From Bradyrhizobium sp. CCGUVB1N3 (lineage in GTDB: Bacteria > Pseudomonadota > Alphaproteobacteria > Rhizobiales > Xanthobacteraceae), in assembly GCF_024199925.1 (NCBI RefSeq), contig NZ_JANADR010000001.1:6017501-6081500 (forward strand): a DNA stretch of 64,000 nt, read 5' to 3'. This document shows positions 1 through 64,000 of this stretch, in pieces; position 1 is the stretch's first letter; each line of letters starts with the position of its first letter. Below the pieces are notes generated by a model that made no database searches, was not told the origin of the DNA, and was given only the letters and a program-made list of their open reading frames with translations. The position numbers were made by a program, and so were the translations under genes.

Positions 1-1479
1 CTCAACCGCGTCTATTTCGGCTCCGGCGCCTATGGCGTCGAGGCCGCAGCGCAGAAATATTTCGGCAAGTCGGCCAGGAACGTGACGGTCGCGGAGGCCG
101 CGATGCTCGCGGGCCTCGTCAAATCGCCCTCGCGCCTTGCGCCCAACCGCAATCCCGAAGGCGCCGAGCAGCGCGCGCAGGTCGTGCTCGCCGCGCTGGC
201 GGAGGCCAAATTCATCACCGAAGCGCAGGCGCAGGCCTCGATCGGCCATCCCTCCTACAATGTGAAGCCGGCCGGCGCCGGCACCGTGAATTACGTCGCC
301 GACTGGATCGGCGAAGTGCTGGACGATCTCGTCGGACAGATCGACCAGAGCATCACGGTCGAGACCACGATTGATCCAAAGCTCCAGAGCGTGGCGGAAG
401 CCGCCATCATCGATGAGCTCGCGGCGAAAAGCGTGAAGTTCAACGTCAGCCAGGGCGCGCTGGTCGCCATGACGCCCGACGGCGCGGTGCGCGCCTTGGT
501 CGGCGGGCGGAACTATTCCGAGAGCCAGTACAATCGCGCGGTGACCGCCAAACGCCAGCCGGGCTCATCGTTCAAGCCGTTCGTCTATCTGACGGCGCTC
601 GAGCAGGGGTTGACGCCCGACACGATCCGCCAGGACGCGCCGATCGAGGTCAAGGGCTGGAAGCCCGAGAACTACACACATGAGTATTTCGGCGCGGTAA
701 CGCTGACGCAGGCGCTCGCGATGTCGCTCAACACGGTCGCAATCCGCCTCGGCCTCGAGGTCGGGCCGAAGAACGTGGTGCGCACCGCGCACCGGCTCGG
801 CATCTCCTCGAAGCTCGAGCCCAACGCCTCGATCGCGCTCGGTACCTCCGAAGTCTCGGTCGTCGAGCTGGTCGGCGCCTATGCGCCGTTCGCCAATGGC
901 GGCCTCGCCGTGTCGCCGCATGTGGTGACGAAGATCAAGACGATAGAAGGCGGCAAGCTGCTCTACATGCGCCAGGGTGACGAGCGCAACCAGGTGATCG
1001 AGCCGCGCTATGTGGCGATGATGAACACGATGATGCGGGAAACGCTGATCTCCGGCACCGCCAAGAAGGCGGAGATCCCCGGCTGGATGGCGGCCGGCAA
1101 GACCGGCACCAGCCAGGATTACCGCGACGCCTGGTTCGTCGGCTACACTGCCAACCTCGTCACCGGCGTCTGGCTCGGCAATGACGACAACTCGCCCACG
1201 AAGAAAGCCACCGGCGGCGGCCTGCCGGTGGAAGTCTGGTCGCGCTTCATGCGCACCGCGCACGAAGGCGTGCCGGTCGCAAGCCTGCCGAATTCGCAAG
1301 TCGGCTGGGGTCTGTCGAACCTCGCGCAGGCGGCCTCGCAAGTCTCCGCCCCGACGCAGCCCGCTCCCGTCAGCAACGGTGGCACTCGCCCGCCCCCGAC
1401 GCGCGCCAATGTGCGACCGGAGCCGGCCGCGGGGCTCGATGGCTGGCTGATGGATCGGTTGTTCGGCGGGAACCGGTAG
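1..1479 (+). CDS. Penicillin-binding protein 1A-type (class A), 5' truncated by window edge
   Basis: Bifunctional peptidoglycan synthase acting at the periplasmic face of the inner membrane: glycan polymerisation plus peptide cross-linking. The frame is open from base 1, so the N-terminal anchor and most of the glycosyltransferase domain lie outside the window. The end of that domain is visible (EAAMLAGLVKSPSRLAPNRN). The transpeptidase domain carries all three penicillin-binding motifs in order: S-x-x-K in PGSSFKPFVYL, S-x-N in MSLNTVAIR, and KTGTS in AGKTGTSQDYRDAW. The C-terminal 60 residues are Pro/Ala-rich, as often seen in rhizobial PBP1A homologues. The family call is safe; which paralogue it is cannot be decided from the fragment. 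Confidence 0.93.
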   Translation, partial: LNRVYFGSGAYGVEAAAQKYFGKSARNVTVAEAAMLAGLVKSPSRLAPNRNPEGAEQRAQVVLAALAEAKFITEAQAQASIGHPSYNVKPAGAGTVNYVADWIGEVLDDLVGQIDQSITVETTIDPKLQSVAEAAIIDELAAKSVKFNVSQGALVAMTPDGAVRALVGGRNYSESQYNRAVTAKRQPGSSFKPFVYLTALEQGLTPDTIRQDAPIEVKGWKPENYTHEYFGAVTLTQALAMSLNTVAIRLGLEVGPKNVVRTAHRLGISSKLEPNASIALGTSEVSVVELVGAYAPFANGGLAVSPHVVTKIKTIEGGKLLYMRQGDERNQVIEPRYVAMMNTMMRETLISGTAKKAEIPGWMAAGKTGTSQDYRDAWFVGYTANLVTGVWLGNDDNSPTKKATGGGLPVEVWSRFMRTAHEGVPVASLPNSQVGWGLSNLAQAASQVSAPTQPAPVSNGGTRPPPTRANVRPEPAAGLDGWLMDRLFGGNR

Positions 1480-1517
1480 CTGATCAGGCGCGATCAGACT
1501 TGGCCTGAACAAAAAGC

Positions 1518-1787
1518 TCGAAAACAACCCCATGCAAAGTAGCCGTCGACGGCCGGCGTGACGCACGGTGGATCTGCGTAGCCATCTGACACATCGGACA
1601 AATCAGCGGGCACGGCGCAATTTCGCTGCGCGTGGGGTCAGGCGTGCTGACGTCACCACCTTTTCGACTGTCATTCCCCGCGTAGGCGGGGAATCCAGTA
1701 CGCCGCGGCTTCTCCGTATTCGTTACCGCCTCTGGAATACTGGATCGCCCGCCCCAGTGCGCAAGTGCGCACAAGGCGGGCGATGAC
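1518..1787. repeat. Dispersed repeat, copy A: 26-bp motif plus palindromic unit
   Basis: This fills the 335-bp gene-free stretch after the PBP gene. Positions 1518-1543 are identical to 47449-47474. About 130 bp further on, 1670-1787 is a compound palindrome: an outer hairpin (ATTCCCCGCG...CGGGGAAT), ATCCAGTAC, an inner segment, TACTGGAT and a second hairpin ending in ATGAC. The same palindromic unit occurs at 47547-47648 in the opposite orientation relative to the 26-bp motif. No coding signal is convincing here. Confidence 0.8.
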
Positions 1788-1814
1788 ACCTTCAATTGGG
1801 CTGGTAACGAGGAC

Positions 1815-2573
1815 TCAATCCTCGATCCCGTACCGATGCAGGTCGTTGCCGTGCGTGTCGAGCCACTTCTTGGCGCGCTCGACCGACGGGCAGACCTTCG
1901 CGCACACCCGCCAGAACCGCGGTGAGTGGTTCATCTCGACGAGATGGGCGACCTCGTGGGCGGCGAGATAGTCCAGCACGTAGGGCGGCGCGAGGATCAG
2001 GCGCCAGGAGAACGACAGCGAGCCGGCGGAGGTGCAGGAGCCCCAGCGGCTCGACTGATCGCGGATCGACAGCCGCCTGACGCGAACGCCGAGCTCGCCG
2101 GCGTAAGCTTCCGCCGACCGCTGCAGATCGTGGCGCGCCTCGCGCTTCAGGAAGTCATGGACACGGCGATCGACGTGATCGACGCCGCCGGCAACGCAGA
2201 TGATGCGCTCGCCGCTGTCGCGCACTTCCGTCCACACCGTGCCGCGCACGCCGGCGCGATGCACGATCCGATGCGGCAAGCCACGAAGCGGTATCACGGT
2301 GCCCGTCTGGAACGGCGCGGCCTTGGGCAAGCGGCCAAGGCGCGCGGCTATCCATGCACCGTGACGCTGCGCGAAGTCTTTTGCCTCCGCGAGCGTGCCA
2401 CGCGGCGGCATTGTGAGGATCGCTTCGCGATCGCTCGGATGAATTCGAAGCGTATAGCGCCGCGCGCGACGGTGTCGGCGCAGCCTTATCGCAAAGAATT
2501 GCGACCCGTGGTGGATCACAAAGGTCTTGGGTTCGTGGGGCCGCCGATAAAGGAGCGCGCGAGTGGCCATGTC
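1815..2573 (-). CDS. YgjP-like M48-type metallopeptidase domain protein (DUF45)
   Basis: Predicted zinc metallopeptidase of the YgjP/DUF45 group, probably cytoplasmic; physiological substrates in this family are poorly known. The zinc motif HEVAHL lies near the C-terminus (LAAHEVAHLVEMNHSPRFW), followed by the third-ligand region. The stretch SSRWGSCTSAGSLSFSWRL just upstream is a family hallmark. I start at MATRALLYRRP (252 aa), because the longer frame to 2654 adds 27 residues that look like an upstream extension rather than protein. It is convergent with the PBP gene across a repeat, and a 287-bp gene-free stretch follows before phaZ. Confidence 0.85.
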   Translation of the reverse strand, partial: DMATRALLYRRPHEPKTFVIHHGSQFFAIRLRRHRRARRYTLRIHPSDREAILTMPPRGTLAEAKDFAQRHGAWIAARLGRLPKAAPFQTGTVIPLRGLPHRIVHRAGVRGTVWTEVRDSGERIICVAGGVDHVDRRVHDFLKREARHDLQRSAEAYAGELGVRVRRLSIRDQSSRWGSCTSAGSLSFSWRLILAPPYVLDYLAAHEVAHLVEMNHSPRFWRVCAKVCPSVERAKKWLDTHGNDLHRYGIED

Positions 2574-2860
2574 TGTCAGTCCGGGGAGCAGGAGTTCGCC
2601 CGGATTCTGCCATAACCGCCGCCACGGAAAGCGCTCGGCGCAAAAACAAATCATTTGCCCAATATACAGGGGTTGGCAGCCCGGGAGGCCCTACAGACTG
2701 GGGTTGGAACCCGATTTTTTCGCCCCCGCTGGACGCATGCTGGGGCCCCAAAATCTGAGGCCGCACTCACTCCTAGGAGGCTACCTAAATACCGCGAATC
2801 CGACGGGAACCCGGGCCCGTCGGAAGGCCCTGGCGGACGCGGGAAACCCGAAAAAGCGGC

Positions 2861-4189
2861 CTATTCGGCCGCCAGCGCCAGTGAAGCCTTCGGATTCGCC
2901 GCCGAAATCATGAAATCGTGGATACGCGGCACGATTTCCGACTTGAAGCGCGAGCCATTGAACACGCCGTAATGTCCGACGCCCTTCTGCACGTAATGCA
3001 CGCGGCGATTTTCGGGGATCGAGCTGCACAAACCATGCGTCGCTTCGGTCTGACCGAGACCCGAGATGTCGTCGTTCTCGCCTTCCACCGTCATCAGCGC
3101 AACACGCGTGATCTTGGTGGGATCAACCCGCGTGCCGCGATGGGTCATCTCACCCTTCGGCAGCGCGTGCTTGACGAACACGGTATCGACCGTCTGCAGG
3201 TAATACTCCGCGGTCAGGTCCATCACCGCGAGATATTCGTCGTAGAAGTCGCGGTGCTTGTCGACGAGATCGCCGTCGCCCTTCACCAGATGGGCAAACA
3301 GCTGCTTGTGCGCATCCATATGCCGGTCGAGATTCATGCTGATGAAGCCGTTGAGCTGCAAAAAGCCCGGATAGACGTCGCGCATCATGCCGGGATGCGG
3401 GAACGGCACCTTGGTGATGACGTGGTTGCGGAACCAGTCGATGCCGCGCTCTTCGGCAACCTTGTTCACCGCGGTCGGATTGCGGCGGGTGTCGATCGGG
3501 CCGCCCATCAGCGTCATCGAGGTCGGCACGAACGGGTCGCGCCGCGCCTCCATGATCGAGACGGCCGCGACGACGGGGACGGAAGGCTGGCACACCGCCA
3601 TCACATGGGTGTTGCCGCCGAGCACATGCAGCATCTCGATGACGTAGTCGATGTAGTCGTCGAGATCGAAGCGGCCTTCGCTCAGGGGGACCATGCGAGC
3701 GTCGGCCCAATCGGTGATGTAGACCTCATGCGCGGGCAGCAGGGCCTCGACAGTGCCGCGAAGCAGCGTCGCGTAATGGCCGGACATCGGCGCCACGATC
3801 AGGACGCGCGGCTGAGGGCTGCGCAGCGGACGGGTGAATTTGCGATCGAAATAGAGCAGCCGGCAAAACGGTTTTTCCCAGACCGGGCGGACCTCGACGG
3901 GAACACGTATGCCGTTGACTTCGGTGTCGTCGAGCCCCCATTCCGGCTTGCCGTAGCGGCGCGTGGTGCGCTCGAACAATTCGCAGGCCGCGGCCAGCGA
4001 TTTGCCGACATCGGTGTGCGACCACGGATTCAGGGGATTCTGAAACAGGATCTTGGTGGCGTCGGTGACGGCGCGCGCTGGATTGAGAGAGGCATGCGCC
4101 ATCTCGTACATCCAGTACATCGGCGTCGTTAAGACCGGACTGCCTTCGGCCACTAGGGGCGGTGCGCCGCCAAACTCACCAATGGGCAT
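2861..4189 (-). CDS. phaZ: Intracellular polyhydroxybutyrate depolymerase
   Basis: Mobilises intracellular PHB granules by thiolytic or hydrolytic cleavage of the polymer. The protein (442 aa) matches the PhaZ family along its length: an N-terminal MYWMYEMAHASLNPARA block, then VAPMSGHYATLLRGTVEALL, and the lipase-box-like AVCQPSVPVV that supplies the nucleophilic cysteine (Cys200 here, corresponding to the active-site Cys of the Ralstonia depolymerase). The ATG at 4189 has GAGAGG about 10 bp upstream. A second in-frame ATG at residue 24 aligns with shorter homologues, so the true start could be 4120. It is a single-gene unit with its own 120-bp upstream region. Confidence 0.9.
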   Translation of the reverse strand: MPIGEFGGAPPLVAEGSPVLTTPMYWMYEMAHASLNPARAVTDATKILFQNPLNPWSHTDVGKSLAAACELFERTTRRYGKPEWGLDDTEVNGIRVPVEVRPVWEKPFCRLLYFDRKFTRPLRSPQPRVLIVAPMSGHYATLLRGTVEALLPAHEVYITDWADARMVPLSEGRFDLDDYIDYVIEMLHVLGGNTHVMAVCQPSVPVVAAVSIMEARRDPFVPTSMTLMGGPIDTRRNPTAVNKVAEERGIDWFRNHVITKVPFPHPGMMRDVYPGFLQLNGFISMNLDRHMDAHKQLFAHLVKGDGDLVDKHRDFYDEYLAVMDLTAEYYLQTVDTVFVKHALPKGEMTHRGTRVDPTKITRVALMTVEGENDDISGLGQTEATHGLCSSIPENRRVHYVQKGVGHYGVFNGSRFKSEIVPRIHDFMISAANPKASLALAAE

Positions 4190-4311
4190 TATCGTACATC
4201 CTCTCGCATCGCAGCATACTGCCGAATGCGTAATATTGCGTCAATGCATGGTTCCGTACATGTACGGGTCCGAAGTCGCAAAAACGAGCCTGAATCCACG
4301 GGAAATTGAAA

Positions 4312-5130
4312 CTATTCGCCGCTGGACAGCAGCGAGCCGTGCTTCTTGGCGCTGCGCAAAAGGGCAAGGAATGCCCAGAAAGACGCCGCCAGAAGGCCCG
4401 CATTGATGGCGAGCGCATCGAGCATCAGGTCGGCGCGGAAGCTGTGCTCGATCAGGAGCGCCCGCATTCCCTCGAACACATAGGTCGGCGGCAGCGTCCA
4501 GGCGACAATCTGCAGCCAGGGCGGCAGCACGCTGACGGGATAGTAAATGCAGGCGAGCGGCATGATCGCGAACATCAAGGTCCAGACGATGCTTTCGGCC
4601 CCGAGCCCGTTCCGTAACACCAGGCCGGAAACGAAGATGCCGACCGCCCAGCTCGTGAAGATCAGATTGCAGAAGAAGGCGATCAGCGGCAGGCCGAGGC
4701 TGTAGAAATTGAAGTGAAACAGAAACAGCGCGAGCAGCGTCATCGGGATGACGCCGATCGCGAGCCGGATCAGGCTCATGACCATGAGCGCGAGCAGGAA
4801 CTCGATCGGCTTAAGCGGGCTCATCATGAGATTGCCGATGTTGCGCGCCCACATCTCCTCCAGGAACGAGATGGAGAAGCCGAGCTGGCCTCGGAACAGG
4901 ATGTCCCAGAGGATGACGGCGCCGATCAGCGTGCCGCCGGCCCGCGCGAAGAAATTGGCGTTTTGCGCGATATAGAGCTGGATGAAGCCCCAGGTGATGA
5001 CCTGGAGCGCCGGCCAGTAGAGCAGCTCCAGAAGCCGCGGCCATGACGACATCAACAGGTACCAGTAGCGCAGGATCATCGCATTGATGCGATGCATCGC
5101 CAGGCCGCGATGGAGGGAAATCTCGCTCAT
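4312..5130 (-). CDS. ABC-2 type transporter permease
   Basis: Inner-membrane permease of an ABC-2 (NodJ/DrrB-like) exporter, 272 aa with about six hydrophobic segments starting at ILRYWYLLMSSWPRLLELLYW. The ABC-2 signature region near the C-terminus (MPLACIYYPVSVLPPWLQ, then LPPTYVFEGMR) is well kept. Its start codon overlaps the stop of the upstream ATPase gene by 4 bp (ATGA at 5127-5130), so the two are translationally coupled. The exported substrate cannot be read from the sequence. Confidence 0.88.
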   Translation of the reverse strand: MSEISLHRGLAMHRINAMILRYWYLLMSSWPRLLELLYWPALQVITWGFIQLYIAQNANFFARAGGTLIGAVILWDILFRGQLGFSISFLEEMWARNIGNLMMSPLKPIEFLLALMVMSLIRLAIGVIPMTLLALFLFHFNFYSLGLPLIAFFCNLIFTSWAVGIFVSGLVLRNGLGAESIVWTLMFAIMPLACIYYPVSVLPPWLQIVAWTLPPTYVFEGMRALLIEHSFRADLMLDALAINAGLLAASFWAFLALLRSAKKHGSLLSSGE

Positions 5131-5933
5131 CGCACCGCCTCCCGCGCCGCTCCGTTGCTGCGGCCGCGCGCGACGTCGAGAAACACCTCTTCCAACGTGG
5201 CGCGGTTGTAGCGGGCCATGATGGCGTCGGGCGTGTCGTCATCCTCGATGCGGCCGCGCTTCATGATGATGACGCGGTCGCAGAGACGCTCGACCTCGAG
5301 CATGTTGTGCGAGGCGAGCAGGATGGTGGCGTTATGGGCCTTGCGGTAGGCCTCGAGATGCGCCCGCACCCAGTCGGCCGTGTCGGGGTCGAGCGAGGCC
5401 GTCGGCTCGTCCAGCAGCAGCAGCTCGGGCTGGTTGATCAGCGCCTTCGCAAGCGCAACGCGGGTCTTCTGCCCGGCCGAGAGCTTGCCGTTGGCCCGGT
5501 CGATGAATTCGTTGAGATCGAGATCGTCGGCAAGCTGCGCGATGCGACCGGACAGATCCTTCACCGCATAGAGCTTGCCGAAAATCGTCAGATTCTGCCG
5601 CACCGTGAGCCGCATCGGCATGTCGACATAGGGGCTTTCGAAATTCATCCGCCCGAGCACATCGGCGCTCTCTTCCGGCATCCGATGCCCGAGCACCCGC
5701 ACGCGGCCGGAGGTCGGCAGCACGAGACCCATGATCATCGCGATCGTCGTGGTCTTGCCGGCGCCGTTGCCGCCGAGCAGACCCGTGATGCTGCCGCGCG
5801 GAAGCGAAAAAGAAATGTCGTCGACCGCGCGGGTCTGCTTGTAGAACTTGACGAGATGGTCGACCTCGATCGCCGCGGACAGTGTGCTGTCCGCGACAGT
5901 CAGCCGACTTGAAGCCTTGTCATTCTCGGTCAT
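5127..5933 (-). CDS. ABC transporter ATP-binding protein
   Basis: Nucleotide-binding subunit of the ABC-2 exporter encoded with the permease downstream. All motifs are present: Walker A GGNGAGKTT, signature LSAGQKTRVALAKAL, Walker B LLLLDEPTASLDP and the switch histidine in LLASHNM. I start at MTENDKASSRL (268 aa); the frame is open upstream to 6419 but that stretch reads antisense to regS and is not protein-like. The gene is transcribed divergently from regS across about 100 bp, so the two promoters must lie close together there. Confidence 0.9.
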   Translation of the reverse strand: MTENDKASSRLTVADSTLSAAIEVDHLVKFYKQTRAVDDISFSLPRGSITGLLGGNGAGKTTTIAMIMGLVLPTSGRVRVLGHRMPEESADVLGRMNFESPYVDMPMRLTVRQNLTIFGKLYAVKDLSGRIAQLADDLDLNEFIDRANGKLSAGQKTRVALAKALINQPELLLLDEPTASLDPDTADWVRAHLEAYRKAHNATILLASHNMLEVERLCDRVIIMKRGRIEDDDTPDAIMARYNRATLEEVFLDVARGRSNGAAREAVR

Positions 5934-6033
5934 GCTGGGCGTTCTTCTGCTATTGCGGCGGCAAGCGCAAGACTTGTAACCAGACGGATTGTGTGAGCCA
6001 CCCGCGTTTGTGACCTGAGAAGGCAGTGCCCAA

Positions 6034-7365
6034 TTGGCCGATATGACTGAAATTGCCGCTTCCGAGTTTCGCCATTCGCGGCGGCATATCCGCCTGGATA
6101 CGATCCTGCGGCTGCGCTGGCTGGCGGTGCTCGGCCAGCTCGCCGCCATCTTCATCGTGGCGCAGGGGCTGGAATTCAACGTTCCGATCATCCCCTGCGT
6201 CACCATCATCGGGCTGTCGGCGGCGCTCAACCTCGCCCTGCAAACGGCGGTCAATCCGATGCGGCGGCTGGAGGGCGTCCATGCGGCCGCACTGCTGGCG
6301 CTGAACATCGTGGAATTGGCTGGGCTCTTGTTCTTCACCGGCGGATTGCAGAACCCGTTCTCATTCCTGTTCCTGGCCCCGGTCCTGATCTCGGCGACCG
6401 CGCTGCCGGCGCGGCTCACCTTCGGCCTCGGCCTGCTGGCGGTCGCCTGCGCGTCGGTCCTGGTCTTCTTTCATCTGCCGCTGCCCTGGGACACCGACGA
6501 TCCCCTGGTGCTGCCGCCGATCTATCTGGTCGGCGTCTGGCTTTCGATCGTGCTCGCAATCGGCGTCACCAGCCTCTACTCCTTCCAGGTGACGGAAGAG
6601 GCGCGCAAGCTCGCGGACGCGCTCGCCGCGACCGAGCTGGTGCTGACGCGCGAGCAGCATCTGACCCAGCTCGACGGGCTTGCGGCGGCGGCCGCGCATG
6701 AGCTCGGCACGCCGCTGGCGACGATCTTCCTGATCTCGCGCGAACTGGAGAAGACGGTGAAGGACGCAACCTTTGCCGCCGATCTGAAAACCCTGCGCGA
6801 GCAGACGCAGCGTTGCCGCGACATCCTGAGCAAGATCACCCAGCTCTCCTCCACCGGCGCGCCGTTCGATCGCATGAAGCTGTCCGAGCTGATCGAGGAG
6901 GTCGTGGCACCGCACCGCGATTTCGGTGTCGCCATCAAGGTGCGGATCGCGGTGGCGGCGACCATGGAACCGGTCGGCTCGCGCAATCCCGCGATCCTCT
7001 ATGGCGTCGGCAATATCGTCGAAAATGCTGTCGATTTTGCCCATACCACCGTCGAGGTGAACGCCTGGTGGAACAATGACAGTCTCGAGATCCTGATCTC
7101 CGACGACGGACCCGGCATTCCCCCTGATATCTTGAACCGGATCGGCGAGCCCTATCTGTCGCGCCGGCGCTTGCAGGATGACGGTGGAGGCGAGCGTCGC
7201 GGCCTGGGGCTCGGGGTGTTCATCGCGCGCACGCTTCTGGAGCGCACGGGCGCGAAAGTCTCGTTTACCAATCGGACGTTCCCCGAGCATGGCGCCGTGG
7301 TGCAGATCGCATGGCCGCGCGAGCGATTTGAGGCTACCGAGACGATCGAAGAAACAATAGGATAG
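6034..7365 (+). CDS. regS: Redox-sensing histidine kinase RegS (RegB/PrrB/ActS family)
   Basis: Membrane sensor kinase of the global redox two-component system that controls nitrogen fixation, respiration and CO2 fixation genes in alphaproteobacteria. The N-terminal half has about six transmembrane segments and the strictly conserved heptapeptide GGLQNPF, the ubiquinone-binding signature of RegB. The phosphoacceptor histidine lies in AAHELGTPLATI. A cysteine 39 residues later (QTQRCRDIL) matches the redox-active Cys265 of Rhodobacter RegB. The kinase domain has an N-box (IVENAVDFA) and G-boxes (DDGPGIP, RRGLGLGVFIA). I prefer the TTG at 6034, which has GAGAAGG 10 bp upstream; an ATG at 6043 is the alternative. 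Confidence 0.93.
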   Translation: MADMTEIAASEFRHSRRHIRLDTILRLRWLAVLGQLAAIFIVAQGLEFNVPIIPCVTIIGLSAALNLALQTAVNPMRRLEGVHAAALLALNIVELAGLLFFTGGLQNPFSFLFLAPVLISATALPARLTFGLGLLAVACASVLVFFHLPLPWDTDDPLVLPPIYLVGVWLSIVLAIGVTSLYSFQVTEEARKLADALAATELVLTREQHLTQLDGLAAAAAHELGTPLATIFLISRELEKTVKDATFAADLKTLREQTQRCRDILSKITQLSSTGAPFDRMKLSELIEEVVAPHRDFGVAIKVRIAVAATMEPVGSRNPAILYGVGNIVENAVDFAHTTVEVNAWWNNDSLEILISDDGPGIPPDILNRIGEPYLSRRRLQDDGGGERRGLGLGVFIARTLLERTGAKVSFTNRTFPEHGAVVQIAWPRERFEATETIEETIG

Positions 7366-7468
7366 ACCGCGACGTTGCGTCGCACTGCATAACCGGTCGA
7401 CTTTCGGCGACCTTGGCAGCGCACGATTGCAACGCCATATGTTCCAGCGTTGGAGAGAGGACAAAACC

Positions 7469-8023
7469 TTGAACGCCATCGCCGAACTGAATGAACAGGC
7501 CGACCGCTCACTGCTGATCGTCGAGGACGACAAGCCGTTTCTGGAGCGGCTGTCGCGCGCCATGGAGACGCGCGGCTTCACCGTGACCTCCTGCGATACC
7601 GTCTCGGATGGATTGGCAGAGATCGGCAAGGCCGCGCCTGCCTTCGCGGTGGTGGACTTGCGACTCGGCGACGGCAACGGCCTCGACGTGGTCTCGGCGC
7701 TGAAGAAGAAGCGCCCCGACGCGCGCGCCATCGTGCTCACCGGCTATGGCAACATTGCCACCGCCGTGACCGCGGTGAAGATGGGCGCGATCGATTATCT
7801 CTCCAAGCCGGCCGACGCCGACGACGTCGTCGCCGCCTTGCTTTCAACCGGCACTGAAAAGTCCGAGCTGCCGGCGAACCCGATGTCGGCCGACCGCGTG
7901 CGCTGGGAGCACATCCAGCGCATCTACGAGATGTGCAACCGCAACGTCTCGGAAACCGCGCGCCGCCTCAACATGCACCGCCGCACCCTGCAGCGAATCC
8001 TGGCCAAGCGCGCGCCGCGGTAG
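7469..8023 (+). CDS. regR: Response regulator RegR (RegA/PrrA/ActR family)
   Basis: DNA-binding partner of the RegS kinase. The receiver domain occupies the first ~125 residues with acidic pocket VEDD and phosphoacceptor Asp in AVVDLRLGDG. The C-terminal Fis-type helix-turn-helix NVSETARRLNMHRRTLQR is nearly invariant across RegA homologues. The longer frame begins at 7427, but a TTG at 7469 has GGAGAGAGG 8 bp upstream and begins with MNAIAELNEQADRSLL, so I take 184 aa. It lies about 100 bp downstream of regS on the same strand. In Bradyrhizobium RegR is known to activate fixR-nifA; that role is family knowledge, not shown here. Confidence 0.93.
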   Translation: MNAIAELNEQADRSLLIVEDDKPFLERLSRAMETRGFTVTSCDTVSDGLAEIGKAAPAFAVVDLRLGDGNGLDVVSALKKKRPDARAIVLTGYGNIATAVTAVKMGAIDYLSKPADADDVVAALLSTGTEKSELPANPMSADRVRWEHIQRIYEMCNRNVSETARRLNMHRRTLQRILAKRAPR

Positions 8024-8034
8024 TTCCGCATGCT

Positions 8035-8130
8035 GTAGGGTGGGCAAAGCGAAGCGTGCCCACCACTTGGACCATCCAGCATTGAGGCAGAAGAGGTGGG
8101 CGCGGCGCTACGCGCCTTTGCCCACCTTAC
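8035..8130. repeat. Palindromic intergenic repeat (GTAGGGTGGGCAAAG family), copy 1
   Basis: Outer arms GTAGGGTGGGCAAAG (left) and CTTTGCCCACCTTAC (right) are near-complementary, with an inner hairpin at each end (AGCGAAGCG, GGCGCTACGCGCC). The same architecture occurs at 46068-46166 and, degraded, at 42648-42777. It sits between the convergent regR and mmcB genes and may act as a bidirectional attenuator or be a mobile palindrome. Confidence 0.8.
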
Positions 8131-8140
8131 GAGATCGCCG

Positions 8141-8632
8141 CTACTCCCAAAACTCCGCATGGCCCTGCGGATCGACCAAGCGATTGATCCGGAGCGCAGC
8201 CGCCATCGCAAAACGCACCGTCATCTGCTTGCGGGTGGGGGCCGGCAGCTTGTGCTCGGGCGCCTCGCAGTGGAGATGCGCGCCATAGGCATCCGCGATG
8301 ATCAGGCCGGTATCTTGTGGGAAAATCTCGCAAGGAAGGTCCTGCGTGAAGGCGAAGAACAGCCGGTCGCAATGGGCGCGATACTCGTGCCATTTCTGGT
8401 CGCTGCGCAGATCCTCGACCGATGACTTGATCTCGACGATCCAGATCTCGCCGCGCTCGTTCAGCGCGACGAGATCGGCACGACGGCCCGACGGCAGCGG
8501 CAGTTCGCTGACGCAGGAGAAGCCGAGCGATCGCAACAGCCGCGCCGTGCCGCGCGCGACCGCGAGCGCGGTTTCGGACTGGCGGCCGTCGGTCGGCGGC
8601 ACGAGTGCGATGTGGCGGGCAGCGTTGTCCAT
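8141..8632 (-). CDS. mmcB: MmcB family DNA repair protein
   Basis: A 163-aa protein with a restriction-endonuclease-like fold of the MmcB family. In Caulobacter, MmcB is an SOS-independent DNA-damage gene implicated in ImuB/DnaE2-type mutagenesis. Visible family features are RLLRSLGFSCVSELPLPSGRRADLVALNERGEIWIVEIKSS (nuclease-core acidic residues followed by E-I-K) and the conserved block HEYRAHCDRLFFAF. The catalytic-like arrangement D...E-x-K is intact. It is a single gene between two palindromic repeats. Confidence 0.87.
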   Translation of the reverse strand: MDNAARHIALVPPTDGRQSETALAVARGTARLLRSLGFSCVSELPLPSGRRADLVALNERGEIWIVEIKSSVEDLRSDQKWHEYRAHCDRLFFAFTQDLPCEIFPQDTGLIIADAYGAHLHCEAPEHKLPAPTRKQMTVRFAMAAALRINRLVDPQGHAEFWE

Positions 8633-8704
8633 GGGGCAAGTCTAGCCGATTCCGCTGCGCGCGCCCACTGTAGGATGGAGGCGAGCTGCAGCCAATTCTC
8701 AGCT

Positions 8705-8826
8705 GTCGTCCCGGCGAAGGCCGGGACCTATAACCACCGGGCCGAGTTGCAACGCAAAGCTGGTAACCACGAGCCTTCGCCAAACTTCTTCCTGTCGCTA
8801 TGGGTCCCGGCCTTCGCCGGGACGAC
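8705..8826. repeat. Inverted-repeat intergenic unit (CGGCGAAGGCCGGGACC family), copy 1
   Basis: Complementary arms GTCGTCCCGGCGAAGGCCGG (from 8705) and CCGGCCTTCGCCGGGACGAC (to 8826) flank an ~80-bp centre. The centre contains GGTAACCACGAG and CTTCGCCAAAC, which are repeated at 21835-21967. The unit lies between the convergent ends of the GH13 gene and mmcB. Confidence 0.85.
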
Positions 8827-8837
8827 GGATGGAATCT

Positions 8838-10439
8838 TCATCGCGACGGCGCGATCACCACGCCTTCATTGCCGCGCAAATCCAGCACGCCTTCGAGCTC
8901 CTCGCCTTCGCGGTCGAGGAAGGTCGAGAGCAGGATCTCGCTGCCGAAGCGGACCGCGCTGGTGGTGACGGCGACCGGGTCGGGGCCGAGATTGAGCACC
9001 ACGACCAGCGCGTCGTCGCCGGCCTGCCGGCGATAGATCAGGAGGTCGCCTTGCGCGGCGATCGGATGATAGTCGCCCACGACCAGCGGCGGGTGCGCCT
9101 TCCGCAAGATGATCATGCGCTTGTAGAGATTGAGGATCGAGAATTTGTCGGCTTCGAGATTGACCACGTTCTCATGAGCGTAGATCTCCGGCAGCGGCAG
9201 CCACGGCGCAACTTGAGAGAAGCCGCCAAAATTCGAAGAATCCCATTGCATCGGAGTACGGCAGCCGTCGCGGCCGACGCCGATGCCTGGCACGTTCTTC
9301 TCGAAGGGATCTCGGACGTCCTCGGGCGCGATCGCGACCTGGCTGATCCCGATCTCGTCGCCATAATAGAGCGTCGGCGTGCCGCGCAGCGTCAGTAGCA
9401 GCATGGCGGCGACGCGCGCCTGCTCCGGCCCGACGCGGCCTGCGACGCGCGGCCGGTCGTGATTGCCGAGCACCCAGTTCGGCCAGGCCCCCTTCGGCAG
9501 CGCCTTCTCGTAGTCCTCGATGATCGTCTCGATCGAGCGCGCGCTCCAGAAGGTCGAAAGCAGCGCAAAGTTGAACGGCATCTGCGCGCCGGTGAGATCG
9601 TTGCCGTAATAGGCCATCAGCCGATGCAGCGGCAGATAGATCTCGCCGATCAGCACGCGCGCGCGATACGCATCGGTGACACGCCGCATCTCGGCGATGA
9701 CGTCATGCACCTCCGGCTGGTCGGTCGAATACTGCGTGAGGATTTTTTCGTGCGGCGGACGTCCCTCCACGTAATGCGGGTTCGGCGGGTTGTCGCGGAA
9801 CTCCGCGTCCTTGATCAGGTGCCAGATGACGTCGACGCGAAAGCCGTCGACGCCCTTCTCCAGCCAGAACCGCATCACGTCATACATCGCCGCGCGGACA
9901 TCCGGGTTGCGCCAGTTGAGGTCCGGCTGCCGGTCGAGGAAGGCGTGGTAGTAATATTGACCGGTCGCTTCGTCATAGGCCCACGCACTGCCACCGAACT
10001 CGGACAGCCAGTTGTTCGGCGGACCGCCGTCGGGACCGGGATCGCGCCAGATGAACCAGTCGCGCTTGGGATTGTCGCGCGAGGAGCGGCTGGCGATGAA
10101 CCAGGGATGCTGGTCGGAGGTGTGGTTCGGCACGAGATCGAGGATCAGCTTCAGCCCGCTCTCATGGGTGGCCTCGAGCAGCGCATCGAAATCCTCCATG
10201 GTGCCGAACAGGGGATCGATGCCGGTGTAGTCGGAGATGTCGTAGCCGAAATCGGCCATCGGCGAGCGGAAGACCGGCGACAGCCAGATGGCGTCGACGC
10301 CGAGCGATTGCACGTAAGCCAGACGCCGGAGGATGCCGGCGAGATCGCCGACCCCGTCGCCGTCGGTGTCCTGAAACGAGCGCGGATAGATCTGATAGAA
10401 GATGCCATCGCGCCACCAGTTTTCGTCGCTTTGAGCCAT
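8838..10439 (-). CDS. GH13 alpha-glucosidase (oligo-1,6-glucosidase/alpha-glucosidase type)
   Basis: Cytoplasmic (no signal peptide) alpha-glucosidase acting on short alpha-glucosides. The (beta/alpha)8 barrel starts at WWRDGIFYQIYPRSFQD. The four GH13 signature regions are present: LDLVPNHTSD, GFRVDVIWHL (nucleophile Asp), LIGEIYLP (acid/base Glu) and VLGNHDRPR (transition-state Asp). The ATG at 10439 (533 aa) begins MAQSDENWW; the frame upstream to 10679 reads antisense and is not protein-like. The exact specificity (maltose, sucrose, trehalose) is not decided by these motifs. Confidence 0.9.
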   Translation of the reverse strand: MAQSDENWWRDGIFYQIYPRSFQDTDGDGVGDLAGILRRLAYVQSLGVDAIWLSPVFRSPMADFGYDISDYTGIDPLFGTMEDFDALLEATHESGLKLILDLVPNHTSDQHPWFIASRSSRDNPKRDWFIWRDPGPDGGPPNNWLSEFGGSAWAYDEATGQYYYHAFLDRQPDLNWRNPDVRAAMYDVMRFWLEKGVDGFRVDVIWHLIKDAEFRDNPPNPHYVEGRPPHEKILTQYSTDQPEVHDVIAEMRRVTDAYRARVLIGEIYLPLHRLMAYYGNDLTGAQMPFNFALLSTFWSARSIETIIEDYEKALPKGAWPNWVLGNHDRPRVAGRVGPEQARVAAMLLLTLRGTPTLYYGDEIGISQVAIAPEDVRDPFEKNVPGIGVGRDGCRTPMQWDSSNFGGFSQVAPWLPLPEIYAHENVVNLEADKFSILNLYKRMIILRKAHPPLVVGDYHPIAAQGDLLIYRRQAGDDALVVVLNLGPDPVAVTTSAVRFGSEILLSTFLDREGEELEGVLDLRGNEGVVIAPSR

Positions 10440-10669
10440 ACTTTTGTGATTTCCCCCGAAAATATGTGCCTCAGACGAAGCAACGCGGGACTGGCGCGCC
10501 TGTTCAGAGGAACAGGGTAATGGGACGTCCGTATGACGCGAGTTCGCGTCATGCCGCGAGGATGGCGTTTGATGCGGACTCGCACCGCAATTTCGCGCCG
10601 ATCCCGCCCTCAGCCCACCGCGATGCGGATGGAACCTTGGTTCCGGGGACGAAACCCTGGAGGAGACCC

Positions 10670-11788
10670 ATGAGGTCACGCATCACCCGTAACTCGCTCG
10701 CTTTCGCTCTCGCCGTCCTTCCGTTGCCCGCAGGCCTGTCCTCGGCCATGGCACGACCGACCGTCGAGGTCGCCTTCGTGCTCGATACAACCGGCTCGAT
10801 GAGCCAGTTGATCGAGGGCGCCAAGCGCAAGATCTGGTCGATCGCCACGGCCATCGTCGATTCCAATCCGGACGCCGATATCCGCATGGGCCTCGTGGCC
10901 TACCGCGATATCGGGGATGACTACGTCACGACCAAGATCGAGCTCACGCGCGACATCCAGGATCTCTACGCCAACCTGCTCGAGTTCAAGGCGCGCGGCG
11001 GCGGCGACTGGCCGGAAAGCGTCAATGAGGCGCTGGATGTCGCCATCAACAAGCTGCAGTGGACGCCAGGCGCGGAGTCGCGACGCATCGTATTCCTCGT
11101 TGGCGACGCACCGCCGCACATGGACTACGCGCAGGACACCAAATATCCGCTGACGCTGGCAGTCGCCAGACAGAAGGACATCATCGTCAACACCGTGCTC
11201 GCCGGCAATGCACGCGATACCGAGCGTGTGTGGCGCGACATCGCACAGATTGGCGACGGCCGCTTCATCGCCATACCGCAGGACGGAGGGCAGGTCGTGG
11301 TGATCGAAACGCCCTACGATCAGGACATCATCATCCTGCAGCAGCAGATCAACGAAACTGTGATTCCCTATGGGTCGCCGGAGCTCCAGAAGCGCACCGA
11401 AATCCAGGTGGAAAAAGCTGGGCGCATGGTATCCGCGGCGCCGGCAAGCGCCTCCGACATGGCGAGCTTCATCAACAAGCGGTCCAAAGCGACCTCGCAG
11501 GCCATCACCGGCGACGGCGATCTCGTGGCCGACGCCGCTGCCGGCGGCACCAGCGTATCCTCCGTCAAGGAAGCAGATCTGCCGGCGAGGCTGCGCGCGA
11601 TGAAACCCGAGGAGCGCTCGGCCGAGGTCGCCAAGCAGATCGACCGACGCAAGGCACTCAACGAGCAGCTCGCAGCGCTGGTCGCCAAACGCGACAAGTA
11701 TGTCGGCGACCAGCTTGCGAAAGCGCCGAGAACATCCTCTTTCGACCGGGTCGTTGGGGATACGCTCAGGGCACAGATCAAGCGATAG
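10670..11788 (+). CDS. Secreted von Willebrand factor A domain protein
   Basis: A 372-aa protein with a signal peptide (MRSRITRNSLAFALAVLPLP, cleavage near SSAMA) followed directly by a vWA domain. The metal-ion-dependent adhesion site reads DTTGSMS, with later MIDAS residues in YRDIGDDY and VGDAPPHMD. vWA domains mediate metal-dependent protein-protein contacts; the partner is unknown. The C-terminal ~100 residues are charged and helical (AKQIDRRKALNEQLAALVAKR). The ATG at 10670 has GGAGGAGA just upstream. It is divergent from the GH13 gene across about 230 bp. Confidence 0.85.
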   Translation: MRSRITRNSLAFALAVLPLPAGLSSAMARPTVEVAFVLDTTGSMSQLIEGAKRKIWSIATAIVDSNPDADIRMGLVAYRDIGDDYVTTKIELTRDIQDLYANLLEFKARGGGDWPESVNEALDVAINKLQWTPGAESRRIVFLVGDAPPHMDYAQDTKYPLTLAVARQKDIIVNTVLAGNARDTERVWRDIAQIGDGRFIAIPQDGGQVVVIETPYDQDIIILQQQINETVIPYGSPELQKRTEIQVEKAGRMVSAAPASASDMASFINKRSKATSQAITGDGDLVADAAAGGTSVSSVKEADLPARLRAMKPEERSAEVAKQIDRRKALNEQLAALVAKRDKYVGDQLAKAPRTSSFDRVVGDTLRAQIKR

Positions 11789-11952
11789 GGCCGCTCCGGC
11801 GGCGGCGGCGAGGACAAACTGCAATCAGATCCTCGCCGCTGCGGTCGCCGTCCAAGGATCCGGCCTCCCTCAAGACCTCAAGACAACCGTTCCGCGAGAT
11901 CCCGCGCGAATCTTTTGCTTGGCGGGCCGCCAAAAATCGGCAATGTGAGGCC

Positions 11953-12627
11953 ATGACCGAGCAAACCGAACAATCCGAGGCGGCGAAAGCCGGTGCGATC
12001 ATCGTTCCCGTGACGCTGTTCGAGCAGAACTGCACCATCATCTGGGACGAGCCCAGCAAGAAGGCCGTGGTGATCGATCCGGGCGGGGACGTTGCAAAAA
12101 TCCTGGACGCGATCAGCCAGACCGGCGTCACCGTGGAGAAGATCTGGCTGACGCACGGCCATATCGATCACGTCGGCGGCGCCGCCGATCTGCGCGACGC
12201 ACTGAAGGTGCCGATCGAAGGGCCGCACGTCGCCGACAAGTTCTTGCTCGACAATGTGGTCGAGAGCGGGGCGCGCTTCGGCATGACCGGCGTGCGCAAT
12301 TTCGCACCGGACCGCTGGCTGGAGGAAGGCGACACCGTCTCGATCGGCGATCTCTCCTTCGACATCCTGCACTGTCCCGGCCACTCGCCCGGCAGCGTCG
12401 TCTTCTTCAACAAGGAGTTGAGGTTCGCCCATGTCGGCGACGTCCTGTTCGCAGGTTCGGTCGGCCGCACCGACCTGCCCGGCGGCAGTCACGCGACGCT
12501 GATCAACTCGATCACGACGAAGCTCTTGCCGCTCGGCGACGAAGTCGGCTTCATCTGCGGCCATGGCGCGGGCTCGCGCATCGGCCATGAGCGGATGACC
12601 AATCCGTTCATCACCGGCGAGCTGTAG
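11953..12627 (+). CDS. Metallo-beta-lactamase-fold hydrolase (glyoxalase II-like)
   Basis: A 224-aa MBL-fold protein related to hydroxyacylglutathione hydrolases. The metal-binding motif is THGHIDHVGG, followed by HCPGHSPGS, the Asp ligand in HVGDVLFAGSVGRTDLPGG and the final His in ICGHGAGS. The FAGSVGRTD block is typical of the YcbL-type short glyoxalase II group. I start at MTEQTEQSE; the same frame is open far upstream through the vWA gene, which is coincidental. The substrate is probably a thioester such as S-lactoylglutathione, by family only. Confidence 0.88.
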   Translation: MTEQTEQSEAAKAGAIIVPVTLFEQNCTIIWDEPSKKAVVIDPGGDVAKILDAISQTGVTVEKIWLTHGHIDHVGGAADLRDALKVPIEGPHVADKFLLDNVVESGARFGMTGVRNFAPDRWLEEGDTVSIGDLSFDILHCPGHSPGSVVFFNKELRFAHVGDVLFAGSVGRTDLPGGSHATLINSITTKLLPLGDEVGFICGHGAGSRIGHERMTNPFITGEL

Positions 12628-12651
12628 CTTCACTGCGTCACAGGCACCGGC

Positions 12652-12783
12652 CCTCATCCTGAGGAGCCCGCGACTAGCGGGCGTCTCGAAGGATGCCCGC
12701 GGGTGAGAGCCGGGCCTTCATGGTTCGCCCGGCGATGCAAAGCATCGTCCGGAGACGCGCGTTCCGCGCTCCTCACCATGAGG
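12652..12783. repeat. Palindromic intergenic repeat (CCTCATCCTGAGGAG family), copy 1
   Basis: Begins CCTCATCCTGAGGAG and ends CTCCTCACCATGAGG, with internal GTCTCGAAGGATG and GGCCTTCATGGTTCG blocks. Homologous copies are at 18400-18504 and 51975-52085. It lies between the convergent ends of the MBL-fold gene and hxlR. Confidence 0.85.
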
Positions 12784-12814
12784 GGTCTTGTGACACAGTA
12801 AGTTTTAGGCTGCC

Positions 12815-13186
12815 CTACTCGGCGGCGTCGGCAAGCGCCGCCGGCTCGCTCAAATGCCGCTCGCCCCAATCGCGGATCGCCGATATCACGGGCACGAAGC
12901 TCTTGCCCTTGCGGGTCAGGCGGTATTCGACCTTGGGCGGAACCACGCCGAAATCGCGCCGGTCGATCAGCCCGCTCTCGGTGAGCGCCTTCAATTCGCG
13001 GCTGAGCACGCGCGGGGTGATCTCGGCGCTGCCCACGGCACCTCGGAGCAGGCCGCTCCTGATCTCGCCGTAGCGGCGCGGGCCGTCCTTCAAGTCCCAG
13101 ACGATCCTGAGCTTGTACTTGCCTGCGATCATCTTCTGGAAGGCTGCGACCGGGCAGCTCCGCGGGGCCGATCTCGCTTTCGCCAT
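12815..13186 (-). CDS. HxlR family transcriptional regulator
   Basis: A 123-aa winged-helix regulator. The family landmarks are CPVAAFQKMIAGKYKLRIVWDL at the N-terminus (with the redox-relevant Cys position found in many HxlR members), RYGEIRS, ITPRVLSRELKALTESGLIDR as the recognition region, and PPKVEYRLTRKGKS in the wing. HxlR proteins commonly sense electrophiles or aldehydes. It is transcribed divergently from the ABM-domain gene, which is the likely regulatory target. Confidence 0.9.
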   Translation of the reverse strand: MAKARSAPRSCPVAAFQKMIAGKYKLRIVWDLKDGPRRYGEIRSGLLRGAVGSAEITPRVLSRELKALTESGLIDRRDFGVVPPKVEYRLTRKGKSFVPVISAIRDWGERHLSEPAALADAAE

Positions 13187-13239
13187 CTCGTCACCTCCTT
13201 CACATCCCGAGGATTAAGGATAGGAGGGACGCCAAAAAA

Positions 13240-13266
13240 GTCCATACTATCAATTTTGTCCATACT
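13240..13266. promoter_or_regulatory. Putative HxlR operator: two direct GTCCATACT repeats
   Basis: GTCCATACT occurs twice in the same orientation (13240-13248 and 13258-13266), starts 18 bp apart, in the divergent region between hxlR and the ABM gene. Two turns of spacing fit binding of a dimer or tandem dimers on one face. That it is the HxlR site is inference. Confidence 0.45.
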
Positions 13267-13321
13267 TGCAGGACTGCTCCCAAGGCGCAGATGATGGCGC
13301 ACATGACGAAGGGAGCCTTAC

Positions 13322-13624
13322 ATGAAGCACTTCATGATCAAGTACCAGTTCAGGAACGGCACGACGGAGGCCTGGCACCAGGAGATCGGCCGCTTCATCA
13401 GGGCGATCAACGCGGATCCGGAGCTGAAAGGCAAAATCGGCTATCGCTGCATGAAGAACCGCGACGACAACAGCTATTTCCACCTTGCCAGCGTCACCGA
13501 CGAAGCCGCGCAAAAGACGCTGCAATCGCGCGATTTCTTCAAGCACTATACCGAGATGACGCGAACGGTCGCCGGCGGCGAGGTGACGGTGACGCCGATC
13601 GAGCTGATCGATCAGACGGCGTAG
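13322..13624 (+). CDS. Small ABM-like dimeric alpha-beta barrel protein
   Basis: A 100-aa protein (MKHFMIKYQFRNGTTEAWHQ) with the size and alternating strand/helix pattern of antibiotic-biosynthesis-monooxygenase or stress-responsive dimeric alpha-beta barrels. A beta-hairpin with aromatic residues (NSYFHLASVTDEAAQKTLQ) and a C-terminal strand (EVTVTPIELID) are visible. Enzymatic activity cannot be inferred. Its position divergent from hxlR suggests it is induced when the regulator senses its ligand. The ATG is preceded by GAAGGGAG. Confidence 0.75.
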   Translation: MKHFMIKYQFRNGTTEAWHQEIGRFIRAINADPELKGKIGYRCMKNRDDNSYFHLASVTDEAAQKTLQSRDFFKHYTEMTRTVAGGEVTVTPIELIDQTA

Positions 13625-13710
13625 GATTGAGGCTGTAGCGCCACCACGAACTCAGGCCTCGTCCCGGACAAGCGTAAGCCCAGATCCGGGACGACGAGCT
13701 GAAATGGGAG

Positions 13711-14907
13711 CTACTTCATCAGTCCCGCGGCCGTCAGTGCGCGCGTGATGACGGCACTGAGGTCGAGGCCACGCTTGGCCTTCTTGCTGGGCTTCGCCTT
13801 GACCTTTGCATTGGGCTGCGGCTCCGCGACGGCGGTGCGGATCGACCTTGCAAGATGCGGCGCGGGCGACAGGGCCGGCGCCGGCTTCGCCGCCGCGGTC
13901 GGCTTCTTCTCCAGCGTGGGGCTGCGGATCCAGTCGGTCAGGCCGAAGAATTTGGCGATATGGTACGACGAGGAAATGCCGGCCTCGATCAGGAAGGCGC
14001 CTTCGATGCCGTAGCGATGGTCGTTGTCGGCGATGCCCAGCGGGGTGCCGTGCGCCATGTCGGTGATGGCGAAGGATTCGACGATGGTCTCGCCGTCCGC
14101 ATTCCACCAGGCCTGACGCGGATAGCCGTCGACGACGGTCTCCGCCATCGGCGCCAGCGGCAGGTCGTGCAGGTCGAGCCACTGCTTGACGATCTCATCG
14201 GCATTGCCGGGATTGACGGTGCGATCAGCGCTGCCGTGCCAGACCGAAATCTTCGGCCAGGGACCGCGATGATCGGACGCCTTGCGCACGAGATCGCCGA
14301 GTTCGCGCGCAGGACGCTCGGGCGAATGAAACATGCCGTCGAGCGCCTGACGCAGGTTCGACGCCACGCCGTAAGGCAGCCCCGCAATGACCGCGCCGGC
14401 TGCCAAAACCTCCGGATAGGTCGCGAGCATCACCGAGGTCATGCCGCCGCCGGCGGAGAGGCCGGTGATGAAGACACGGCGCGCATCGATGCCGTGCGTC
14501 GTGACCATGTGCGCGATCATCTCGCGGATCGAGCACGGCTCGCCGCTGTCGCGCGCAATGTCTTCCGGACTGAACCAGTTGAAGCAGGTGTTGGCGTTGT
14601 TGGCGCGCTGCTGCTCCGGCATCAACAGCGCGAAGCCGTAGTGCTTTGCAAGCGTCGACCATCCGGCGCCGAGATCGTAACCAGCCGCGGTCTGGCCGCA
14701 ACCATGCAGCACGACGACGAGCGCGCGCACCTGCTGCAATTGCGCCGGCACGTACGCGAACATGCGCAGGTTTCCGGGATTGCCGCCGAATCCGCTGACT
14801 TCCGCGAGTGGGCTGTGCCCGCCTGCGCCACGTGCCGTTTCGGCAAGACGCAGAGCATTCAGCTTTGGCAGACGTCTTAAGAGATCGACATTCCTGGTTA
14901 ACGACAC
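13711..14907 (-). CDS. PHB depolymerase family esterase (LpqC/extracellular-type)
   Basis: A 398-aa alpha/beta hydrolase of the PHB-depolymerase esterase family. It has the oxyanion-hole region VVVLHGCGQTAAGYD, the CFNWFSPED block and the lipase box ITGLSAGGGMT (nucleophile Ser). The later SVWHGSADRTVNPGN carries the catalytic Asp and MAHGTPLG the His. A Lys/Ala/Pro-rich tail of about 70 residues follows (KKPTAAAKPAPALSPAP, then KVKAKPSKKAKRG), resembling a phasin-like or linker tail. No signal peptide is seen, so despite the family name it may be cytoplasmic. Substrate could be PHB oligomers or another ester. Confidence 0.83.
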   Translation of the reverse strand: MSLTRNVDLLRRLPKLNALRLAETARGAGGHSPLAEVSGFGGNPGNLRMFAYVPAQLQQVRALVVVLHGCGQTAAGYDLGAGWSTLAKHYGFALLMPEQQRANNANTCFNWFSPEDIARDSGEPCSIREMIAHMVTTHGIDARRVFITGLSAGGGMTSVMLATYPEVLAAGAVIAGLPYGVASNLRQALDGMFHSPERPARELGDLVRKASDHRGPWPKISVWHGSADRTVNPGNADEIVKQWLDLHDLPLAPMAETVVDGYPRQAWWNADGETIVESFAITDMAHGTPLGIADNDHRYGIEGAFLIEAGISSSYHIAKFFGLTDWIRSPTLEKKPTAAAKPAPALSPAPHLARSIRTAVAEPQPNAKVKAKPSKKAKRGLDLSAVITRALTAAGLMK

Positions 14908-15029
14908 CGACAGCTCCTGATGGGGCGACTTCCAACTTCACCCCAAAGCAAATAGTTGCTGCGGCGCAAAATAAAAAGTGTGTGTGCCGTTCAGCTACCC
15001 GGGAATCCACGGGGATTCCCCGAAATGCC

Positions 15030-15419
15030 TCAACTTCGAGCATGCGCGCGACGCATCCATGTCAGAAATGCGACGCAGACAATGATTAACGTCGCAAACG
15101 AGGCGAGTGCGACGAAGAATGCTGCACGCGATGAGTGCACCGATTCGATCGCGAAATAGAGCGCGCCGATGGCGGCGACACCGGCTGCATTACCGATCTG
15201 TATGGTTGTGCCGTACATGCCGGATGCCGAGCCTGCTGCGACAGGCTTCACCGTCGAGAGCACGGCGCCCGAAAGCGGCGCCATCACGAGACCCTGGCCG
15301 TAGCCGAAGACGATCATGGTGAGCGCGAGCATGACCGGCGTCGGCGCATCGACAAAGACGGCGAGAACCGCGAGCGCGGCGAGGCCCGCGATCTGAAGAG
15401 CGCAGCCCTCGATCAGCAC
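15030..15419 (-). pseudogene. C-terminal remnant of an MFS (DHA2-like) transporter
   Basis: 129 residues matching only the last four to five transmembrane segments of a drug:H+ antiporter-type MFS protein (VLIEGCALQIAGLAALAVL, IVFGYGQGLVMAPLSGAV, GSASGMYGTTIQIGNAAG). Typical members have 12-14 segments and 450-500 residues. Upstream of 15419 the frame continues with RARHRGTK, which is transporter-like. Beyond that it becomes a low-complexity Arg/Ser-rich stretch with no hydrophobic segments, so the first two thirds of the gene are missing. I read this as a deletion remnant rather than a functional small protein. Confidence 0.7.
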
Positions 15420-15636
15420 CTTGGTGCCGCGATGCCGCGCCCGCGCGCCGCTGTGGCGCGACGAACTTCGCTGCCTGGATGGTTTCAGATCGGATGCACC
15501 ACCGCGATTACCTCAGAGATAGGATTTCGCACATGGCTGCATTCCGCTGCGCGGGAGACGGCGCGATTGCGCTCGCATGCGCGAGCACGTAGCCTCGCGG
15601 ACCTAACAAACAGAAAATTCAGCCGGAGAGAACGCC

Positions 15637-16878
15637 ATGGCGCGCCTGAAATTCGGAGCCTTTCTTGCCCCGCATCTCCCGATCGGGGAGCATCCGATGC
15701 TCCAGTTCCGGCGCGATCTCGACCTGGTCGAGCAGCTCGACGCGCTCGGCTATGACGAGTTCTGGTGCGGCGAGCATCATTCCTCCGGCTGGGAGATGAT
15801 TGCTTCGCCCGAGATGTTCCTGGCGGCGGCCGGCGAGCGCACCAAGCGCATCAGGCTCGGCACCGGCGTGGTCTCGCTGCCCTATCACCATCCCTTCAAC
15901 GTCGCGCAGCGCATGGTGCAGCTCGACCACATGACCGGCGGACGCGCGATCTTCGGCTCCGGCCCCGGCGCACTCGCATCCGACGCGCATACGCTCGGCA
16001 TCGACCCGATGACGCAGCGCGACCGCCAGGACGAGGCGATCGCCGTCATCCGCCGCCTCTTCAACGGCGAGCGCGTCACCGCCAAGAGCGACTGGTTCAC
16101 CATGAACGACGCCGCGCTCCAGCTGCTGCCGCTCCAGGAGGAGATGCCGTTCGTGGTGGCCTCGCAGATCTCGCCGTCGGGCATGACGCTCGCCGGCAAG
16201 TACGGCATCGGCATCATCTCGCTGGGCTCGATGACGACGCAGGGCCTGATGTCGCTGCGGCAGCAATGGGAGTTCGCCGAGGATGCCGCCAGGAAGCACG
16301 GCACCAAGGTCAACCGCGCCGACTGGCGGGTGCTGCTGACCTGGCACATCGCCGAGACCCGCGAGCAGGCGCGCCGCGAGGCCGGCGCCGGGCTGATGCG
16401 CTGGCACAACGAATATAATGTCGGCACGCTGCAACGGCCGGGCCTGACCGCGTTCTCCTCGCCCGACGAGGCCGTGGACAAGACCGCCTTCGTCGAGGGC
16501 GCGGCCTCGACCATCGGCACGCCCGATGACCTCGTCAAGACCATCAAGAACGTGATGGAGGTGTCCGGCGGCGTCGGCGCCATCATCGGCTTCGTGCACG
16601 ACTGGGCCAATCCGGAGGCCACGCGCCGGAGCTGGGACATGGTCGCACGCTACGTGGTGCCCGAGATCAACGGCTATATCGACGGACTTCGCAGGTCACA
16701 AAAATTCGTGATCGAGAACCGTGCGATCTTCGAGCGCGCGGGGCAGGCGGTGATGGCCAAGATCATGGAGAACGAGAAGGCCGCCGAGGCCTTGAACCAG
16801 ACCGGCCCCGGCCGCGTCGCAATCCCCGCCGTCAATGCACCGGATTTGCAGAAGGAGGCGGCGAAACGGCAGGCCTGA
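15637..16878 (+). CDS. LLM class flavin-dependent monooxygenase (bacterial luciferase-like)
   Basis: A 413-aa member of the luciferase-like monooxygenase family, which uses FMNH2 from a separate reductase. The N-terminal strand KFGAFLAPHLP, the GYDEFWCGEHHSSGWEMIASPEMF block and RIRLGTGVVSLPYHHPF are diagnostic. TGGRAIFGSGPGALASDAH is the flavin phosphate region. It resembles limonene 1,2-monooxygenase-type LLM enzymes, but the substrate is not determined by the visible motifs. Start chosen at an ATG with GGAGAG upstream. The next gene (126 bp on) is a cytochrome P450 on the same strand, so the two may serve one oxidative pathway. Confidence 0.87.
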   Translation: MARLKFGAFLAPHLPIGEHPMLQFRRDLDLVEQLDALGYDEFWCGEHHSSGWEMIASPEMFLAAAGERTKRIRLGTGVVSLPYHHPFNVAQRMVQLDHMTGGRAIFGSGPGALASDAHTLGIDPMTQRDRQDEAIAVIRRLFNGERVTAKSDWFTMNDAALQLLPLQEEMPFVVASQISPSGMTLAGKYGIGIISLGSMTTQGLMSLRQQWEFAEDAARKHGTKVNRADWRVLLTWHIAETREQARREAGAGLMRWHNEYNVGTLQRPGLTAFSSPDEAVDKTAFVEGAASTIGTPDDLVKTIKNVMEVSGGVGAIIGFVHDWANPEATRRSWDMVARYVVPEINGYIDGLRRSQKFVIENRAIFERAGQAVMAKIMENEKAAEALNQTGPGRVAIPAVNAPDLQKEAAKRQA

Positions 16879-17004
16879 GGCCTGCGTCGCGGCATTCGCC
16901 TGCGAATGCCGTCACATCGTTTCCGCCCCAATCGTGCTATGCTGTCGACGTCAGCCGGGCCGTGGTCGCGTGATCCGGCTCGGTCAACAACCGGAGCCAA
17001 CGCC

Positions 17005-18381
17005 ATGACGATGCAGAGTGTGGCCTCGCCCGCGATCAGCTGGACCGCGCCGAAGCGCAACGAGCTCAAGCATATTCCGGGCGACGAGGGCTGGCCGATC
17101 ATCGGCAAGACGTTCCAGGTGCTGGCCGACCCCAAGGGCCACATCGAGGCGGCCGGCGCAAAATACGGCCCGGTCTATCGCACCCACATCTTCGGCGAGA
17201 CCAACGTGGTGTTGCTCGGGCCGGAGGCGAACGAGCTCGTGCTGTTCGACCAGCAAAAGCTGTTCTCCTCGACGCACGGCTGGAACAAGGTGCTCGGACT
17301 GCTGTTTCCGCGCGGCCTGATGCTGCTCGATTTCGACGAGCACCGCCTGCACCGCAAGGCGCTGTCGGTCGCCTTCAAGTCCGGGCCGATGAAGTCCTAT
17401 CTCACCGATCTCGACAAGGGCATCGCGGCGCGGGTCGCGCAGTGGAAGGCGAGGCCCGGCGCAATGCAGCTTTATCCGGCGATGAAGCAGCTCACGCTCG
17501 ATCTTGCCGCGACGTCGTTCCTCGGCGCCGACATCGGGCCGGAGGTCGACGAGATCAACCGCGCCTTCGTCGACATGGTGGCGGCCGCCGTCACCCCGAT
17601 CCGCCGTCCCCTGCCCGGCACGCAGATGGCGCGCGGCGTCAACGGACGCAAGCGCATCGTCGCCTATTTCAGGGAGCAGATTCCGCTGCGCCGCGCCAAG
17701 CAAGGCGGCGAGGATCTGTTCTCGCAGCTCTGCCACGCCACCCATGAGGACGGCGCGCTGCTCTCCGAGCAGGACATCATCGACCATATGAGCTTCTTGA
17801 TGATGGCCGCCCATGACACGCTGACCTCGTCGCTGACGTCCTTCATCGGCGAGCTTGCGGCGCATCCGGAATGGCAGGGCCGGCTGCGCGAGGAGGTTAC
17901 GGCGCTCAAGCTGCCGGCCGGCGCGCCGACGAGCTTCGATGATCTCGAAAAGATGCCGCTGTCGGAGATGGCGTTCAAGGAGGCGCTGCGGATCAAGCCG
18001 CCGGTGCCGTCGATGCCGCGCCGCGCGATGCGCGACTTCACCTTCAAGGGCTTTACGATTCCGGCCGGTACGGCGGTCGGCGTTAATCCGCTCTATACCC
18101 ATCACATGAAGGACATCTGGCCGGAGCCTGATCATTTCGATCCCAAGCGCTTCACCGAGGAGGCGCAGCGCAACCGCCACCGCTTCGCCTGGATCCCGTT
18201 TGGCGGCGGCGCGCATATGTGCCTCGGCCTGCACTTCGCCTACATGCAGGCGAAGTGCTTTGCGCGGCACTTTTTGCAGAATCTCGAGGTGTCGCTGGAG
18301 CCCGGTTACAAGCCGGATTGGCAGATGTGGCCGATCCCGAAACCGCGCGACGGATTGCGGGTGGTGGTGAAGGCGGCGTGA
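17005..18381 (+). CDS. Cytochrome P450
   Basis: Soluble haem monooxygenase, 458 aa. Landmarks in order: Pro-rich N-terminal GDEGWPIIGKT, the I-helix oxygen-activation motif AAHDTLTS, the K-helix E-x-x-R (KEALRIKPP), and the haem-binding loop FGGGAHMCLG with the axial Cys. I start at MTMQSVASPAISW; the frame is open for 33 codons upstream but those residues are not P450-like. Substrate unknown. No ferredoxin or ferredoxin reductase gene is adjacent, so electrons must come from partners elsewhere. Confidence 0.93.
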   Translation: MTMQSVASPAISWTAPKRNELKHIPGDEGWPIIGKTFQVLADPKGHIEAAGAKYGPVYRTHIFGETNVVLLGPEANELVLFDQQKLFSSTHGWNKVLGLLFPRGLMLLDFDEHRLHRKALSVAFKSGPMKSYLTDLDKGIAARVAQWKARPGAMQLYPAMKQLTLDLAATSFLGADIGPEVDEINRAFVDMVAAAVTPIRRPLPGTQMARGVNGRKRIVAYFREQIPLRRAKQGGEDLFSQLCHATHEDGALLSEQDIIDHMSFLMMAAHDTLTSSLTSFIGELAAHPEWQGRLREEVTALKLPAGAPTSFDDLEKMPLSEMAFKEALRIKPPVPSMPRRAMRDFTFKGFTIPAGTAVGVNPLYTHHMKDIWPEPDHFDPKRFTEEAQRNRHRFAWIPFGGGAHMCLGLHFAYMQAKCFARHFLQNLEVSLEPGYKPDWQMWPIPKPRDGLRVVVKAA

Positions 18382-18399
18382 TTGCGCTACGCGTACAGA

Positions 18400-18504
18400 C
18401 CTCATCCTGAGGAGACCGCGAAGCGGTCGTCTCGAAGGATGGCCACAGGCAACAGCAGGGCCTTCATGGTTCGAGACGGCGCGTTGCGCCTCCTCACCAT
18501 GAGG
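18400..18504. repeat. Palindromic intergenic repeat (CCTCATCCTGAGGAG family), copy 2
   Basis: CCTCATCCTGAGGAG at the left and CTCCTCACCATGAGG at the right enclose a CCGCGAAGCGG hairpin, GTCTCGAAGGATG and GGCCTTCATGGTTCGAGAC. Same order of blocks as the copy at 12652-12783. Confidence 0.85.
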
Positions 18505-18817
18505 ATCTGAATTTGAGAATCGTGAAGAGATGGTGGGCAAGGCTCCGGCATGCACCTCGCCTTCCGGTATAAACCTCAGTCGATCACAATTTTGGCACGT
18601 TCAGCGACAAAGACTCCCGCTGGTTGCTCCAGCCTGCCCATGGGATGTTCCTGTTTTCGAATGATTTGAGGCCAATCGACCGGCACCGCGCGGCGTCGTT
18701 CCAACGGCCAATATTCCCCCCTGCCAATGCCGAGGCAAGCTATGCTTGCGCAGGCGGCCTGTGCATCGCCTTCATTTGCAGCCCGCCTTCCGAGTTCGCT
18801 TCGCGGTCGAGCGGCAG
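18505..18817. other. Gene-free stretch upstream of the HWE kinase
   Basis: About 310 bp without a credible gene. An open frame from 18746 joins the kinase frame but its 24 residues look like read-through. No clear promoter consensus was recognised by eye. Confidence 0.5.
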
Positions 18818-19780
18818 ATGATGAAACTGGTCGACGAATTCCGGAAAGGCTGGCTCGGCATCTCGCCGCCTTCGCTGGCGCTCAGCGTCGGCTTTGCGAC
18901 GATCTGTCTCGTGCTCGCGACGCTGGTGCGCTGGGGCCTCGCCCAGGTGCGGCCGGACATTTTCTTCACGCCGTATTTTCCGGCCGTGTTCTTTGCCGCC
19001 GCATTCGGCGGCCTGCGCGTCGGCGTCGTCACCGCGTTGATCGGTGGCGTGCTCGGCGTCAGCCTGAATTTCGGCGACGCCCATGCCGACACCGCGCGCT
19101 TCGTCCTCCTGGTGCTGTACTGGGCCGTCACCGCGCTCACGATCTGGGGCGTCGAGCACTATCGCTCGCTGCTGATCGAGCAGCGGCGGATCTCCAAGCG
19201 CCTGATCGAGGAAGAAGAGTATCGCAAGCTCCTGGTCGACGAATTGCAACACCGGCTCAAGAACAAGCTCTCGACCGTGCACGCGGTGCTTCATCAGGTG
19301 CTGCATGACCAGCCGCAGGTCTGGGCCCGCGTCGATCCGCGGCTGCGGTCGCTGGCAGCAACCGACGATCTGATCGCACGCGTCGACAATTCCGGCTGCG
19401 ATATCCGCGACCTCCTGATCTCCGAGCTCGGCCCTTACGGCCATGTGCGCTTCACGCTGAACGGCGAGCGGCTATACCTGCCGGCGAAGCTCGCGGTCAC
19501 GCTGTCACTGATGTTTCACGAGCTCGCTACCAATGCGAGCAAATACGGCGCCTTCTCGGCCCCGCGCGGCCTGTTGCAGGTGTCGTGGACCGCCTCCGAC
19601 GGTCGTCTCACCATCACCTGGGACGAAACCGAAGGACCCAGCGTCGACAAGGTCTCGGCGCCGGGCTTCGGCACCAAATTGTTGAAATCCGCACTCTTGG
19701 CTTTCGACGGCAAGAGCGAGATCTCGTACTTGAAGAGCGGCGTTCATTGCATCATGCAATGTCGCATTCCCAAATCCTGA
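18818..19780 (+). CDS. Membrane HWE/HisKA_2-type sensor histidine kinase
   Basis: A 320-aa kinase. The N-terminal ~120 residues hold three to four hydrophobic segments (LALSVGFATICLVLATLV, YFPAVFFAAAFGGLRVG, FVLLVLYWAVTALTIWGV), resembling a DUF4118-like sensor module. The phosphoacceptor block is VDELQHRLKNKLSTVHAVL, characteristic of HisKA_2/HWE kinases. The N-box is MFHELATNASKYGAFS and the ATP lid ends in GFGTKLLKSAL. Two adjacent ATGs (18818, 18821) can start it. No response regulator gene is next to it, so it is an orphan kinase. HWE kinases often feed the PhyR general stress pathway; that is family knowledge only. Confidence 0.87.
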   Translation: MMKLVDEFRKGWLGISPPSLALSVGFATICLVLATLVRWGLAQVRPDIFFTPYFPAVFFAAAFGGLRVGVVTALIGGVLGVSLNFGDAHADTARFVLLVLYWAVTALTIWGVEHYRSLLIEQRRISKRLIEEEEYRKLLVDELQHRLKNKLSTVHAVLHQVLHDQPQVWARVDPRLRSLAATDDLIARVDNSGCDIRDLLISELGPYGHVRFTLNGERLYLPAKLAVTLSLMFHELATNASKYGAFSAPRGLLQVSWTASDGRLTITWDETEGPSVDKVSAPGFGTKLLKSALLAFDGKSEISYLKSGVHCIMQCRIPKS

Positions 19781-19986
19781 CAGTTTGGCGGCAAAGCAAG
19801 CCGCGCGCATCCCTCGCGGTTTCGCAAGGGCCATTGACGCTCTGTTAATGACGATCGCCGCCGCTCGTGCCGGCGCAACAGGTTGTTGCGCACCCGCCCC
19901 GTATTTCTGCGTATCCCTTAACCAAAACTAAGAGGGAACTCTGCAAGATCGCGCCACTACAAAGCCGCGCCTGAACAGCAAGATTC

Positions 19987-21732
19987 ATGAATTCTATGAA
20001 CGACAGCAAATACTCCGGCGCGGCTGATGCCGAGCTCGGATTTCTCAAGGAAATCGTTAGAATGCTGCCTGCCGGCGTGACCGTGCAGGACGCGCGCGGC
20101 GACATCATTCTGGTTAACGATGCCGCCGCCCGCCATCTCGGCATGGATGGCAGCCGGCCGAAGCCGGACCTGACGCAGCGCCGCCAAGCCTCCCAGCGGG
20201 CGATGCAGGCCGGCCAGCCGGTGGTGGCCGAGGAATCCGTTCATGACGGCACTGCGCGCCAGGTCCTGCTCACCACCCATCGTCCGGTCCGCCTTGCCGG
20301 CCGCGATCTCCTCATCTCCGCCTCCTCCGACATCACCGAGCAAAAGAATTTCGAGGACCAGCTGTTTCGCTCGGCCTATTTCGACGAGCTCACCGGCCTG
20401 CCCTCGCGGCGCGTGATCGAGCATCGCGCCAACGGCATTTTGGCGCGCGAGGGCAGCAGCGAGCGTTTTGCGCTCGCCTTTCTCGACATCGACAATTTCA
20501 AGCACATCAACGACTATTACGGCCATTCGGTCGGTGATGCGCTGCTGGTCGAGCTATCGAAGCGGCTCGGCCGCGACCTGCGCGAGACCGACATGCTGTC
20601 GCGGATCTCGGGCGACGAATTCCTGCTGCTGCTCTCGCCGATCAAGAGCGAAGAGGAGGTCGCCGAATTCATCCAGGCGACGCTGAAGCGCCTCACCGCG
20701 CCCTTCTTCATCGACTCCTCCGAGATCTTCGCCTCCACCTCGGTCGGCGTCAGCCTCTATCCGGATCACGGCCGCAGCTTCGAGGTGCTGCGCCAGAATG
20801 CCGACATCGCGATGTACCGCATCAAGAACGACGGCAAGGGCTCCGCCGCATTCTTCGATTCCGGCATGGAGCGCGAGGCGCTCGCGCGCATGAAGATCGA
20901 GCAATCGCTGCGACTCGCCATCCTCGAGAAGCGCTTCTGCTGCGCCTTCCAGTCCAAGGTCGACATCAGGACCCAGGCCGTGAAGGGCATCGAGGCGCTG
21001 GTGCGCCTGCGCGACGATGAGGGTGTGATCCAGGCGCCGGGCTCATTCATCAACCTCGCAGTCGAGCTCGGGCTGATCGACGAGCTCACCCATCTCGTGC
21101 TGGCCGAGATCGTGAGGTCGATCGACCTCATCAACGACACTTTTGGCGCGGAAGCCACCATCAGCATCAACGTCGCCGCCAAGCAGGCGGGCAATCCCGA
21201 ATTCATGCGCTCTTTTGCGCGGGCGCTGGACGAGACCGGCTTCCCGAAACGCTTCATGATCGAGGTGACGGAGGACGCCTTCGTCGCTACGAATCTTTTC
21301 CAGTCCGAGATCCTGCCGATGTTCCGCAAGCTCGGCGTCGGCATCTCCATCGACGATTTCGGCATCGGCTTTTCCTCGCTCTCGGCCCTTGCCGACATCA
21401 CGGCCGACGAGATCAAGATCGACCGCTCCTTCATCACCGATATCCATAAGCGCCCGCGCAGCCAGGGCATCTTGCGCGCGATCGAATCCTTGAGCGAAGC
21501 GCTGGGCATGACGGTGATCGCCGAAGGCCTCGAATCCTATGAGGAGCTGGCGTACCTGCAAGCCGCGACCAAGATCCGCTTTGCGCAGGGCTATTATTTC
21601 GCCCGGCCGGTCTTCCTGGAGGAGCTGAAGCTCGCAACGCCCGCGACCAGCGAAGCGCGAGTCAGCATCGCAAGCCGCCCGGCGCAGCAGAACCGCCAAG
21701 GCTATTCGCGGGCGGGTGGGTTTCGGCGGTAA
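19987..21732 (+). CDS. PAS-GGDEF-EAL c-di-GMP turnover protein
   Basis: A 581-aa soluble signalling protein with an N-terminal PAS-like domain (residues ~15-115), GGDEF domain (~125-285) and EAL domain (~300-555). The cyclase active site reads SGDEF (RISGDEFLLLL), a tolerated variant. An RETD inhibitory I-site lies exactly five residues before it. The EAL signature is kept (GIEALVRLRDDEG), as is IDDFGIGFSSLS, so both activities are possible. It is monocistronic, 206 bp after the HWE kinase on the same strand. Which activity dominates cannot be read from sequence. Confidence 0.92.
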   Translation: MNSMNDSKYSGAADAELGFLKEIVRMLPAGVTVQDARGDIILVNDAAARHLGMDGSRPKPDLTQRRQASQRAMQAGQPVVAEESVHDGTARQVLLTTHRPVRLAGRDLLISASSDITEQKNFEDQLFRSAYFDELTGLPSRRVIEHRANGILAREGSSERFALAFLDIDNFKHINDYYGHSVGDALLVELSKRLGRDLRETDMLSRISGDEFLLLLSPIKSEEEVAEFIQATLKRLTAPFFIDSSEIFASTSVGVSLYPDHGRSFEVLRQNADIAMYRIKNDGKGSAAFFDSGMEREALARMKIEQSLRLAILEKRFCCAFQSKVDIRTQAVKGIEALVRLRDDEGVIQAPGSFINLAVELGLIDELTHLVLAEIVRSIDLINDTFGAEATISINVAAKQAGNPEFMRSFARALDETGFPKRFMIEVTEDAFVATNLFQSEILPMFRKLGVGISIDDFGIGFSSLSALADITADEIKIDRSFITDIHKRPRSQGILRAIESLSEALGMTVIAEGLESYEELAYLQAATKIRFAQGYYFARPVFLEELKLATPATSEARVSIASRPAQQNRQGYSRAGGFRR

Positions 21733-21834
21733 GGGCGAGGTCAGCGTAACAATCTCGATGTCGTCCCGGGGCGCGCGAAGCGCGAGCCCCGCGACGGTAG
21801 TGGTTGGGGCCGTTAGCGCATCAACAAACTCGAT

Positions 21835-21967
21835 GTCGTCCCGGCGAAGGCCGGGACCCATAGCCCCAGGAAGGAGTCGTGGCGCGAACTGGTAACCACG
21901 AGTCTTCGCCAAACCCCTCCCTGTGGTTATGGGTCCCGGGCTCGCGCTTCGCGCGCCCCGGGACGAC
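21835..21967. repeat. Inverted-repeat intergenic unit (CGGCGAAGGCCGGGACC family), copy 2
   Basis: Starts GTCGTCCCGGCGAAGGCCGG and ends in a variant right arm (GGGTCCCGGGCTCGCGCTTCG to GACGAC). The centre shares CTGGTAACCACGAG and CTTCGCCAAAC with 8705-8826. A solo half-unit with the same GTCGTCCCGG start lies just before it (21760-21797). Together they fill the 348-bp stretch between the GGDEF-EAL gene and the sigma-54 activator. Confidence 0.82.
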
Positions 21968-22080
21968 GCGAGTGCGGCACCCTCTCGAACCACGTTTTCT
22001 CCCTTTGAAATTGCTGGCCTTTTGCTAAGAAGCAGGCGAACGTCCGGGCTTGCCTCGCTTGGCAGCCACCGAGGTACGCC

Positions 22081-23523
<1,443 letters not shown>

Positions 23524-23539
23524 GTTTCGAGACAGAGAT

Positions 23540-23564
23540 TGTCCGGAGTCTCAGACTCCGGACA
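23540..23564. promoter_or_regulatory. Perfect 25-bp palindrome, candidate enhancer (UAS) of the sigma-54 activator
   Basis: Arms TGTCCGGAGTCT and AGACTCCGGACA are perfectly complementary around a single C. It lies 16 bp after the activator stop codon and about 100 bp upstream of a -24/-12-like element. There is no T-run, so a terminator is unlikely, although a hairpin in the activator mRNA is an alternative reading. Confidence 0.55.
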
Positions 23565-23642
23565 CCGCGCACCGCGCGTCCTTTCCGGCGCGGATGCGCG
23601 AATTGCCGGGTTTTCAGCCACTTTGCTCTTCTCCATCGCATC

Positions 23643-23658
23643 TGGCGCGGAGCTTGTT
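23643..23658 (+). promoter_or_regulatory. Candidate sigma-54 (-24/-12) promoter
   Basis: TGGCGCG-GAGC-TTGTT matches the TGGCACG-N4-TTGCW consensus with the correct 10-bp spacing between GG (-24) and G (-12), and departs by T for C at -12. It lies about 65 bp before the MHS transporter ATG and downstream of the 25-bp palindrome. Confidence 0.45.
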
Positions 23659-23721
23659 TTTCGCTCTGCACAAAGACGCATGCTGCAAATGCGCACTTGG
23701 CAAAAACAGGGAGGACCCAAG

Positions 23722-25032
23722 ATGAGTGGAGCGATCACAGTCAATCAGCTTCAGGCAAAGCAGCCATCGCACGTCACCGTCGCCACCGCGAGCCTGATCG
23801 GCACGGCGATCGAGTGGTACGATTTCTTCCTCTACGGCACCGCCGCCGCGCTGATCTTCAACAAGCTGTTCTTTCCGACCTTCGACCCCATGATGGGGAC
23901 GCTGCTGGCGTTTGCGACCTATGCGCTCGGCTTCATCGCGCGCCCGCTCGGCGGTGTCGTGTTCGGCCACTACGGCGACAAGATCGGCCGCAAGACCATG
24001 CTCTATCTGACGCTCTTGATCATGGGCGCTGCGACCGCGGCGATCGGCTTCCTGCCGACCTATGAGACCGCCGGCATCTGGGCCGCGATCCTGCTCGTCG
24101 CCTGCCGCCTGATCCAGGGCTTCGGCTTGGGCGGCGAATGGGGCGGCGCCGTGCTGATGGCGGTCGAGCATGCGCCCGAGGACAAGAAGGGCTTTTACGG
24201 CAGCTGGCCGCAGCTTGGTGCGCCGCTCGGCCTCGTGCTCGGCACGCTGGTGTTCTCGGTGGTGTCGTCGATGCTGACCGACGCGCAGCTCCTTGCCTGG
24301 GGCTGGCGCATCCCGTTCCTGTTCTCGATCGCACTGGTGCTGGTCGGCCTGTGGATCCGCTTCACCATCGCGGAATCGCCGGAGTTCCAGAAGGTCAAGG
24401 ACACCAAGCAGGAAGTGAAGATGCCGATCCTCGAGGCCATCCGGATGTATCCGAAGAACATCCTGCTCGCGATGGGCGCGCGTTTTGCGGAGAACGGCTT
24501 CTTCTACATCTATGCGACTTTCGTGCTGGCCTATGCGACGCAATCGCTCGGCATGAACAAGCAGGACATGTTGAACGGCGTCCTGATCGCGGCCGCGATC
24601 GAGACCTTCACCATTCCCGCTTTCGGCGCGCTCTCCGACCGCGTCGGGCGGCGGCCGATCTACATCTTCGGCGCGGTCTTCTCCGCGCTGATGTCGTTCC
24701 CGCTGTTCATGCTGCTGTCGACCAAGGAACCGCACCTCGCCTGGATCGCGATCGTGCTGGGACTCGCCATCGGACATGCCGCGATGTACGGCCCGCAGGC
24801 GAGCTTCCTGTCCGAGCTGTTCGGCACCAAGGTGCGCTATAGCGGCGTCTCGCTCGGCTACAACCTCGCCTCCATCTTCGCCGGCGCGCTGTCGCCGCTG
24901 ATCGCGACCGGCCTGATGACGGCCTATGCGCCGGCAACCTGGCCGATCTCGCTGTACATGATCGTGCTCGCGATCATCACCATCGTGTCGGTCTACTTCG
25001 CCACCGAAACACGCAAGATAGTTCAGGCCTGA
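23722..25032 (+). CDS. MFS transporter, metabolite:H+ symporter (MHS) family
   Basis: Inner-membrane proton symporter for organic acids or related metabolites; 436 aa with 12 predicted segments. The MHS hallmark [21 protein letters not shown] opens the protein. The loop 2-3 motif is [10 protein letters not shown], and [20 protein letters not shown] is also typical. The loop 8-9 repeat is [10 protein letters not shown]. Start at MSGAITVNQ with AGGGAGGA upstream; the 61-codon upstream extension is read-through of the promoter region. It precedes the CoA-transferase by 116 bp, consistent with uptake followed by CoA activation. The transported compound is unknown. Confidence 0.9.
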
Positions 25033-25148
25033 ACTGCCTGAGCCATGTCTCGCGCCGCGAGGAGCGGCCTGTTCCAGGACTGCTCCTCGCGCTAAGATCG
25101 ACGCAAAACGCAACAACGGCATGCGGTCCAGGGATCGGGAGGAACGCC

Positions 25149-27200
25149 GTGAGCCAGCACCCAGCTCTGCCTTACCTGCGCAATTCCGAGAAGGGCAAGA
25201 TCGTCACGGCGGCGGAAGCCGTCATGCTGATCCGCGACGGCGACACGGTCGCCACCGGCGGCTTCGTCGGCATCGGCTTTGCCGAGGAGATCGCGATCGC
25301 GCTCGAGGAGCTTTATCTCTCCAACGAGGGCGATGCGCCCTATACGCAAGGCAAGCCGCACAATCTGACGCTGGTCTATGCGGCGGGCCAGGGCGACGGC
25401 AAGCATAAAGGCCTCAACCATTTCGCGCATGAGGGCCTCGTCCGGCGCGTGATCGGCGGGCATTGGGGCCTTGCCCCGAAATTGCAGCAGCTCGCGATTG
25501 CCAACCAGATCGAGGCCTATAACCTGCCGCAGGGCGTGATCACGCATCTGTTCCGCGACATCGCGGCGCACCGGCCCGGCCACATTACCCGCGTCGGCAT
25601 GGGCACCTTCGTGGATCCGCGCAATGGCGGCGGCAGACTGAATGCGCGTACCACCGAGGACATGGTGGAGCTGATCACAATCGGCGGCGAGGAGTGCCTG
25701 CTGTACAAGACGTTTCCGATCCATGTCGGGATCATCCGCGCCACCACCGGCGATCCCGACGGCAATCTCACCATGGAGAAGGAGGCGCTGACGCTGGAAG
25801 CGCTCGCCATCGCCATGGCCGCGCATAATTCCGGCGGCATCGTCATCGCCCAGGTCGAGCGCGTCGCCGAGAGCGGCAGCCTCAATCCGCGCCAGGTCAA
25901 GATTCCCGGCATCCTCGTCGACTGCGTCGTGGTGGCCAAGCCCGAGCACCACTGGCAGACGTTCGGCACGCAATATAACCCGGCCTTCTCGAGCGAGATC
26001 AGGGTGCGTGCCACATCGCTCCCCGCAATGCCGATGAGCGAGCGCAAGATCATCGCCCGCCGCGCCGCCTTCGAATTGAAGGCCAACAGTGTCGTCAATC
26101 TCGGCATCGGCATGCCCGAAGGCATTGCCTCGGTCGCCAATGAAGAGCGCATCATCGACCTCATCACGCTGACGGCCGAACCCGGCGTGATCGGCGGCAT
26201 CCCCGCAAGCGGCATCGACTTTGGCGCGGCGATCAACACGCAGGCCGTGATCGACCAGCCCTATCAATTCGATTTCTACGATGGCGGCGGCCTCGATGCG
26301 GCTTTCCTCGGGCTTGCCCAAGTCGATCGCGCCGGCAACCTCAATGTCAGCAAGTTCGGACCGAAGCTTGCGGGCGCCGGCGGCTTCATCAACATCAGCC
26401 AGAACGCCAAGGAAGTCGTCTTCGTCGGCACCTTCGGTGCGGGCAAGCAGCACATTGCGGTCAGCGACGGCAGACTGTCGATCGTCCAGGAAGCGAAGTC
26501 ACGCAAGTTCGTCGATCATGTCGAGCACGTTACCTTCAGCGGCGCCGTCTCGGCGGCGCGCGGGCAGCGCGTGCTCTATGTCACCGAGCGCTGCGTCTTC
26601 AGCTTGCGCCCCGACGGCCTCGAGCTCGTCGAGGTCGCCCCCGGCATCGATATCGAGCGCGACATCCTGCGCCTGATGGACTTCAAGCCGCTGATCCCGC
26701 GCGACCCCACCCTGATGGACGCGCGCATCTTTCGCGACGATCTGATGGAGCTCCGCGAGCGGCTTCTCACCATCCCGCTCGACCAGCGCTTCACGCTGGA
26801 CGAGCAGCAGAACCTGTTCTTCGTCAATTTGGAACGCTATCCCCTGCGCAGCAAGGCCGATATCGACGCCATCGCGCGGATCGTCGAGGCCAGGCTCACC
26901 CCGCTCGGCCATAGGGTTTACGCCATCGTCAACTACGACAACTTCTCGATCCTCCCCGAGCTGATGGACGACTACTCGGCCATGGTCCGTAGCCTCGTCG
27001 ACCGCTTCTATTCCGGCGTGTCGCGCTACACGACATCAGGGTTCCTGCGCATCAAGCTCGGCGAAGCGCTGGAAAAGCGCGGCGTAGCGCCGCACATCTT
27101 CGAGAGTGCCGCCGAGGCGCAGTCGGATATGCGGCAGGTCGAGGGGACGGACGCACGCGATGATGGCGCGTCACGCGGCGCGCGGCAGGCTCAAAAATGA
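25149..27200 (+). CDS. Acyl-CoA:acetate/3-ketoacid CoA-transferase (YdiF/Pct type) with C-terminal extension
   Basis: A fused alpha-beta class I CoA-transferase of 683 aa. The alpha half begins [25 protein letters not shown]. The beta half has the oxyanion loop [17 protein letters not shown], then [18 protein letters not shown]. Glu344 in TAEPG is the predicted catalytic residue, aligned by motif with the SENG glutamate of SCOT. YdiF/Pct proteins are usually 510-540 aa. Here about 150 residues follow the last conserved block (from [16 protein letters not shown]), containing a [19 protein letters not shown] segment that I do not recognise. The acyl substrate is unknown; acetate, propionate or a ketoacid are possible. 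Confidence 0.86.
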
Positions 27201-27303
27201 TGCAGACCTTGCATGCGCGGCCTCGGGCAGAAGGTCGAATTGCAATGTTCTTCGCGCCGTGCAAATCGCTATTGCCCAACAAAGTGAATCAGGAGGGATC
27301 ATC

Positions 27304-28500
27304 TTGCGTTTACCCGTCATCATAACAACAACCATAGCAACAACGATTCTTGGCCTCGCCGCGGCCACCGCAGCGCGCGCAGATGACCTCAAGATCGCGC
27401 TGATCTACGGCAAGACCGGTCCGCTGGAGGCTTATGCCAAGCAAACCGAGACCGGCCTGCAAATGGGTTTTGAATACGCCACCAAGGGCACCATGACGCT
27501 CGACGGTCGCAAGATCGTCATCATCACCAAGGACGACCAGGGCAAGCCGGACCTTGCGAAAGCCGCACTCGCGGAAGCCTATCAGGACGACAAGGTCGAC
27601 ATCGCGATCGGCACGACGTCCTCGGCTGCGGCGCTCGCGATCCTGCCCGTCGCCGAAGAGAACAAGAAGATTTTGATCGTCGAGCCGGCGGTCGCGGACC
27701 AGATTACCGGCGAGAAGTGGAATCGCTACATCTTCCGCACCGCGCGTAACTCTTCGCAGGACGCAATCTCCAACGCGGTCGCGATCGGCAAGCAGGGCGT
27801 CACCGTTGCGACGCTGGCGCAGGACTACGCCTTCGGCCGCGACGGCGTCGCCGCCTTCAAGGAGGCGCTGGCCAAGACCGGTGCGACGCTCGCCGCGGAA
27901 GAATATGCGCCGACCTCGACCACTGACTTCACCGCCGTCGGCCAGCGCCTGTTCGACGCACTGAAGGACAAGCCGGGCCGCAAGGTGATCTGGGTGATCT
28001 GGGCCGGCGCCGGCAATCCGCTGGCCAAGCTCCAGGACATGGATCCGAAGCGTTACGGCATCGAGCTCTCGACCGGCGGCAACATCCTGCCGGCGCTCGC
28101 GGCCTACAAGGCGCTGCCGGGCATGGAAGGCGCGACCTATTACTACTACGACATCCCGAAGAACCCGGTGAACGACTGGCTGGTGGCCGAGCACCAGAAG
28201 CGCTTCAAGGCGCCGCCGGACTTCTTCACGGCCGGCGGCTTTGCCGCCGCGATGTCCGTCGTCGCCGCCGTCACCAAGGCGAAGTCGACCGACACCGAGA
28301 AGCTGATCACGGCAATGGAAGGCATGGAGTTCGACACGCCCAAGGGCAAGATGGTGTTTCGCAAAGAGGACCATCAGGCGCTCCAGAGCATGTATCACTT
28401 CAAGGTCAAGGTCGATCCGAACGTCGCCTGGGCCATCCTCGAGCCGGTGCGCGAGCTGAAGATCGAGGACATGGACGTTCCGATCCGCAACAAGCGCTGA
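27304..28500 (+). CDS. Branched-chain-amino-acid-type ABC transporter substrate-binding protein
   Basis: Periplasmic binding protein (LivK/type I fold) for the livGFHM genes downstream. A TTG start at 27304 has AGGAGGGA upstream and opens a clear signal peptide (MRLPVIITTTIATTILGLAA, cleavage after ARA), followed by DDLKIALIYGKTGPLEAYAK and GLQMGFEYAT, both typical of the family. The total is 398 aa. The frame is open 66 codons further upstream but overlaps the end of the CoA-transferase gene and lacks a signal sequence. The ligand may be an amino acid, amide or aromatic or dicarboxylic acid; the motifs do not tell. Confidence 0.9.
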   Translation: MRLPVIITTTIATTILGLAAATAARADDLKIALIYGKTGPLEAYAKQTETGLQMGFEYATKGTMTLDGRKIVIITKDDQGKPDLAKAALAEAYQDDKVDIAIGTTSSAAALAILPVAEENKKILIVEPAVADQITGEKWNRYIFRTARNSSQDAISNAVAIGKQGVTVATLAQDYAFGRDGVAAFKEALAKTGATLAAEEYAPTSTTDFTAVGQRLFDALKDKPGRKVIWVIWAGAGNPLAKLQDMDPKRYGIELSTGGNILPALAAYKALPGMEGATYYYYDIPKNPVNDWLVAEHQKRFKAPPDFFTAGGFAAAMSVVAAVTKAKSTDTEKLITAMEGMEFDTPKGKMVFRKEDHQALQSMYHFKVKVDPNVAWAILEPVRELKIEDMDVPIRNKR

Positions 28501-28514
28501 GTTTTCTTGCTTCA

Positions 28515-28618
28515 CCTCCCCCGCTTGCGGGGGAGGTCGGGTGGGGGCTCTATCCTCTTGGGGGTTCTCGTCTGCGGAGACACCCTCTCCCCAGCCCTCC
28601 CCCGCAAGCGGGGGAGGG
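28515..28618. repeat. Paired hairpin repeat (CCTCCCCCGC/GCGGGGGAGG family) inside the Liv operon
   Basis: A palindrome CCTCCCCCGC-TT-GCGGGGGAGG at 28515-28536 and an inverted-loop copy with AA at 28595-28618 bracket about 58 bp. It lies between the binding-protein gene and livG, so it could modulate relative mRNA levels within the operon. Confidence 0.85.
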
Positions 28619-28670
28619 AGTGCAGCGTGAACGCGTATACATCTTCATCTCATCATTCACTCGATCTCCC

Positions 28671-29447
28671 ATGGCCCTGACTCTCGAAACCCGCGACCTC
28701 ACCATCCGCTTCGGCGGCCATGTCGCAGTCAACAACGTCACCTGTGCGTTCCGCCCAGGCGAACTCACCGCCATCGTCGGCCCGAACGGCGCCGGCAAGA
28801 CCACCTATTTCAACCTGATCTCGGGCCAGTTGCGCGCGTCGAGCGGCAGCATCTTGTTCGACGGCAGCGACATCACCGAGCACTCGGCGCCGCTGCGCAC
28901 CCGCGCCGGCCTCGGCCGCGCGTTCCAGCTTACCAATCTGTTTCCCAACCTGACGGTGGAAGAGAACGTCCGCCTCGCGGTGCAGGCGGCGAACGGCACG
29001 CATTACGACATGCTGCGGCCGTGGATGGTTCGGCGCGACCTGATCGCGCGCGCAGATAGCATCCTCGACCAGGTGGCGCTCGGCAACCGCCGCGGCGTCG
29101 CCGCGACCGCGCTCTCGCATGGCGACCAGCGCAAGCTCGAGGTCGCGCTGATGATCGCGCTCGAGCCGAAGGTCTTCATGTTCGACGAGCCGACCGCGGG
29201 CATGAGCATCGACGAAGTGCCGGTCGTGCTCAATCTCATTGCACAACTCAAGCAGGACAGGAGCAAGATCATTCTCCTGGTTGAGCACAAGATGGATGTG
29301 GTGCGCTCGCTCGCCGACCGCATCATCGTGCTGCATAACGGCCAGCTCGTCGCCGACGGCCCGCCGGCCGAGGTGATCGCTTCCCCGATCGTGCAGGAAG
29401 CCTATCTCGGCGTCGCACCCAAGAAAGCTGCAGAGGGCGCAGCATGA
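28671..29447 (+). CDS. livG: ABC transporter ATP-binding protein LivG
   Basis: First ATPase of the branched-chain-amino-acid-type importer (258 aa). Walker A is GPNGAGKTTYFN, the signature is LSHGDQRKLEVALMI and Walker B VFMFDEPTAGMS. The LivG-type C-terminal end AYLGV is present. I start at MALTLETRDLTIRFGG; 17 upstream codons are read from the repeat. Its stop overlaps the livF start by 4 bp. Confidence 0.92.
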   Translation: MALTLETRDLTIRFGGHVAVNNVTCAFRPGELTAIVGPNGAGKTTYFNLISGQLRASSGSILFDGSDITEHSAPLRTRAGLGRAFQLTNLFPNLTVEENVRLAVQAANGTHYDMLRPWMVRRDLIARADSILDQVALGNRRGVAATALSHGDQRKLEVALMIALEPKVFMFDEPTAGMSIDEVPVVLNLIAQLKQDRSKIILLVEHKMDVVRSLADRIIVLHNGQLVADGPPAEVIASPIVQEAYLGVAPKKAAEGAA

Positions 29448-30166
29448 CCGAGCTCTTAAAACTCTCCGGCGTGCACACCCATATCGGCCGCTATCACATC
29501 CTCCAGGGCATCGACCTCGCGGTCGCCCAGGGGCAGACCACCATGCTGCTCGGCCGCAACGGCGCCGGCAAGACCACGACGCTGCGCACCATCATGGGCC
29601 TGTGGCAGGCCTCCTCCGGCGAGATCAACCTCGCCGGCGATCGCATCGAGAGCCGCACCACGCCCGATATCGCCCGGCTTGGCGTCGGCTACGTGCCGGA
29701 GAGCATGGCGGTGTTCTCCGACCTCACGGTGAAGGAGAATCTGGTGCTGGCGGCGCGCGACGGCCCGCTCGACGACGCCCAGCTCGACTGGATTTTTGGC
29801 TTCTTTCCGGCGCTGCGCCGCTTCTGGCTGTCGCGCGCCGGTAGTCTCTCCGGCGGGCAGAAGCAGATGTTGTCCATCGCGCGCGCCATCATCGAACCGC
29901 GCAAGCTCTTGCTGATCGACGAGCCGACCAAGGGCCTGGCGCCCGCGATCGTCATGGCGCTGATCGAATGCCTGAAGGAGATCAAGCGCAAGGGCGCAAC
30001 GATTCTCCTGGTCGAACAGAATTTCTTTGCCGCCCGCGAGCTCGGCGACAGCGTGCTGGTCATGGACAACGGCAAGATCGTCCATCGCGGCGAGATGGCG
30101 GCGCTCGCCGCCGACGTACCGCTCCAGGAGCGGCTGCTCGGCCTGAGCCTGGAGGCGCATCAATGA
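29444..30166 (+). CDS. livF: ABC transporter ATP-binding protein LivF
   Basis: Second ATPase of the importer (240 aa). Walker A is GRNGAGKTTTLRT, signature LSGGQKQMLSIARAI, Walker B LLLIDEPTKGLAP, and the switch His/Gln region reads LLVEQNFFAARELGD. It overlaps livG and livH by 4 bp on each side, showing a tightly coupled operon. Confidence 0.92.
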   Translation: MTELLKLSGVHTHIGRYHILQGIDLAVAQGQTTMLLGRNGAGKTTTLRTIMGLWQASSGEINLAGDRIESRTTPDIARLGVGYVPESMAVFSDLTVKENLVLAARDGPLDDAQLDWIFGFFPALRRFWLSRAGSLSGGQKQMLSIARAIIEPRKLLLIDEPTKGLAPAIVMALIECLKEIKRKGATILLVEQNFFAARELGDSVLVMDNGKIVHRGEMAALAADVPLQERLLGLSLEAHQ

Positions 30167-31173
30167 CCGACCTTGCTGCAACCGATCCGCTGCCGAAGCC
30201 TAAGCGCGACCTCGCGCCGATCCTGCTGCCGATTGCGCTTGCGCTCGTCATGATCCCCTTCGTCGGCTCGACCAGCTCCTGGCTGACGCTGACCGCCGCG
30301 AGCCTCGCCATGGGCATGATGATCTTCATCATGGCCTCAGGGCTGACGCTGGTGTTTGGCCTGATGGACGCGCTGAATTTCGGCCACGGCGCCTTCATCG
30401 CGGTCGGCGCCTATGTGGCGACCCTGATCCTGCTACCGTTCGCGGCCGCAATGCAGGCGGATTCGCTTCTGATGAACCTTGCCGTGCTGGCGCCGGCTGC
30501 GCTGCTCGCGATGGCGGTGTCCGGTGCGCTCGGCCTCGTCGTCGAGCGCGTGCTGATCCTCCCCGTCTATGGCCAGCACCTGAAGCAGATTTTGATGACG
30601 ACCGGCGGCCTGATCGTCGTCGAGCAGACGCTTTATGCCGTGTGGGGCCCGCAGATCATCCCGCTGCCGCTGCCCACCTCGCTGCGCGGCTCCTTCATCA
30701 TCGGCGACGTCGCGATCGCGAAATACCGCCTGCTCGCGATGCTGGTCGGCCTCGTCGTCTTCATCGCGATCCAGCTCGTGCTCAACCGCAGCAAGCTCGG
30801 GCTTCTGATCCGTGCCGGCGTCGAGAACCGCGAGATGGTGGAGGCGCTCGGCTATCGCATCCGCCGGCTGTTCCTCGGCGTGTTCATGACGGGATCGGCG
30901 CTCGCCGGCCTGGGCGGCGTGATGTGGGCGCTCTATCGCGAGCAGGTCCACGCCTCCATGAGCGATGACCTCACCGTGCTGATCTTCATCGTCGTCATCA
31001 TCGGCGGGCTAGGCTCGATCGGCGGCTGCTTCATCGGCGCGCTTCTGGTCGCGATGGTCGCCAATTACGGCGGCTTTCTGGTGCCGAAACTCGCCCTCGT
31101 CTCCAACATCCTGCTGATGGTCGCCGTTCTGATGTGGCGGCCGCGCGGCCTCTATGCGGTGACCAGCCGATGA
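30163..31173 (+). CDS. livH: Branched-chain amino acid-type ABC permease LivH
   Basis: Inner-membrane permease (336 aa) with about eight hydrophobic segments. LivH landmarks are ASGLTLVFGLMDALNFGHGAF near the N-terminus and the C-terminal VIIGGLGSIGGCFIGALLVA. The ATG at 30163 overlaps the livF stop; earlier codons in this frame are livF shadow. It has an extended cytoplasmic N-terminus of about 25 residues. Confidence 0.92.
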   Translation: MTDLAATDPLPKPKRDLAPILLPIALALVMIPFVGSTSSWLTLTAASLAMGMMIFIMASGLTLVFGLMDALNFGHGAFIAVGAYVATLILLPFAAAMQADSLLMNLAVLAPAALLAMAVSGALGLVVERVLILPVYGQHLKQILMTTGGLIVVEQTLYAVWGPQIIPLPLPTSLRGSFIIGDVAIAKYRLLAMLVGLVVFIAIQLVLNRSKLGLLIRAGVENREMVEALGYRIRRLFLGVFMTGSALAGLGGVMWALYREQVHASMSDDLTVLIFIVVIIGGLGSIGGCFIGALLVAMVANYGGFLVPKLALVSNILLMVAVLMWRPRGLYAVTSR

Positions 31174-32255
31174 TGATCCTGTCAGGCGACCCGCCGCGGA
31201 GTCGCGTCCTCACCCTCATTCTCGTCGTCATCATCCTGGCGCTGGCGGCGACGCCCTACCTGTTTCCGGGCGCCAAGGCGATGAACGTCGCGGCCAAGAT
31301 CTGCATCTTTGCGGCGCTGGTCGCCTCCTACGACCTGCTGCTCGGCTACACCGGCTCGGTGTCGTTCGCCCACACGATGTTCTACGGCATCGGTAGCTAC
31401 GCGATCGCGATCGCGCTCTATTCCATGGGACCGAACTGGACGGCGGTGGTAACCGGTATCGTCGTCGGCCTGCCGCTCGCGGCGCTGCTGGCGCTTGCCA
31501 TCGGACTGTTCTCGCTGCGCGTCGCGGCGATCTTCTTTGCCATGATCACGCTTGCGGTCGCCTCCGCCTTCCAGGTACTGGCCTCGCAGCTCTCCTGGCT
31601 CACCGGCGGCGAGGACGGGCGGAGCTTTCAGCTGCCGGAATTGCTGCGACCCGGCACCGTGCTGATCCCGAAGAGTTTTGCGGGCTTCGAGTTCAACGGC
31701 CGCACCCTGACCTTCTACCTGGTCTTCGCAGCATCAGCCCTGATGATCCTCGCGCTGCTGCGCGTGGTGAACTCACCGTTCGGCCGCGTGCTCCAGGCGA
31801 TCCGCGAGAACCGCTTTCGCGCCGAGGCGCTCGGCTTCCGCACCGTCTTCCACCTCACCTACGCCAATTGCCTCGCAGCGCTGGTCGCCGCCAGCGCCGG
31901 CATTTTGAATGCACTTTGGCTACGCTATGCCGGGCCCGACACCTCGCTCAGCTTCTCGATCATGCTCGACATTCTCCTGATGGTCGTGATCGGCGGCATG
32001 GGCACGATCTACGGCGCGATCATCGGCGCGACCATCTTCATCCTCGCGCAAAACTATCTTCAGTCGCTGATGGGTGTTGCCTCGAAGGCAGCGGCGGACG
32101 CCGGCCTGCCGCTGCTGCCGGGCCTGTTGCACCCGGATCGCTGGCTGTTGTGGCTCGGGCTACTCTTCATTGCCAGCGTCTACTTCTTTCCGACCGGCGT
32201 GGTCGGACGCCTGCGCAATGCCGGCGCCAAGCCAGCTAAAGACGCATCGCATTAA
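31170..32255 (+). CDS. livM: Branched-chain amino acid-type ABC permease LivM
   Basis: Second permease of the importer (361 aa). Typical blocks are ASYDLLLGYTGSVSFAHTMFYGIGSYA, LRVAAIFFAMITLAVA, IRENRFRAEALGFRT and VVIGGMGTIYGAIIGA. The start overlaps the livH stop by 4 bp. This is the last gene of the uptake operon; 184 bp separate it from the GGDEF-EAL gene. Confidence 0.92.
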   Translation: MMILSGDPPRSRVLTLILVVIILALAATPYLFPGAKAMNVAAKICIFAALVASYDLLLGYTGSVSFAHTMFYGIGSYAIAIALYSMGPNWTAVVTGIVVGLPLAALLALAIGLFSLRVAAIFFAMITLAVASAFQVLASQLSWLTGGEDGRSFQLPELLRPGTVLIPKSFAGFEFNGRTLTFYLVFAASALMILALLRVVNSPFGRVLQAIRENRFRAEALGFRTVFHLTYANCLAALVAASAGILNALWLRYAGPDTSLSFSIMLDILLMVVIGGMGTIYGAIIGATIFILAQNYLQSLMGVASKAAADAGLPLLPGLLHPDRWLLWLGLLFIASVYFFPTGVVGRLRNAGAKPAKDASH

Positions 32256-32439
32256 GTCGGCATTAACAACGCGGTTGCTCCGTTTCATGTGTGCAACGCG
32301 CAAGCTGAAGGCGATGCAGGATAGTCCGCTCTCGCCATCGACCCGGACAATAGCGCCGCCCGATTAAGCCTTAAATAACCGGCTTTCCTAAGGGTTGGGC
32401 CATTTGTGCATAGTATGCCTGTTCCCCCAGGGAGGGGGA

Positions 32440-35400
32440 ATGCGCCGGATGTCGTCCAAGATCACGAGCAGAATATCCGCGGCCGCAAAAGGCGGCTGGG
32501 ACGCTGCCGTTCGGCGCGGACCCGTGCTGTGGCTGACGCTGTGCGGCGCGCTGCTGGTTGCCGGCATCTTCGTCGTCACCACCATGGTGATCGGCGACTT
32601 CCGCGAGCGCGCACTCGTCAACAACGAACGCGAGCTGGAGAACACGGTCCTGCTGCTGACCCGCCACTTCGATCAGCAGTTCGAGGATTCCGAGACCGTC
32701 GCAGCCGACCTGATCACGCAGATGAACCTGCCTGACATCTCTTCGCCCGAGATGTTCCGCGAGCGCATGTCGAGCGATGAAGCCCGTCGCATGCTCGCGA
32801 ACAAGATCAGCGCCGTGAACTATCTCGGCGACATCGCGATCTATGACACCAACGGGGACATCATCAACTGGTCGCGAAACGAGCCGCTGCCGAAGCTCAA
32901 CGTCTCGTCACGCGCCTATTTCCAGACTTTCAAGTCCAATCCCCAGTCCGAGCCGGTGCTGCTGGAGACCGTGCGCAGCCTTCTCATCGGCAAGTGGACC
33001 ACGGTGGTGGCGCGACGGCTGACCAGCCCGCAGGGCGAACTCCTCGGCGTCATGGTGCGCCGGATCGACCCTGCGAGCTATCAGAAGTATTTCTCCTCCG
33101 TCGTGCTCGGCAGCGGCGCGGCTATCACGCTGTTCGACCGCAGCGGCACGATGCTGGCGCGCTACCCGCATGTCGAGGAGTTGATCGGAAAGAGTTACGC
33201 CAACGCACCGCTGCTGCAGAAGATCGCGGCCAAGGGCGATCGGCAGACGCTGCGGATCGAGAAGAGCCCGGTCGACGGCCAGGGGCGGCTGGGCGCCGGC
33301 GCGCCGCTCGTGCATTTTCCGATCATCATTATCGCAACCAATACGATGGAATCGGCGCTTGCGGATTGGCGCGAGCAAACCCGCTTCTTGATCATCGCGG
33401 CCACGCTCGTAGCGACGATCATCGCACTCATCCTCTATTTCATCATCCGCCAGATCAGCGGCCAAAATCGCGCGACGCAAGCGCGGATCGAGTCCGAAAG
33501 GCTGCGGCTCGACACCGCCCTGAACAACATGTCGCAGGGCCTGATCCTCTACGACGCCACGGGACACATCGTCACCTGCAACCGGCGCTATGCCGACATG
33601 TTCGGCCTATCCACGGACGTCATCAAACCCGGCTGCCACATCCACGAGGCGATGTATCATCGCAAGGAGCGCGGGACGTTCGACGGCAACGTCGAGGAAT
33701 TTTGCGCCGGCGTCATGAAGATCGTCGCCGAGGGCAAGGTCTCCACGAGTATCCATGAATTCGCGAACGGCCGCGCCTTCCAGGTCATCAACACCCCGCT
33801 TGCGCAAGGCGGGTGGGTCGCCACGATCGAGGATATCACCGAGCGGCGAAACCTGGAGCAGGAGCGCGACCGCAATTTCACCTTCCTGCGCGAGATCATC
33901 GACCATATCCCCTCGCAGATCACGGTGAAGGACGCCCGCACGCGGCAATATCTGCTGGTTAACCGGATTGCCGAGGAGGTGTTCGGGGAATCGGGCATGA
34001 CGATCGTCGGCAAGACGGCCTTCGACATTCTTCCACCAGCAGACGCCGAGACCGTCACCCGCGACGACGACGGCCTGCTGCAATCGCCCGAGGGCCTGAT
34101 CCTGGGTGAGCAGGCCTGGGAAACCAGGACCGGCGACCACCGCTACGTCATCTCCAAGCGCATCGGCATCCGCGACAAGGCCGGCGAGCCGCGCTATATC
34201 ATCAATGTCATCGAGGACGTGACCGAGCGGCGGCGCGCCGACGAGAAGATCGCGCATATGGCGCATTACGACGCGCTGACCGATCTGCCGAACCGCGTGC
34301 TGTTCCGCGAGCAGATCGAGCGCGAGCTCGAGAAGGTCGCCGGTGGCGAGCAGTTCGCGTTGCTCTACATCGACGTCGACGAATTCAAGGGCATCAACGA
34401 TTCGCTCGGCCATCACGTCGGCGACGAACTGCTGAAGGCGGTCGCGGCCCGCATCCGCACCTGCCTCAAGCCGGGCGACCTCATCGCGCGGCTCGGCGGC
34501 GACGAGTTCGCGGTGATTCAGACTGGGATCGAGACGTCCACCGACGTGCTGGCCTTCGTGACGCGGATCCACGAGGCGATCCGGCGGCCCTACCACTGTC
34601 TCGGCCATCAGCTCTCGACCGACGCCTCGATCGGCATCGCGCTGGCGCCGCAGGATGGCACCGATCTCGACCAGCTCGTCAAGAATGCCGACCTCGCGAT
34701 GTACGGCGCCAAGGCAGAAGGCCGCCGCACCTACCGCTTCTTCGTGCCGGCGATGGATGCGTGTGCCAAGGCGCGTCTTGCCATGGAGCAGGATCTGCGC
34801 CAGGCCCTGGTCGACGGCGGTTTCGAGCTTCACTACCAGCCGCTGGTCAATTTGCGCTCTGGCGAGGTCTCCGGCTGCGAGGCGCTGCTGCGCTGGCGCC
34901 ACCCCGAGCGCGGCATGGTCTCGCCGGCCGAGTTCATTCCCGTGGCGGAAGATACCGGCCTGATCAACGAGCTCGGCGACTGGGTGCTGCGTACGGCCTG
35001 CACCGAGGCCGCAAGCTGGCCCCGCCACGTGCGGATTGCCGTCAACGTCTCGCCGGTGCAGCTCAAATGCGGAACGCTGGCGCTGAAGATTGCGAGCGCG
35101 CTCGCCGCCTCCGGCCTCGATCCGTGCCGCCTCGAGCTCGAGATCACCGAGGCCGTGCTGATCCGCGACGACGAGGCGGCGCTCGCGATCCTGCATCAGC
35201 TCCGTTCGATCGGCGTGCGCATCGCGCTCGACGATTTCGGCACTGGCTATTCCTCGCTGAGCTATCTGAAGCGATTCCCGTTCGACAAGATCAAGATCGA
35301 CCGCTGCTTCGTTGCCGACATCGCCGAGACGAGCGGCGCGCCTGTCATCGTCCAGGCGGTGGTCAACATCGCCAGCGCCAGCGACATGACCACCGTCGCC

Positions 35401-35550
35401 GAAGGCGTCGAGACCGAGGCGCAGCGCGAGATGCTGCGCAACCTCGGCTGCACCGAGATGCAGGGCTATCTGTTCAGCGCGCCGAAGGCCGCGACCGAGG
35501 TACGAAAACTGTTCGGCCCGAGCAGTGCGCAAGTGGCGGCGGTGGCTTGA
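32440..35550 (+). CDS. Membrane dCache-PAS-PAS-GGDEF-EAL c-di-GMP protein
   Basis: A 1036-aa inner-membrane sensor. A first transmembrane segment ([20 protein letters not shown]) and a second ([20 protein letters not shown]) bracket a periplasmic dCache-like domain of about 270 residues. Then follow two PAS domains ([34 protein letters not shown]), GGDEF with an intact RLGGDEFAV site, and EAL with [14 protein letters not shown] and [11 protein letters not shown]. The I-site position reads KPGD rather than R-x-x-D, so product inhibition is probably absent. A GGGAGGGGG ribosome site lies very close to ATG 32440; ATG 32449 has better spacing and may be the real start. Confidence 0.9.
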
Positions 35551-35708
35551 AGCCGGCGTTTTCCCGCCTCCCCCAAGACCGAATTTGCCGGCCTTGATCG
35601 CGGGATTCGGGAGGTTCCGGCCCCGGCGGCGCAGGTCCGCCCGGGGCTGAGAAGGACGCCCGGCAGAGGTTGCCGACCCCGCGCCAATCGGCTAAATGGG
35701 GCCCCACT

Positions 35709-35785
35709 GCACCCGTAGCTCAGCTGGATAGAGCGTTGCCCTCCGAAGGCAAAGGTCACACGTTCGAATCGTGTCGGGTGCGCCA
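35709..35785 (+). tRNA. tRNA-Arg (anticodon CCG)
   Basis: A complete 77-nt cloverleaf: acceptor stem GCACCCG/CGGGTGC, D-arm AGCTCAGCTGGATAGAGC, anticodon stem TTGCC/GGCAA with loop CTCCGAA (anticodon CCG, reading CGG), T-arm ACACG-TTCGAAT-CGTGT, discriminator G and encoded CCA. Confidence 0.97.
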
Positions 35786-35825
35786 GCAACGGGCCGAAGC
35801 ACGATTGGACCGGCCAAAGCCTTGC

Positions 35826-36119
35826 TCAATGCTTGATCGGCTCGAACACCACGATCACGCCGGTGGGCTCCGGCTCGTGCGCCCTGAGGCTCGTCAGTTC
35901 CGGATCGCTCCAATCGGCGAGGCTGACGACTTCGCCGGTCCGGCTCTCCATCTCGGATGAGTCAGTGGGCTCCAGCACTTTCAGCCCGCTTTCGTCGACG
36001 AAGAACGTGTGGTCTCCGAACAGGTCGTTGAGTTGAGGCACGGCCGGGTGTCCATCGGGAAGCACCTGGGCGCCCAACTGTTTCATGGTCTCCTTGACCT
36101 GGATGGCATTCAGCTTCAT
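35826..36119 (-). CDS. Conserved-looking hypothetical protein (97 aa)
   Basis: Small soluble acidic protein (MKLNAIQVKETMKQLGAQVL). No family recognised. It has an amphipathic N-terminal helix, then a strand-rich middle (HTFFVDESGLKVLEP) and a C-terminal VIVVFEPIKH. I start at ATG 36119, preceded by GGAGCGG; an ATG four codons earlier (36131) is possible. The longer frame to 36335 reads non-protein-like sequence. Its stop lies 40 bp from the 3' end of tRNA-Arg, so a link with tRNA-borne insertions is possible, but no integrase is present. Confidence 0.65.
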   Translation of the reverse strand: MKLNAIQVKETMKQLGAQVLPDGHPAVPQLNDLFGDHTFFVDESGLKVLEPTDSSEMESRTGEVVSLADWSDPELTSLRAHEPEPTGVIVVFEPIKH

Positions 36120-36344
36120 GAGCCGCTCCATTTCTTGCTGATGCGGTTTTCGACTTGTCCATGGCGGGTTTCGGCCCCTAGGCCAGTCCGCCCGGCTCAG
36201 ACTCCCGAACAAAGCCCGCGCGCAAATGTTCCTTGGCGAAGCATTCGAGGAGCCCCCGGTTGCACATACCGCGCTTACGGCACGAGATTGCCGCGCTATG
36301 TGCACGATTGGGACGATCCGTCGCGGGACGGCCACAGGATGTGG

Positions 36345-37085
36345 TTAGAGATCGAAATTGGTAGGCAGCATGACCACGTCGCGAATGGTCATGCCCCGTG
36401 GCCGCGTCAGCATGAACATCACCACGCTGGCGACTTCGCTGGCCTCGAGCAGGCTCCCGGAGTCCCTCGCTTCCTTCAGCTTCTCCGGCGGCCAGTCCGC
36501 GATCAGCGCGGTGATGACGGGCCCGGGCGAAATCGATCCCACGCGGATGCCGTGCTTGAACACCTGGCGCCGCACCGTCTGCACGAAACAGTTGATCGCC
36601 CATTTGGACGATGCATAGACGGGCTCCCATGGCGTCGGAAAATGGGCCGCCAGCGAGCTCGTGATGATGACGTCGCCGCTCCGGCGTTCGATCATGTGAG
36701 GGAGCACGTCGTGGACGTTCTTCATCACGACGTTGACGTTCAGGTTCAGCATCCGGTCGATCGCGGTGCTGTCGGCATCGACGAGGTCGCCACCAATATA
36801 CGTGCCCGCATTGGCGTGCAGGATGTCGAGCTGACCGGTCTTCTCCAGGACGCGCGGCAGCAGGGTGGCGCAGTCCTTCGGGTCGAGCAGGTCGATGACG
36901 AGTGGGATCGCGGCGTCGCCAAGCCTGTTGCAGATGGCCTTCAGGGCTGCGGCATCGCGGTCGACCAGCACCACGCGCGCGCCCGCGGCCAGCATCGCCT
37001 CGGTGCTCGCGAGGCCAATGCCCGACGCAGCCCCCGTCACGACGGCAACCTTGCCTTCCAGATCTTTTGCCAGATCTTTTGCCAT
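36345..37085 (-). CDS. SDR family oxidoreductase (ribitol 2-dehydrogenase-like)
   Basis: A classical short-chain dehydrogenase of 246 aa. The dinucleotide-binding motif is VTGAASGIGLAS with an Asp after strand 2 (LVDRDAAAL), favouring NAD. The structural NAG is LHANAGTYIGG, and the catalytic Ser and Y-x-x-x-K are in ITSSLAAHFPTPWEPVYASSKWA. The stretch DADSTAIDRMLNLNVNVVMKN resembles ribitol dehydrogenases, so a polyol substrate is plausible. The next upstream gene on the same strand is a DNA glycosylase 54 bp away, so they may be co-transcribed, though no functional link is evident. Confidence 0.87.
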   Translation of the reverse strand: MAKDLAKDLEGKVAVVTGAASGIGLASTEAMLAAGARVVLVDRDAAALKAICNRLGDAAIPLVIDLLDPKDCATLLPRVLEKTGQLDILHANAGTYIGGDLVDADSTAIDRMLNLNVNVVMKNVHDVLPHMIERRSGDVIITSSLAAHFPTPWEPVYASSKWAINCFVQTVRRQVFKHGIRVGSISPGPVITALIADWPPEKLKEARDSGSLLEASEVASVVMFMLTRPRGMTIRDVVMLPTNFDL

Positions 37086-37139
37086 GGGTGTTCTCCTTGT
37101 TGGGCGCTTCGTCCGGCGCCTGCCGCGGCGTGGCGGTCG

Positions 37140-37826
37140 TCACTCCCCGCGGTTTTCCCCGACCGACAACGCGCAGATGCGCGAGAGGTGTGCATAGGGC
37201 AGGCCCGTCTCCGTGGCCCAGGCGTTGAACTGCGCCTGCACCTTGGCGAGGTCGCCCTTCGACTTCACCTCCTCGGCGATGTCGAGGCCGGCATCGCGCA
37301 GGCATGCGACGACGTCCCTGGAGGTGACGAAGCCGTCCCAGCCGACGAAGCGCAGCAGCATCTGGCCGGTGTTGCCCCCGAGCCTGCTGCCGCGCTTGGC
37401 AAGGAGATCGAGCAGGCCGACCTCGTCCGAGGACGGCCACTTCGCCAAAAACTTGCCGAAGCTGCCGTGCTCTTTTGCGATCGCCTGCACGAAGGCGGCG
37501 TTCTCGCGCACCGACAGGATCTTTGCGCCGTTGCGCACGATGCGGGCGTCGCGCATCAAACCTTCCCAGTAGTCCTCGGGCTGAAAGCTCAGCTTGGCCG
37601 GCTGGAAGCGCAGGAAGGCCTGCTCAAAGCCGTCCCATTTCGAATCGATCACACTCCAGGCAAAGCCGGCGCAAAACACCCGCTTGGTCATCTCCGCGAG
37701 AATGCGATCGTCAGGCAGTTTTGTCAGCGCCTTTGCATCGGGCTTCGCCGGCAGCAGCTTCTCGAGCTGCCTGGGCCCGCCCTTGCGCTTCTCGGCCCGG
37801 GCGCGAATGGTCTTGAACGAGGTCAT
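37140..37826 (-). CDS. DNA-3-methyladenine glycosylase I-like protein
   Basis: A 228-aa base-excision repair glycosylase of the Tag family, which removes 3-methyladenine. Tag-like blocks are DRILAEMTKRVFCAGFAWSVID, WDGFEQAFLRFQPAKL, MRDARIVRNGAKI and the C-terminal LGGNTGQMLLRFVGWDGFVTSRDVVA. The conserved zinc-binding Cys/His residues at the very N-terminus of E. coli Tag are not seen, as in the rhizobial subgroup. It is divergent from the phosphoesterase gene across 240 bp that hold no visible gene. Confidence 0.83.
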   Translation of the reverse strand: MTSFKTIRARAEKRKGGPRQLEKLLPAKPDAKALTKLPDDRILAEMTKRVFCAGFAWSVIDSKWDGFEQAFLRFQPAKLSFQPEDYWEGLMRDARIVRNGAKILSVRENAAFVQAIAKEHGSFGKFLAKWPSSDEVGLLDLLAKRGSRLGGNTGQMLLRFVGWDGFVTSRDVVACLRDAGLDIAEEVKSKGDLAKVQAQFNAWATETGLPYAHLSRICALSVGENRGE

Positions 37827-38066
37827 GCAATCACCAGCCTTGAGGCCGCGCTACGACATCAGACTTCGCCGGGGAGGTCCAGCCCTGGGACACCGGACAG
37901 TCGCAGCCGGCAACGCGCCGCAACATGCTTTGACGACCTGCCTTTGGCCACCTTCTGCCAATTTGCCGCGGCCACAAGCCGACCACGCTGGTCTGCTTCT
38001 TGCTTTTCCTACCGCTGGAATTCCAGCACTTTCTCATTTTCAATTTGCCGACCTGACGGATTTTCA

Positions 38067-38894
38067 ATGCGTTGCCTGGTCGTCGCCGACCTGCATTACT
38101 CGCTGCCGCAGCTCGACTGGCTCGTCGGCGCCGCGCCGCAATTCGACCTGGTGATCTTCGCCGGCGACGCGCTGGACATTTCATCGATGGTGGATTTTCG
38201 CGCGCAGATCGTGGTGGTGAAAAAATACCTGGCGATGCTGGCGCGCCGGACGCGCGTCATCCTGTGCTCGGGCAATCATGACCTCGATGAGCGCAGCGCC
38301 GAGGGCGAGAAAATCTCGCGCTGGATCGCTGACGTCCGCGGGCTCGGGATTGCCTGCGACGGCGACGACCTGAGGATCGCCGATACGCTGTTCACGGTCT
38401 GCCCGTGGTGGGACGGCCCGGTGGTCAAGGCGCGCATCGCCGAGCAGCTGCGCGAGGCCGCCGCAAGACGGCCACAGCGCTGGGTCTGGGTTCATCACGC
38501 GCCGCCGGCGAATTCGCCGACGAGCTGGGGCGGCAAGCGCTTCTTCGGCGACGTCGATCTCGTGCAATGGATCGCGCAGTACCAGCCGGCGATGGTGATC
38601 TCGGGCCATGTGCACCAATCGCCCTTCATCACCGACGGCTCGTGGTACGACCGGCTCGGCACCACCTGGGTGTTCAATGCCGGCCTCCAGCACGGCCGGC
38701 CGCCGACCCACATCGTGCTGGATCTCGACGCAGCCAAAGCGTTCTGGCTCGCGGCGGGCGAAGCGCAATGGATCGATCTCGATGCACCCCTACGGCGGCC
38801 CGCGGCGGCGGTCGCCGAGGCGCCAGACTGGCTCACATCCTTGGATCGGATTGCCGATCCGAGCCTGGCGAAACCTCCTGCGGCGGCAGGTTGA
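38067..38894 (+). CDS. Calcineurin-like metallophosphoesterase
   Basis: A 275-aa phosphoesterase with the full metal-binding set: DLHYS (D-x-H), FAGDALD (G-D-x-x-D), CSGNHDLDE (G-N-H-D/E), WVHHAPP and SGHVHQSP (G-H-x-H). The start ATG follows a GACGGATTTTCA region; the same frame is open for 2 kb upstream, antisense to the SDR and glycosylase genes, without protein character. Substrate not recognised; possibilities include cyclic nucleotides or phosphorylated metabolites. Its 3' end overlaps the convergent cNMP-binding gene by 62 bp. Confidence 0.87.
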   Translation: MRCLVVADLHYSLPQLDWLVGAAPQFDLVIFAGDALDISSMVDFRAQIVVVKKYLAMLARRTRVILCSGNHDLDERSAEGEKISRWIADVRGLGIACDGDDLRIADTLFTVCPWWDGPVVKARIAEQLREAAARRPQRWVWVHHAPPANSPTSWGGKRFFGDVDLVQWIAQYQPAMVISGHVHQSPFITDGSWYDRLGTTWVFNAGLQHGRPPTHIVLDLDAAKAFWLAAGEAQWIDLDAPLRRPAAAVAEAPDWLTSLDRIADPSLAKPPAAAG

Positions 38895-39318
38895 TCATGC
38901 TTTGCAAGACGTCTCCGACCATCGCCAGATGGTTGCCTTGGCCGGCATATTGCCGCTTGAGATCGGCAAGATAGGTATTGGCGACATTGAGCCGCTGCGC
39001 CAGCAAGCGCGCGAGCAGAAGCGCGACCTCCGGCTTCTGAATGAGGAACGAGGCGGCATCGTCGAACTCGTAGATGACGGAATCGACGCTGGCGCGCACC
39101 GTCGCGGTATGCGGCTGTTGGAGCAGCACCGACATCTCGCCGAACACGGCGCCTGGATCAGTAATGGTCGCAACCACGGTGCCGCCCTTGATCACCTCGA
39201 GCTTGCCTTCCATCAGCACGTAGAGGTGCCCGGAGGCGCCGCCCTCGGTCAGGATCAGCGTACCCGCCGGGGCCTGCCGCTGCGTTCCGCCAGTGCAATA
39301 GTCCAGGACTGCGCGCAT
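38833..39318 (-). CDS. Cyclic nucleotide-binding domain protein (no DNA-binding domain)
   Basis: A 161-aa stand-alone cNMP-binding (Crp-like) beta-barrel. Family blocks are PAGTLILTEGGASGHLYVLMEGKLEV, the phosphate-binding cassette region DPGAVFGEMSVLLQQPHTATVRA (G-E-M-S with R/T downstream) and a long C-terminal helix (PEVALLLARLLAQRLNVANTYLADL). No helix-turn-helix follows, so it is not a Crp regulator. It may be an effector subunit acting by contact. Confidence 0.85.
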   Translation of the reverse strand: MRAVLDYCTGGTQRQAPAGTLILTEGGASGHLYVLMEGKLEVIKGGTVVATITDPGAVFGEMSVLLQQPHTATVRASVDSVIYEFDDAASFLIQKPEVALLLARLLAQRLNVANTYLADLKRQYAGQGNHLAMVGDVLQSMINLPPQEVSPGSDRQSDPRM

Positions 39319-39427
39319 ATCGATATCCCCGTCGGCCCGAGACTAGGCACCGGCGCGACCGGCGTCGAAGGGATAAAAGCAGCGACGCTGCTCAACTTTT
39401 CGGCATCGGCCACCATGCCGCATCGCA

Positions 39428-40159
39428 TCACAGGCTCGGCGCGGGCTCCAGCGGCAAGGACTGCAACCCACCGAAGCGGCGTTCCCGGCGCTGGAAGGAG
39501 GCGAGCGCCTCGGCGAGATCGCCGGCATCGAATTCGGGCCACATCCGCTCGGTGAAGTGCAGCTCGGCATAGGCGCCCTCCCACAACAGGAAGTCCGACA
39601 GCCGCTTCTCACCGGAGGTGCGGATGATGAGATCGACGTCGCGCAAGGACGCCTCGCCGGTGACGAGCTGCGAGAAGGCCTCGCGGGTGAGACTCGTCAG
39701 CGCGGCGGCCTTGGCGGCGGCGTTGAGGATGGCGTCGCGCGCCGAATAGTCGACGGCGATGCGCAGATGCAGCGCGTTGCCATGGGCGGTCGCGCGCTCG
39801 GCGCCGGCAATCGCCGCGGCAATGCCCTCGGGCAGGCGATCGCGGCGGCCGATCACGGAGAGCCGCACGCCGTTCTTGACCAGGCTCTGCACCTCGTTGG
39901 CAAGATAGAAGCGGAGCAGCGTCATCAGCGCTGCGACCTCGGCCTTGGGCCGGCGCCAATTGTCGGTCGAGAACGCATAGAGCGTCAGCGTGCCGATGCC
40001 CCGCCTGGGTGCGGTTTCGACGATGCGCCTGATCGCCTCGACGCCGGCCTCGTGGCCGCGGATGCGTGACAGGCCGCGCCGTGTCGCCCACCTTCCATTG
40101 CCGTCCATGATGATGCCGACGTGAAGCTTGTCGTTTGCCTGCGTGACGTCGCTTTGCAT
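39428..40159 (-). CDS. Cis-prenyltransferase, UppS-family homologue
   Basis: A 243-aa Z-prenyl diphosphate synthase. The catalytic-Asp motif is [17 protein letters not shown], followed by [26 protein letters not shown] and the C-terminal [27 protein letters not shown], with E and R/S residues for the diphosphate. Start at [10 protein letters not shown]. In the related Rhizobiales the housekeeping uppS sits with frr-cdsA. This copy instead is the third gene behind a membrane protein and a winged-helix regulator (28-bp gap), so it is probably a second, regulated enzyme, perhaps making a polyprenyl or hopanoid-related lipid. Confidence 0.87.
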
Positions 40160-40187
40160 CGCAAAGTCTCCGGTCAAAAAAGGGGGA

Positions 40188-40565
40188 TCAGGTCGAGATG
40201 ATGCCGAGGCGGCCGAGCGGCGGCGCCTCGCGGCCGGCGGCCTTGGCGGCATCGCGCACCAGGCGTTCGAGCACGGTGAGATAGTCGAGGAAGCGGCGGC
40301 GACCGGCCTTGGTCAACCGGCAGGTGGTGTGGGGACGGTTGCCTTCGTAGCCCTTGGTGACGTCGACGAGGCCCGCCTCCTGCAACACGGCGAGATGCCG
40401 GCTGAGATTGCCGTCGGTCAGGCCACAAAGCTGCTTGAGATCGGCGAAGGCGAGTCCCTTCGGATGCGCCATCAGCGAGGTCAAAAGGCCGAGTCTCGCC
40501 TTCTCGTGGATGACGCGGTCGAGCCCTTCATAGGAGAAGGGCGCACTTTCAGTCTTCGACATCAT
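40188..40565 (-). CDS. Winged-helix transcriptional regulator (PF13601-like)
   Basis: A 125-aa winged-helix protein: [20 protein letters not shown], recognition region [23 protein letters not shown], wing [22 protein letters not shown]. This size and pattern fit the PF13601 ArsR/MarR-like group that is commonly encoded next to membrane proteins. Two ATGs are adjacent (40565, 40562). The gene overlaps the membrane-protein gene by about 17 bp and is followed 28 bp later by the UppS homologue, forming one operon. It probably represses its own operon via the palindrome at 41217-41252. Confidence 0.85.
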
Positions 40566-41166
40566 GGTCTCCGGACGCAACATAGAGAATGACGGCCATC
40601 GCCGACTGCCCGATCACGAAGGGCAGACCCATGGTCCAGGGCGAGAGCGTGTGGGTCTGGCTCGCCAGCACGACGACCGCGAAGCCCGACACGAAATACC
40701 AGGCGCCCGCAAGCGCCACGCCGCGGGGCAGCGAGCGGACGGAGGCGAAAATGCCGAGCGACACCAGGATCTGCCAGAGGCCCGGCAGCAGCCAGAGCGT
40801 CTCGGCCGAGAACTTCCACAACACCACCGCGAGCAGCACGCCTGCGACACCGGCCGGCAAAAACTGCTCGACCGCCTGGTAGATCATGGCATCGGCAAGG
40901 CCGGAGTGATGGCGGCGCGAGCGCGCGCGCATCTCGATCCAGATCGTGGCGCCGGAGAGCGCCGCCGCAAGACCCCAGCCGAGGAAGAACGCGAGCGGAT
41001 CAGCGGTCGGGTTGTCGATGAAGAGATATTGCAGGATGGCGGTGATCAGCGCCAGCGCGCCTGTTGCGGCCATCGTCGCGGGGCCATAGCCGCGAAAGGC
41101 GGTGCCGGCTGCGATCTGGCTCCGGATCGCCACGATATCCGCCAGCGCCTTGTCGAGATCGGGCAT
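40549..41166 (-). CDS. Integral membrane protein of a regulator-linked operon
   Basis: A 205-aa protein with about five to six hydrophobic segments (AATGALALITAILQYLFI, PLAFFLGWGLAAALSGATIW, GVAGVLLAVVLWKFSAET, LWQILVSLGIFASV, YFVSGFAVVVLASQ). An N-terminal cytoplasmic helix (MPDLDKALADIVAIRSQIAAG) is conserved in homologues paired with PF13601 regulators. Function unknown. It is the first gene of the operon with the regulator and the UppS homologue. ATG 41166 is chosen because the longer frame runs through the operator region. Confidence 0.8.
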   Translation of the reverse strand: MPDLDKALADIVAIRSQIAAGTAFRGYGPATMAATGALALITAILQYLFIDNPTADPLAFFLGWGLAAALSGATIWIEMRARSRRHHSGLADAMIYQAVEQFLPAGVAGVLLAVVLWKFSAETLWLLPGLWQILVSLGIFASVRSLPRGVALAGAWYFVSGFAVVVLASQTHTLSPWTMGLPFVIGQSAMAVILYVASGDHDVED

Positions 41167-41216
41167 CTGCAACGTCGAGCCTCGCTCCACCCTCACCCCC
41201 CATTCGGGGTGTCGTT

Positions 41217-41252
41217 TACTTTGTAATGCAAAGTATACCGTACTGCAAAGTA
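41217..41252. promoter_or_regulatory. Operator candidate: TACTTTG-N5-CAAAGTA palindrome plus a third CAAAGTA half-site
   Basis: TACTTTG (41217-41223) and CAAAGTA (41229-41235) form an inverted repeat. A further CAAAGTA (41246-41252) is 17 bp downstream on the same strand. It lies 51 bp before the membrane-protein start codon, in an AT-rich patch that would hold the operon promoter, and it fits autoregulation by the winged-helix protein of the same operon. Confidence 0.6.
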
Positions 41253-41368
41253 AAAGCAAGGGCGCCGTCGTCCGACCGGGCGACGGCCGGCTCCGGACAA
41301 CTGCCGGTTGCGCATCGGCGGATCGGACAGATAAGATGCGGCACAAGAAGCGTTCCGGGGGCTTTGCA

Positions 41369-42610
41369 ATGTTGAAGTGGGCCGTTGCGTGCGTGCTGCA
41401 CGTTGTTCTGGTCGGGTTTGCCAATGCCGCGGGGCCGTTCGGCTCCGTCAATATCGGCAATTGGGTCGGCGGCGCGTTCAGCAATGATGAGTCCGGCGCG
41501 TTCTCGCATTGCGCAGCGACGGCGCCCTATGCCAACGGCGTCATTCTGGTCGTTGCCCAGAATGCAGCGGGCTCATGGCTGCTGAGCTTCGCCAGTCCCG
41601 GCTACAAATTCAACAAGGGCGAAAACGCCGCGATCGACGTGATCTTCGACGGCCAGGAGCAAGCGCGTGTGTTTGCCACAGCCAATCGATCCGACATGCT
41701 CACCGCGATCATGCCACCGAATGTCGTGCGGTCGTTTCAGAAGGCGAGCCTGATGGTCGCGACGGCCGGCCACACCGTCCTGCAATTCCAGTTGACATCG
41801 AGCGGGCCCGTGATCGCGGCGCTGGCCAATTGCGTCACCAAGGTCAAGGCCGACGGGCTCAGCAAGGCCGGCGATTTCACCAAGGTCGCGGCGAAGCCGG
41901 CGACGGCCGAGAAGCCGGCGGCACCGCCCGCCGGCAAGCCTGGCAAGACCGCGAGCTTCAGCGGCACGGGCTTCGTCGCAAGCGCCAACGGGCACATCGT
42001 GACCAACCACCATGTCATCGAGGGCTGCGTCGGGGACATCAAGGGCAACCTCACCGGCGAAGCGACGATGGTGCTGCGCGTGGTGTCGCGTGATGCAGTC
42101 AACGATCTGGCGCTGCTCCAGGCGCCGGCGACGGCAACGTTCAAGGACTTTGCCAAGATCCGCGATCGTTCAATCCGCTCCGGCGATTCCGTCGTGGCGA
42201 TCGGCTTTCCCTATCATGGCCTTTTGACTTCCGACTTCACGGTCACGACGGGCATCGTGAGCTCGCTCAGCGGCATCCTCAACGACACCCGTCACCTCCA
42301 GATCAGCGCGGCCGTCCAGCCGGGCAACAGCGGCGGCCCGCTGTTCGATACGTCCGGCCAGCTGGTCGGCGTCGTCGTGGCGAAGCTCGATGCAAGGACG
42401 CTGATGAAGGCGACGGGAACGATCCCCGAGAACATCAACTTCGCGATCAAGACCGGCGCGGTGCGCGACTTCCTCGACAATTCCGTGGTGCCCTACCAGA
42501 CCGCCGAGCCGAAAGGCGAGCTCAAGACCACCGACATCGCCGGCAACGCCCGCGCCTATACGATGCTGATCTCGTGCACGGGGACAGAGCAGGCCGACGC
42601 GAAGCGGTAG
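41369..42610 (+). CDS. Secreted trypsin-like serine protease (S1C-type) with novel N-terminal domain
   Basis: A 413-aa periplasmic protease. The signal peptide is MLKWAVACVLHVVLVGFANA; ATG 41336 would add eleven basic residues in front and is also possible. A ~150-residue N-terminal domain of unknown function follows (VNIGNWVGGAFSNDESGAFSH on). The protease domain then has the catalytic His in VTNHHVIEGC, Asp in VNDLALLQAP and Ser in QPGNSGGPLFD. There is no PDZ domain, so it is not a DegP type. It is divergent from the regulator/UppS operon across about 200 bp. Confidence 0.87.
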   Translation: MLKWAVACVLHVVLVGFANAAGPFGSVNIGNWVGGAFSNDESGAFSHCAATAPYANGVILVVAQNAAGSWLLSFASPGYKFNKGENAAIDVIFDGQEQARVFATANRSDMLTAIMPPNVVRSFQKASLMVATAGHTVLQFQLTSSGPVIAALANCVTKVKADGLSKAGDFTKVAAKPATAEKPAAPPAGKPGKTASFSGTGFVASANGHIVTNHHVIEGCVGDIKGNLTGEATMVLRVVSRDAVNDLALLQAPATATFKDFAKIRDRSIRSGDSVVAIGFPYHGLLTSDFTVTTGIVSSLSGILNDTRHLQISAAVQPGNSGGPLFDTSGQLVGVVVAKLDARTLMKATGTIPENINFAIKTGAVRDFLDNSVVPYQTAEPKGELKTTDIAGNARAYTMLISCTGTEQADAKR

Positions 42611-42647
42611 CAGTTAGGTATTCGGGGCGATCCCATCCACTCAGCGG

Positions 42648-42777
42648 CCGCAGGGCGGGCAAAGCGACTTGTCCGCCGTAGCTCGAAGAGCGAAGGCGGA
42701 AGCGTGCCACCTCTTTGGTCGGCAACCTCGGAGAGACGGTGGGCACGGCGCTTCGCGCCTTTGCCCACCCTACGGCA
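42648..42777. repeat. Palindromic intergenic repeat (GTAGGGTGGGCAAAG family), copy 2, degraded left arm
   Basis: The right half (GGTGGGCACGGCGCTTCGCG to CCCACCCTACGG) is nearly identical to the copy at 46068-46166. The left half has an altered arm (GGGCGGGCAAAGCGACTTG) and an extra GCTCGAAGAGCGAAGGCGG insertion. Confidence 0.75.
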
Positions 42778-42791
42778 GCCCATCCGGGGCT

Positions 42792-43529
42792 CTAGCTATG
42801 ACAGCAACCCGCCTTCGCCGCATCGGGCGCGTACTGGTCGCGCAGCCGCACCCAGTCCATCGGATAGGGCAGACCTTCCTCGTGACGGCCGAGCGGGGTG
42901 AGGTCGAGGTACTGATAGGCCGCGTTCATCATGTCGAGACCGCGGGCAAAGCAGGAGTAGGTGTGGAAGACGGTGCCGGCCTCGTCGCGGAAGAACACGC
43001 TGATGCCGGGCAGCTCGGGGCCGTAGAACGGCGTGGTGCCGAAATTGTACTTCGGCTCGCCGTTGGCGATCTCGTCACGCGTGAACGTCACGCCAAAGTC
43101 ATGGTTGAAGTCATTGCCGCCCGAGGAGACCCAATCGAACGTCCAGCCCATGCGTTTCTTGAACGCCTCGAGCTTGGCGACCGGCGCGAGCGAGATCGCG
43201 ACCATGGTGGTGTCGCGCGCGGCAAGATGCGGCACCATGCGCTCGAAACCGTCGACCCAGAACGAGCAGCTCTTGCAGGCCGCCTCCCAGTCGGGCGCGA
43301 ACATCACGTGCTGTACGACGAGCTGCGGACGTCCCCTGAACAGGTCAGCGAACGCAACCTTCCCGGCCGGTCCGTCGAACACATAGGTCTTGTCGAGCTT
43401 GACCCAGGGTAGCTGGCGGCGCTCCTCCGCGAGACGCTCGCGCGCCTGGCTGAACTCCTTCTCATGTGCCAGATGGGCCTTGCGCGCCGCGATCCACTCT
43501 TGGCGGGAAACGATCCGATGTTGCTGCAT
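42792..43529 (-). CDS. DUF899 family thioredoxin-like protein
   Basis: A 245-aa protein of the DUF899 (AhpC/TSA-like fold) family. Signature blocks are EFSQARERLAEERRQLPWVKLDK, the PQLVVQHVMFAPDWEAACKSCSFW segment with a C-x-x-C pair, and GISVFFRDEAGTVFHTYSCFARGLD. Redox activity is suggested by the fold but not shown. It is the third gene of an ArsR-SRPBCC-DUF899 operon, starting 15 bp after the SRPBCC gene; this pairing is common in rhizobia. Confidence 0.87.
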   Translation of the reverse strand: MQQHRIVSRQEWIAARKAHLAHEKEFSQARERLAEERRQLPWVKLDKTYVFDGPAGKVAFADLFRGRPQLVVQHVMFAPDWEAACKSCSFWVDGFERMVPHLAARDTTMVAISLAPVAKLEAFKKRMGWTFDWVSSGGNDFNHDFGVTFTRDEIANGEPKYNFGTTPFYGPELPGISVFFRDEAGTVFHTYSCFARGLDMMNAAYQYLDLTPLGRHEEGLPYPMDWVRLRDQYAPDAAKAGCCHS

Positions 43530-43544
43530 GACGGGCTCCGTTGA

Positions 43545-44009
43545 TCAGGCGACGAAAGCGTCGAGCTTGTCGAAGAACGAGCTCCAGCCGCGCTGATGGT
43601 TGTCGCGTGCGGTTTCGTCGAAGAACTGGGCATGATGGAAGATCATCAGCGTGCCGCCGTTGTCGGGCTTGAACGAGATGGTGACGAGCGACTCCCGTTC
43701 CGGCGTCGAGTGCCAGGCCCAGGAGAACACCAGCCGCTCGTTCGGCACGACCTCGCGGTAGATCCCGCCGGCCTCGAAATATTCGCCGTCGTCGCGGACG
43801 AAGCTGATCCGGTAGCGGCCGCCGGTGCGGACGTCGAGGTCGGCCTGCACCGTCGCGGGCTTCATGTTCGGCGGGCCGAACCACTGCGCTAGCTGCTCGG
43901 CCTGCGTCCACGCGGCGTAGACCCTTTCCGGCTTCGCGCGGAGCCGGCGCGTGAGGGTGAGGCTTGGACGTTCGCCGGCGCGGGTTGCGGCTGCTTGGTC
44001 GACGGCCAT
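43545..44009 (-). CDS. SRPBCC (AHSA1/ATPase activator-like) domain protein
   Basis: A 154-aa helix-grip-fold protein of the AHSA1-like SRPBCC group: LTRRLRAKPERVYAAWTQAEQLAQWFGPP, GGRYRISFVRDDGEYFEAGGIYREV, LVFSWAWHS and HHAQFFDETARDNHQRGW. These proteins bind hydrophobic ligands; the ligand is unknown. The start lies 121 bp inside the preceding arsR gene in another frame, and the domain begins right there, so the overlap is real. The operon context with ArsR suggests ligand-induced expression. Confidence 0.88.
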   Translation of the reverse strand: MAVDQAAATRAGERPSLTLTRRLRAKPERVYAAWTQAEQLAQWFGPPNMKPATVQADLDVRTGGRYRISFVRDDGEYFEAGGIYREVVPNERLVFSWAWHSTPERESLVTISFKPDNGGTLMIFHHAQFFDETARDNHQRGWSSFFDKLDAFVA

Positions 44010-44338
44010 GGGTCTTCCTCCACAAAAGCTGCAAGGCGATCGAAATTGTCGGACCAGAAGCGCGCGTAGCGATTGAGCCAGTTCATCGCCTGCTCCATCG
44101 GCTGCGCGGTGAGCCGGCAGGCGACCGTCCGCCCGGTCTTCTCCCGCACGATCAGGCCTGCATCCGACAACACCTCGAGATGCTTCATGATCGCGGGCAG
44201 CGAGATCGAAAACGGCGCGGCCAGCTCGCTCACCGACAGGCCGTCCTCCTCGACGAGCCGCGCCAGCAGCGCGCGCCGCGTCGGATCGGACAGCGCCGCA
44301 AAGGTTCGGTCCAGCGTCTCGACCTGATACTTAAACAT
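43889..44338 (-). CDS. ArsR family transcriptional regulator
   Basis: A 149-aa winged-helix repressor: LDRTFAALSDPTRRALLARLV, SVSELAAPFSISLPAIMKHLEVLSDAGLIV and the wing EKTGRTVACRLTAQP. No metal-binding Cys motif is seen, which fits the SRPBCC-linked ArsR group rather than metal sensors. The C-terminal ~40 residues are Pro/Arg/Ser-rich and are encoded over the start of the SRPBCC gene. An inverted repeat spans its start codon, suggesting autorepression of the operon. Confidence 0.88.
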   Translation of the reverse strand: MFKYQVETLDRTFAALSDPTRRALLARLVEEDGLSVSELAAPFSISLPAIMKHLEVLSDAGLIVREKTGRTVACRLTAQPMEQAMNWLNRYARFWSDNFDRLAAFVEEDPWPSTKQPQPAPANVQASPSRAGSARSRKGSTPRGRRPSS

Positions 44339-44346
44339 ATGGTTTA
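44332..44346. promoter_or_regulatory. Inverted repeat TAAAC-N5-GTTTA over the arsR start codon
   Basis: The arms TAAAC (44332-44336) and GTTTA (44342-44346) surround ATATG, which contains the arsR start codon on the minus strand. A repressor bound here would block its own initiation region. That ArsR binds it is inference. Confidence 0.45.
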
Positions 44347-44449
44347 GTATAGGCGGAAGCGCGAGGACGTCAAGCAGGACCGCGCGCATAATCCTCCGCA
44401 CGAGTGCGTGATCACGCGCAGGCCTGGAACCCGTTCCGGCCCGCACATG

Positions 44450-44474
44450 AAAAAGCCCCGCCTCGCGGCGGGGC
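44450..44474 (-). terminator. Rho-independent terminator of the TctC-type gene
   Basis: Perfect stem GCCCCGCC/GGCGGGGC with TCGC loop. On the minus strand it is followed by a run of five T. It ends transcription coming from the binding-protein gene. Confidence 0.85.
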
Positions 44475-44507
44475 TTCGTCGGCGTCGTGATGCGCCAGCC
44501 GAGGTTG

Positions 44508-45482
44508 CTACTCGACCTTCAGGCCGGCGAACTCGACGACCTTCTTCCACTTATCGGTCTCCGCCTTGATCATGTCGCCGAACGCGTCCGGCGTCTGTAC
44601 GAGCGGCTCGCCGCCGAGCTCGACCAGGCGCTTGGTCATGTCGGGCTCCTTCATGATCGTGTTGATCTCGCCGTTGAGCTTGGCGATGATCTCCTTCGGC
44701 GTGTTCTTCGGCGCGCCCATGCCGAACAGCGCGCTCGCCTCGTAATTCGGAACGGTTTCCGCGATCGCCTGCACGTCGGGCAGTTGCGAGGAGCGGTCGG
44801 CCGTGGTGACGCCAAGCGCGCGAAGCGAACCGGAGCGGATGTGCTGGATGATCGAGGGCATGTTGTCGAAGATCACCTGCACCTGGCCGCCCAGCATGTC
44901 GGTGATCGCTGGCGCGGCGCCGCGATAGGGCACGTGCTGCATCTTGCAGCCGGTCATCGCCATGAACATCTCGCCCGACAGATGCACCGAGGTGCCGTTG
45001 CCCGAAGAGGCCATGTTCACCTTGCCGGGGTTGGCCTTCACATATTCGATGAACTCGGCGACGTTCTTCGCCGGCACGTCCTTGTTCACGGTCATCACGT
45101 TCGGCACGCGCTGGAACGAAGCAACCGGCGCGATGTCGCGCACGAAGTTGAACTTGAGATTGGCGTAGAGCGAGGCGTTGATGTAGTTGGCCGGGTTGAC
45201 CAGCAGCAGCGTATAGCCGTCAGGCTCGGCATTGACGACCGACTCGGTGCCGATGTTGTTGCCGGCGCCGGGCTTGTTCTCGATCACGAATTGCTGGCCG
45301 AACTTTTCCGACAGCCGCTGGCCGATCAATCGCGCCAGGATATCGGTGGCGCCTCCCGGCGGATAGCCGACGACCCATTTCACCGGCCGCGCCGGATAAT
45401 CCGCCGCAAAGGCCCTTGAGAGCGGCGTGGTTGCAAGCGGACCGGCGGCGAGCAGGCCGAGCGCAGTGCGGCGTGTGATCAT
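44508..45482 (-). CDS. Tripartite tricarboxylate transporter-type substrate-binding protein (Bug/TctC)
   Basis: A 324-aa periplasmic binding protein. It begins with a twin-arginine-like signal peptide (MITRRTALGLLAAGPLATTP, cleavage near AFA-ADYP). Bug-family blocks follow: YPARPVKWVVGYPPGGATDILAR, ENKPGAGNNIG, VPYRGAAPAITDMLGGQVQVIFDN and GLKVE at the end. Ligands of the family are carboxylates. No tctA or tctB membrane genes are adjacent, so this is one of the many orphan Bug proteins. It is divergent from the VOC gene. Confidence 0.9.
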   Translation of the reverse strand: MITRRTALGLLAAGPLATTPLSRAFAADYPARPVKWVVGYPPGGATDILARLIGQRLSEKFGQQFVIENKPGAGNNIGTESVVNAEPDGYTLLLVNPANYINASLYANLKFNFVRDIAPVASFQRVPNVMTVNKDVPAKNVAEFIEYVKANPGKVNMASSGNGTSVHLSGEMFMAMTGCKMQHVPYRGAAPAITDMLGGQVQVIFDNMPSIIQHIRSGSLRALGVTTADRSSQLPDVQAIAETVPNYEASALFGMGAPKNTPKEIIAKLNGEINTIMKEPDMTKRLVELGGEPLVQTPDAFGDMIKAETDKWKKVVEFAGLKVE

Positions 45483-45585
45483 CTGAAGTCTTCTCCCGGT
45501 TTGTTGTTCTTGAAGGCAGCGCGTTGTAACAAGGCGCGCCAGCAACGAGAAGTGCGCTACCTGCATTGCGACGAAAGGATAAGGC

Positions 45586-45996
45586 ATGTCCGTCAAGGTC
45601 CAGGCCCTCGATCACCTCGTCATCAACGTCGCAGATGTCGCAGCTACCGCCGAGTGGTACCGCAGAATCCTCGGCATGGAAGTGAGGGTGTTCGACCCGG
45701 GCGGCGGCAAAGCGCCGCGGACCTCGCTGGTGTTCGGGCAGCAGAAGATCAACGTCCGGCCGCGCGACGCCCACAAGGTGGAGTGGTTCACCGCGGACCA
45801 TGTCACCGCCGGCAGCGAGGATCTGTGCTTCCTTACCGCGTCCACGCCCGACGAGGTGGTGTCGCATCTGACGGCGAATGGCGTCGCGATCGAGGAAGGC
45901 CCGGTGGCCAAGCAGGGTGCCCGAGGCACCTTGCGCTCGGTCTATTGCCGCGATCCGGACGGCAGCCTGATCGAGATTTCGTCGTATGAGGATTGA
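45586..45996 (+). CDS. VOC (glyoxalase/bleomycin resistance) family protein
   Basis: A 136-aa single-unit VOC protein with the expected beta-alpha-beta-beta-beta pattern: VQALDHLVINVADVAATAEWYRRILGMEV in the first half and VYCRDPDGSLIEISSYED at the end. Metal ligands are plausible at H10 and E near the C-terminus. Substrate not determined. It is divergent from the TctC-type gene across about 100 bp. Confidence 0.87.
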   Translation: MSVKVQALDHLVINVADVAATAEWYRRILGMEVRVFDPGGGKAPRTSLVFGQQKINVRPRDAHKVEWFTADHVTAGSEDLCFLTASTPDEVVSHLTANGVAIEEGPVAKQGARGTLRSVYCRDPDGSLIEISSYED

Positions 45997-46067
45997 GGTG
46001 GGCTGGCGTTCATGAGGCAGGTCGTCATTCCGGGGCGGTGCGTCAGTGGGTAACCGGTGGCACGCTG

Positions 46068-46166
46068 CCGTAGGGTGGACAAAGCGAAGCGTGCCCACCC
46101 TCTTTCCACGAATCTGGACCTAAGTGGTGGGCACGGCGCTACGCGCCTTTGCCCACCCTACGGCAG
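46068..46166. repeat. Palindromic intergenic repeat (GTAGGGTGGGCAAAG family), copy 3
   Basis: The left arm CCGTAGGGTGGACAAAGCG and right arm CGCCTTTGCCCACCCTACGG enclose GAAGCGTGCCCACC and GGTGGGCACGGCGCTACG, giving a nested palindrome. It is located between the convergent VOC and HD-GYP genes. Confidence 0.85.
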
Positions 46167-46180
46167 CGGAGAATGTTTCG

Positions 46181-47275
46181 TCAGAACGATCCCAGCGCCA
46201 CCGGGCGAAAGGCCTGCACGAGCTGCTGGTCCAGCTTGCCGCCCATGCCTTCCAGCATCGCGAAGGCGCGGGAGTGGGTGAAGGGCAAGCGGTAGGCGCG
46301 CTTCTCGACCAGCGCGGCGTAGATGTCGACGATGGTCGTCAGGCGGACGATGTCGCTAATCTGGTTCGATGAGAGCTTGTTCGGATAGCCACTGCCGTCG
46401 AGGAACTCGTGGTGGTGCAGCACCACATCGAGCATTTCCGGCGGGAAGCCACCCTGCGCCGCGAGCGCCTCGTAACCGCGGCGCGGATGCTGGCGGACCT
46501 CGTCCATCTCCTCGTCGGTGAGCTTGCCGGGCTTATCCAGCAGCTGTGACGGCACGAAGGCCTTGCCGACGTCGTGCAGCAAAGCCGCGCGGGTCAGGCG
46601 GCGCTGGTCGTCCTCGCGCATGCCGAGATGCTGCGCGAAGGCGACCGCAAAGCCGGTGACGAACAGGCAGTGCCGGTAGCTGCCGACATGGTGGCAGCCG
46701 ACGGTGGTCAGCCACTCGCGCAGCGAGGAATGCTTGATGGCCTTGAGGATCTTGCTCTCGGCCGCGACGACGTCGTCGAAGGTCAGGGGCACGCCGAGCG
46801 GCAGCTTCTCGAACATTTTCGCCAGCACGCCATGCGCCGCCTCGACGCCGCGGTTCAGCGTCTTGCCGCGATCGCTGGAGTCGTAAGTGGTGGTGTCCGG
46901 AAACGCGGCGCGGATGCGCTGCAAGATGGCCTCGGGCTGCAGCGGCCGCGAGATCGTGTCGGTGGCGCCCAGCGCCCAGGCCTGCATGGTGCCGTGGTGG
47001 AGCGCATCCGCCAGCACGAACAGCCGCGGCATCGAACGATAGGCGTCGCCGCGCAGCTTGTTGCGCACCCGCTGCACGCTCTCGGACGAGCGCAAATTGA
47101 TGTCGACGACGATGCCGGAGAGATCGCGCGCCGGCTGCTCGGGGATTTCCTGGGTCGAGACCGTTGCGACCTCGCCGACCGACTGCAGGATGTGGGCGAG
47201 CTCGCTGCTCTGGTCGCTGCGGTCGGAGGCCAGCAGGAGCCTGCGTTTGGCGGCGGGTTTGGCTGAGGCGGTCAT
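46181..47275 (-). CDS. HD-GYP domain c-di-GMP phosphodiesterase with receiver-like N-terminus
   Basis: A 364-aa protein. The first ~125 residues form a receiver-like domain (RRLLLASDRSDQSSELAHIL, IVVDINLRSSE, DALHHGTMQAWALGATDTISRP). HD-GYP follows with ALLHDVGKAFVP and HHHEFLDGSGYPN, the metal- and substrate-binding motifs of active enzymes. The start ATG at 47275 is preceded by sequence that does not look coding. With the two GGDEF-EAL proteins, this makes three c-di-GMP turnover enzymes in the window. Confidence 0.9.
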   Translation of the reverse strand: MTASAKPAAKRRLLLASDRSDQSSELAHILQSVGEVATVSTQEIPEQPARDLSGIVVDINLRSSESVQRVRNKLRGDAYRSMPRLFVLADALHHGTMQAWALGATDTISRPLQPEAILQRIRAAFPDTTTYDSSDRGKTLNRGVEAAHGVLAKMFEKLPLGVPLTFDDVVAAESKILKAIKHSSLREWLTTVGCHHVGSYRHCLFVTGFAVAFAQHLGMREDDQRRLTRAALLHDVGKAFVPSQLLDKPGKLTDEEMDEVRQHPRRGYEALAAQGGFPPEMLDVVLHHHEFLDGSGYPNKLSSNQISDIVRLTTIVDIYAALVEKRAYRLPFTHSRAFAMLEGMGGKLDQQLVQAFRPVALGSF

Positions 47276-47448
47276 GGCTTCCCCAAAAGCAACTGAAACA
47301 GGCAACCGAAAAGAGCACTGCGCTCGACTGCACCACCCTAGCGACATCAGGTTCTCCGGCCCTTAATGCGCGTGCTGAACGGGAACCTGCGGGGTTTGCT
47401 CAAATTTGAGGGATTTTGCCGGGGTGCTGTCGGGGCCGATCCAAAATA

Positions 47449-47648
47449 TCGAAAACAACCCCATGCAAAGTAGCGTGGCAGCTGCCGAGACCATTTGCCA
47501 GGTCGGCCAAGGAGACCGCGCGCGATGGCCCGCCCCACTCCCCGCCGTCATCACCCGCGAAAGCGGGTGATCCAGTATTCCAGAGGCAGTGCGAGGATAC
47601 GGAGTGGCCGTGGCGTACTGGATGCCCCTTCGGTTCGCGGGGCATGAC
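47449..47648. repeat. Dispersed repeat, copy B: 26-bp motif plus inverted palindromic unit
   Basis: This occupies most of the 459-bp gene-free stretch before the molybdenum enzyme genes. 47449-47474 is identical to 1518-1543. 47547-47648 is the ATCCAGTA/TACTGGAT palindromic unit; its centre (ATTCCAGAGGCAGTG, GATACGGAG) matches the reverse complement of copy A. Confidence 0.8.
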
Positions 47649-47673
47649 GCGGAGTGTTGGCAAGACGGAGCGC

Positions 47674-47707
47674 AAAAAAATCCGCCGGAGGTTGCCCTCC
47701 GGCGGAT
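47674..47707 (-). terminator. Rho-independent terminator of the molybdenum hydroxylase operon
   Basis: A strong stem ATCCGCCGGAGG/CCTCCGGCGGAT with TTGC loop, followed on the minus strand by seven T. It lies 28 bp after the large-subunit stop codon. Confidence 0.9.
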
Positions 47708-47734
47708 CGTCTCAATTGCAGCCGGTGGCCTGCC

Positions 47735-50017
47735 TTACGCCTTCATGTTCGCCTTCACGGCTTCGGCCGTGATCGGCAGGCTGCGGACGCGGGCGCCCGA
47801 GGCGTTGAAGATGGCGTTGCCGATGGCCGGGGCGACTACCGTCACCGCGGGCTCGCCGACGCCGGTCGCCTTCTCGCCGTTGGCGATCACGGCAACCGCG
47901 ACCTCCGGCATCTGGCTCATGCGCAAGGGCGTGTAGCTGTCGAAGTTGGTCTGCTCGATGCCACCGTCCTTCAGCGTCGCCTTCTCGTACATCGCAAGCG
48001 ACAGGCCCCACAGCGCCGCACCCTCGACCTGGGCGCGGATGTTGTCGGGATGCACCTGCGTGCCGACGTCGGTCGCGACCGTGAGCTTCTTCACGGTCAC
48101 CTCGCCCGAGGGCGCGACGGCGACGTGCGCGACGCACGCCGTCCAGCTTGCGGTGGCGCGTTCCTGCGACGACACGCAGGCCACACCCATGCCCTCGCCT
48201 TTCGGCAGCTTCTTGGTGCCGTAGCCGGCAAGGCCCATCGCGGCGAGCAGCGTGTTGCGCAGCCGCTGCGCGCCGCCGTCGTTCTTGCCCGCGCCGTCGA
48301 GCAGCGAGATGCGGAGCTGGGCGGGATCCTTGCCCGTCGCAGCCGCGATCTCGTCGATCATGCTTTCGACGGCCCAGAAGGTCCAACCCGGCGCCACCGA
48401 GCGGAGCTGACCGGACGGGGTGGCGTTGTGCGCCATCTCGTTCTTGATCGCCCGCACATAGTGGTTGGGCACGGTGTAGAAGAAGTCCGACCCGTTCACG
48501 GTGAAGGAGTCAAGCGGACCCTTCTTGTCGACCGAGGGCGACAGGAAATCGGGGATTCCCCAACGCTGGGTCGGCCAGGCCGAGACCACGTCGTGGCTGA
48601 GCGCGACGAGCTTGCCGTCGCCGTCCATGCCAGCCTTTACTTTTTGATAGGTGAGCGGACGCGAGAAATCCATCGTCATGTCGTTCTCGCGTGAGTAGAT
48701 CACCTTGACCGGCTTGCCGACTGCCTTGGCCGCCTGCACCGCCGGCACCATCATGTCGGCATCGAGCCTGCGGCCGAAGCCACCGCCGAGCCACATCTGG
48801 TGCATGACCACGAACTTCGGATCGATCCCGGCGGCACCGGCGGCGATCGCGCCGGAGCGCGTCGCGAACTGGTTGCCGGAATAGATATGCAGGATGTCGC
48901 CCTTGAACTCCGCAGTGGCGTTCATCGGCTCCATCGGCGCGTGGATGTTGATGCTGGTGGTGTACTCCGCCTCCAGCACCTTGGCCGCCGAGCCGAACGC
49001 CGCAGAGGGATCACCGTCCTTGACGAAGAACTGGCCGGAATCGTCGAGGCCCTGGAGCCGCTTCGCCTCGTCCAGCAACGACTGGCTCGACAGCTTTGCG
49101 TTCGGACCGCCGTCATAGGCGATCTTCAGCGCGTCCGCCGCCTTGCGGGCCTGCGCGTAGGTGTTGGCCACCGCGACGACCCAGCCCGAGGTGGTCTGCG
49201 TCTTGTCGTCGACGATCACGGCCTTGATGAAGCCCGGCACCTTCTTGGCGTCGCTGTCGTCGACCGATTTCACCGTGGCGCCGAAGCGCACCGGCGGGGT
49301 GACGACGTTGCCGTAGGCCATGCCCGGCAGCATGACGTCGATGCCATACTTGGCCGTGCCGTTGGTCTTGGAGGGGATGTCGAGCTGCGGCACCGAGACA
49401 CCGACCATGGTGTACTGATCCGGCGTCTTCAGCTTGATGGCCTTGAGGTCGTCGGCCGTAAAGGTCTTGGTCGCCTTGCCGCTCTTGACGATCTCGGCAA
49501 AGCTCATCTGCTTCTTCGACTTCGGATGCGCGATCACGGAATCACGCACCACGAGCTCGCCTGCCGGCACGCCCATCGCGGTTGCGGCGGCGTCCGCCAG
49601 CGCCATACGGCCGGCGGCGCCGGCGCGGCTCATGGCGTCGAAGTTCATCATGGTCGACCAGCTGCCGCCGGTGATCTGCGCACCCAGCACGGGGTCGTTG
49701 AACTTCGGATCGTTGGAGGCGAGCTGCACGCGCATATCGCTCCACTTCGCGCCCAGCTCCTCGCAGACGATCTGCGCCATGGTGGAGGCGATGTGCTGGC
49801 CCATGTCGGCCTTGCCGCAGGTCACGGTGACGAGACCTTCCGGCGAGATCGCGTACCAGACGCTGGGCTCGAAGTTCGAGGGTGCGGCAAGCGCATCGCT
49901 GATGCCGGGCACGCCGGCATAACCGAGCACGAGGCCGGTGGCCGCGGTACCGACCAGGAACGAGCGACGGCTGAGATCAACCGTCTCGGGGGTGACGTTC
50001 TTCACGTGCTGATTCAT
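47735..50017 (-). CDS. Molybdopterin-binding subunit of a xanthine-oxidase-family hydroxylase (IorB-like)
   Basis: Large catalytic subunit (760 aa) of a periplasmic aldehyde or N-heterocycle hydroxylase. It has a twin-arginine leader (SRRSFLVGTAATGLVLGYAG), as in IorB-type subunits. Cofactor-binding regions include GGSWSTMMNFDAMSRAGAAGR and MWLGGGFGRRLDADM. The C-terminal GVGEPAVTVVAPAIGNA carries the catalytic Glu of the family. The start overlaps the stop of the 2Fe-2S subunit by 4 bp. The frame is open to 50911, but that part is an out-of-frame shadow of the small-subunit gene. Substrate unknown. Confidence 0.9.
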   Translation of the reverse strand: MNQHVKNVTPETVDLSRRSFLVGTAATGLVLGYAGVPGISDALAAPSNFEPSVWYAISPEGLVTVTCGKADMGQHIASTMAQIVCEELGAKWSDMRVQLASNDPKFNDPVLGAQITGGSWSTMMNFDAMSRAGAAGRMALADAAATAMGVPAGELVVRDSVIAHPKSKKQMSFAEIVKSGKATKTFTADDLKAIKLKTPDQYTMVGVSVPQLDIPSKTNGTAKYGIDVMLPGMAYGNVVTPPVRFGATVKSVDDSDAKKVPGFIKAVIVDDKTQTTSGWVVAVANTYAQARKAADALKIAYDGGPNAKLSSQSLLDEAKRLQGLDDSGQFFVKDGDPSAAFGSAAKVLEAEYTTSINIHAPMEPMNATAEFKGDILHIYSGNQFATRSGAIAAGAAGIDPKFVVMHQMWLGGGFGRRLDADMMVPAVQAAKAVGKPVKVIYSRENDMTMDFSRPLTYQKVKAGMDGDGKLVALSHDVVSAWPTQRWGIPDFLSPSVDKKGPLDSFTVNGSDFFYTVPNHYVRAIKNEMAHNATPSGQLRSVAPGWTFWAVESMIDEIAAATGKDPAQLRISLLDGAGKNDGGAQRLRNTLLAAMGLAGYGTKKLPKGEGMGVACVSSQERATASWTACVAHVAVAPSGEVTVKKLTVATDVGTQVHPDNIRAQVEGAALWGLSLAMYEKATLKDGGIEQTNFDSYTPLRMSQMPEVAVAVIANGEKATGVGEPAVTVVAPAIGNAIFNASGARVRSLPITAEAVKANMKA

Positions 50018-50505
50018 GTGGGCCTCCGCTCGTTGCCGGCGGCGGATGCGGTGCGCATCTCGGTTGCGGCCCGCATGATTGCCTTCTGGATCCGCGAATA
50101 GGTCATGCAACGGCAGAGATTGCCGTCCATATGCGCCACGACCTCTTCCTTGGTCGGATTGGCATTCTTCGCCAGCAGCGACGCGGCCTGCATGATCTGC
50201 CCGGACTGGCAGTAGCCGCATTGCGGCACCTGCTCGGCGACCCACGCCTTCTGCAAGGGGTGATCGCCCTTGGTGGAGAGGCCTTCGATGGTGGTGATCT
50301 TCTTGCCGGCGACGTCGCCGACCATGGTCTGGCACGAGCGGACAGCTTCGCCGTTGACGTGCACGGTGCAGGCGCCGCACAGACCGGCACCACAGCCGAA
50401 TTTCGTGCCGGTCATCTGCAATTGCTCGCGGATCGCCCAAAGGAGCGGCGTATCGTTCGCCGCATCCACGGACATACTCCGCCCGTTGATGGTGAGAGTA
50501 GGCAT
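50014..50505 (-). CDS. (2Fe-2S)-binding subunit of the molybdenum hydroxylase (IorA-like)
   Basis: Small electron-transfer subunit, 163 aa, with two [2Fe-2S] clusters: the plant-ferredoxin type motif GTKFGCGAGLCGACTVHVNG with a later Cys in VRSCQT, and the second set QCGYCQSGQIM and NLCRCMTYSRIQ. Start at MPTLTINGRSM. No FAD (CoxM-type) subunit is encoded nearby, so the enzyme is the two-subunit type that passes electrons to a cytochrome or the membrane. The C-terminal tail is longer than usual by about 10 residues. Confidence 0.92.
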   Translation of the reverse strand: MPTLTINGRSMSVDAANDTPLLWAIREQLQMTGTKFGCGAGLCGACTVHVNGEAVRSCQTMVGDVAGKKITTIEGLSTKGDHPLQKAWVAEQVPQCGYCQSGQIMQAASLLAKNANPTKEEVVAHMDGNLCRCMTYSRIQKAIMRAATEMRTASAAGNERRPT

Positions 50506-50833
50506 GGTTTTCTTCCCCTGCCGGTGCATGAAGCCGCTTACGGCGGCAACTTGTATGGCCGACACCCACCGGGCTGGCATCGGCCTTGCGCGCAAGAATG
50601 ATCGCGTTCGTTTGCGGAGGCAAATGCAATTTGGAATTGATCGAAACAAACGTGATGCACGCATCGCCCTTGTGCATTGCGACAAGGCCGTTGGTGCAAA
50701 CCGGCTGACGGAATAAGCGGCAGGCTTCGCGCGATGCATGCATGCCATCACGGCATGCCTTGAATGATCTGCCAGTATCCTCGAAGTAACCCGTCGCGCT
50801 AGGATGTTCGACAAACGAACATGGATGGGCGCG

Positions 50834-51619
50834 ATGCCACAGATCGATCGGGACGGAGTTGCCATCCACTACGAAGTCCACGGCAGTGGGCCGCCGCTGC
50901 TTCTGACCCACGGCTATTCATCGACATCAGTAATGTGGCATGGGCAGATCGATGCGCTCGCCAGGCACGCCTCGCTCGTGCTGTGGGACATGCGCGGTCA
51001 TGGCCGCTCCGACTATCCCGACGACCCGGCCGCCTATAGCGAAGCGCTGACCGTCGGCGACATGGCCGCAATTCTCGATGCGATCGGCGCGCCGCGCGCC
51101 ATCATCGGCGGGCTGTCGCTTGGCGGTTACATGTCGCTCGCCTTCTATCGCGCGCATCCGCAGCGCGTCCGTGCGCTCCTGATCATCGACACCGGTCCGG
51201 GATTCAGGAAGGACGATGCGCGCGAGGCCTGGAACGCGCGCGCACGCGCCACCGCCGACAAGCTCGATCGCGAGGGTCTCGACGTGCTGCAATCGGCGAC
51301 CCGCGAACGCGCGACCGCCAGCCACCGCAACGCCAGGGGGCTTGCGCTCGCCGCGCGCGGCATGCTGACCCAGCGCGACGCGACGGTGATAGAGTTGCTG
51401 CCGGACATCAAGGTGCCGTCGCTGATCGTGGCCGGTGCCGACGACACGCCGTTCCTCGCAGCGTCCGACTACATGGCAGCCAAAATCCCCGGCGCACACA
51501 AGGTCGTGATTCCCGCGGCCGGGCATGCCGTCAACATCGATCAGCCGCAGGCTTTTGTTGACGCGGTGGTCCCCTTCCTGACAAATCTGCCGCACGAAGC
51601 GGGCCGCGAAGGGACCTGA
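50834..51619 (+). CDS. Alpha/beta hydrolase
   Basis: A 261-aa alpha/beta-fold hydrolase. The oxyanion-hole region is LLLTHGYSSTSVMW, the nucleophile elbow IGGLSLGGYMS, the acid in VAGADDTPF and the His in PAAGHAVNIDQP. An in-frame ATG at 50804 would add MFDKRTWMGA. Similarity starts at MPQIDRDGVAIHYEVHG, so I prefer 50834 without a strong ribosome-site argument. It is divergent from the molybdenum enzyme across about 300 bp with no other gene, and is followed after 3 bp by a small secreted protein gene. Confidence 0.85.
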   Translation: MPQIDRDGVAIHYEVHGSGPPLLLTHGYSSTSVMWHGQIDALARHASLVLWDMRGHGRSDYPDDPAAYSEALTVGDMAAILDAIGAPRAIIGGLSLGGYMSLAFYRAHPQRVRALLIIDTGPGFRKDDAREAWNARARATADKLDREGLDVLQSATRERATASHRNARGLALAARGMLTQRDATVIELLPDIKVPSLIVAGADDTPFLAASDYMAAKIPGAHKVVIPAAGHAVNIDQPQAFVDAVVPFLTNLPHEAGREGT

Positions 51620-51622
51620 ACG

Positions 51623-51961
51623 ATGAAGCCGACGATGGTCGCAACTGTCGCGATGACGCTGGGCATGATGACGGCCTCGGCGCAAGCCGAGCAATGGGCG
51701 CCGCCGCGCCTGCCCTTCGTCATGACATTGTCGAACACCGCGCCGCTGGCCTTCGGGATGGATGCCGCCCAGGCGGCGCAGGCGCTGGGCCAGCCGCTGC
51801 AATATGTTCGCGGACGTCCCGGCAACGAGATCTACCTCGCCTTGCGCAATCTCGGCGGCAGCCGGCTCATCCCCTACCGCCACCGCCTGTTCCTGCAATT
51901 CCGCCATGGTCGCCTCGCAGGCTGGAAAGAGGACTACGGCGAGAACTGGATGTGGGAGTAA
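51623..51961 (+). CDS. Small secreted hypothetical protein (112 aa)
   Basis: It has a signal peptide (MKPTMVATVAMTLGMMTASA, cleavage after AQA) and an ~85-residue mature part with a FGMDAAQAAQALGQPLQYV helix and a strand-rich LALRNLGGSRLIPYRHRLFLQF end. It resembles the small SmpA/OmlA-like periplasmic domains in having a short helix followed by strands that carry the aromatic residues, but I do not assign it. It is likely co-transcribed with the alpha/beta hydrolase (3-bp gap). Confidence 0.7.
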   Translation: MKPTMVATVAMTLGMMTASAQAEQWAPPRLPFVMTLSNTAPLAFGMDAAQAAQALGQPLQYVRGRPGNEIYLALRNLGGSRLIPYRHRLFLQFRHGRLAGWKEDYGENWMWE

Positions 51962-51974
51962 CACAACTCTCAAT

Positions 51975-52085
51975 CCTCATGGTGAGGAGCGCCGAAGGCG
52001 CGTCTCGAACCATTGAGGCCCGGCTCTCGCATCTCGGCCTTCATCCTTCGAGACGCGCTCCGCTGGAGCGCTCCTCAGGATGAGG
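51975..52085. repeat. Palindromic intergenic repeat (CCTCATCCTGAGGAG family), copy 3, inverted
   Basis: Begins CCTCATGGTGAGGAGCG and ends GCTCCTCAGGATGAGG, so it is in the opposite orientation to the copies at 12652 and 18400. Inner blocks GTCTCGAACCATTGAGGCC and CATCCTTCGAGACGCGC are shared. Confidence 0.85.
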
Positions 52086-52146
52086 TGAGAGAGCGGAAAT
52101 TCGGGATCAACAACTCATTCAACAGCCAACAACGAAGGACAACCTC

Positions 52147-52821
52147 GTGGGACACGACATTAAACTGACGGCCTCCGACAATTTCCAGCTCAGCGCCTAT
52201 CGCGCCGACCCCACTGGCGCGCCGAAGGGCGCGGTGGTGGTCATCCAGGAGATCTTTGGGGTCAATCATCACATCCGCTCGGTCTGCGACCGGCTGGCCA
52301 AGGAAGGCTATGTCGCGATCGCGCCGTCGATCTTCGATCGCACCTCGCCAAACTTCCAATCGGGCTATTCGCCCGACGAGATCGCGGAGGCACGCAAGTT
52401 CGTCGCCAATCCCGACTGGGAGGCGATGCTGCGCGATACGCAGGCCGCGATCGATGCGGTGAAGACTGTCGGCCCGGTCGGCATCATCGGCTTCTGCTTA
52501 GGGGGAAGCATCGCCTATGTCGCAGCGACACGGCTCTCCGGCCTCTCGGCCGCGATCGGCTATTATGGCGGCGCCGTCGTGCGCTTTGCCGATGAGAAGC
52601 CGAAGGTGCCGACGCAGCTGCATTTCGGCGAGAAAGACGCGGGCATTCCCCTGACCGACGTCGAGACCATCAAGGGCAAGCGGGCGGACGTCGAGGTCTT
52701 CATCTACGCGAACGCTCAGCACGGCTTCCACTGCGACGAGCGCGCGAGCTACGACAAGGCCAGCGCCGACATCGCCTGGCCGCGCAGCATGGCGTTCTTT
52801 GCCGAGCATTTGCACAAGTAG
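52147..52821 (+). CDS. Dienelactone hydrolase family protein
   Basis: A 224-aa alpha/beta hydrolase with a GTG start. VVVIQEIFGVNHHIRSVCDRLA is the family opening, with the Glu that pairs with the nucleophile. The nucleophilic Cys is in IIGFCLGGSIAY; the Asp in HFGEKDAGIP and the His in NAQHGFHCDE complete the triad. Dienelactone hydrolases open dienelactones in chloroaromatic breakdown, but most genomic members have other, undefined substrates. It is monocistronic between two repeats. Confidence 0.88.
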   Translation: MGHDIKLTASDNFQLSAYRADPTGAPKGAVVVIQEIFGVNHHIRSVCDRLAKEGYVAIAPSIFDRTSPNFQSGYSPDEIAEARKFVANPDWEAMLRDTQAAIDAVKTVGPVGIIGFCLGGSIAYVAATRLSGLSAAIGYYGGAVVRFADEKPKVPTQLHFGEKDAGIPLTDVETIKGKRADVEVFIYANAQHGFHCDERASYDKASADIAWPRSMAFFAEHLHK

Positions 52822-52838
52822 CGTCCAACTCTCACCGT

Positions 52839-52943
52839 CCTCATTCCGGGATGCGCCGATAGGCGCAGGCCCGGAATCCACCGTGCCGCGAAGTTGGTGG
52901 CGAAGTGGATACCGGGCTCGCGCTGCGCACGCCCCGGAATGAC
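52839..52943. repeat. Inverted-repeat intergenic unit (CATTCCGGG...CCCGGAATG family), copy 1
   Basis: TCATTCCGGGATGCGCCGAT at the left and CGCACGCCCCGGAATGACG at the right enclose GGCCCGGAATCCA and GGATACCGGGCTCGCG. The homologous unit is at 54881-55007, so the two bracket the lower-GC patch. Confidence 0.8.
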
Positions 52944-53046
52944 GAAGGAGAGAGAACAGCGCAGCTCACTTGGCGGAAATCGGGTGGTCGCTACGTGACG
53001 TATCACGATAGAGCTGGCTCAAAGCCAACTGACGCGGAATATCGTC

Positions 53047-53526
53047 ATGCGAGACACCACGCGACTCATCATCCGCAACCCGTTCGGCACCATGGACGTG
53101 CCGGAACCCAACGACCATGACGTGATGACCTATGCCGCGACGGCGACACTCGCCGGCGGCGAGGACGACGGCAACGCGGCACAATGGGCCCAGGTCCCTG
53201 CATCATCCGATCCTCTGGACGGCGCCTGGGCAAGCCGCTGGAACGGCGGCGCCGATCCGACCATTTTGGGCGATGCCCCGGACAAGTGGAAACAGGGCCG
53301 GGCCGAGCTCCGCGTCGCTGGGAACCGGATCTATCTGCGCTTTGATTGGGACGATGGCCGAAGGCACGGGCTCATCGATGCCGCGCGTGACGGCGCAGAT
53401 CTCCTGGTCGGAAAATACATCAACCTGACGGACCCCGGCATCACGCGGCCATGGGTCGGGCGCTTGGTCGACGCGACGCGCATCGACGGATGCTTTCCAA
53501 ACGGTCGCCTCGACTTCAGGCGGTGA
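53047..53526 (+). CDS. Hypothetical protein (159 aa)
   Basis: A soluble acidic protein without recognised family (MRDTTRLIIRNPFGTMDVPE). It contains WASRWNGGADPTILG and KGRAELRVAGNRIYLRFDWDDG-like stretches (residues ~75-115) with alternating hydrophobic residues, suggesting a beta-sandwich, and ends abruptly after CFPNGRLDFRR. No strong ribosome site precedes the ATG. Codon use is normal for the window, which supports a real gene. Confidence 0.6.
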   Translation: MRDTTRLIIRNPFGTMDVPEPNDHDVMTYAATATLAGGEDDGNAAQWAQVPASSDPLDGAWASRWNGGADPTILGDAPDKWKQGRAELRVAGNRIYLRFDWDDGRRHGLIDAARDGADLLVGKYINLTDPGITRPWVGRLVDATRIDGCFPNGRLDFRR

Positions 53527-53604
53527 GGCGCGAGCTGTGACTAAGCCGTGTACTCGCAAAAGGGAGTAATGGGCAGAAGGCGTGCAAGCTTCACCTGCCG
53601 ACAT

Positions 53605-54270
53605 TCACTGTGCTGTGCGCGAAAAGATCTCAAAGACTTGGTTAGCCAGGGCGTAGCCGAGATCGACATTGTTTTTCGCGGAGAAATGGATTCCATCCAG
53701 ACCGCCTGTTGAGATCACGCTTCCTGCGTCGAAGAAGTCGACCTTCATGAAGTTGGCCAGAGACCTGTACTGTGTCGCAAGCTCCATCGTCTTCTCGCGC
53801 CCGCCCTCGAACATTCCCTGGAGCCAGGGATCGGCTACGGGCGCAAGTGGAGGCGGCGCCACAACGAGCACCTGAGGGGCTCCGTAAACCGTGCCGACGC
53901 CACCCGTCGACGTGAGGACCTGGCCGACCAGCTTCGACATGCCGAGCGCAATCTCATATGGCGTGCGATGATAGTAACTCTTCGCATCGTTCGTTCCGAG
54001 CATGATGATGACGAGGTCCAGCGGAAGGTGGCTTGCCAGCGCGGAGGGCAGATAGGCGGATCCGTTCAGGCGCGGATCAACGGGATCATCGATCGCTGTC
54101 GTTCGTGCACTCAGACCTTCCTCCACGATTTCGTAGTCGGACCCAAGTCTGGAGGCCATGATCCCCGTCCACCGCTCCGGATAAGGAAATCTTGTCGTTG
54201 GTGCTCCCTCGCGAACGGCAATCCACCCCCAAGTCAGAGAGTCGCCAAAACACAGGATTCGCCTGGCCAT
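53605..54270 (-). CDS. SGNH/GDSL hydrolase, MsAcT-like arylesterase/acyltransferase
   Basis: A 221-aa cytoplasmic SGNH enzyme. Ser11 lies in CFGDSLTWGW, the Gly/Asn blocks are present in IIMLGTNDAKSYY, and the C-terminal Asp/His are in GGLDGIHFSAKNN. From memory of the family, the EEGLSARTTAIDDP, PRLNGSAYLPS and FFDAGSVIST blocks closely resemble the Mycolicibacterium smegmatis acyltransferase/perhydrolase MsAcT, so hydrolysis and transfer of short acyl groups is likely. Start ATG has GAGG upstream. GC content is visibly lower than that of neighbours. Confidence 0.87.
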   Translation of the reverse strand: MARRILCFGDSLTWGWIAVREGAPTTRFPYPERWTGIMASRLGSDYEIVEEGLSARTTAIDDPVDPRLNGSAYLPSALASHLPLDLVIIMLGTNDAKSYYHRTPYEIALGMSKLVGQVLTSTGGVGTVYGAPQVLVVAPPPLAPVADPWLQGMFEGGREKTMELATQYRSLANFMKVDFFDAGSVISTGGLDGIHFSAKNNVDLGYALANQVFEIFSRTAQ

Positions 54271-54380
54271 GAGAACCTCGTTCAGTTGAACTAGGAACGG
54301 ATGCTGTGAAGGAGTCCGACCAACGACCCGCCGGCATGCGCCAAAAGTCGACAAGCCCTGCTCCGAACCAGGTCGATACT

Positions 54381-54635
54381 CTAATTCGAATTTCTGAGGT
54401 GAGGTGGAAGTGAAGGAGAAGACACCGACAATGTTTCGGTGCCGTCGTCGTCATACCAAATCGCCATTGAAATTCTTTGTTGAAGCGCAGTGTTCCCCGA
54501 TAGGTTCGGGATGGTGTGATAAGAGACGTTTGTTTCGCTCTTGATAATCCTGCAATTTGGCGATTCTCGACGCCAAATGTTGACCTGCCGTTCAATGTCT
54601 TTGGCATCCGGACCGATAAACATCTTGAGTTTCAT
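54381..54635 (-). CDS. Small hypothetical protein (84 aa), lower GC
   Basis: MKLKMFIGPDAKDIERQVNI begins a small protein with an N-terminal strand and helix and a central ISMAIWYDDDG strand. A strong GAAGGAG ribosome site lies 8 bp before the ATG, which supports expression. Family not recognised. Codon use is AT-richer than in the rest of the window, like the SGNH gene downstream, suggesting they arrived together. Confidence 0.6.
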   Translation of the reverse strand: MKLKMFIGPDAKDIERQVNIWRRESPNCRIIKSETNVSYHTIPNLSGNTALQQRISMAIWYDDDGTETLSVSSPSLPPHLRNSN

Positions 54636-54880
54636 GCGCGCGCTCCTTCGCTACCGTTAATAGGCATTTCCGCGCCGGCTGAGGGCCCCGTCAAGCCGGA
54701 ACCGTCATCGGTTCCTACAAGCCACTCCTGGAAAAGAAATGTACTAATTCTAATGTCCTTAGTCGAATGCCCGATGTCCGTTCTGGGTCAATCGGGCCGC
54801 TTCGTCCCGGCAGCTATAGCCTCCTGTCAGCCCTGATGAACGGACGTCTTCAGCGCGGGCCGTAACGGCTCTCTCAGCAT

Positions 54881-55007
54881 GTCATTCCCCATTGCGCAAT
54901 TGCGCAATGGGGATGCGCCGACAGGCGCAGGCCCGGAATCCATCGGGCCTCAGAGATCGTGGCAGAATGGATTCCGGGCTCGCGACTTCGTCGCGCCCCG
55001 GAATGAC
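54881..55007. repeat. Inverted-repeat intergenic unit (CATTCCGGG...CCCGGAATG family), copy 2
   Basis: Starts GTCATTCCCCATTGCGCAAT with an internal perfect hairpin ATTGCGCAATTGCGCAAT, continues GGCCCGGAATCCATCGGG, and ends GATTCCGGGCTCGCGACTTC to GGAATGAC. It fills the 385-bp gene-free stretch before the polysaccharide export gene. Confidence 0.8.
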
Positions 55008-55020
55008 GGCGGTGAGAGAT

Positions 55021-55767
55021 TTAGAACCAGCGTTCGCCGACGTACACCGTGTCGCCCGGGCCGAGCGGCGTGCCGAGCGGCACCACGGCGCGCATCGCGC
55101 CACCGGCATCGCTGCGGGTCACCGTGACCACGTCGCGTTTGGCGCGCGGCGAGAAGCCGCCGGCGATCGCGACGGCGCTCTCGACGGTCATGTTCGGCAC
55201 GTAAGGATACTGTCCGGGCGCGGCGACCTCGCCCAGAATGAAGAAGGGACGATAGGCTTCGATCTCGACCGCCACCGAGGGCTCGCGGATATAGCCGTTG
55301 CGCAGGCGCGCGGCGATTTCGGAGGCGAGCCCGGCCGTGGTGCGGCCGCGCGCCGGCACCGCGCCGATCAACGGCATGGTGATCGCGCCGCCGGCATCGA
55401 TGGCGTAGGTGTTGGTGAGACCTTCCTGACCGTAGATCACGACGCGCAGCTTGTCGCCGGCATCGAGGTGATAGGACGCGTCATAGCGCACCGGCACCGG
55501 CATGGGCGCGGCATAGCCGACATCTACGGGCGCGGGAGCTGCGGCAAAGGAATTGCGGAGCGCGCCGATGGCGCCGCCACCGGAATTGTCGACGACGGCA
55601 ACAGGCTGCGGCCCGGCGGGCTGGCCATAGGCCATGTAGTCGAGATCGCTGCGCGGCTGCGCGACCGCGACGGGACCGACGGTTTGCATGCAGCCGCCAA
55701 GGGCGAGCGCGGCGGACGCTGCCAAGATCGACAATCGAAACGCGCGCGCAACCCGCACTGGAGCCAT
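55021..55767 (-). CDS. Polysaccharide biosynthesis/export lipoprotein (Wza/ExoF-like)
   Basis: A 248-aa outer-membrane lipoprotein: the signal peptide ends in the lipobox ALGGC (Cys26). After a Pro/Ala-rich linker comes the Poly_export domain (SYHLDAGDKLRVVIYGQEGLTNTYAIDAGGAITMP, GRTTAGLASEIAARLRNGYI) and a SLBB-like segment (FFILGEVAAPGQYPYVPNMTVESAVAIAGG). It forms the export channel for an exopolysaccharide. No other polysaccharide genes are next to it in the window, which is unusual for the family. Confidence 0.88.
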   Translation of the reverse strand: MAPVRVARAFRLSILAASAALALGGCMQTVGPVAVAQPRSDLDYMAYGQPAGPQPVAVVDNSGGGAIGALRNSFAAAPAPVDVGYAAPMPVPVRYDASYHLDAGDKLRVVIYGQEGLTNTYAIDAGGAITMPLIGAVPARGRTTAGLASEIAARLRNGYIREPSVAVEIEAYRPFFILGEVAAPGQYPYVPNMTVESAVAIAGGFSPRAKRDVVTVTRSDAGGAMRAVVPLGTPLGPGDTVYVGERWF

Positions 55768-55866
55768 CCCCTGAACCGAGATAGCTCCAGTCTTGCACCG
55801 GCTATGGTTAATAAAGCGTTGAGTTCACGTGAGACGCGACAGTGCAACCAACGGGCACAGTGCGCT

Positions 55867-55994
55867 CCCTCTCCCGCTTGCGGGAGAGGGTTGGGGTGAG
55901 GGTGCCTCCGCAATGAACGCTCTTTGAGTGGAGAGAACCCTCACCCGCATTGCATCTCACGATGCAATGCGACCTCTCCCGCAGGCGGGAGAGG
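55867..55994. repeat. Paired hairpin repeat (CCCTCTCCCGC/GCGGGAGAGGG family)
   Basis: An outer hairpin at 55867-55890 (CCCTCTCCCGC-TT-GCGGGAGAGGG) is followed by GGTTGGGGTGAGGG. Then come CCCTCACCC, a perfect internal hairpin GCATTGCATC-TCAC-GATGCAATGC (55947-55970), and a second outer hairpin at 55973-55994. Overall it is a nested inverted pair, of the same design as the DNA flanking the DUF559 gene. Confidence 0.87.
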
Positions 55995-56011
55995 TGCAGC
56001 GAGTTCGTGGC

Positions 56012-56668
56012 TTACGCGCTCACGCCGACGCCGATCGGGCACGAGACGCCGGTGCCGCCGAGGCCGCAATAGCCGGCCGGATTCTTGGCGAGATATTGCT
56101 GGTGGTAATCCTCGGCGAAATAGAACTCGCCGGCGGGCGCGATCTCGGTGGTGATGGCGCTGAGGCCCTTGGCTGCGAGCGCCTTCTGATAGAGCGCCCT
56201 GGACTCGTCGGCCGCCTTCTTCTGCGCATCGCTATAGGTGTAGATCGCGCTTCGATATTGCGTGCCGACGTCATTGCCCTGGCGCATGCCTTGCGTCGGG
56301 TTGTGGTTCTCCCAGAACGCCTTCAACAGGCGCTCGTAAGGGATCTTCTTCGGATCGTACACGACCAGCACCACCTCGGTGTGGCCGGTGCGGCCCGAGC
56401 AGACCTCTTCGTAGGTGGGATTGGGCGTATGGCCGCCGGCATAGCCGACCGCGGTGACGTAGACGCCCTCGCCGAGCTCCCAGAACTTGCGCTCGGCGCC
56501 CCAGAAGCAACCGAGCCCGAACACGGCCTGCTCGAGACCCGCAGGGTAAGGCGGCTTGAGCTTCTGGCCGTTGACGAAATGGGTGGTGGCGGTGGGCAAA
56601 GGCTGCGCACGGCCCGGCAGCGCATCGGCTGCGCTCGGGAGTGCAGTGGTCTTGCGCATGAACAGCAT
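56012..56668 (-). CDS. msrA: Peptide-methionine (S)-S-oxide reductase MsrA
   Basis: Repairs oxidised methionine in proteins using thioredoxin. The active site is [21 protein letters not shown] with the reactive Cys, then [26 protein letters not shown] and [23 protein letters not shown]. The resolving cysteine is near the C-terminus ([15 protein letters not shown]). The N-terminal ~45 residues before the core ([20 protein letters not shown]) match the longer MsrA form of rhizobia. Cytoplasmic, 218 aa. Confidence 0.95.
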
Positions 56669-56803
56669 GGTCGGATCTCCGAAACGAGCTGCCCGTCGCC
56701 CAAGCAGGGGCGCTTGAGGCGGCGTGCTCGCGATACCTGTTGAATATAGGCATTTACGTCTGGAGAGGCAGCCCTGTTACGCAGCCTCCTTTGCAAGGGA
56801 CGG

Positions 56804-57121
56804 TCAGTCCCGCGAATAGCCGATCAGGGGTTTCCTCGGCCGGAACAGGATCATCAGGAGGATGCCGAGGATGCCGAGCACGGCGAAAACCGGCTGGTCC
56901 AGCACCAGGCGGATCACCGAGGTCCATAGCCAGGGGGCCTTGGCCTCGACCCAGGTCCGGAACGCCTGCTGGCTGGCCTGATGGATATCGTTCCAGAACT
57001 GGCCGAACCGGGTGAACCGCAGGGTCTGGTCCGCCACCCAGCGGGCGCCGTCATAGACCATGAAGATGAAGCCGCCAGCCAGCAGCAACAGGCCGATCAG
57101 TCGGAAAAAGCCGCGGATCAT
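56804..57121 (-). CDS. Small membrane protein (105 aa)
   Basis: Two transmembrane segments: FFRLIGLLLLAGGFIFMVYDG at the N-terminus and VFAVLGILGILLMILFRPRK at the C-terminus, with a ~50-residue loop between (WVADQTLRFTRFGQFWNDIH). Family unassigned; it resembles conserved alphaproteobacterial two-helix proteins located near rpsT. Its promoter region faces that of rpsT. Confidence 0.75.
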   Translation of the reverse strand: MIRGFFRLIGLLLLAGGFIFMVYDGARWVADQTLRFTRFGQFWNDIHQASQQAFRTWVEAKAPWLWTSVIRLVLDQPVFAVLGILGILLMILFRPRKPLIGYSRD

Positions 57122-57264
57122 GCATCACCTTAATATGCCCATCCGGCCGGGACGGGGCGAAACGCCGCCAGCCAATACCGGGACGCAAGCAGAAATTCAA
57201 CCTCGTCAGTACGTTACGGCGGTTCCCGTTCCACCAAAGGCAGTTTTCCGGCCTCCCGAAGCCG

Positions 57265-57293
57265 TTGACGGTGCCGCAGGCCCCCTCTATAAG
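57265..57293 (+). promoter_or_regulatory. Sigma-70-type promoter of rpsT
   Basis: TTGACG (57265-57270) and TATAAG (57288-57293) with the ideal 17-bp spacing. Transcription would start near 57301, giving a 5' leader of about 210 nt that contains AGCCTT/AAGGCT complementary stretches. The leader may fold, as known for rpsT autoregulation elsewhere. Confidence 0.75.
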
Positions 57294-57509
57294 GGCGCCA
57301 ACTGGCGGCGGGCGCAATCCCGCCGCCGCTGTTCTTTGAGCCATGTGAGGCAGCCTTAGTGAGGCAATAGCCGCAAGGCTGGCACGCGGGCTCAACAGAA
57401 CTGCCTTAGCAACCGAACACCCTAAAACCGAGCGTCGATTTCGCGGTTCAAGCAGCCGGCGCTAATCCGAGCAAGAAGCGACCGGTCACCGCAGAGGATT
57501 TTTGAGACT

Positions 57510-57776
57510 ATGGCCAACACCACTTCCGCCAAGAAAGCGACGCGCAAGATTGCCCGTCGTACCGCCGTCAACAAGTCGCGTCGCACCCAGATGCGCGGCG
57601 CAGTCCGCACCGTCGAAGAGGCGATCAAAGCCGGCGATCGCGCCGCCGCGCTGAAGGCGCTGGCGAACGCCGAGCCCGCCCTGATGCGTGCCGCGCAGCG
57701 CAACATCGTTCACAAGAACAACGCGAGCCGCAAAGTGTCGCGGCTGACGCATCAGATCGCCAAGCTCGGCAAGTAA
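57510..57776 (+). CDS. rpsT: 30S ribosomal protein S20
   Basis: An 88-aa basic ribosomal protein that binds 16S rRNA in the small subunit body. [38 protein letters not shown] and [19 protein letters not shown] are highly conserved. AGAGGA precedes the ATG at 11 bp. A good promoter lies 217 bp upstream and a terminator directly follows. rpsT upstream of dnaA is a usual order in Bradyrhizobium and Rhodopseudomonas. Confidence 0.98.
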
Positions 57777-57805
57777 TCTGAACGAACACCGCGTAAGCGG
57801 ACGAA

Positions 57806-57834
57806 GCCCGGCATGCGCCGGGCTTTTTCTTTTT
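57806..57834 (+). terminator. Rho-independent terminator of rpsT
   Basis: Stem GCCCGGC/GCCGGGC (loop ATGC) followed by TTTTTCTTTTT. It separates rpsT from the dnaA leader. Confidence 0.92.
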
Positions 57835-57898
57835 GTCGTGCGCGCGACGAAGACCAGAGCGCGTCAGCCGGAGCTTCTGCTCCAGCGCTCCCGCCATC

Positions 57899-58500
57899 GG
57901 AGCTCTTGATCCCTGCTCTTTGACAGGAGCTCGCTGATAGACGGGAGCTCTTCGATCGAAGCTCTTTGAAAAATTTTTCGGCGCGCTATTTTACCTCCCG
58001 TAATTTTACCTGCTGGCTATTCTGTCACACTGGAAACCTTCATCGCAGTTGCGAAAAGCCTGTGTGGCGCGGCAAAACGAATTCCCGCCCCGCCATCATC
58101 CTGCACGCCATGGTATCCAGGGGAGTTGTGCAACGGCAGGGTTACCCTGCAAAACGAGACTCGAAAAACGATGTCTCGATAATCACTTATCCACATAGTG
58201 ACCGGAAGCATTTGGAAAATTGGCTCACACGGCACTCGCGTGACGCTTTTGTAAATTTTTTTTGCGCGCCGTCGGATAATTGTCACATGACGCGCATTGC
58301 CTTCGATTCTGCACGGCGATTCAAAAACTTGGTTCTCGACCCTGTGAACAACTCTGCGCGCGCGTTAACGCAGATAAGGATTTAAGCTCCTCAACTGTGA
58401 ATCAATTTCATTGCGAGTCTCCGTGCATCGTGTATTTCTTAAAGCCGTCCGCAGCGCCCACGATCTTGAGACCAGCGCGGTTTTAGAAACGGGGCGAGCG
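57899..58500. other. AT-richer dnaA upstream region with GGAGCTC-type repeats
   Basis: About 1.2 kb separate rpsT from dnaA. The first part (57899-57970) repeats GGAGCTC/GAAGCTC-TTTGA-like words four times. From about 57960 to 58430 the base composition is clearly AT-richer than the window, with runs such as AAAAATTTTT and TTTTGTAAATTTTTTTTG. No gene is convincing. It looks like a long regulatory leader or a helical-unwinding type region; it is not proof of an origin. Confidence 0.5.
58187..58195 (+). promoter_or_regulatory. DnaA box (perfect TTATCCACA)
   Basis: One exact consensus DnaA box about 900 bp upstream of dnaA. Nearby TTGTTCACA and TGATTCACA (minus strand, around 58340 and 58394) match with two mismatches each. 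This fits DnaA autoregulation; a full origin would be expected to show more boxes. Confidence 0.7.
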
Positions 58501-58723
58501 TGCAAATCGGCGGCGGTGTGCACGTTGGCGGCGCTTTACCAAGCGATTGTCGGTTTGAAACCCATAGCAATATGGGAACGGTAGTGCTTTGTCCAAATGT
58601 CTCCAAGCGGGGCATTCGTGTCTCGCTCGCGTTCACACGCAACGGAGAGACAGCGACAGGCGACCCGACAAGCGCGAGGGCAGCGCCACCCGGACAAGCT
58701 ATGAAAGACGGGCGGGCCTCGCG

Positions 58724-58843
58724 CTAGGAATGTGGAGTTCCTGCGCGAAGTTCATAGACGACACGCAGGACCTTGCCGTGAGCAATCACGGCAGGACGGG
58801 GAGGCACCATGTCGAACGATCGTAACGCGGTATTGAACAACAT
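58724..58843 (-). CDS. Possible small ORF (39 aa) antisense to the dnaA leader
   Basis: MLFNTALRSFDMVPPRPAVI begins a 39-residue frame with GGAAGAAGAG just before the ATG. Its composition looks protein-like (HGKVLRVVYELRAG), but codon use gives no decisive support. An overlapping plus-strand frame (58809-58922, 37 aa, MSNDRNAVLNNISSS) also has a good GGGGAGG site. At most one is likely to be real; comparison with other Bradyrhizobium dnaA regions would decide. Confidence 0.3.
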   Translation of the reverse strand: MLFNTALRSFDMVPPRPAVIAHGKVLRVVYELRAGTPHS

Positions 58844-59087
58844 CTCTTCTTCCAATGATGCCGTTTCGAGTTCGTCCTGCGACCAGCCCCCGGCGTGCCC
58901 CTGCGCGCTGAGTACGCGCTGACCTCGCGACCCCACAATTCTTGACATCACTGGTCTGCTCTGCGGCGTTCGCGCCGAACGGTTGATCTGTGCCTTCAAG
59001 ATGGATTCGCTTGAGGTCGTGCCGTGGCAGGAAACCTGCAACGGCACTCGCAACGCAACCTTATCTCCAAAGAAAAGTTTACAAACG

Positions 59088-60506
59088 ATGACATCGGAAC
59101 AGGATCGCTGGTCACGCGTGAAGGGTCGGCTGCGCACGAGCGTTGGCGAGGACGTCTACACCAGCTGGTTTGCACGCATGGATCTCGAAGGAGTGCAGGA
59201 GGAAAGCGTGCGGCTTTCGGTTCCGACGCGCTTCCTGAAGAGCTGGATCCAGGCCCATTATGCCGAGCGCGTGCTCTCCTGTTGGCAGGCCGAGATGCCG
59301 GAAGTGCATCGTATCGACCTCACCGTGCGCACCGCTGTGCGCCCGACCATCGCACTCAAGGAAGCGCCGGCGCCGATCGAGGCCAAGCGCATGGACGGCC
59401 GCCCCTCGGCCGAGCTGCGCGCGACCGCGACCGCGCCGGTCTCCGCCAACCATGACGCGCTCGGCGGCTCGCCGCTCGATCCGCGCCTGACCTTTGCAAG
59501 CTTCGTCGTCGGCCGCGCCAACACGCTGGCGCATGCGGCGGCACGCCAGGTCGCGGAAGGACGCCGCGGCGATCCCGTGATGTTCAATCCGCTCTACATC
59601 CATGCCGGCGTTGGCCTCGGCAAGACGCATCTGCTCCAGGCGGTGACATGGGCCGGCAATTCCGGCAGCGAGCGCAAGGTGCTCTATCTCACCGCGGAAA
59701 AATTCATGTACGGCTTCGTCGCCGCGCTGAAGACGCAGACGGCGCTCGCCTTCAAGGAAGCGCTGCGCGGCATCGACGTGCTCGTCATCGACGACCTCCA
59801 GTTCCTCCAGGGCAAGTCGACGCAGGCCGAGTTCTGCCACACGCTGAATGCGCTGATCGATGCCGGTCGCCAGGTCGTGATCGCGGCCGACCGCCCGCCG
59901 TCCGATCTCGAGAGCCTGGACGATCGCGTCCGCTCGCGGCTCGCCGGCGGCCTTGTGGTCGAGATGGGATCGCTCGGAGAAGATTTGCGGCTTGGCATTC
60001 TCAAGTCGCGTGTCGCGGCTGCCCGCGCCCATCATGCAAGCTTCGACGTGCCCGAGGAGGTGCTGAACTATCTGGCGCGCACCATCACCCATAACGGCAG
60101 GGATCTCGAAGGCTCGATCAACCGGCTGCTTGCTCACTCGAAGCTGAACAACCAGCCGGTGACGCTGGAGATGGCCGAGCGCGAGGTGCGCGACCTGATC
60201 CGGCCGCAGGAGCCCAAGCGCATCAAGATCGAGGACATCCAGCGCGTGGTGGCGCGGCAATATAATGTCAGCCGTTCCGACCTCCTGTCCTCGCGCCGAA
60301 CCGCCAACGTGGTCCGGCCGCGGCAGGTCGCGATGTACCTCGCCAAGACGCTGACCCTGCGCTCACTCCCGGAGATCGGCCGCCGCTTCGGCGGGCGCGA
60401 CCACACCACGGTGCTGCACGCGGTGCGCAAAATCGAGGCACTGGTCAGCAAGGATACGGCGCTGTCCGAAGAGGTCGAATCCCTGAAGCGGCAGCTGCAG
60501 GAATAA
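59088..60506 (+). CDS. dnaA: Chromosomal replication initiator protein DnaA
   Basis: ATP-dependent initiator of chromosome replication (472 aa). Domain I begins [20 protein letters not shown]. The AAA+ domain has Walker [15 protein letters not shown], Walker [14 protein letters not shown] and sensor regions ([15 protein letters not shown]). The DNA-binding signature is [20 protein letters not shown]. The frame is open 35 codons upstream to 58983, but the residues before MTSEQDRW are not DnaA-like, so ATG 59088 is chosen. It is first in the classic dnaA-dnaN-recF order, here with an extra gene before recF. Confidence 0.97.
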
Positions 60507-60759
60507 ACCCCTAGGCCCTTCCGACCTGGCATTGATCGTCCCGGCTTTGCCGCCGGGGCGAGAGGCAAAATCGGGATGTAAATCGTGGGGAACAGCACCC
60601 CAATCCCTTGAATCGGATGGCTTTACGCGCCACCTTGCGCGACCCTGGCGGCTTTGATCATATCGGCTGGATGATCCGGCTTTGTCGGGTTTCTTCCCTG
60701 CCGCGGCGCCGCTTTCGGCCGCCCGGCTTTTCCATCCTGGGGATCGGGCGGGTAGTGCA

Positions 60760-61878
60760 ATGAAGGTTACGGTCGAACGCGCGCAACTCCTGAAATCGCT
60801 GGGCCACGTCCATCGCGTGGTCGAGCGCCGCAACACGATCCCGATCCTCGGTAACGTGCTGGTGCGTGCAGAAGGCGCAAAACTGTCGCTGAAGGCGACC
60901 GACCTCGATCTCGAGGTGACGGAGACGCTGCCTGCGGAAACCGCGACCGCCGGTTCCACGACCGTGCCGGCGCACATGTTCTACGACATCGTGCGCAAAC
61001 TGCCCGACGGCTCGCAGATCGTGCTGGAAGGCGACGGCGACCGCTCCGTGCTGGCGATCCGTGCCGGCCGCTCGCGCTTCACGCTCCAGACGCTGCCGGA
61101 GAATGATTTTCCCGATCTTGCGGCCGGCGACATGTCGCATTCCTTCAACCTCGCCGCCAAGGACGTGAAGCGGCTGATCGACCGCACCCAGTTCGCGATC
61201 TCGACCGAGGAGACGCGCTACTATCTCAACGGCATCTATCTGCATGCCGCAGGCTCAGCCAAAGCCGCGACCTTGCGCGGCGTTGCCACCGACGGCCACC
61301 GCCTCGCCCAGCTCGATCTGGTGCAGCCCACCGGTGCCGCCGGCATGCCCGGCGTGATCGTACCGCGCAAGACCGTCGGCGAGGTGCAGCGCCTGATCGA
61401 GGACAGCGAGGCCGAAGTCACGATCGAGCTGTCGCAGGCCAAGATCCGCTTCACCATCGGCAATGTGGTGCTGACGTCAAAGCTGATCGACGGCACTTTC
61501 CCCGACTACGGCCGCGTCATCCCGCAGAACAACGACAAGGAACTGGTCGTCGACAAGAAGGATTTCGAGGCCGCTGTCGACCGTGTCTCCACCATCTCCA
61601 GCGAGCGCGGCCGCGCGGTGAAGCTCTCGCTCTCCGCGGGCAAGCTGGTGCTATCGGTCACCAATCCGGATTCCGGCAGCGCGACCGAAGAGCTCGAGGT
61701 CGAATACGCCTCCGACGCGCTCGACATCGGCTTCAACTCCCGCTACCTGCTCGACATCGCCGCCCAGATCGAGGGCGAGGTCGCAACCCTTAAGCTCGCC
61801 GACCCGGGTTCACCGACCCTCGTCCAGGACCGCGACGACAAGAGCGCGCTATACGTGCTGATGCCGATGCGGGTGTGA
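60760..61878 (+). CDS. dnaN: DNA polymerase III beta subunit (sliding clamp)
   Basis: Ring-shaped clamp that tethers polymerases to DNA; 372 aa in three repeated domains. MKVTVERAQLLKSLGHVHRVVERRNTIPIL opens it, with FTLQTLPENDFPDL and DGTFPDYGRVIP from the first and later domains, and the C-terminal YVLMPMRV clamp end is intact. ATG 60760 is chosen; 26 upstream codons are non-homologous. It lies 253 bp after dnaA, in a stretch with no recognisable gene. The next feature is the repeat-flanked DUF559 gene. Confidence 0.97.
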   Translation: MKVTVERAQLLKSLGHVHRVVERRNTIPILGNVLVRAEGAKLSLKATDLDLEVTETLPAETATAGSTTVPAHMFYDIVRKLPDGSQIVLEGDGDRSVLAIRAGRSRFTLQTLPENDFPDLAAGDMSHSFNLAAKDVKRLIDRTQFAISTEETRYYLNGIYLHAAGSAKAATLRGVATDGHRLAQLDLVQPTGAAGMPGVIVPRKTVGEVQRLIEDSEAEVTIELSQAKIRFTIGNVVLTSKLIDGTFPDYGRVIPQNNDKELVVDKKDFEAAVDRVSTISSERGRAVKLSLSAGKLVLSVTNPDSGSATEELEVEYASDALDIGFNSRYLLDIAAQIEGEVATLKLADPGSPTLVQDRDDKSALYVLMPMRV

Positions 61879-61954
61879 GGCGCGTGAGCCTCCCGGCGCA
61901 TAGTGAAGGCACACTGCCATCGCTTCGCGACCAGGGAGAGCTGCGCATTGCTGT

Positions 61955-62058
61955 GCCCTCTCCCCTTGTGGGAGAGGGCAGCTCCGCTCGTCGACCCAAG
62001 CTCACTCGGGTGAGGGGTCCTCTCTCCGCACCTACAATGCGAAGGCAACCCCTCACCC
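61955..62058. repeat. Hairpin repeat left of the DUF559 gene
   Basis: Hairpin arms GCCCTCTCCC and GGGAGAGGGC with loop CTTGT (61955-61979). This is followed by GGGTGAGGGGT (62008-62018) and its complement ACCCCTCACCC (62048-62058). The 23-bp hairpin core is the exact reverse complement of the one at 62525-62547 on the other side of the gene. Confidence 0.9.
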
Positions 62059-62120
62059 GGCTTCGCTTCGCGAAGGCACACCGCCGCCGCTTCACGAACA
62101 GAGTGCGATGTGAGGGGCTT

Positions 62121-62486
62121 GTGCCGCAAGACCCGCATCATCGACCGGCCGCCACGCATCTGCGTGAATTCGCGAAGAAGATGCGACGAGAGCCGACGGA
62201 TGCCGAAGCTGCGATGTGGCGATTGCTCAGGGATCGCCGGCTCTCCACTGTCAAGTTTCGCCGACAAGTCCCCTTCAAGAACTACATTCTCGATTTCGTC
62301 TGCTTCGAGAAGCGGCTCGTCATCGAAATCGACGGTAGTCAGCACGCAGAATCGCGTAGCGATGCTACTCGGGAAGCCGCACTTGCTGCCGAAGGATTTC
62401 AAATCGCCCGCTACTGGAACAACGATGTCTTGCAACAGCCCGCGGCCGTATTGGAGGACATCCTTGCCAAGCTCAGTACGCGGTAA
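62121..62486 (+). CDS. DUF559 (PD-(D/E)XK/Vsr-like) endonuclease-domain protein
   Basis: 121-aa single-domain protein of the DUF559 family, related to Vsr and PD-(D/E)XK nucleases. Blocks: LREFAKKMRREPTDAEAAMW, FRRQVPFKNYILDFVCF (catalytic-type Asp), RLVIEIDGSQH (E-x-D) and the C-terminal RYWNNDVLQQP. A GTG at 62121 gives the usual family length, and GAGGGG just before it can act as ribosome site. The longer frame from 61875 only translates repeat DNA. GTGAGGGG (62110-62117) and CCCCTCAC (62491-62498) lie within 4-5 bp of the two ends. It interrupts the dnaN-recF pair. Nuclease activity and target are not known. Confidence 0.87.
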   Translation: MPQDPHHRPAATHLREFAKKMRREPTDAEAAMWRLLRDRRLSTVKFRRQVPFKNYILDFVCFEKRLVIEIDGSQHAESRSDATREAALAAEGFQIARYWNNDVLQQPAAVLEDILAKLSTR

Positions 62487-62489
62487 GAT

Positions 62490-62548
62490 ACCCCTCACCC
62501 GTCGCCTCACTTCGTGAGGCGCCACCCTCTCCCACAAGGGGAGAGGGT
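62490..62548. repeat. Hairpin repeat right of the DUF559 gene
   Basis: ACCCCTCACCC starts 4 bp after the DUF559 stop. It is followed by the small hairpin CGCCTCAC-TTC-GTGAGGCG and the hairpin ACCCTCTCCC/GGGAGAGGGT with loop ACAAG (62524-62548). In reverse complement it has the same order of blocks as the left flank. Confidence 0.9.
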
Positions 62549-62576
62549 GAAGAGTCCGGTTTGCGACGAACAGAGC

Positions 62577-63713
62577 ATGACCCCTTCCCGCATTCATCGC
62601 CTGACGCTGACGCAGTTTCGCAATTACCGGGCGGCGGGGCTCGAGACGACGGCTGACATGGTGGCGCTGGTCGGCCCCAATGGTGCGGGCAAGACCAATT
62701 GCATCGAGGCCATCTCGTTTCTGTCGCCGGGCCGCGGCTTGCGACGGGCGACGCTGGAGGACGTCGCCGACAATCAGGGCGACGGATCCTGGGCGGTCTC
62801 CGCGCAGGTCGAGGGCGCGCTGGGCCTCGGCACGCTCGGCACCGGCATCGATGCGCCGCGCGCCGACAGCGCGGTGAGCCGGCGCTGCCGCATCGACCGC
62901 GAGCCGGTCAACTCGGCGAGCGCCTTCGGCGACCACATCCGCATGGTGTGGCTGACGCCGGCGATGGACGGCCTGTTCATGGGCGCGGCCTCGGAGCGGC
63001 GGCGCTTCTTCGACCGCCTGGTGCTGGCGATTGACAGCGAGCATTCCAGCCGCATCTCGGCGCTCGAGCGTTCGCTGCGCTCGCGCAACCGGCTGCTCGA
63101 GGTGCGCAATTATGACGACCATTGGTGCGACGCCATCGAGCGCGAAACCGCCGAGCTTGCGGTCGCGGTCGCAGCGACGCGCGGCCAGACCGCTGCAAAG
63201 CTCACCGCGATGCTCAATGGCCGCGCGCAATCCTCGGCGTTCCCGTCGGCGCAAATCGCGCTCGACGGCTGGATGGAGAACGCGTTGCTTGCAGAGACCG
63301 CGACTTCGGTCGAGGACCGCTACCGCCAGATCCTACGCGACAACCGCCCGCGCGATGCGATCGCCGGCCGCACCACCGACGGGCCGCACCTCACCGATCT
63401 CCAAGTCGTCTATGCGCCGAAGGGGATGCCGGCGCGCGATGCCTCGACCGGCGAGCAGAAGGCGCTGCTGATCGGGCTCGTGCTGGCGCATGCGACGCTG
63501 GTTGCCGAGATGACCGGCATCGTGCCGCTCTTGCTGCTCGACGAGGTCGTCGCGCATCTCGATCCGCACCGCCGTGCGGCGCTGTTTGCCGAACTGCAGA
63601 AACTCGGTGCGCAGGTGTGGTTAACCGGCGCCGACCCTGCCGCTTTTGCCGAGATCGGCAGCTCCGGCGAGGTGTTCGACGTCGAGAACGGGCGCATCAC
63701 GGCGCGCCGGTAG
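62577..63713 (+). CDS. recF: DNA replication and repair protein RecF
   Basis: SMC-like ATPase that loads RecA at gaps with RecO and RecR; 378 aa. Blocks: LTLTQFRNYRAAGLE, Walker A ALVGPNGAGKTNCIEAI, the arm-helix region RRFFDRLVLAIDSEHSSRI, signature ARDASTGEQKALLIGLVLAH and Walker B LLLLDEVVAHLDPHRRAALF. ATG 62577 begins right after the right-flank repeat of the DUF559 cassette, so the repeat sits in the recF leader. gyrB is the usual next gene in relatives, but the window ends before it. Confidence 0.96.
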   Translation: MTPSRIHRLTLTQFRNYRAAGLETTADMVALVGPNGAGKTNCIEAISFLSPGRGLRRATLEDVADNQGDGSWAVSAQVEGALGLGTLGTGIDAPRADSAVSRRCRIDREPVNSASAFGDHIRMVWLTPAMDGLFMGAASERRRFFDRLVLAIDSEHSSRISALERSLRSRNRLLEVRNYDDHWCDAIERETAELAVAVAATRGQTAAKLTAMLNGRAQSSAFPSAQIALDGWMENALLAETATSVEDRYRQILRDNRPRDAIAGRTTDGPHLTDLQVVYAPKGMPARDASTGEQKALLIGLVLAHATLVAEMTGIVPLLLLDEVVAHLDPHRRAALFAELQKLGAQVWLTGADPAAFAEIGSSGEVFDVENGRITARR

Positions 63714-63836
63714 GGTCACCGTTGAACCTGACGGGTTCCCCCGGCGACTAGTCTCTTGAGGCCGCGCCGACAGTGTCGCAGCCGTTGCAATCGCGCGATG
63801 CCCCGATTGGCGCGCAACATCCTTGGAGATTCGACG

Positions 63837-64000
63837 ATGTCGACAGTAAGGCGCGGGACGAAAGTTCCGGCACGATGGCGGCTGTTTGTGTGCGGCCTCT
63901 TCCTGGTGGCGAGTTGCCCAATCGTGGCAAGGGCCGATGACGGCTTGGTTGACGTTCGCACGCTGCCGAAACTGGAAGGCGCGGTGGAGGATGCCGCGCG
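63837..64000 (+). CDS. Secreted protein, 3' end beyond window
   Basis: 54 codons are visible, starting at an ATG with GGAGAT upstream. The N-terminus is a signal peptide (MSTVRRGTKVPARWRLFVCG, then LFLVASCPIVARA). LVASC could be a lipobox, or cleavage could follow ARA before DDGLVDVRTLPKLEGAVEDA. The mature domain is too short to identify. Confidence 0.6.
   Translation, partial: MSTVRRGTKVPARWRLFVCGLFLVASCPIVARADDGLVDVRTLPKLEGAVEDAA

Follow-up and report, generated by a model that had tools for sequence, protein, structure and literature searches.

A small gene of the DUF559 family lies between dnaN and recF in Bradyrhizobium sp. CCGUVB1N3, framed by inverted palindromes, and this locus raises the question whether gene and palindromes belong together and, if so, what the encoded protein might do for the repeats. 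In the window (the whole stretch of 64,000 nucleotides analyzed here), the left neighbor is dnaN (60760..61878, plus strand), whose product is the three-domain beta subunit of DNA polymerase III (Pfam DNA_pol3_beta domains 1-3), and the right neighbor is recF (62577..63713, plus strand; RecF/RecN/SMC N-terminal domain, RecF/SMC_N-type in Pfam), which was matched in 60 of the 60 genomes of the genus. The intervening gene (62121..62486, plus strand, GTG start) encodes a nuclease-like protein of 121 amino acids, and both its family and its position between dnaN and recF, claimed in the preliminary description from the letters alone, are borne out by Pfam (PF04480, E 4.3e-38). The same holds for the outermost elements, the two 23-bp palindrome cores, CCCTCTCCC-CTTGT-GGGAGAGGG at 61956..61978 (plus strand) and its counterpart at 62525..62547 (minus strand), which are reverse complements without a mismatch, loops included.

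Between the cores and the gene, the two sides differ. On the right, the core is preceded by a middle hairpin (62503..62521, seen when the region is folded as single-stranded DNA) and by an inward-facing tail (62490..62501, minus strand; ACCCCTCACCCG as read on the plus strand), and the whole side folds as single-stranded DNA into two clean hairpins (z -5.4). The left side folds less well (z -3.5) and consists of more than one repeat: an intact inward tail at 62007..62018 (plus strand; GGGTGAGGGGT, with the purine tail CGGGTGAGGGGT), complementary to 62490-62501 at 12 of 12 positions, is followed by an extra opposing half element and a second tail remnant, GTGAGGGG (together 62048..62117; the remnant at 62110-62117). 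This extra stretch of about 90 bp between the intact tail and the gene is missing from orthologous junctions (e.g., those of genomes G005 and G057), so that the term "minimal" cassette used earlier does not describe the left side of the window. The boxes GTGAGGGG (62110-62117) and CCCCTCAC (62491-62498) are exact reverse complements of each other and lie where they had been placed; the distances to the coding region, previously given as 4-5 bp, are 3 nt upstream of the start codon and 4 nt downstream of the stop codon. The left repeat plausibly also supplies the ribosome site of the DUF559 gene (GAGGGG, 3 nt, GTG), judging from the letters. A further CCCTCTCCC/GGGAGAGGG hairpin is present at 55867-55890 of the window, not close to any of the genome's five DUF559 matches.

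The Pfam model of DUF559 (PF04480) matches the window protein with 130 bits against a cut-off of 20.6, and the matches at E up to 0.001 comprise DUF559 and the sub-threshold MTES_1575, and nothing else. Pfam finds no GIY-YIG domain in this protein, which therefore falls outside the Ssn type, and no HUH Y1 transposase domain (E up to 0.001). An alignment of 47 sequences contains 17 invariant columns, among them D58, E69, D71 and H75. A Foldseek search of the PDB started from the AlphaFold2 model (mean pLDDT 87) identifies as the best match 3hrl, the endonuclease-like protein NGO0050 from Neisseria gonorrhoeae, which the DUF559 profile likewise finds (E 2.4e-34). The second match is 3r3p, the homing endonuclease I-Bth0305I (E 7.3e-5), which also shows a weak sequence match (E 9.4e-4); 1vsr follows at rank 11 with a weak E of 0.025, after mitoribosome and PvuRts1I chains. 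A Vsr mismatch endonuclease proper is rejected (TIGR00632, 15.4 bits against a cut-off of 97.85), and so is an anti-phage defense nuclease, given that PADLOC returned just two weak matches, confined to portions of large proteins (E 0.0058 and 0.01).

The layout in the window recurs at other DUF559 genes. In the flank test, the 350 bp on the upstream side of a gene were aligned with the downstream 350 bp in reverse complement, and a score of at least 15 was counted as positive; the top score against letter-shuffled upstream flanks was 14. Within the genus, 67 of the 74 DUF559 loci that were scored have inverted flanks by this test; the 74 are the top-ranking matches of the underlying search, and one further locus was skipped. 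Locus L011 was dropped for a flank below 100 bp and L175 for short or N-bearing flanks. Many of the 74 loci are mutually orthologous, as they sit in 14 site clusters; clustering of all 75 genus loci also yields 14, of which 12 contain a positive locus. Outside the genus, 66 of 80 named loci pass and 14 fail, in a biased sample comprising the best 80 of at least 581 confirmed relatives from one scan of a genome collection. Judged by record title, the positive loci include members of the Alpha-, Beta-, Gamma- and Deltaproteobacteria, Chloroflexi, Planctomycetota, Nitrospirae, Methylomirabilota and Doudnabacteria; loci from Spirochaetes and Omnitrophota score 14.0 each, slightly below the threshold, and a few of the passes deviate, e.g., that of Legionella anisa (L203, score 123), with long A+T-rich inverted flanks unlike the others. 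Among 29 loci scored from a Pfam search of 299 phylum genomes, 16 are positive and 13 fail. Thus, the pairing of DUF559 genes with palindromes extends far past Bradyrhizobium into many distantly related bacteria.

The controls bear on the alternative that GC-rich intergenic hairpins terminate transcription and adjoin the gene incidentally. Such palindromes have a presumed role in termination in Enterobacter sp. 638, for which 100 are given in PMC2869309. None of 30 PIN-domain genes of the same genus tested positive, nor did any of 242 pseudo-genes shifted by about 1 kb from DUF559 in the named loci (these lie in near-duplicate pairs, which leaves about 121 independent ones), and of 886 overlapping tiles across 464 kb of the genome that holds the window 7 were positive, with none reaching 20. 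Flanking palindromes are therefore far commoner at DUF559 genes than elsewhere, in agreement with the earlier expectation. Tails face inward on both sides at 68 of 74 genus loci and 49 of 80 named loci, compared with 0 of 30 and 0 of 73 in controls; this two-sided symmetry is at odds with incidental terminators, as is the statement in PMC4666352 that an earlier study saw no promoter or terminator activity. Chance or terminator flanking is accordingly rejected on the controls (PIN genes, shifted pseudo-genes and tiles) and retains next to no probability. The median flank score is 35 for own pairs and 18 for mismatched pairs from different DUF559 loci; the flanks of different DUF559 genes thus resemble one another, so that cognate specificity rests mainly on the pheS-pheT junction described below, together with a weak Mantel correlation between protein and flank similarity (r 0.36, 13 of 2000 permutations as high, 12 independent sites).

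The Bradyrhizobium genome itself contains five DUF559 matches, four of which, inspected by eye, have inverted hairpin flanks, each of a different hairpin family. By score, three of the five pass, with the flanked locus L002 reaching 13.5, below the threshold; in the remaining locus, L005, DUF559 is part of a 402-aa open frame without flanking hairpins. The 23-bp core of the window is dispersed over the genome in 41 copies at up to one mismatch, 23 of them exact (reversed control pattern, 0). Thirty of the 41 were viewed, two of which belong to the window cassette. Among the 28 outside it, 26 (24 distinct doublets) have an inverted partner core, allowing up to 5 substitutions, at a distance of 36-182 bp, which leaves no room for a gene, and an opposing tail is present at 27. 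The order within such a doublet is that of the cassette minus the gene: core, middle hairpin, GGGTGAGGGG tail, short spacer and then the same elements reversed.

The excess of gene-less copies lends itself to a different explanation, the main rival to a common unit, namely that a mobile DUF559 gene inserts between the halves of pre-existing doublets that have spread by other means. Insertion of a gene into a doublet's spacer would yield exactly the layout seen, an insertion sequence sitting in REPs provides a precedent (PMC8450116), and 41 core copies stand against 5 DUF559 genes in this genome. Such a landing pad accounts poorly for the four flanked genes of the genome, each (by eye) with a different hairpin family, and two further observations given below also tell against it; we consider it unlikely.

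Junctions were also compared across strains. By eye, the dnaN-recF junctions of 50 genomes of the genus sort as follows. A DUF559 gene occupies 20 of them, in either intact or decayed form, and one more retains a DUF559 remnant. In 11, CGTC-type hairpins enclose a small GIY-YIG gene (again intact or decayed), and one has this cassette with an internal deletion. Another 11 show hairpin doublets without a gene, belonging to two further kinds; five contain other remnants, and one is masked. The preliminary description took the gene to be inserted at this junction: the site is indeed variable across strains (DUF559 in 20 of 50), but none of the 50 genomes offers a pristine empty site there; empty sites were found at two other junctions. 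At locus L055 (dnaN-recF of genome G002), a deleted GIY-YIG cassette retains both hairpin ends, which fits the birth of a doublet by deletion.

The first of these other junctions lies between pheS and pheT (identified with Pfam). Among 30 genomes, it carries DUF559 of lineage C in seven and of lineage E in 10, and it is empty in seven, where the two genes overlap by 4 bp (GTGA) with nothing inserted; of the remainder, two are truncated by contig ends, three carry other reading frames and one a remnant. In all 17 complete cassettes (7 C and 10 E; checked by script), the gene lineage matches the hairpin type. This joint change of gene lineage and hairpin family speaks against genes landing in pre-existing doublets. 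No clean target-site duplication could be read at pheS-pheT because GTGA/ATGA is confounded with the stop and start codons. In three genomes (G016, G008 and G044; loci L402, L411 and L424), three unrelated small frames replace the 4-bp GTGA overlap, which makes pheS-pheT look like a hot spot for insertions in general.

On a recF + pheT tree of 26 genomes, the state of the pheS-pheT site changes 13 times, with a minimum of three; the labels exclude G014 and G039 (contig ends), G030 (remnant) and G044 (other frame), and G024 has no PheT locus. Shuffled labels on the same tree change 13.4 times on average, and 497 of 1000 shuffles give the observed number or fewer. With a tree signal no better than shuffled, ordinary recombination may suffice to carry the alleles from strain to strain, and an old passenger cassette whose patchwork reflects homologous recombination alone, the protein being inactive in it, would produce this very scatter. 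Allele exchange of this kind leaves unexplained at least 12 flanked sites in one genus, the gene-less copies and the recurrence across phyla, and as the sole explanation it is highly improbable.

The second junction with empty sites lies downstream of a thiolase gene, where 30 loci from 60 genomes comprise four with the core doublet, one with a related hairpin pair, 12 with an unrelated GTAGGGTGGG-type doublet and 13 that are empty. In the 12 loci with the unrelated family (L437-L439, L442, L445, L446, L449, L453, L455, L456, L458 and L459), a GTAGGGTGGG...CCCACCCTAC doublet replaces the core doublet inside the same flanks, and doublets of this family are also found at dnaN-recF in three genomes.

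A repeat matching the DUF559-flanking palindrome has been described without reference to DUF559. In its compact form, CCCTCTCCC-loop-GGGAGAGGG-NNN-GGGTGAGGGG, which occurs beside DUF559 in other bacteria, it is the PIT/TM motif, an intrastrand triplex motif defined by a pyrimidine arm, a purine arm and a mirror-image purine third strand, with short loops. Holder et al. 2015 (PMC4666352) describe this motif from more than 260 genomes and give 23 copies and five inverted pairs for E. coli K-12. The main text of that paper reports neither a consensus of flanking genes nor a mobility gene, and the words "nuclease" and "DUF" are absent from it. In Bradyrhizobium, compared with PIT/TM, the second loop holds an additional hairpin and is correspondingly larger, which makes triplex formation in the window uncertain. 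A putative G-quadruplex reading of the G-rich tail was set aside, given that the published triplex reading fits better.

In E. coli K-12, the gene ycjD (5408-5761 in locus L425) encodes a DUF559 protein according to Pfam, and copy 9 of PIT/TM (1,351,204-1,351,239) lies between fabI and ycjD (coordinates of PMC4666352). There is also a decayed hairpin, overlapping the ycjD end, and the upstream side has no partner; in ycjD, as in the DUF559 gene of genome G390, repeats are present downstream only. The chance expectation around ycjD is 0.018 copies, a post hoc figure for 23 copies spread uniformly over an assumed 12% of intergenic DNA. The gene was found in 3365 of 5426 E. coli genomes; among three matches examined from E. 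coli without ycjD, there was no clean empty site, two having a TetR/RND efflux operon adjoining fabI and the third being a repeat copy elsewhere.

In the set of 299 genomes, 28 of 108 with DUF559 and 7 of 191 without it contain the strict compact pattern (Fisher p 2e-8, phylogeny ignored; reversed control pattern, 1 match), the positive set including weak matches with E up to 8.8e-4. The rarity of the repeats in genomes without DUF559 is the second of the observations that speak against pre-existing doublets spread otherwise. The strict pattern is absent from 80 of the 108 positive genomes; one of the seven negative genomes with the pattern has 46 copies, and a search with YcjD of these seven revealed no DUF559. 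Family f34 has four genomes in which DUF559 matches strongly, and these hold 101, 98, 35 and 10 copies; its seven others hold 8, 1 and, in five cases, 0. In G173 and G390, from other families, 19 sites were viewed: 9 have a second hairpin at a distance of 31-72 bp, and the others appear to be single.

For the DUF559 protein, the median dN/dS is 0.10 (43 usable pairs of 120, from 16 intact dnaN-recF orthologues), a value that speaks for intact copies, given that open-frame orthologues alone were included, with decayed copies excluded, and the median dS of 1.06 is near saturation. Purifying selection thus acts on intact DUF559 copies. A relative detectable by tblastn is present in 44 of 72,556 plasmid records, and mainly plasmid-borne spread is rejected. 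Both the selection and the rarity on plasmids would suit a host service, in which a housekeeping nuclease trims or resolves hairpin or triplex repeats, or modulates DNA uptake, and its adjacency to the palindromes reflects selected co-inheritance and not mobility; a Vsr-like protein with a DUF559 domain in Caulobacter is described as causing an SOS response in cells without the cytosine methylase (PMC12907096). The patchy and swapping occupancy, the decayed copies and the presence of ycjD in only 3365 of 5426 E. coli genomes are more like a mobile or selfish unit, and a pure host service seems rather improbable.

Taken together, DUF559 genes and their palindromes are linked and behave as a unit. 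The reading that we consider probable, with some reservation, treats the gene and the flanking palindromes as a single unit, selfish or semi-domesticated, in which a small Vsr/homing-endonuclease-like nuclease is paired with a cognate palindrome family of its own. It rests on the inverted pair with tails directed towards the gene, from the gene-less doublets with the same ends and polarity, from genes and hairpins replacing each other together, from the coexistence of occupied and empty sites and from purifying selection. The suggestion of the preliminary description that this may be a nuclease-plus-palindrome cassette is upheld in part, namely in the linkage, the unit behavior and the fit of the comparison with RAYT/REP; recognition, cleavage and mobilization of the palindromes by the DUF559 protein are what we infer from this behavior. 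In such a mechanism, the nuclease would recognize one of three states of the palindrome (single strand, extruded hairpin, or triplex folded behind the replication fork) and would cut or nick at the palindrome's edge. Repair of the break might then copy the doublet or the entire cassette into another break or, alternatively, convert an occupied or empty allele. Gene-less doublets would consequently spread like MITEs, with the gene riding along.

With the hairpin also dispersed gene-less in the same genome and the pairing recurring in distantly related bacteria, DUF559 proteins are good candidates for the partner, hitherto missing, by which a long-known bacterial repeat is spread or maintained. 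Among the papers listed by full-text searches, with preprints and most subscription journals lying outside their range, none was seen to link DUF559 to these repeats. The PIT/TM repeats are abundant non-B-DNA elements of more than 260 genomes that have spread without a mobility gene known from the text of PMC4666352; a linked conserved nuclease makes the question of their spread testable in E. coli K-12, which has one such gene, ycjD, and 23 mapped repeats. If the proposed unit is real, the uncharacterized DUF559 family gains a candidate substrate, and the RAYT/REP way of life has evolved again with an unrelated enzyme.

GIY-YIG nucleases offer one point of comparison. In Neisseria, Ssn/NTS, attributed to Chenal et al., is reportedly such a nuclease and modulates DNA uptake. 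In the Bradyrhizobium data, the gene at dnaN-recF of G026 has a GIY-YIG domain (Pfam), and small GIY-YIG genes were recorded at dnaN-recF (L039, L041, L046-L048, L054, L057 and L064) and at loci L109-L125 and L166-L185. These genes lie between inverted palindromes of many families, and 28 of 49 scored loci pass the flank test. The GIY-YIG match in Pfam ends at 76-77 in all 28 passes and at 73-74 in 20 of 21 failures, a difference which suggests a second subfamily. The GIY-YIG units resemble the DUF559 unit in that a stand-alone nuclease is flanked by inverted palindromes, here CGTC repeats, and they occupy the same dnaN-recF site in other genomes; they differ in the GIY-YIG fold and in the palindromes. 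The CGTC-tagged repeats have no associated transposase genes according to the text of PMC3733652.

I-Bth0305I (3r3p) shares with the window protein the fold and a weak sequence match; the DUF559 element, unlike it, is flanked by palindromes, with no intron or intein apparent, and what was observed at pheS-pheT is an exchange of site states, as distinct from directional homing. The closest parallel in organization is RAYT/REP-REPIN, where likewise a small nuclease gene lies between palindromes that are dispersed in the same genome, part of the dispersed copies being gene-less inverted doublets (26 of 28 viewed in the Bradyrhizobium genome). Several repeat families per genome, with repeat-specific genes, are also described for RAYT/REP (PMC3733652). 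The earlier analogy with RAYT/REP thus fits, on the inverted flanking pair, the gene-less doublets with the same ends and the joint swapping of gene and hairpins at pheS-pheT. RAYT (TnpA-REP) is a Y1/HUH tyrosine transposase, whereas DUF559 (PF04480) has a Vsr/I-Bth0305I-like fold, and, by eye, the DUF559 repeats, unlike REPs, are seemingly not GTAG-tagged; with the HUH transposase absent, the DUF559 unit is not a member of the RAYT/REP system, and the DUF559 protein, though unrelated, would do for its palindromes what RAYT does for REPs. On balance, we lean slightly towards a broader view, in which the PIT/TM repeats, in several other phyla as well as from E. coli to Bradyrhizobium, have their missing partner in DUF559 nucleases. 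Together with RAYT/REP and GIY-YIG/CGTC, these nucleases would then exemplify a general rule: stand-alone small nucleases of unrelated folds each own and propagate one palindrome family, and the resulting units are rivals for shared intergenic sites (dnaN-recF, for example).
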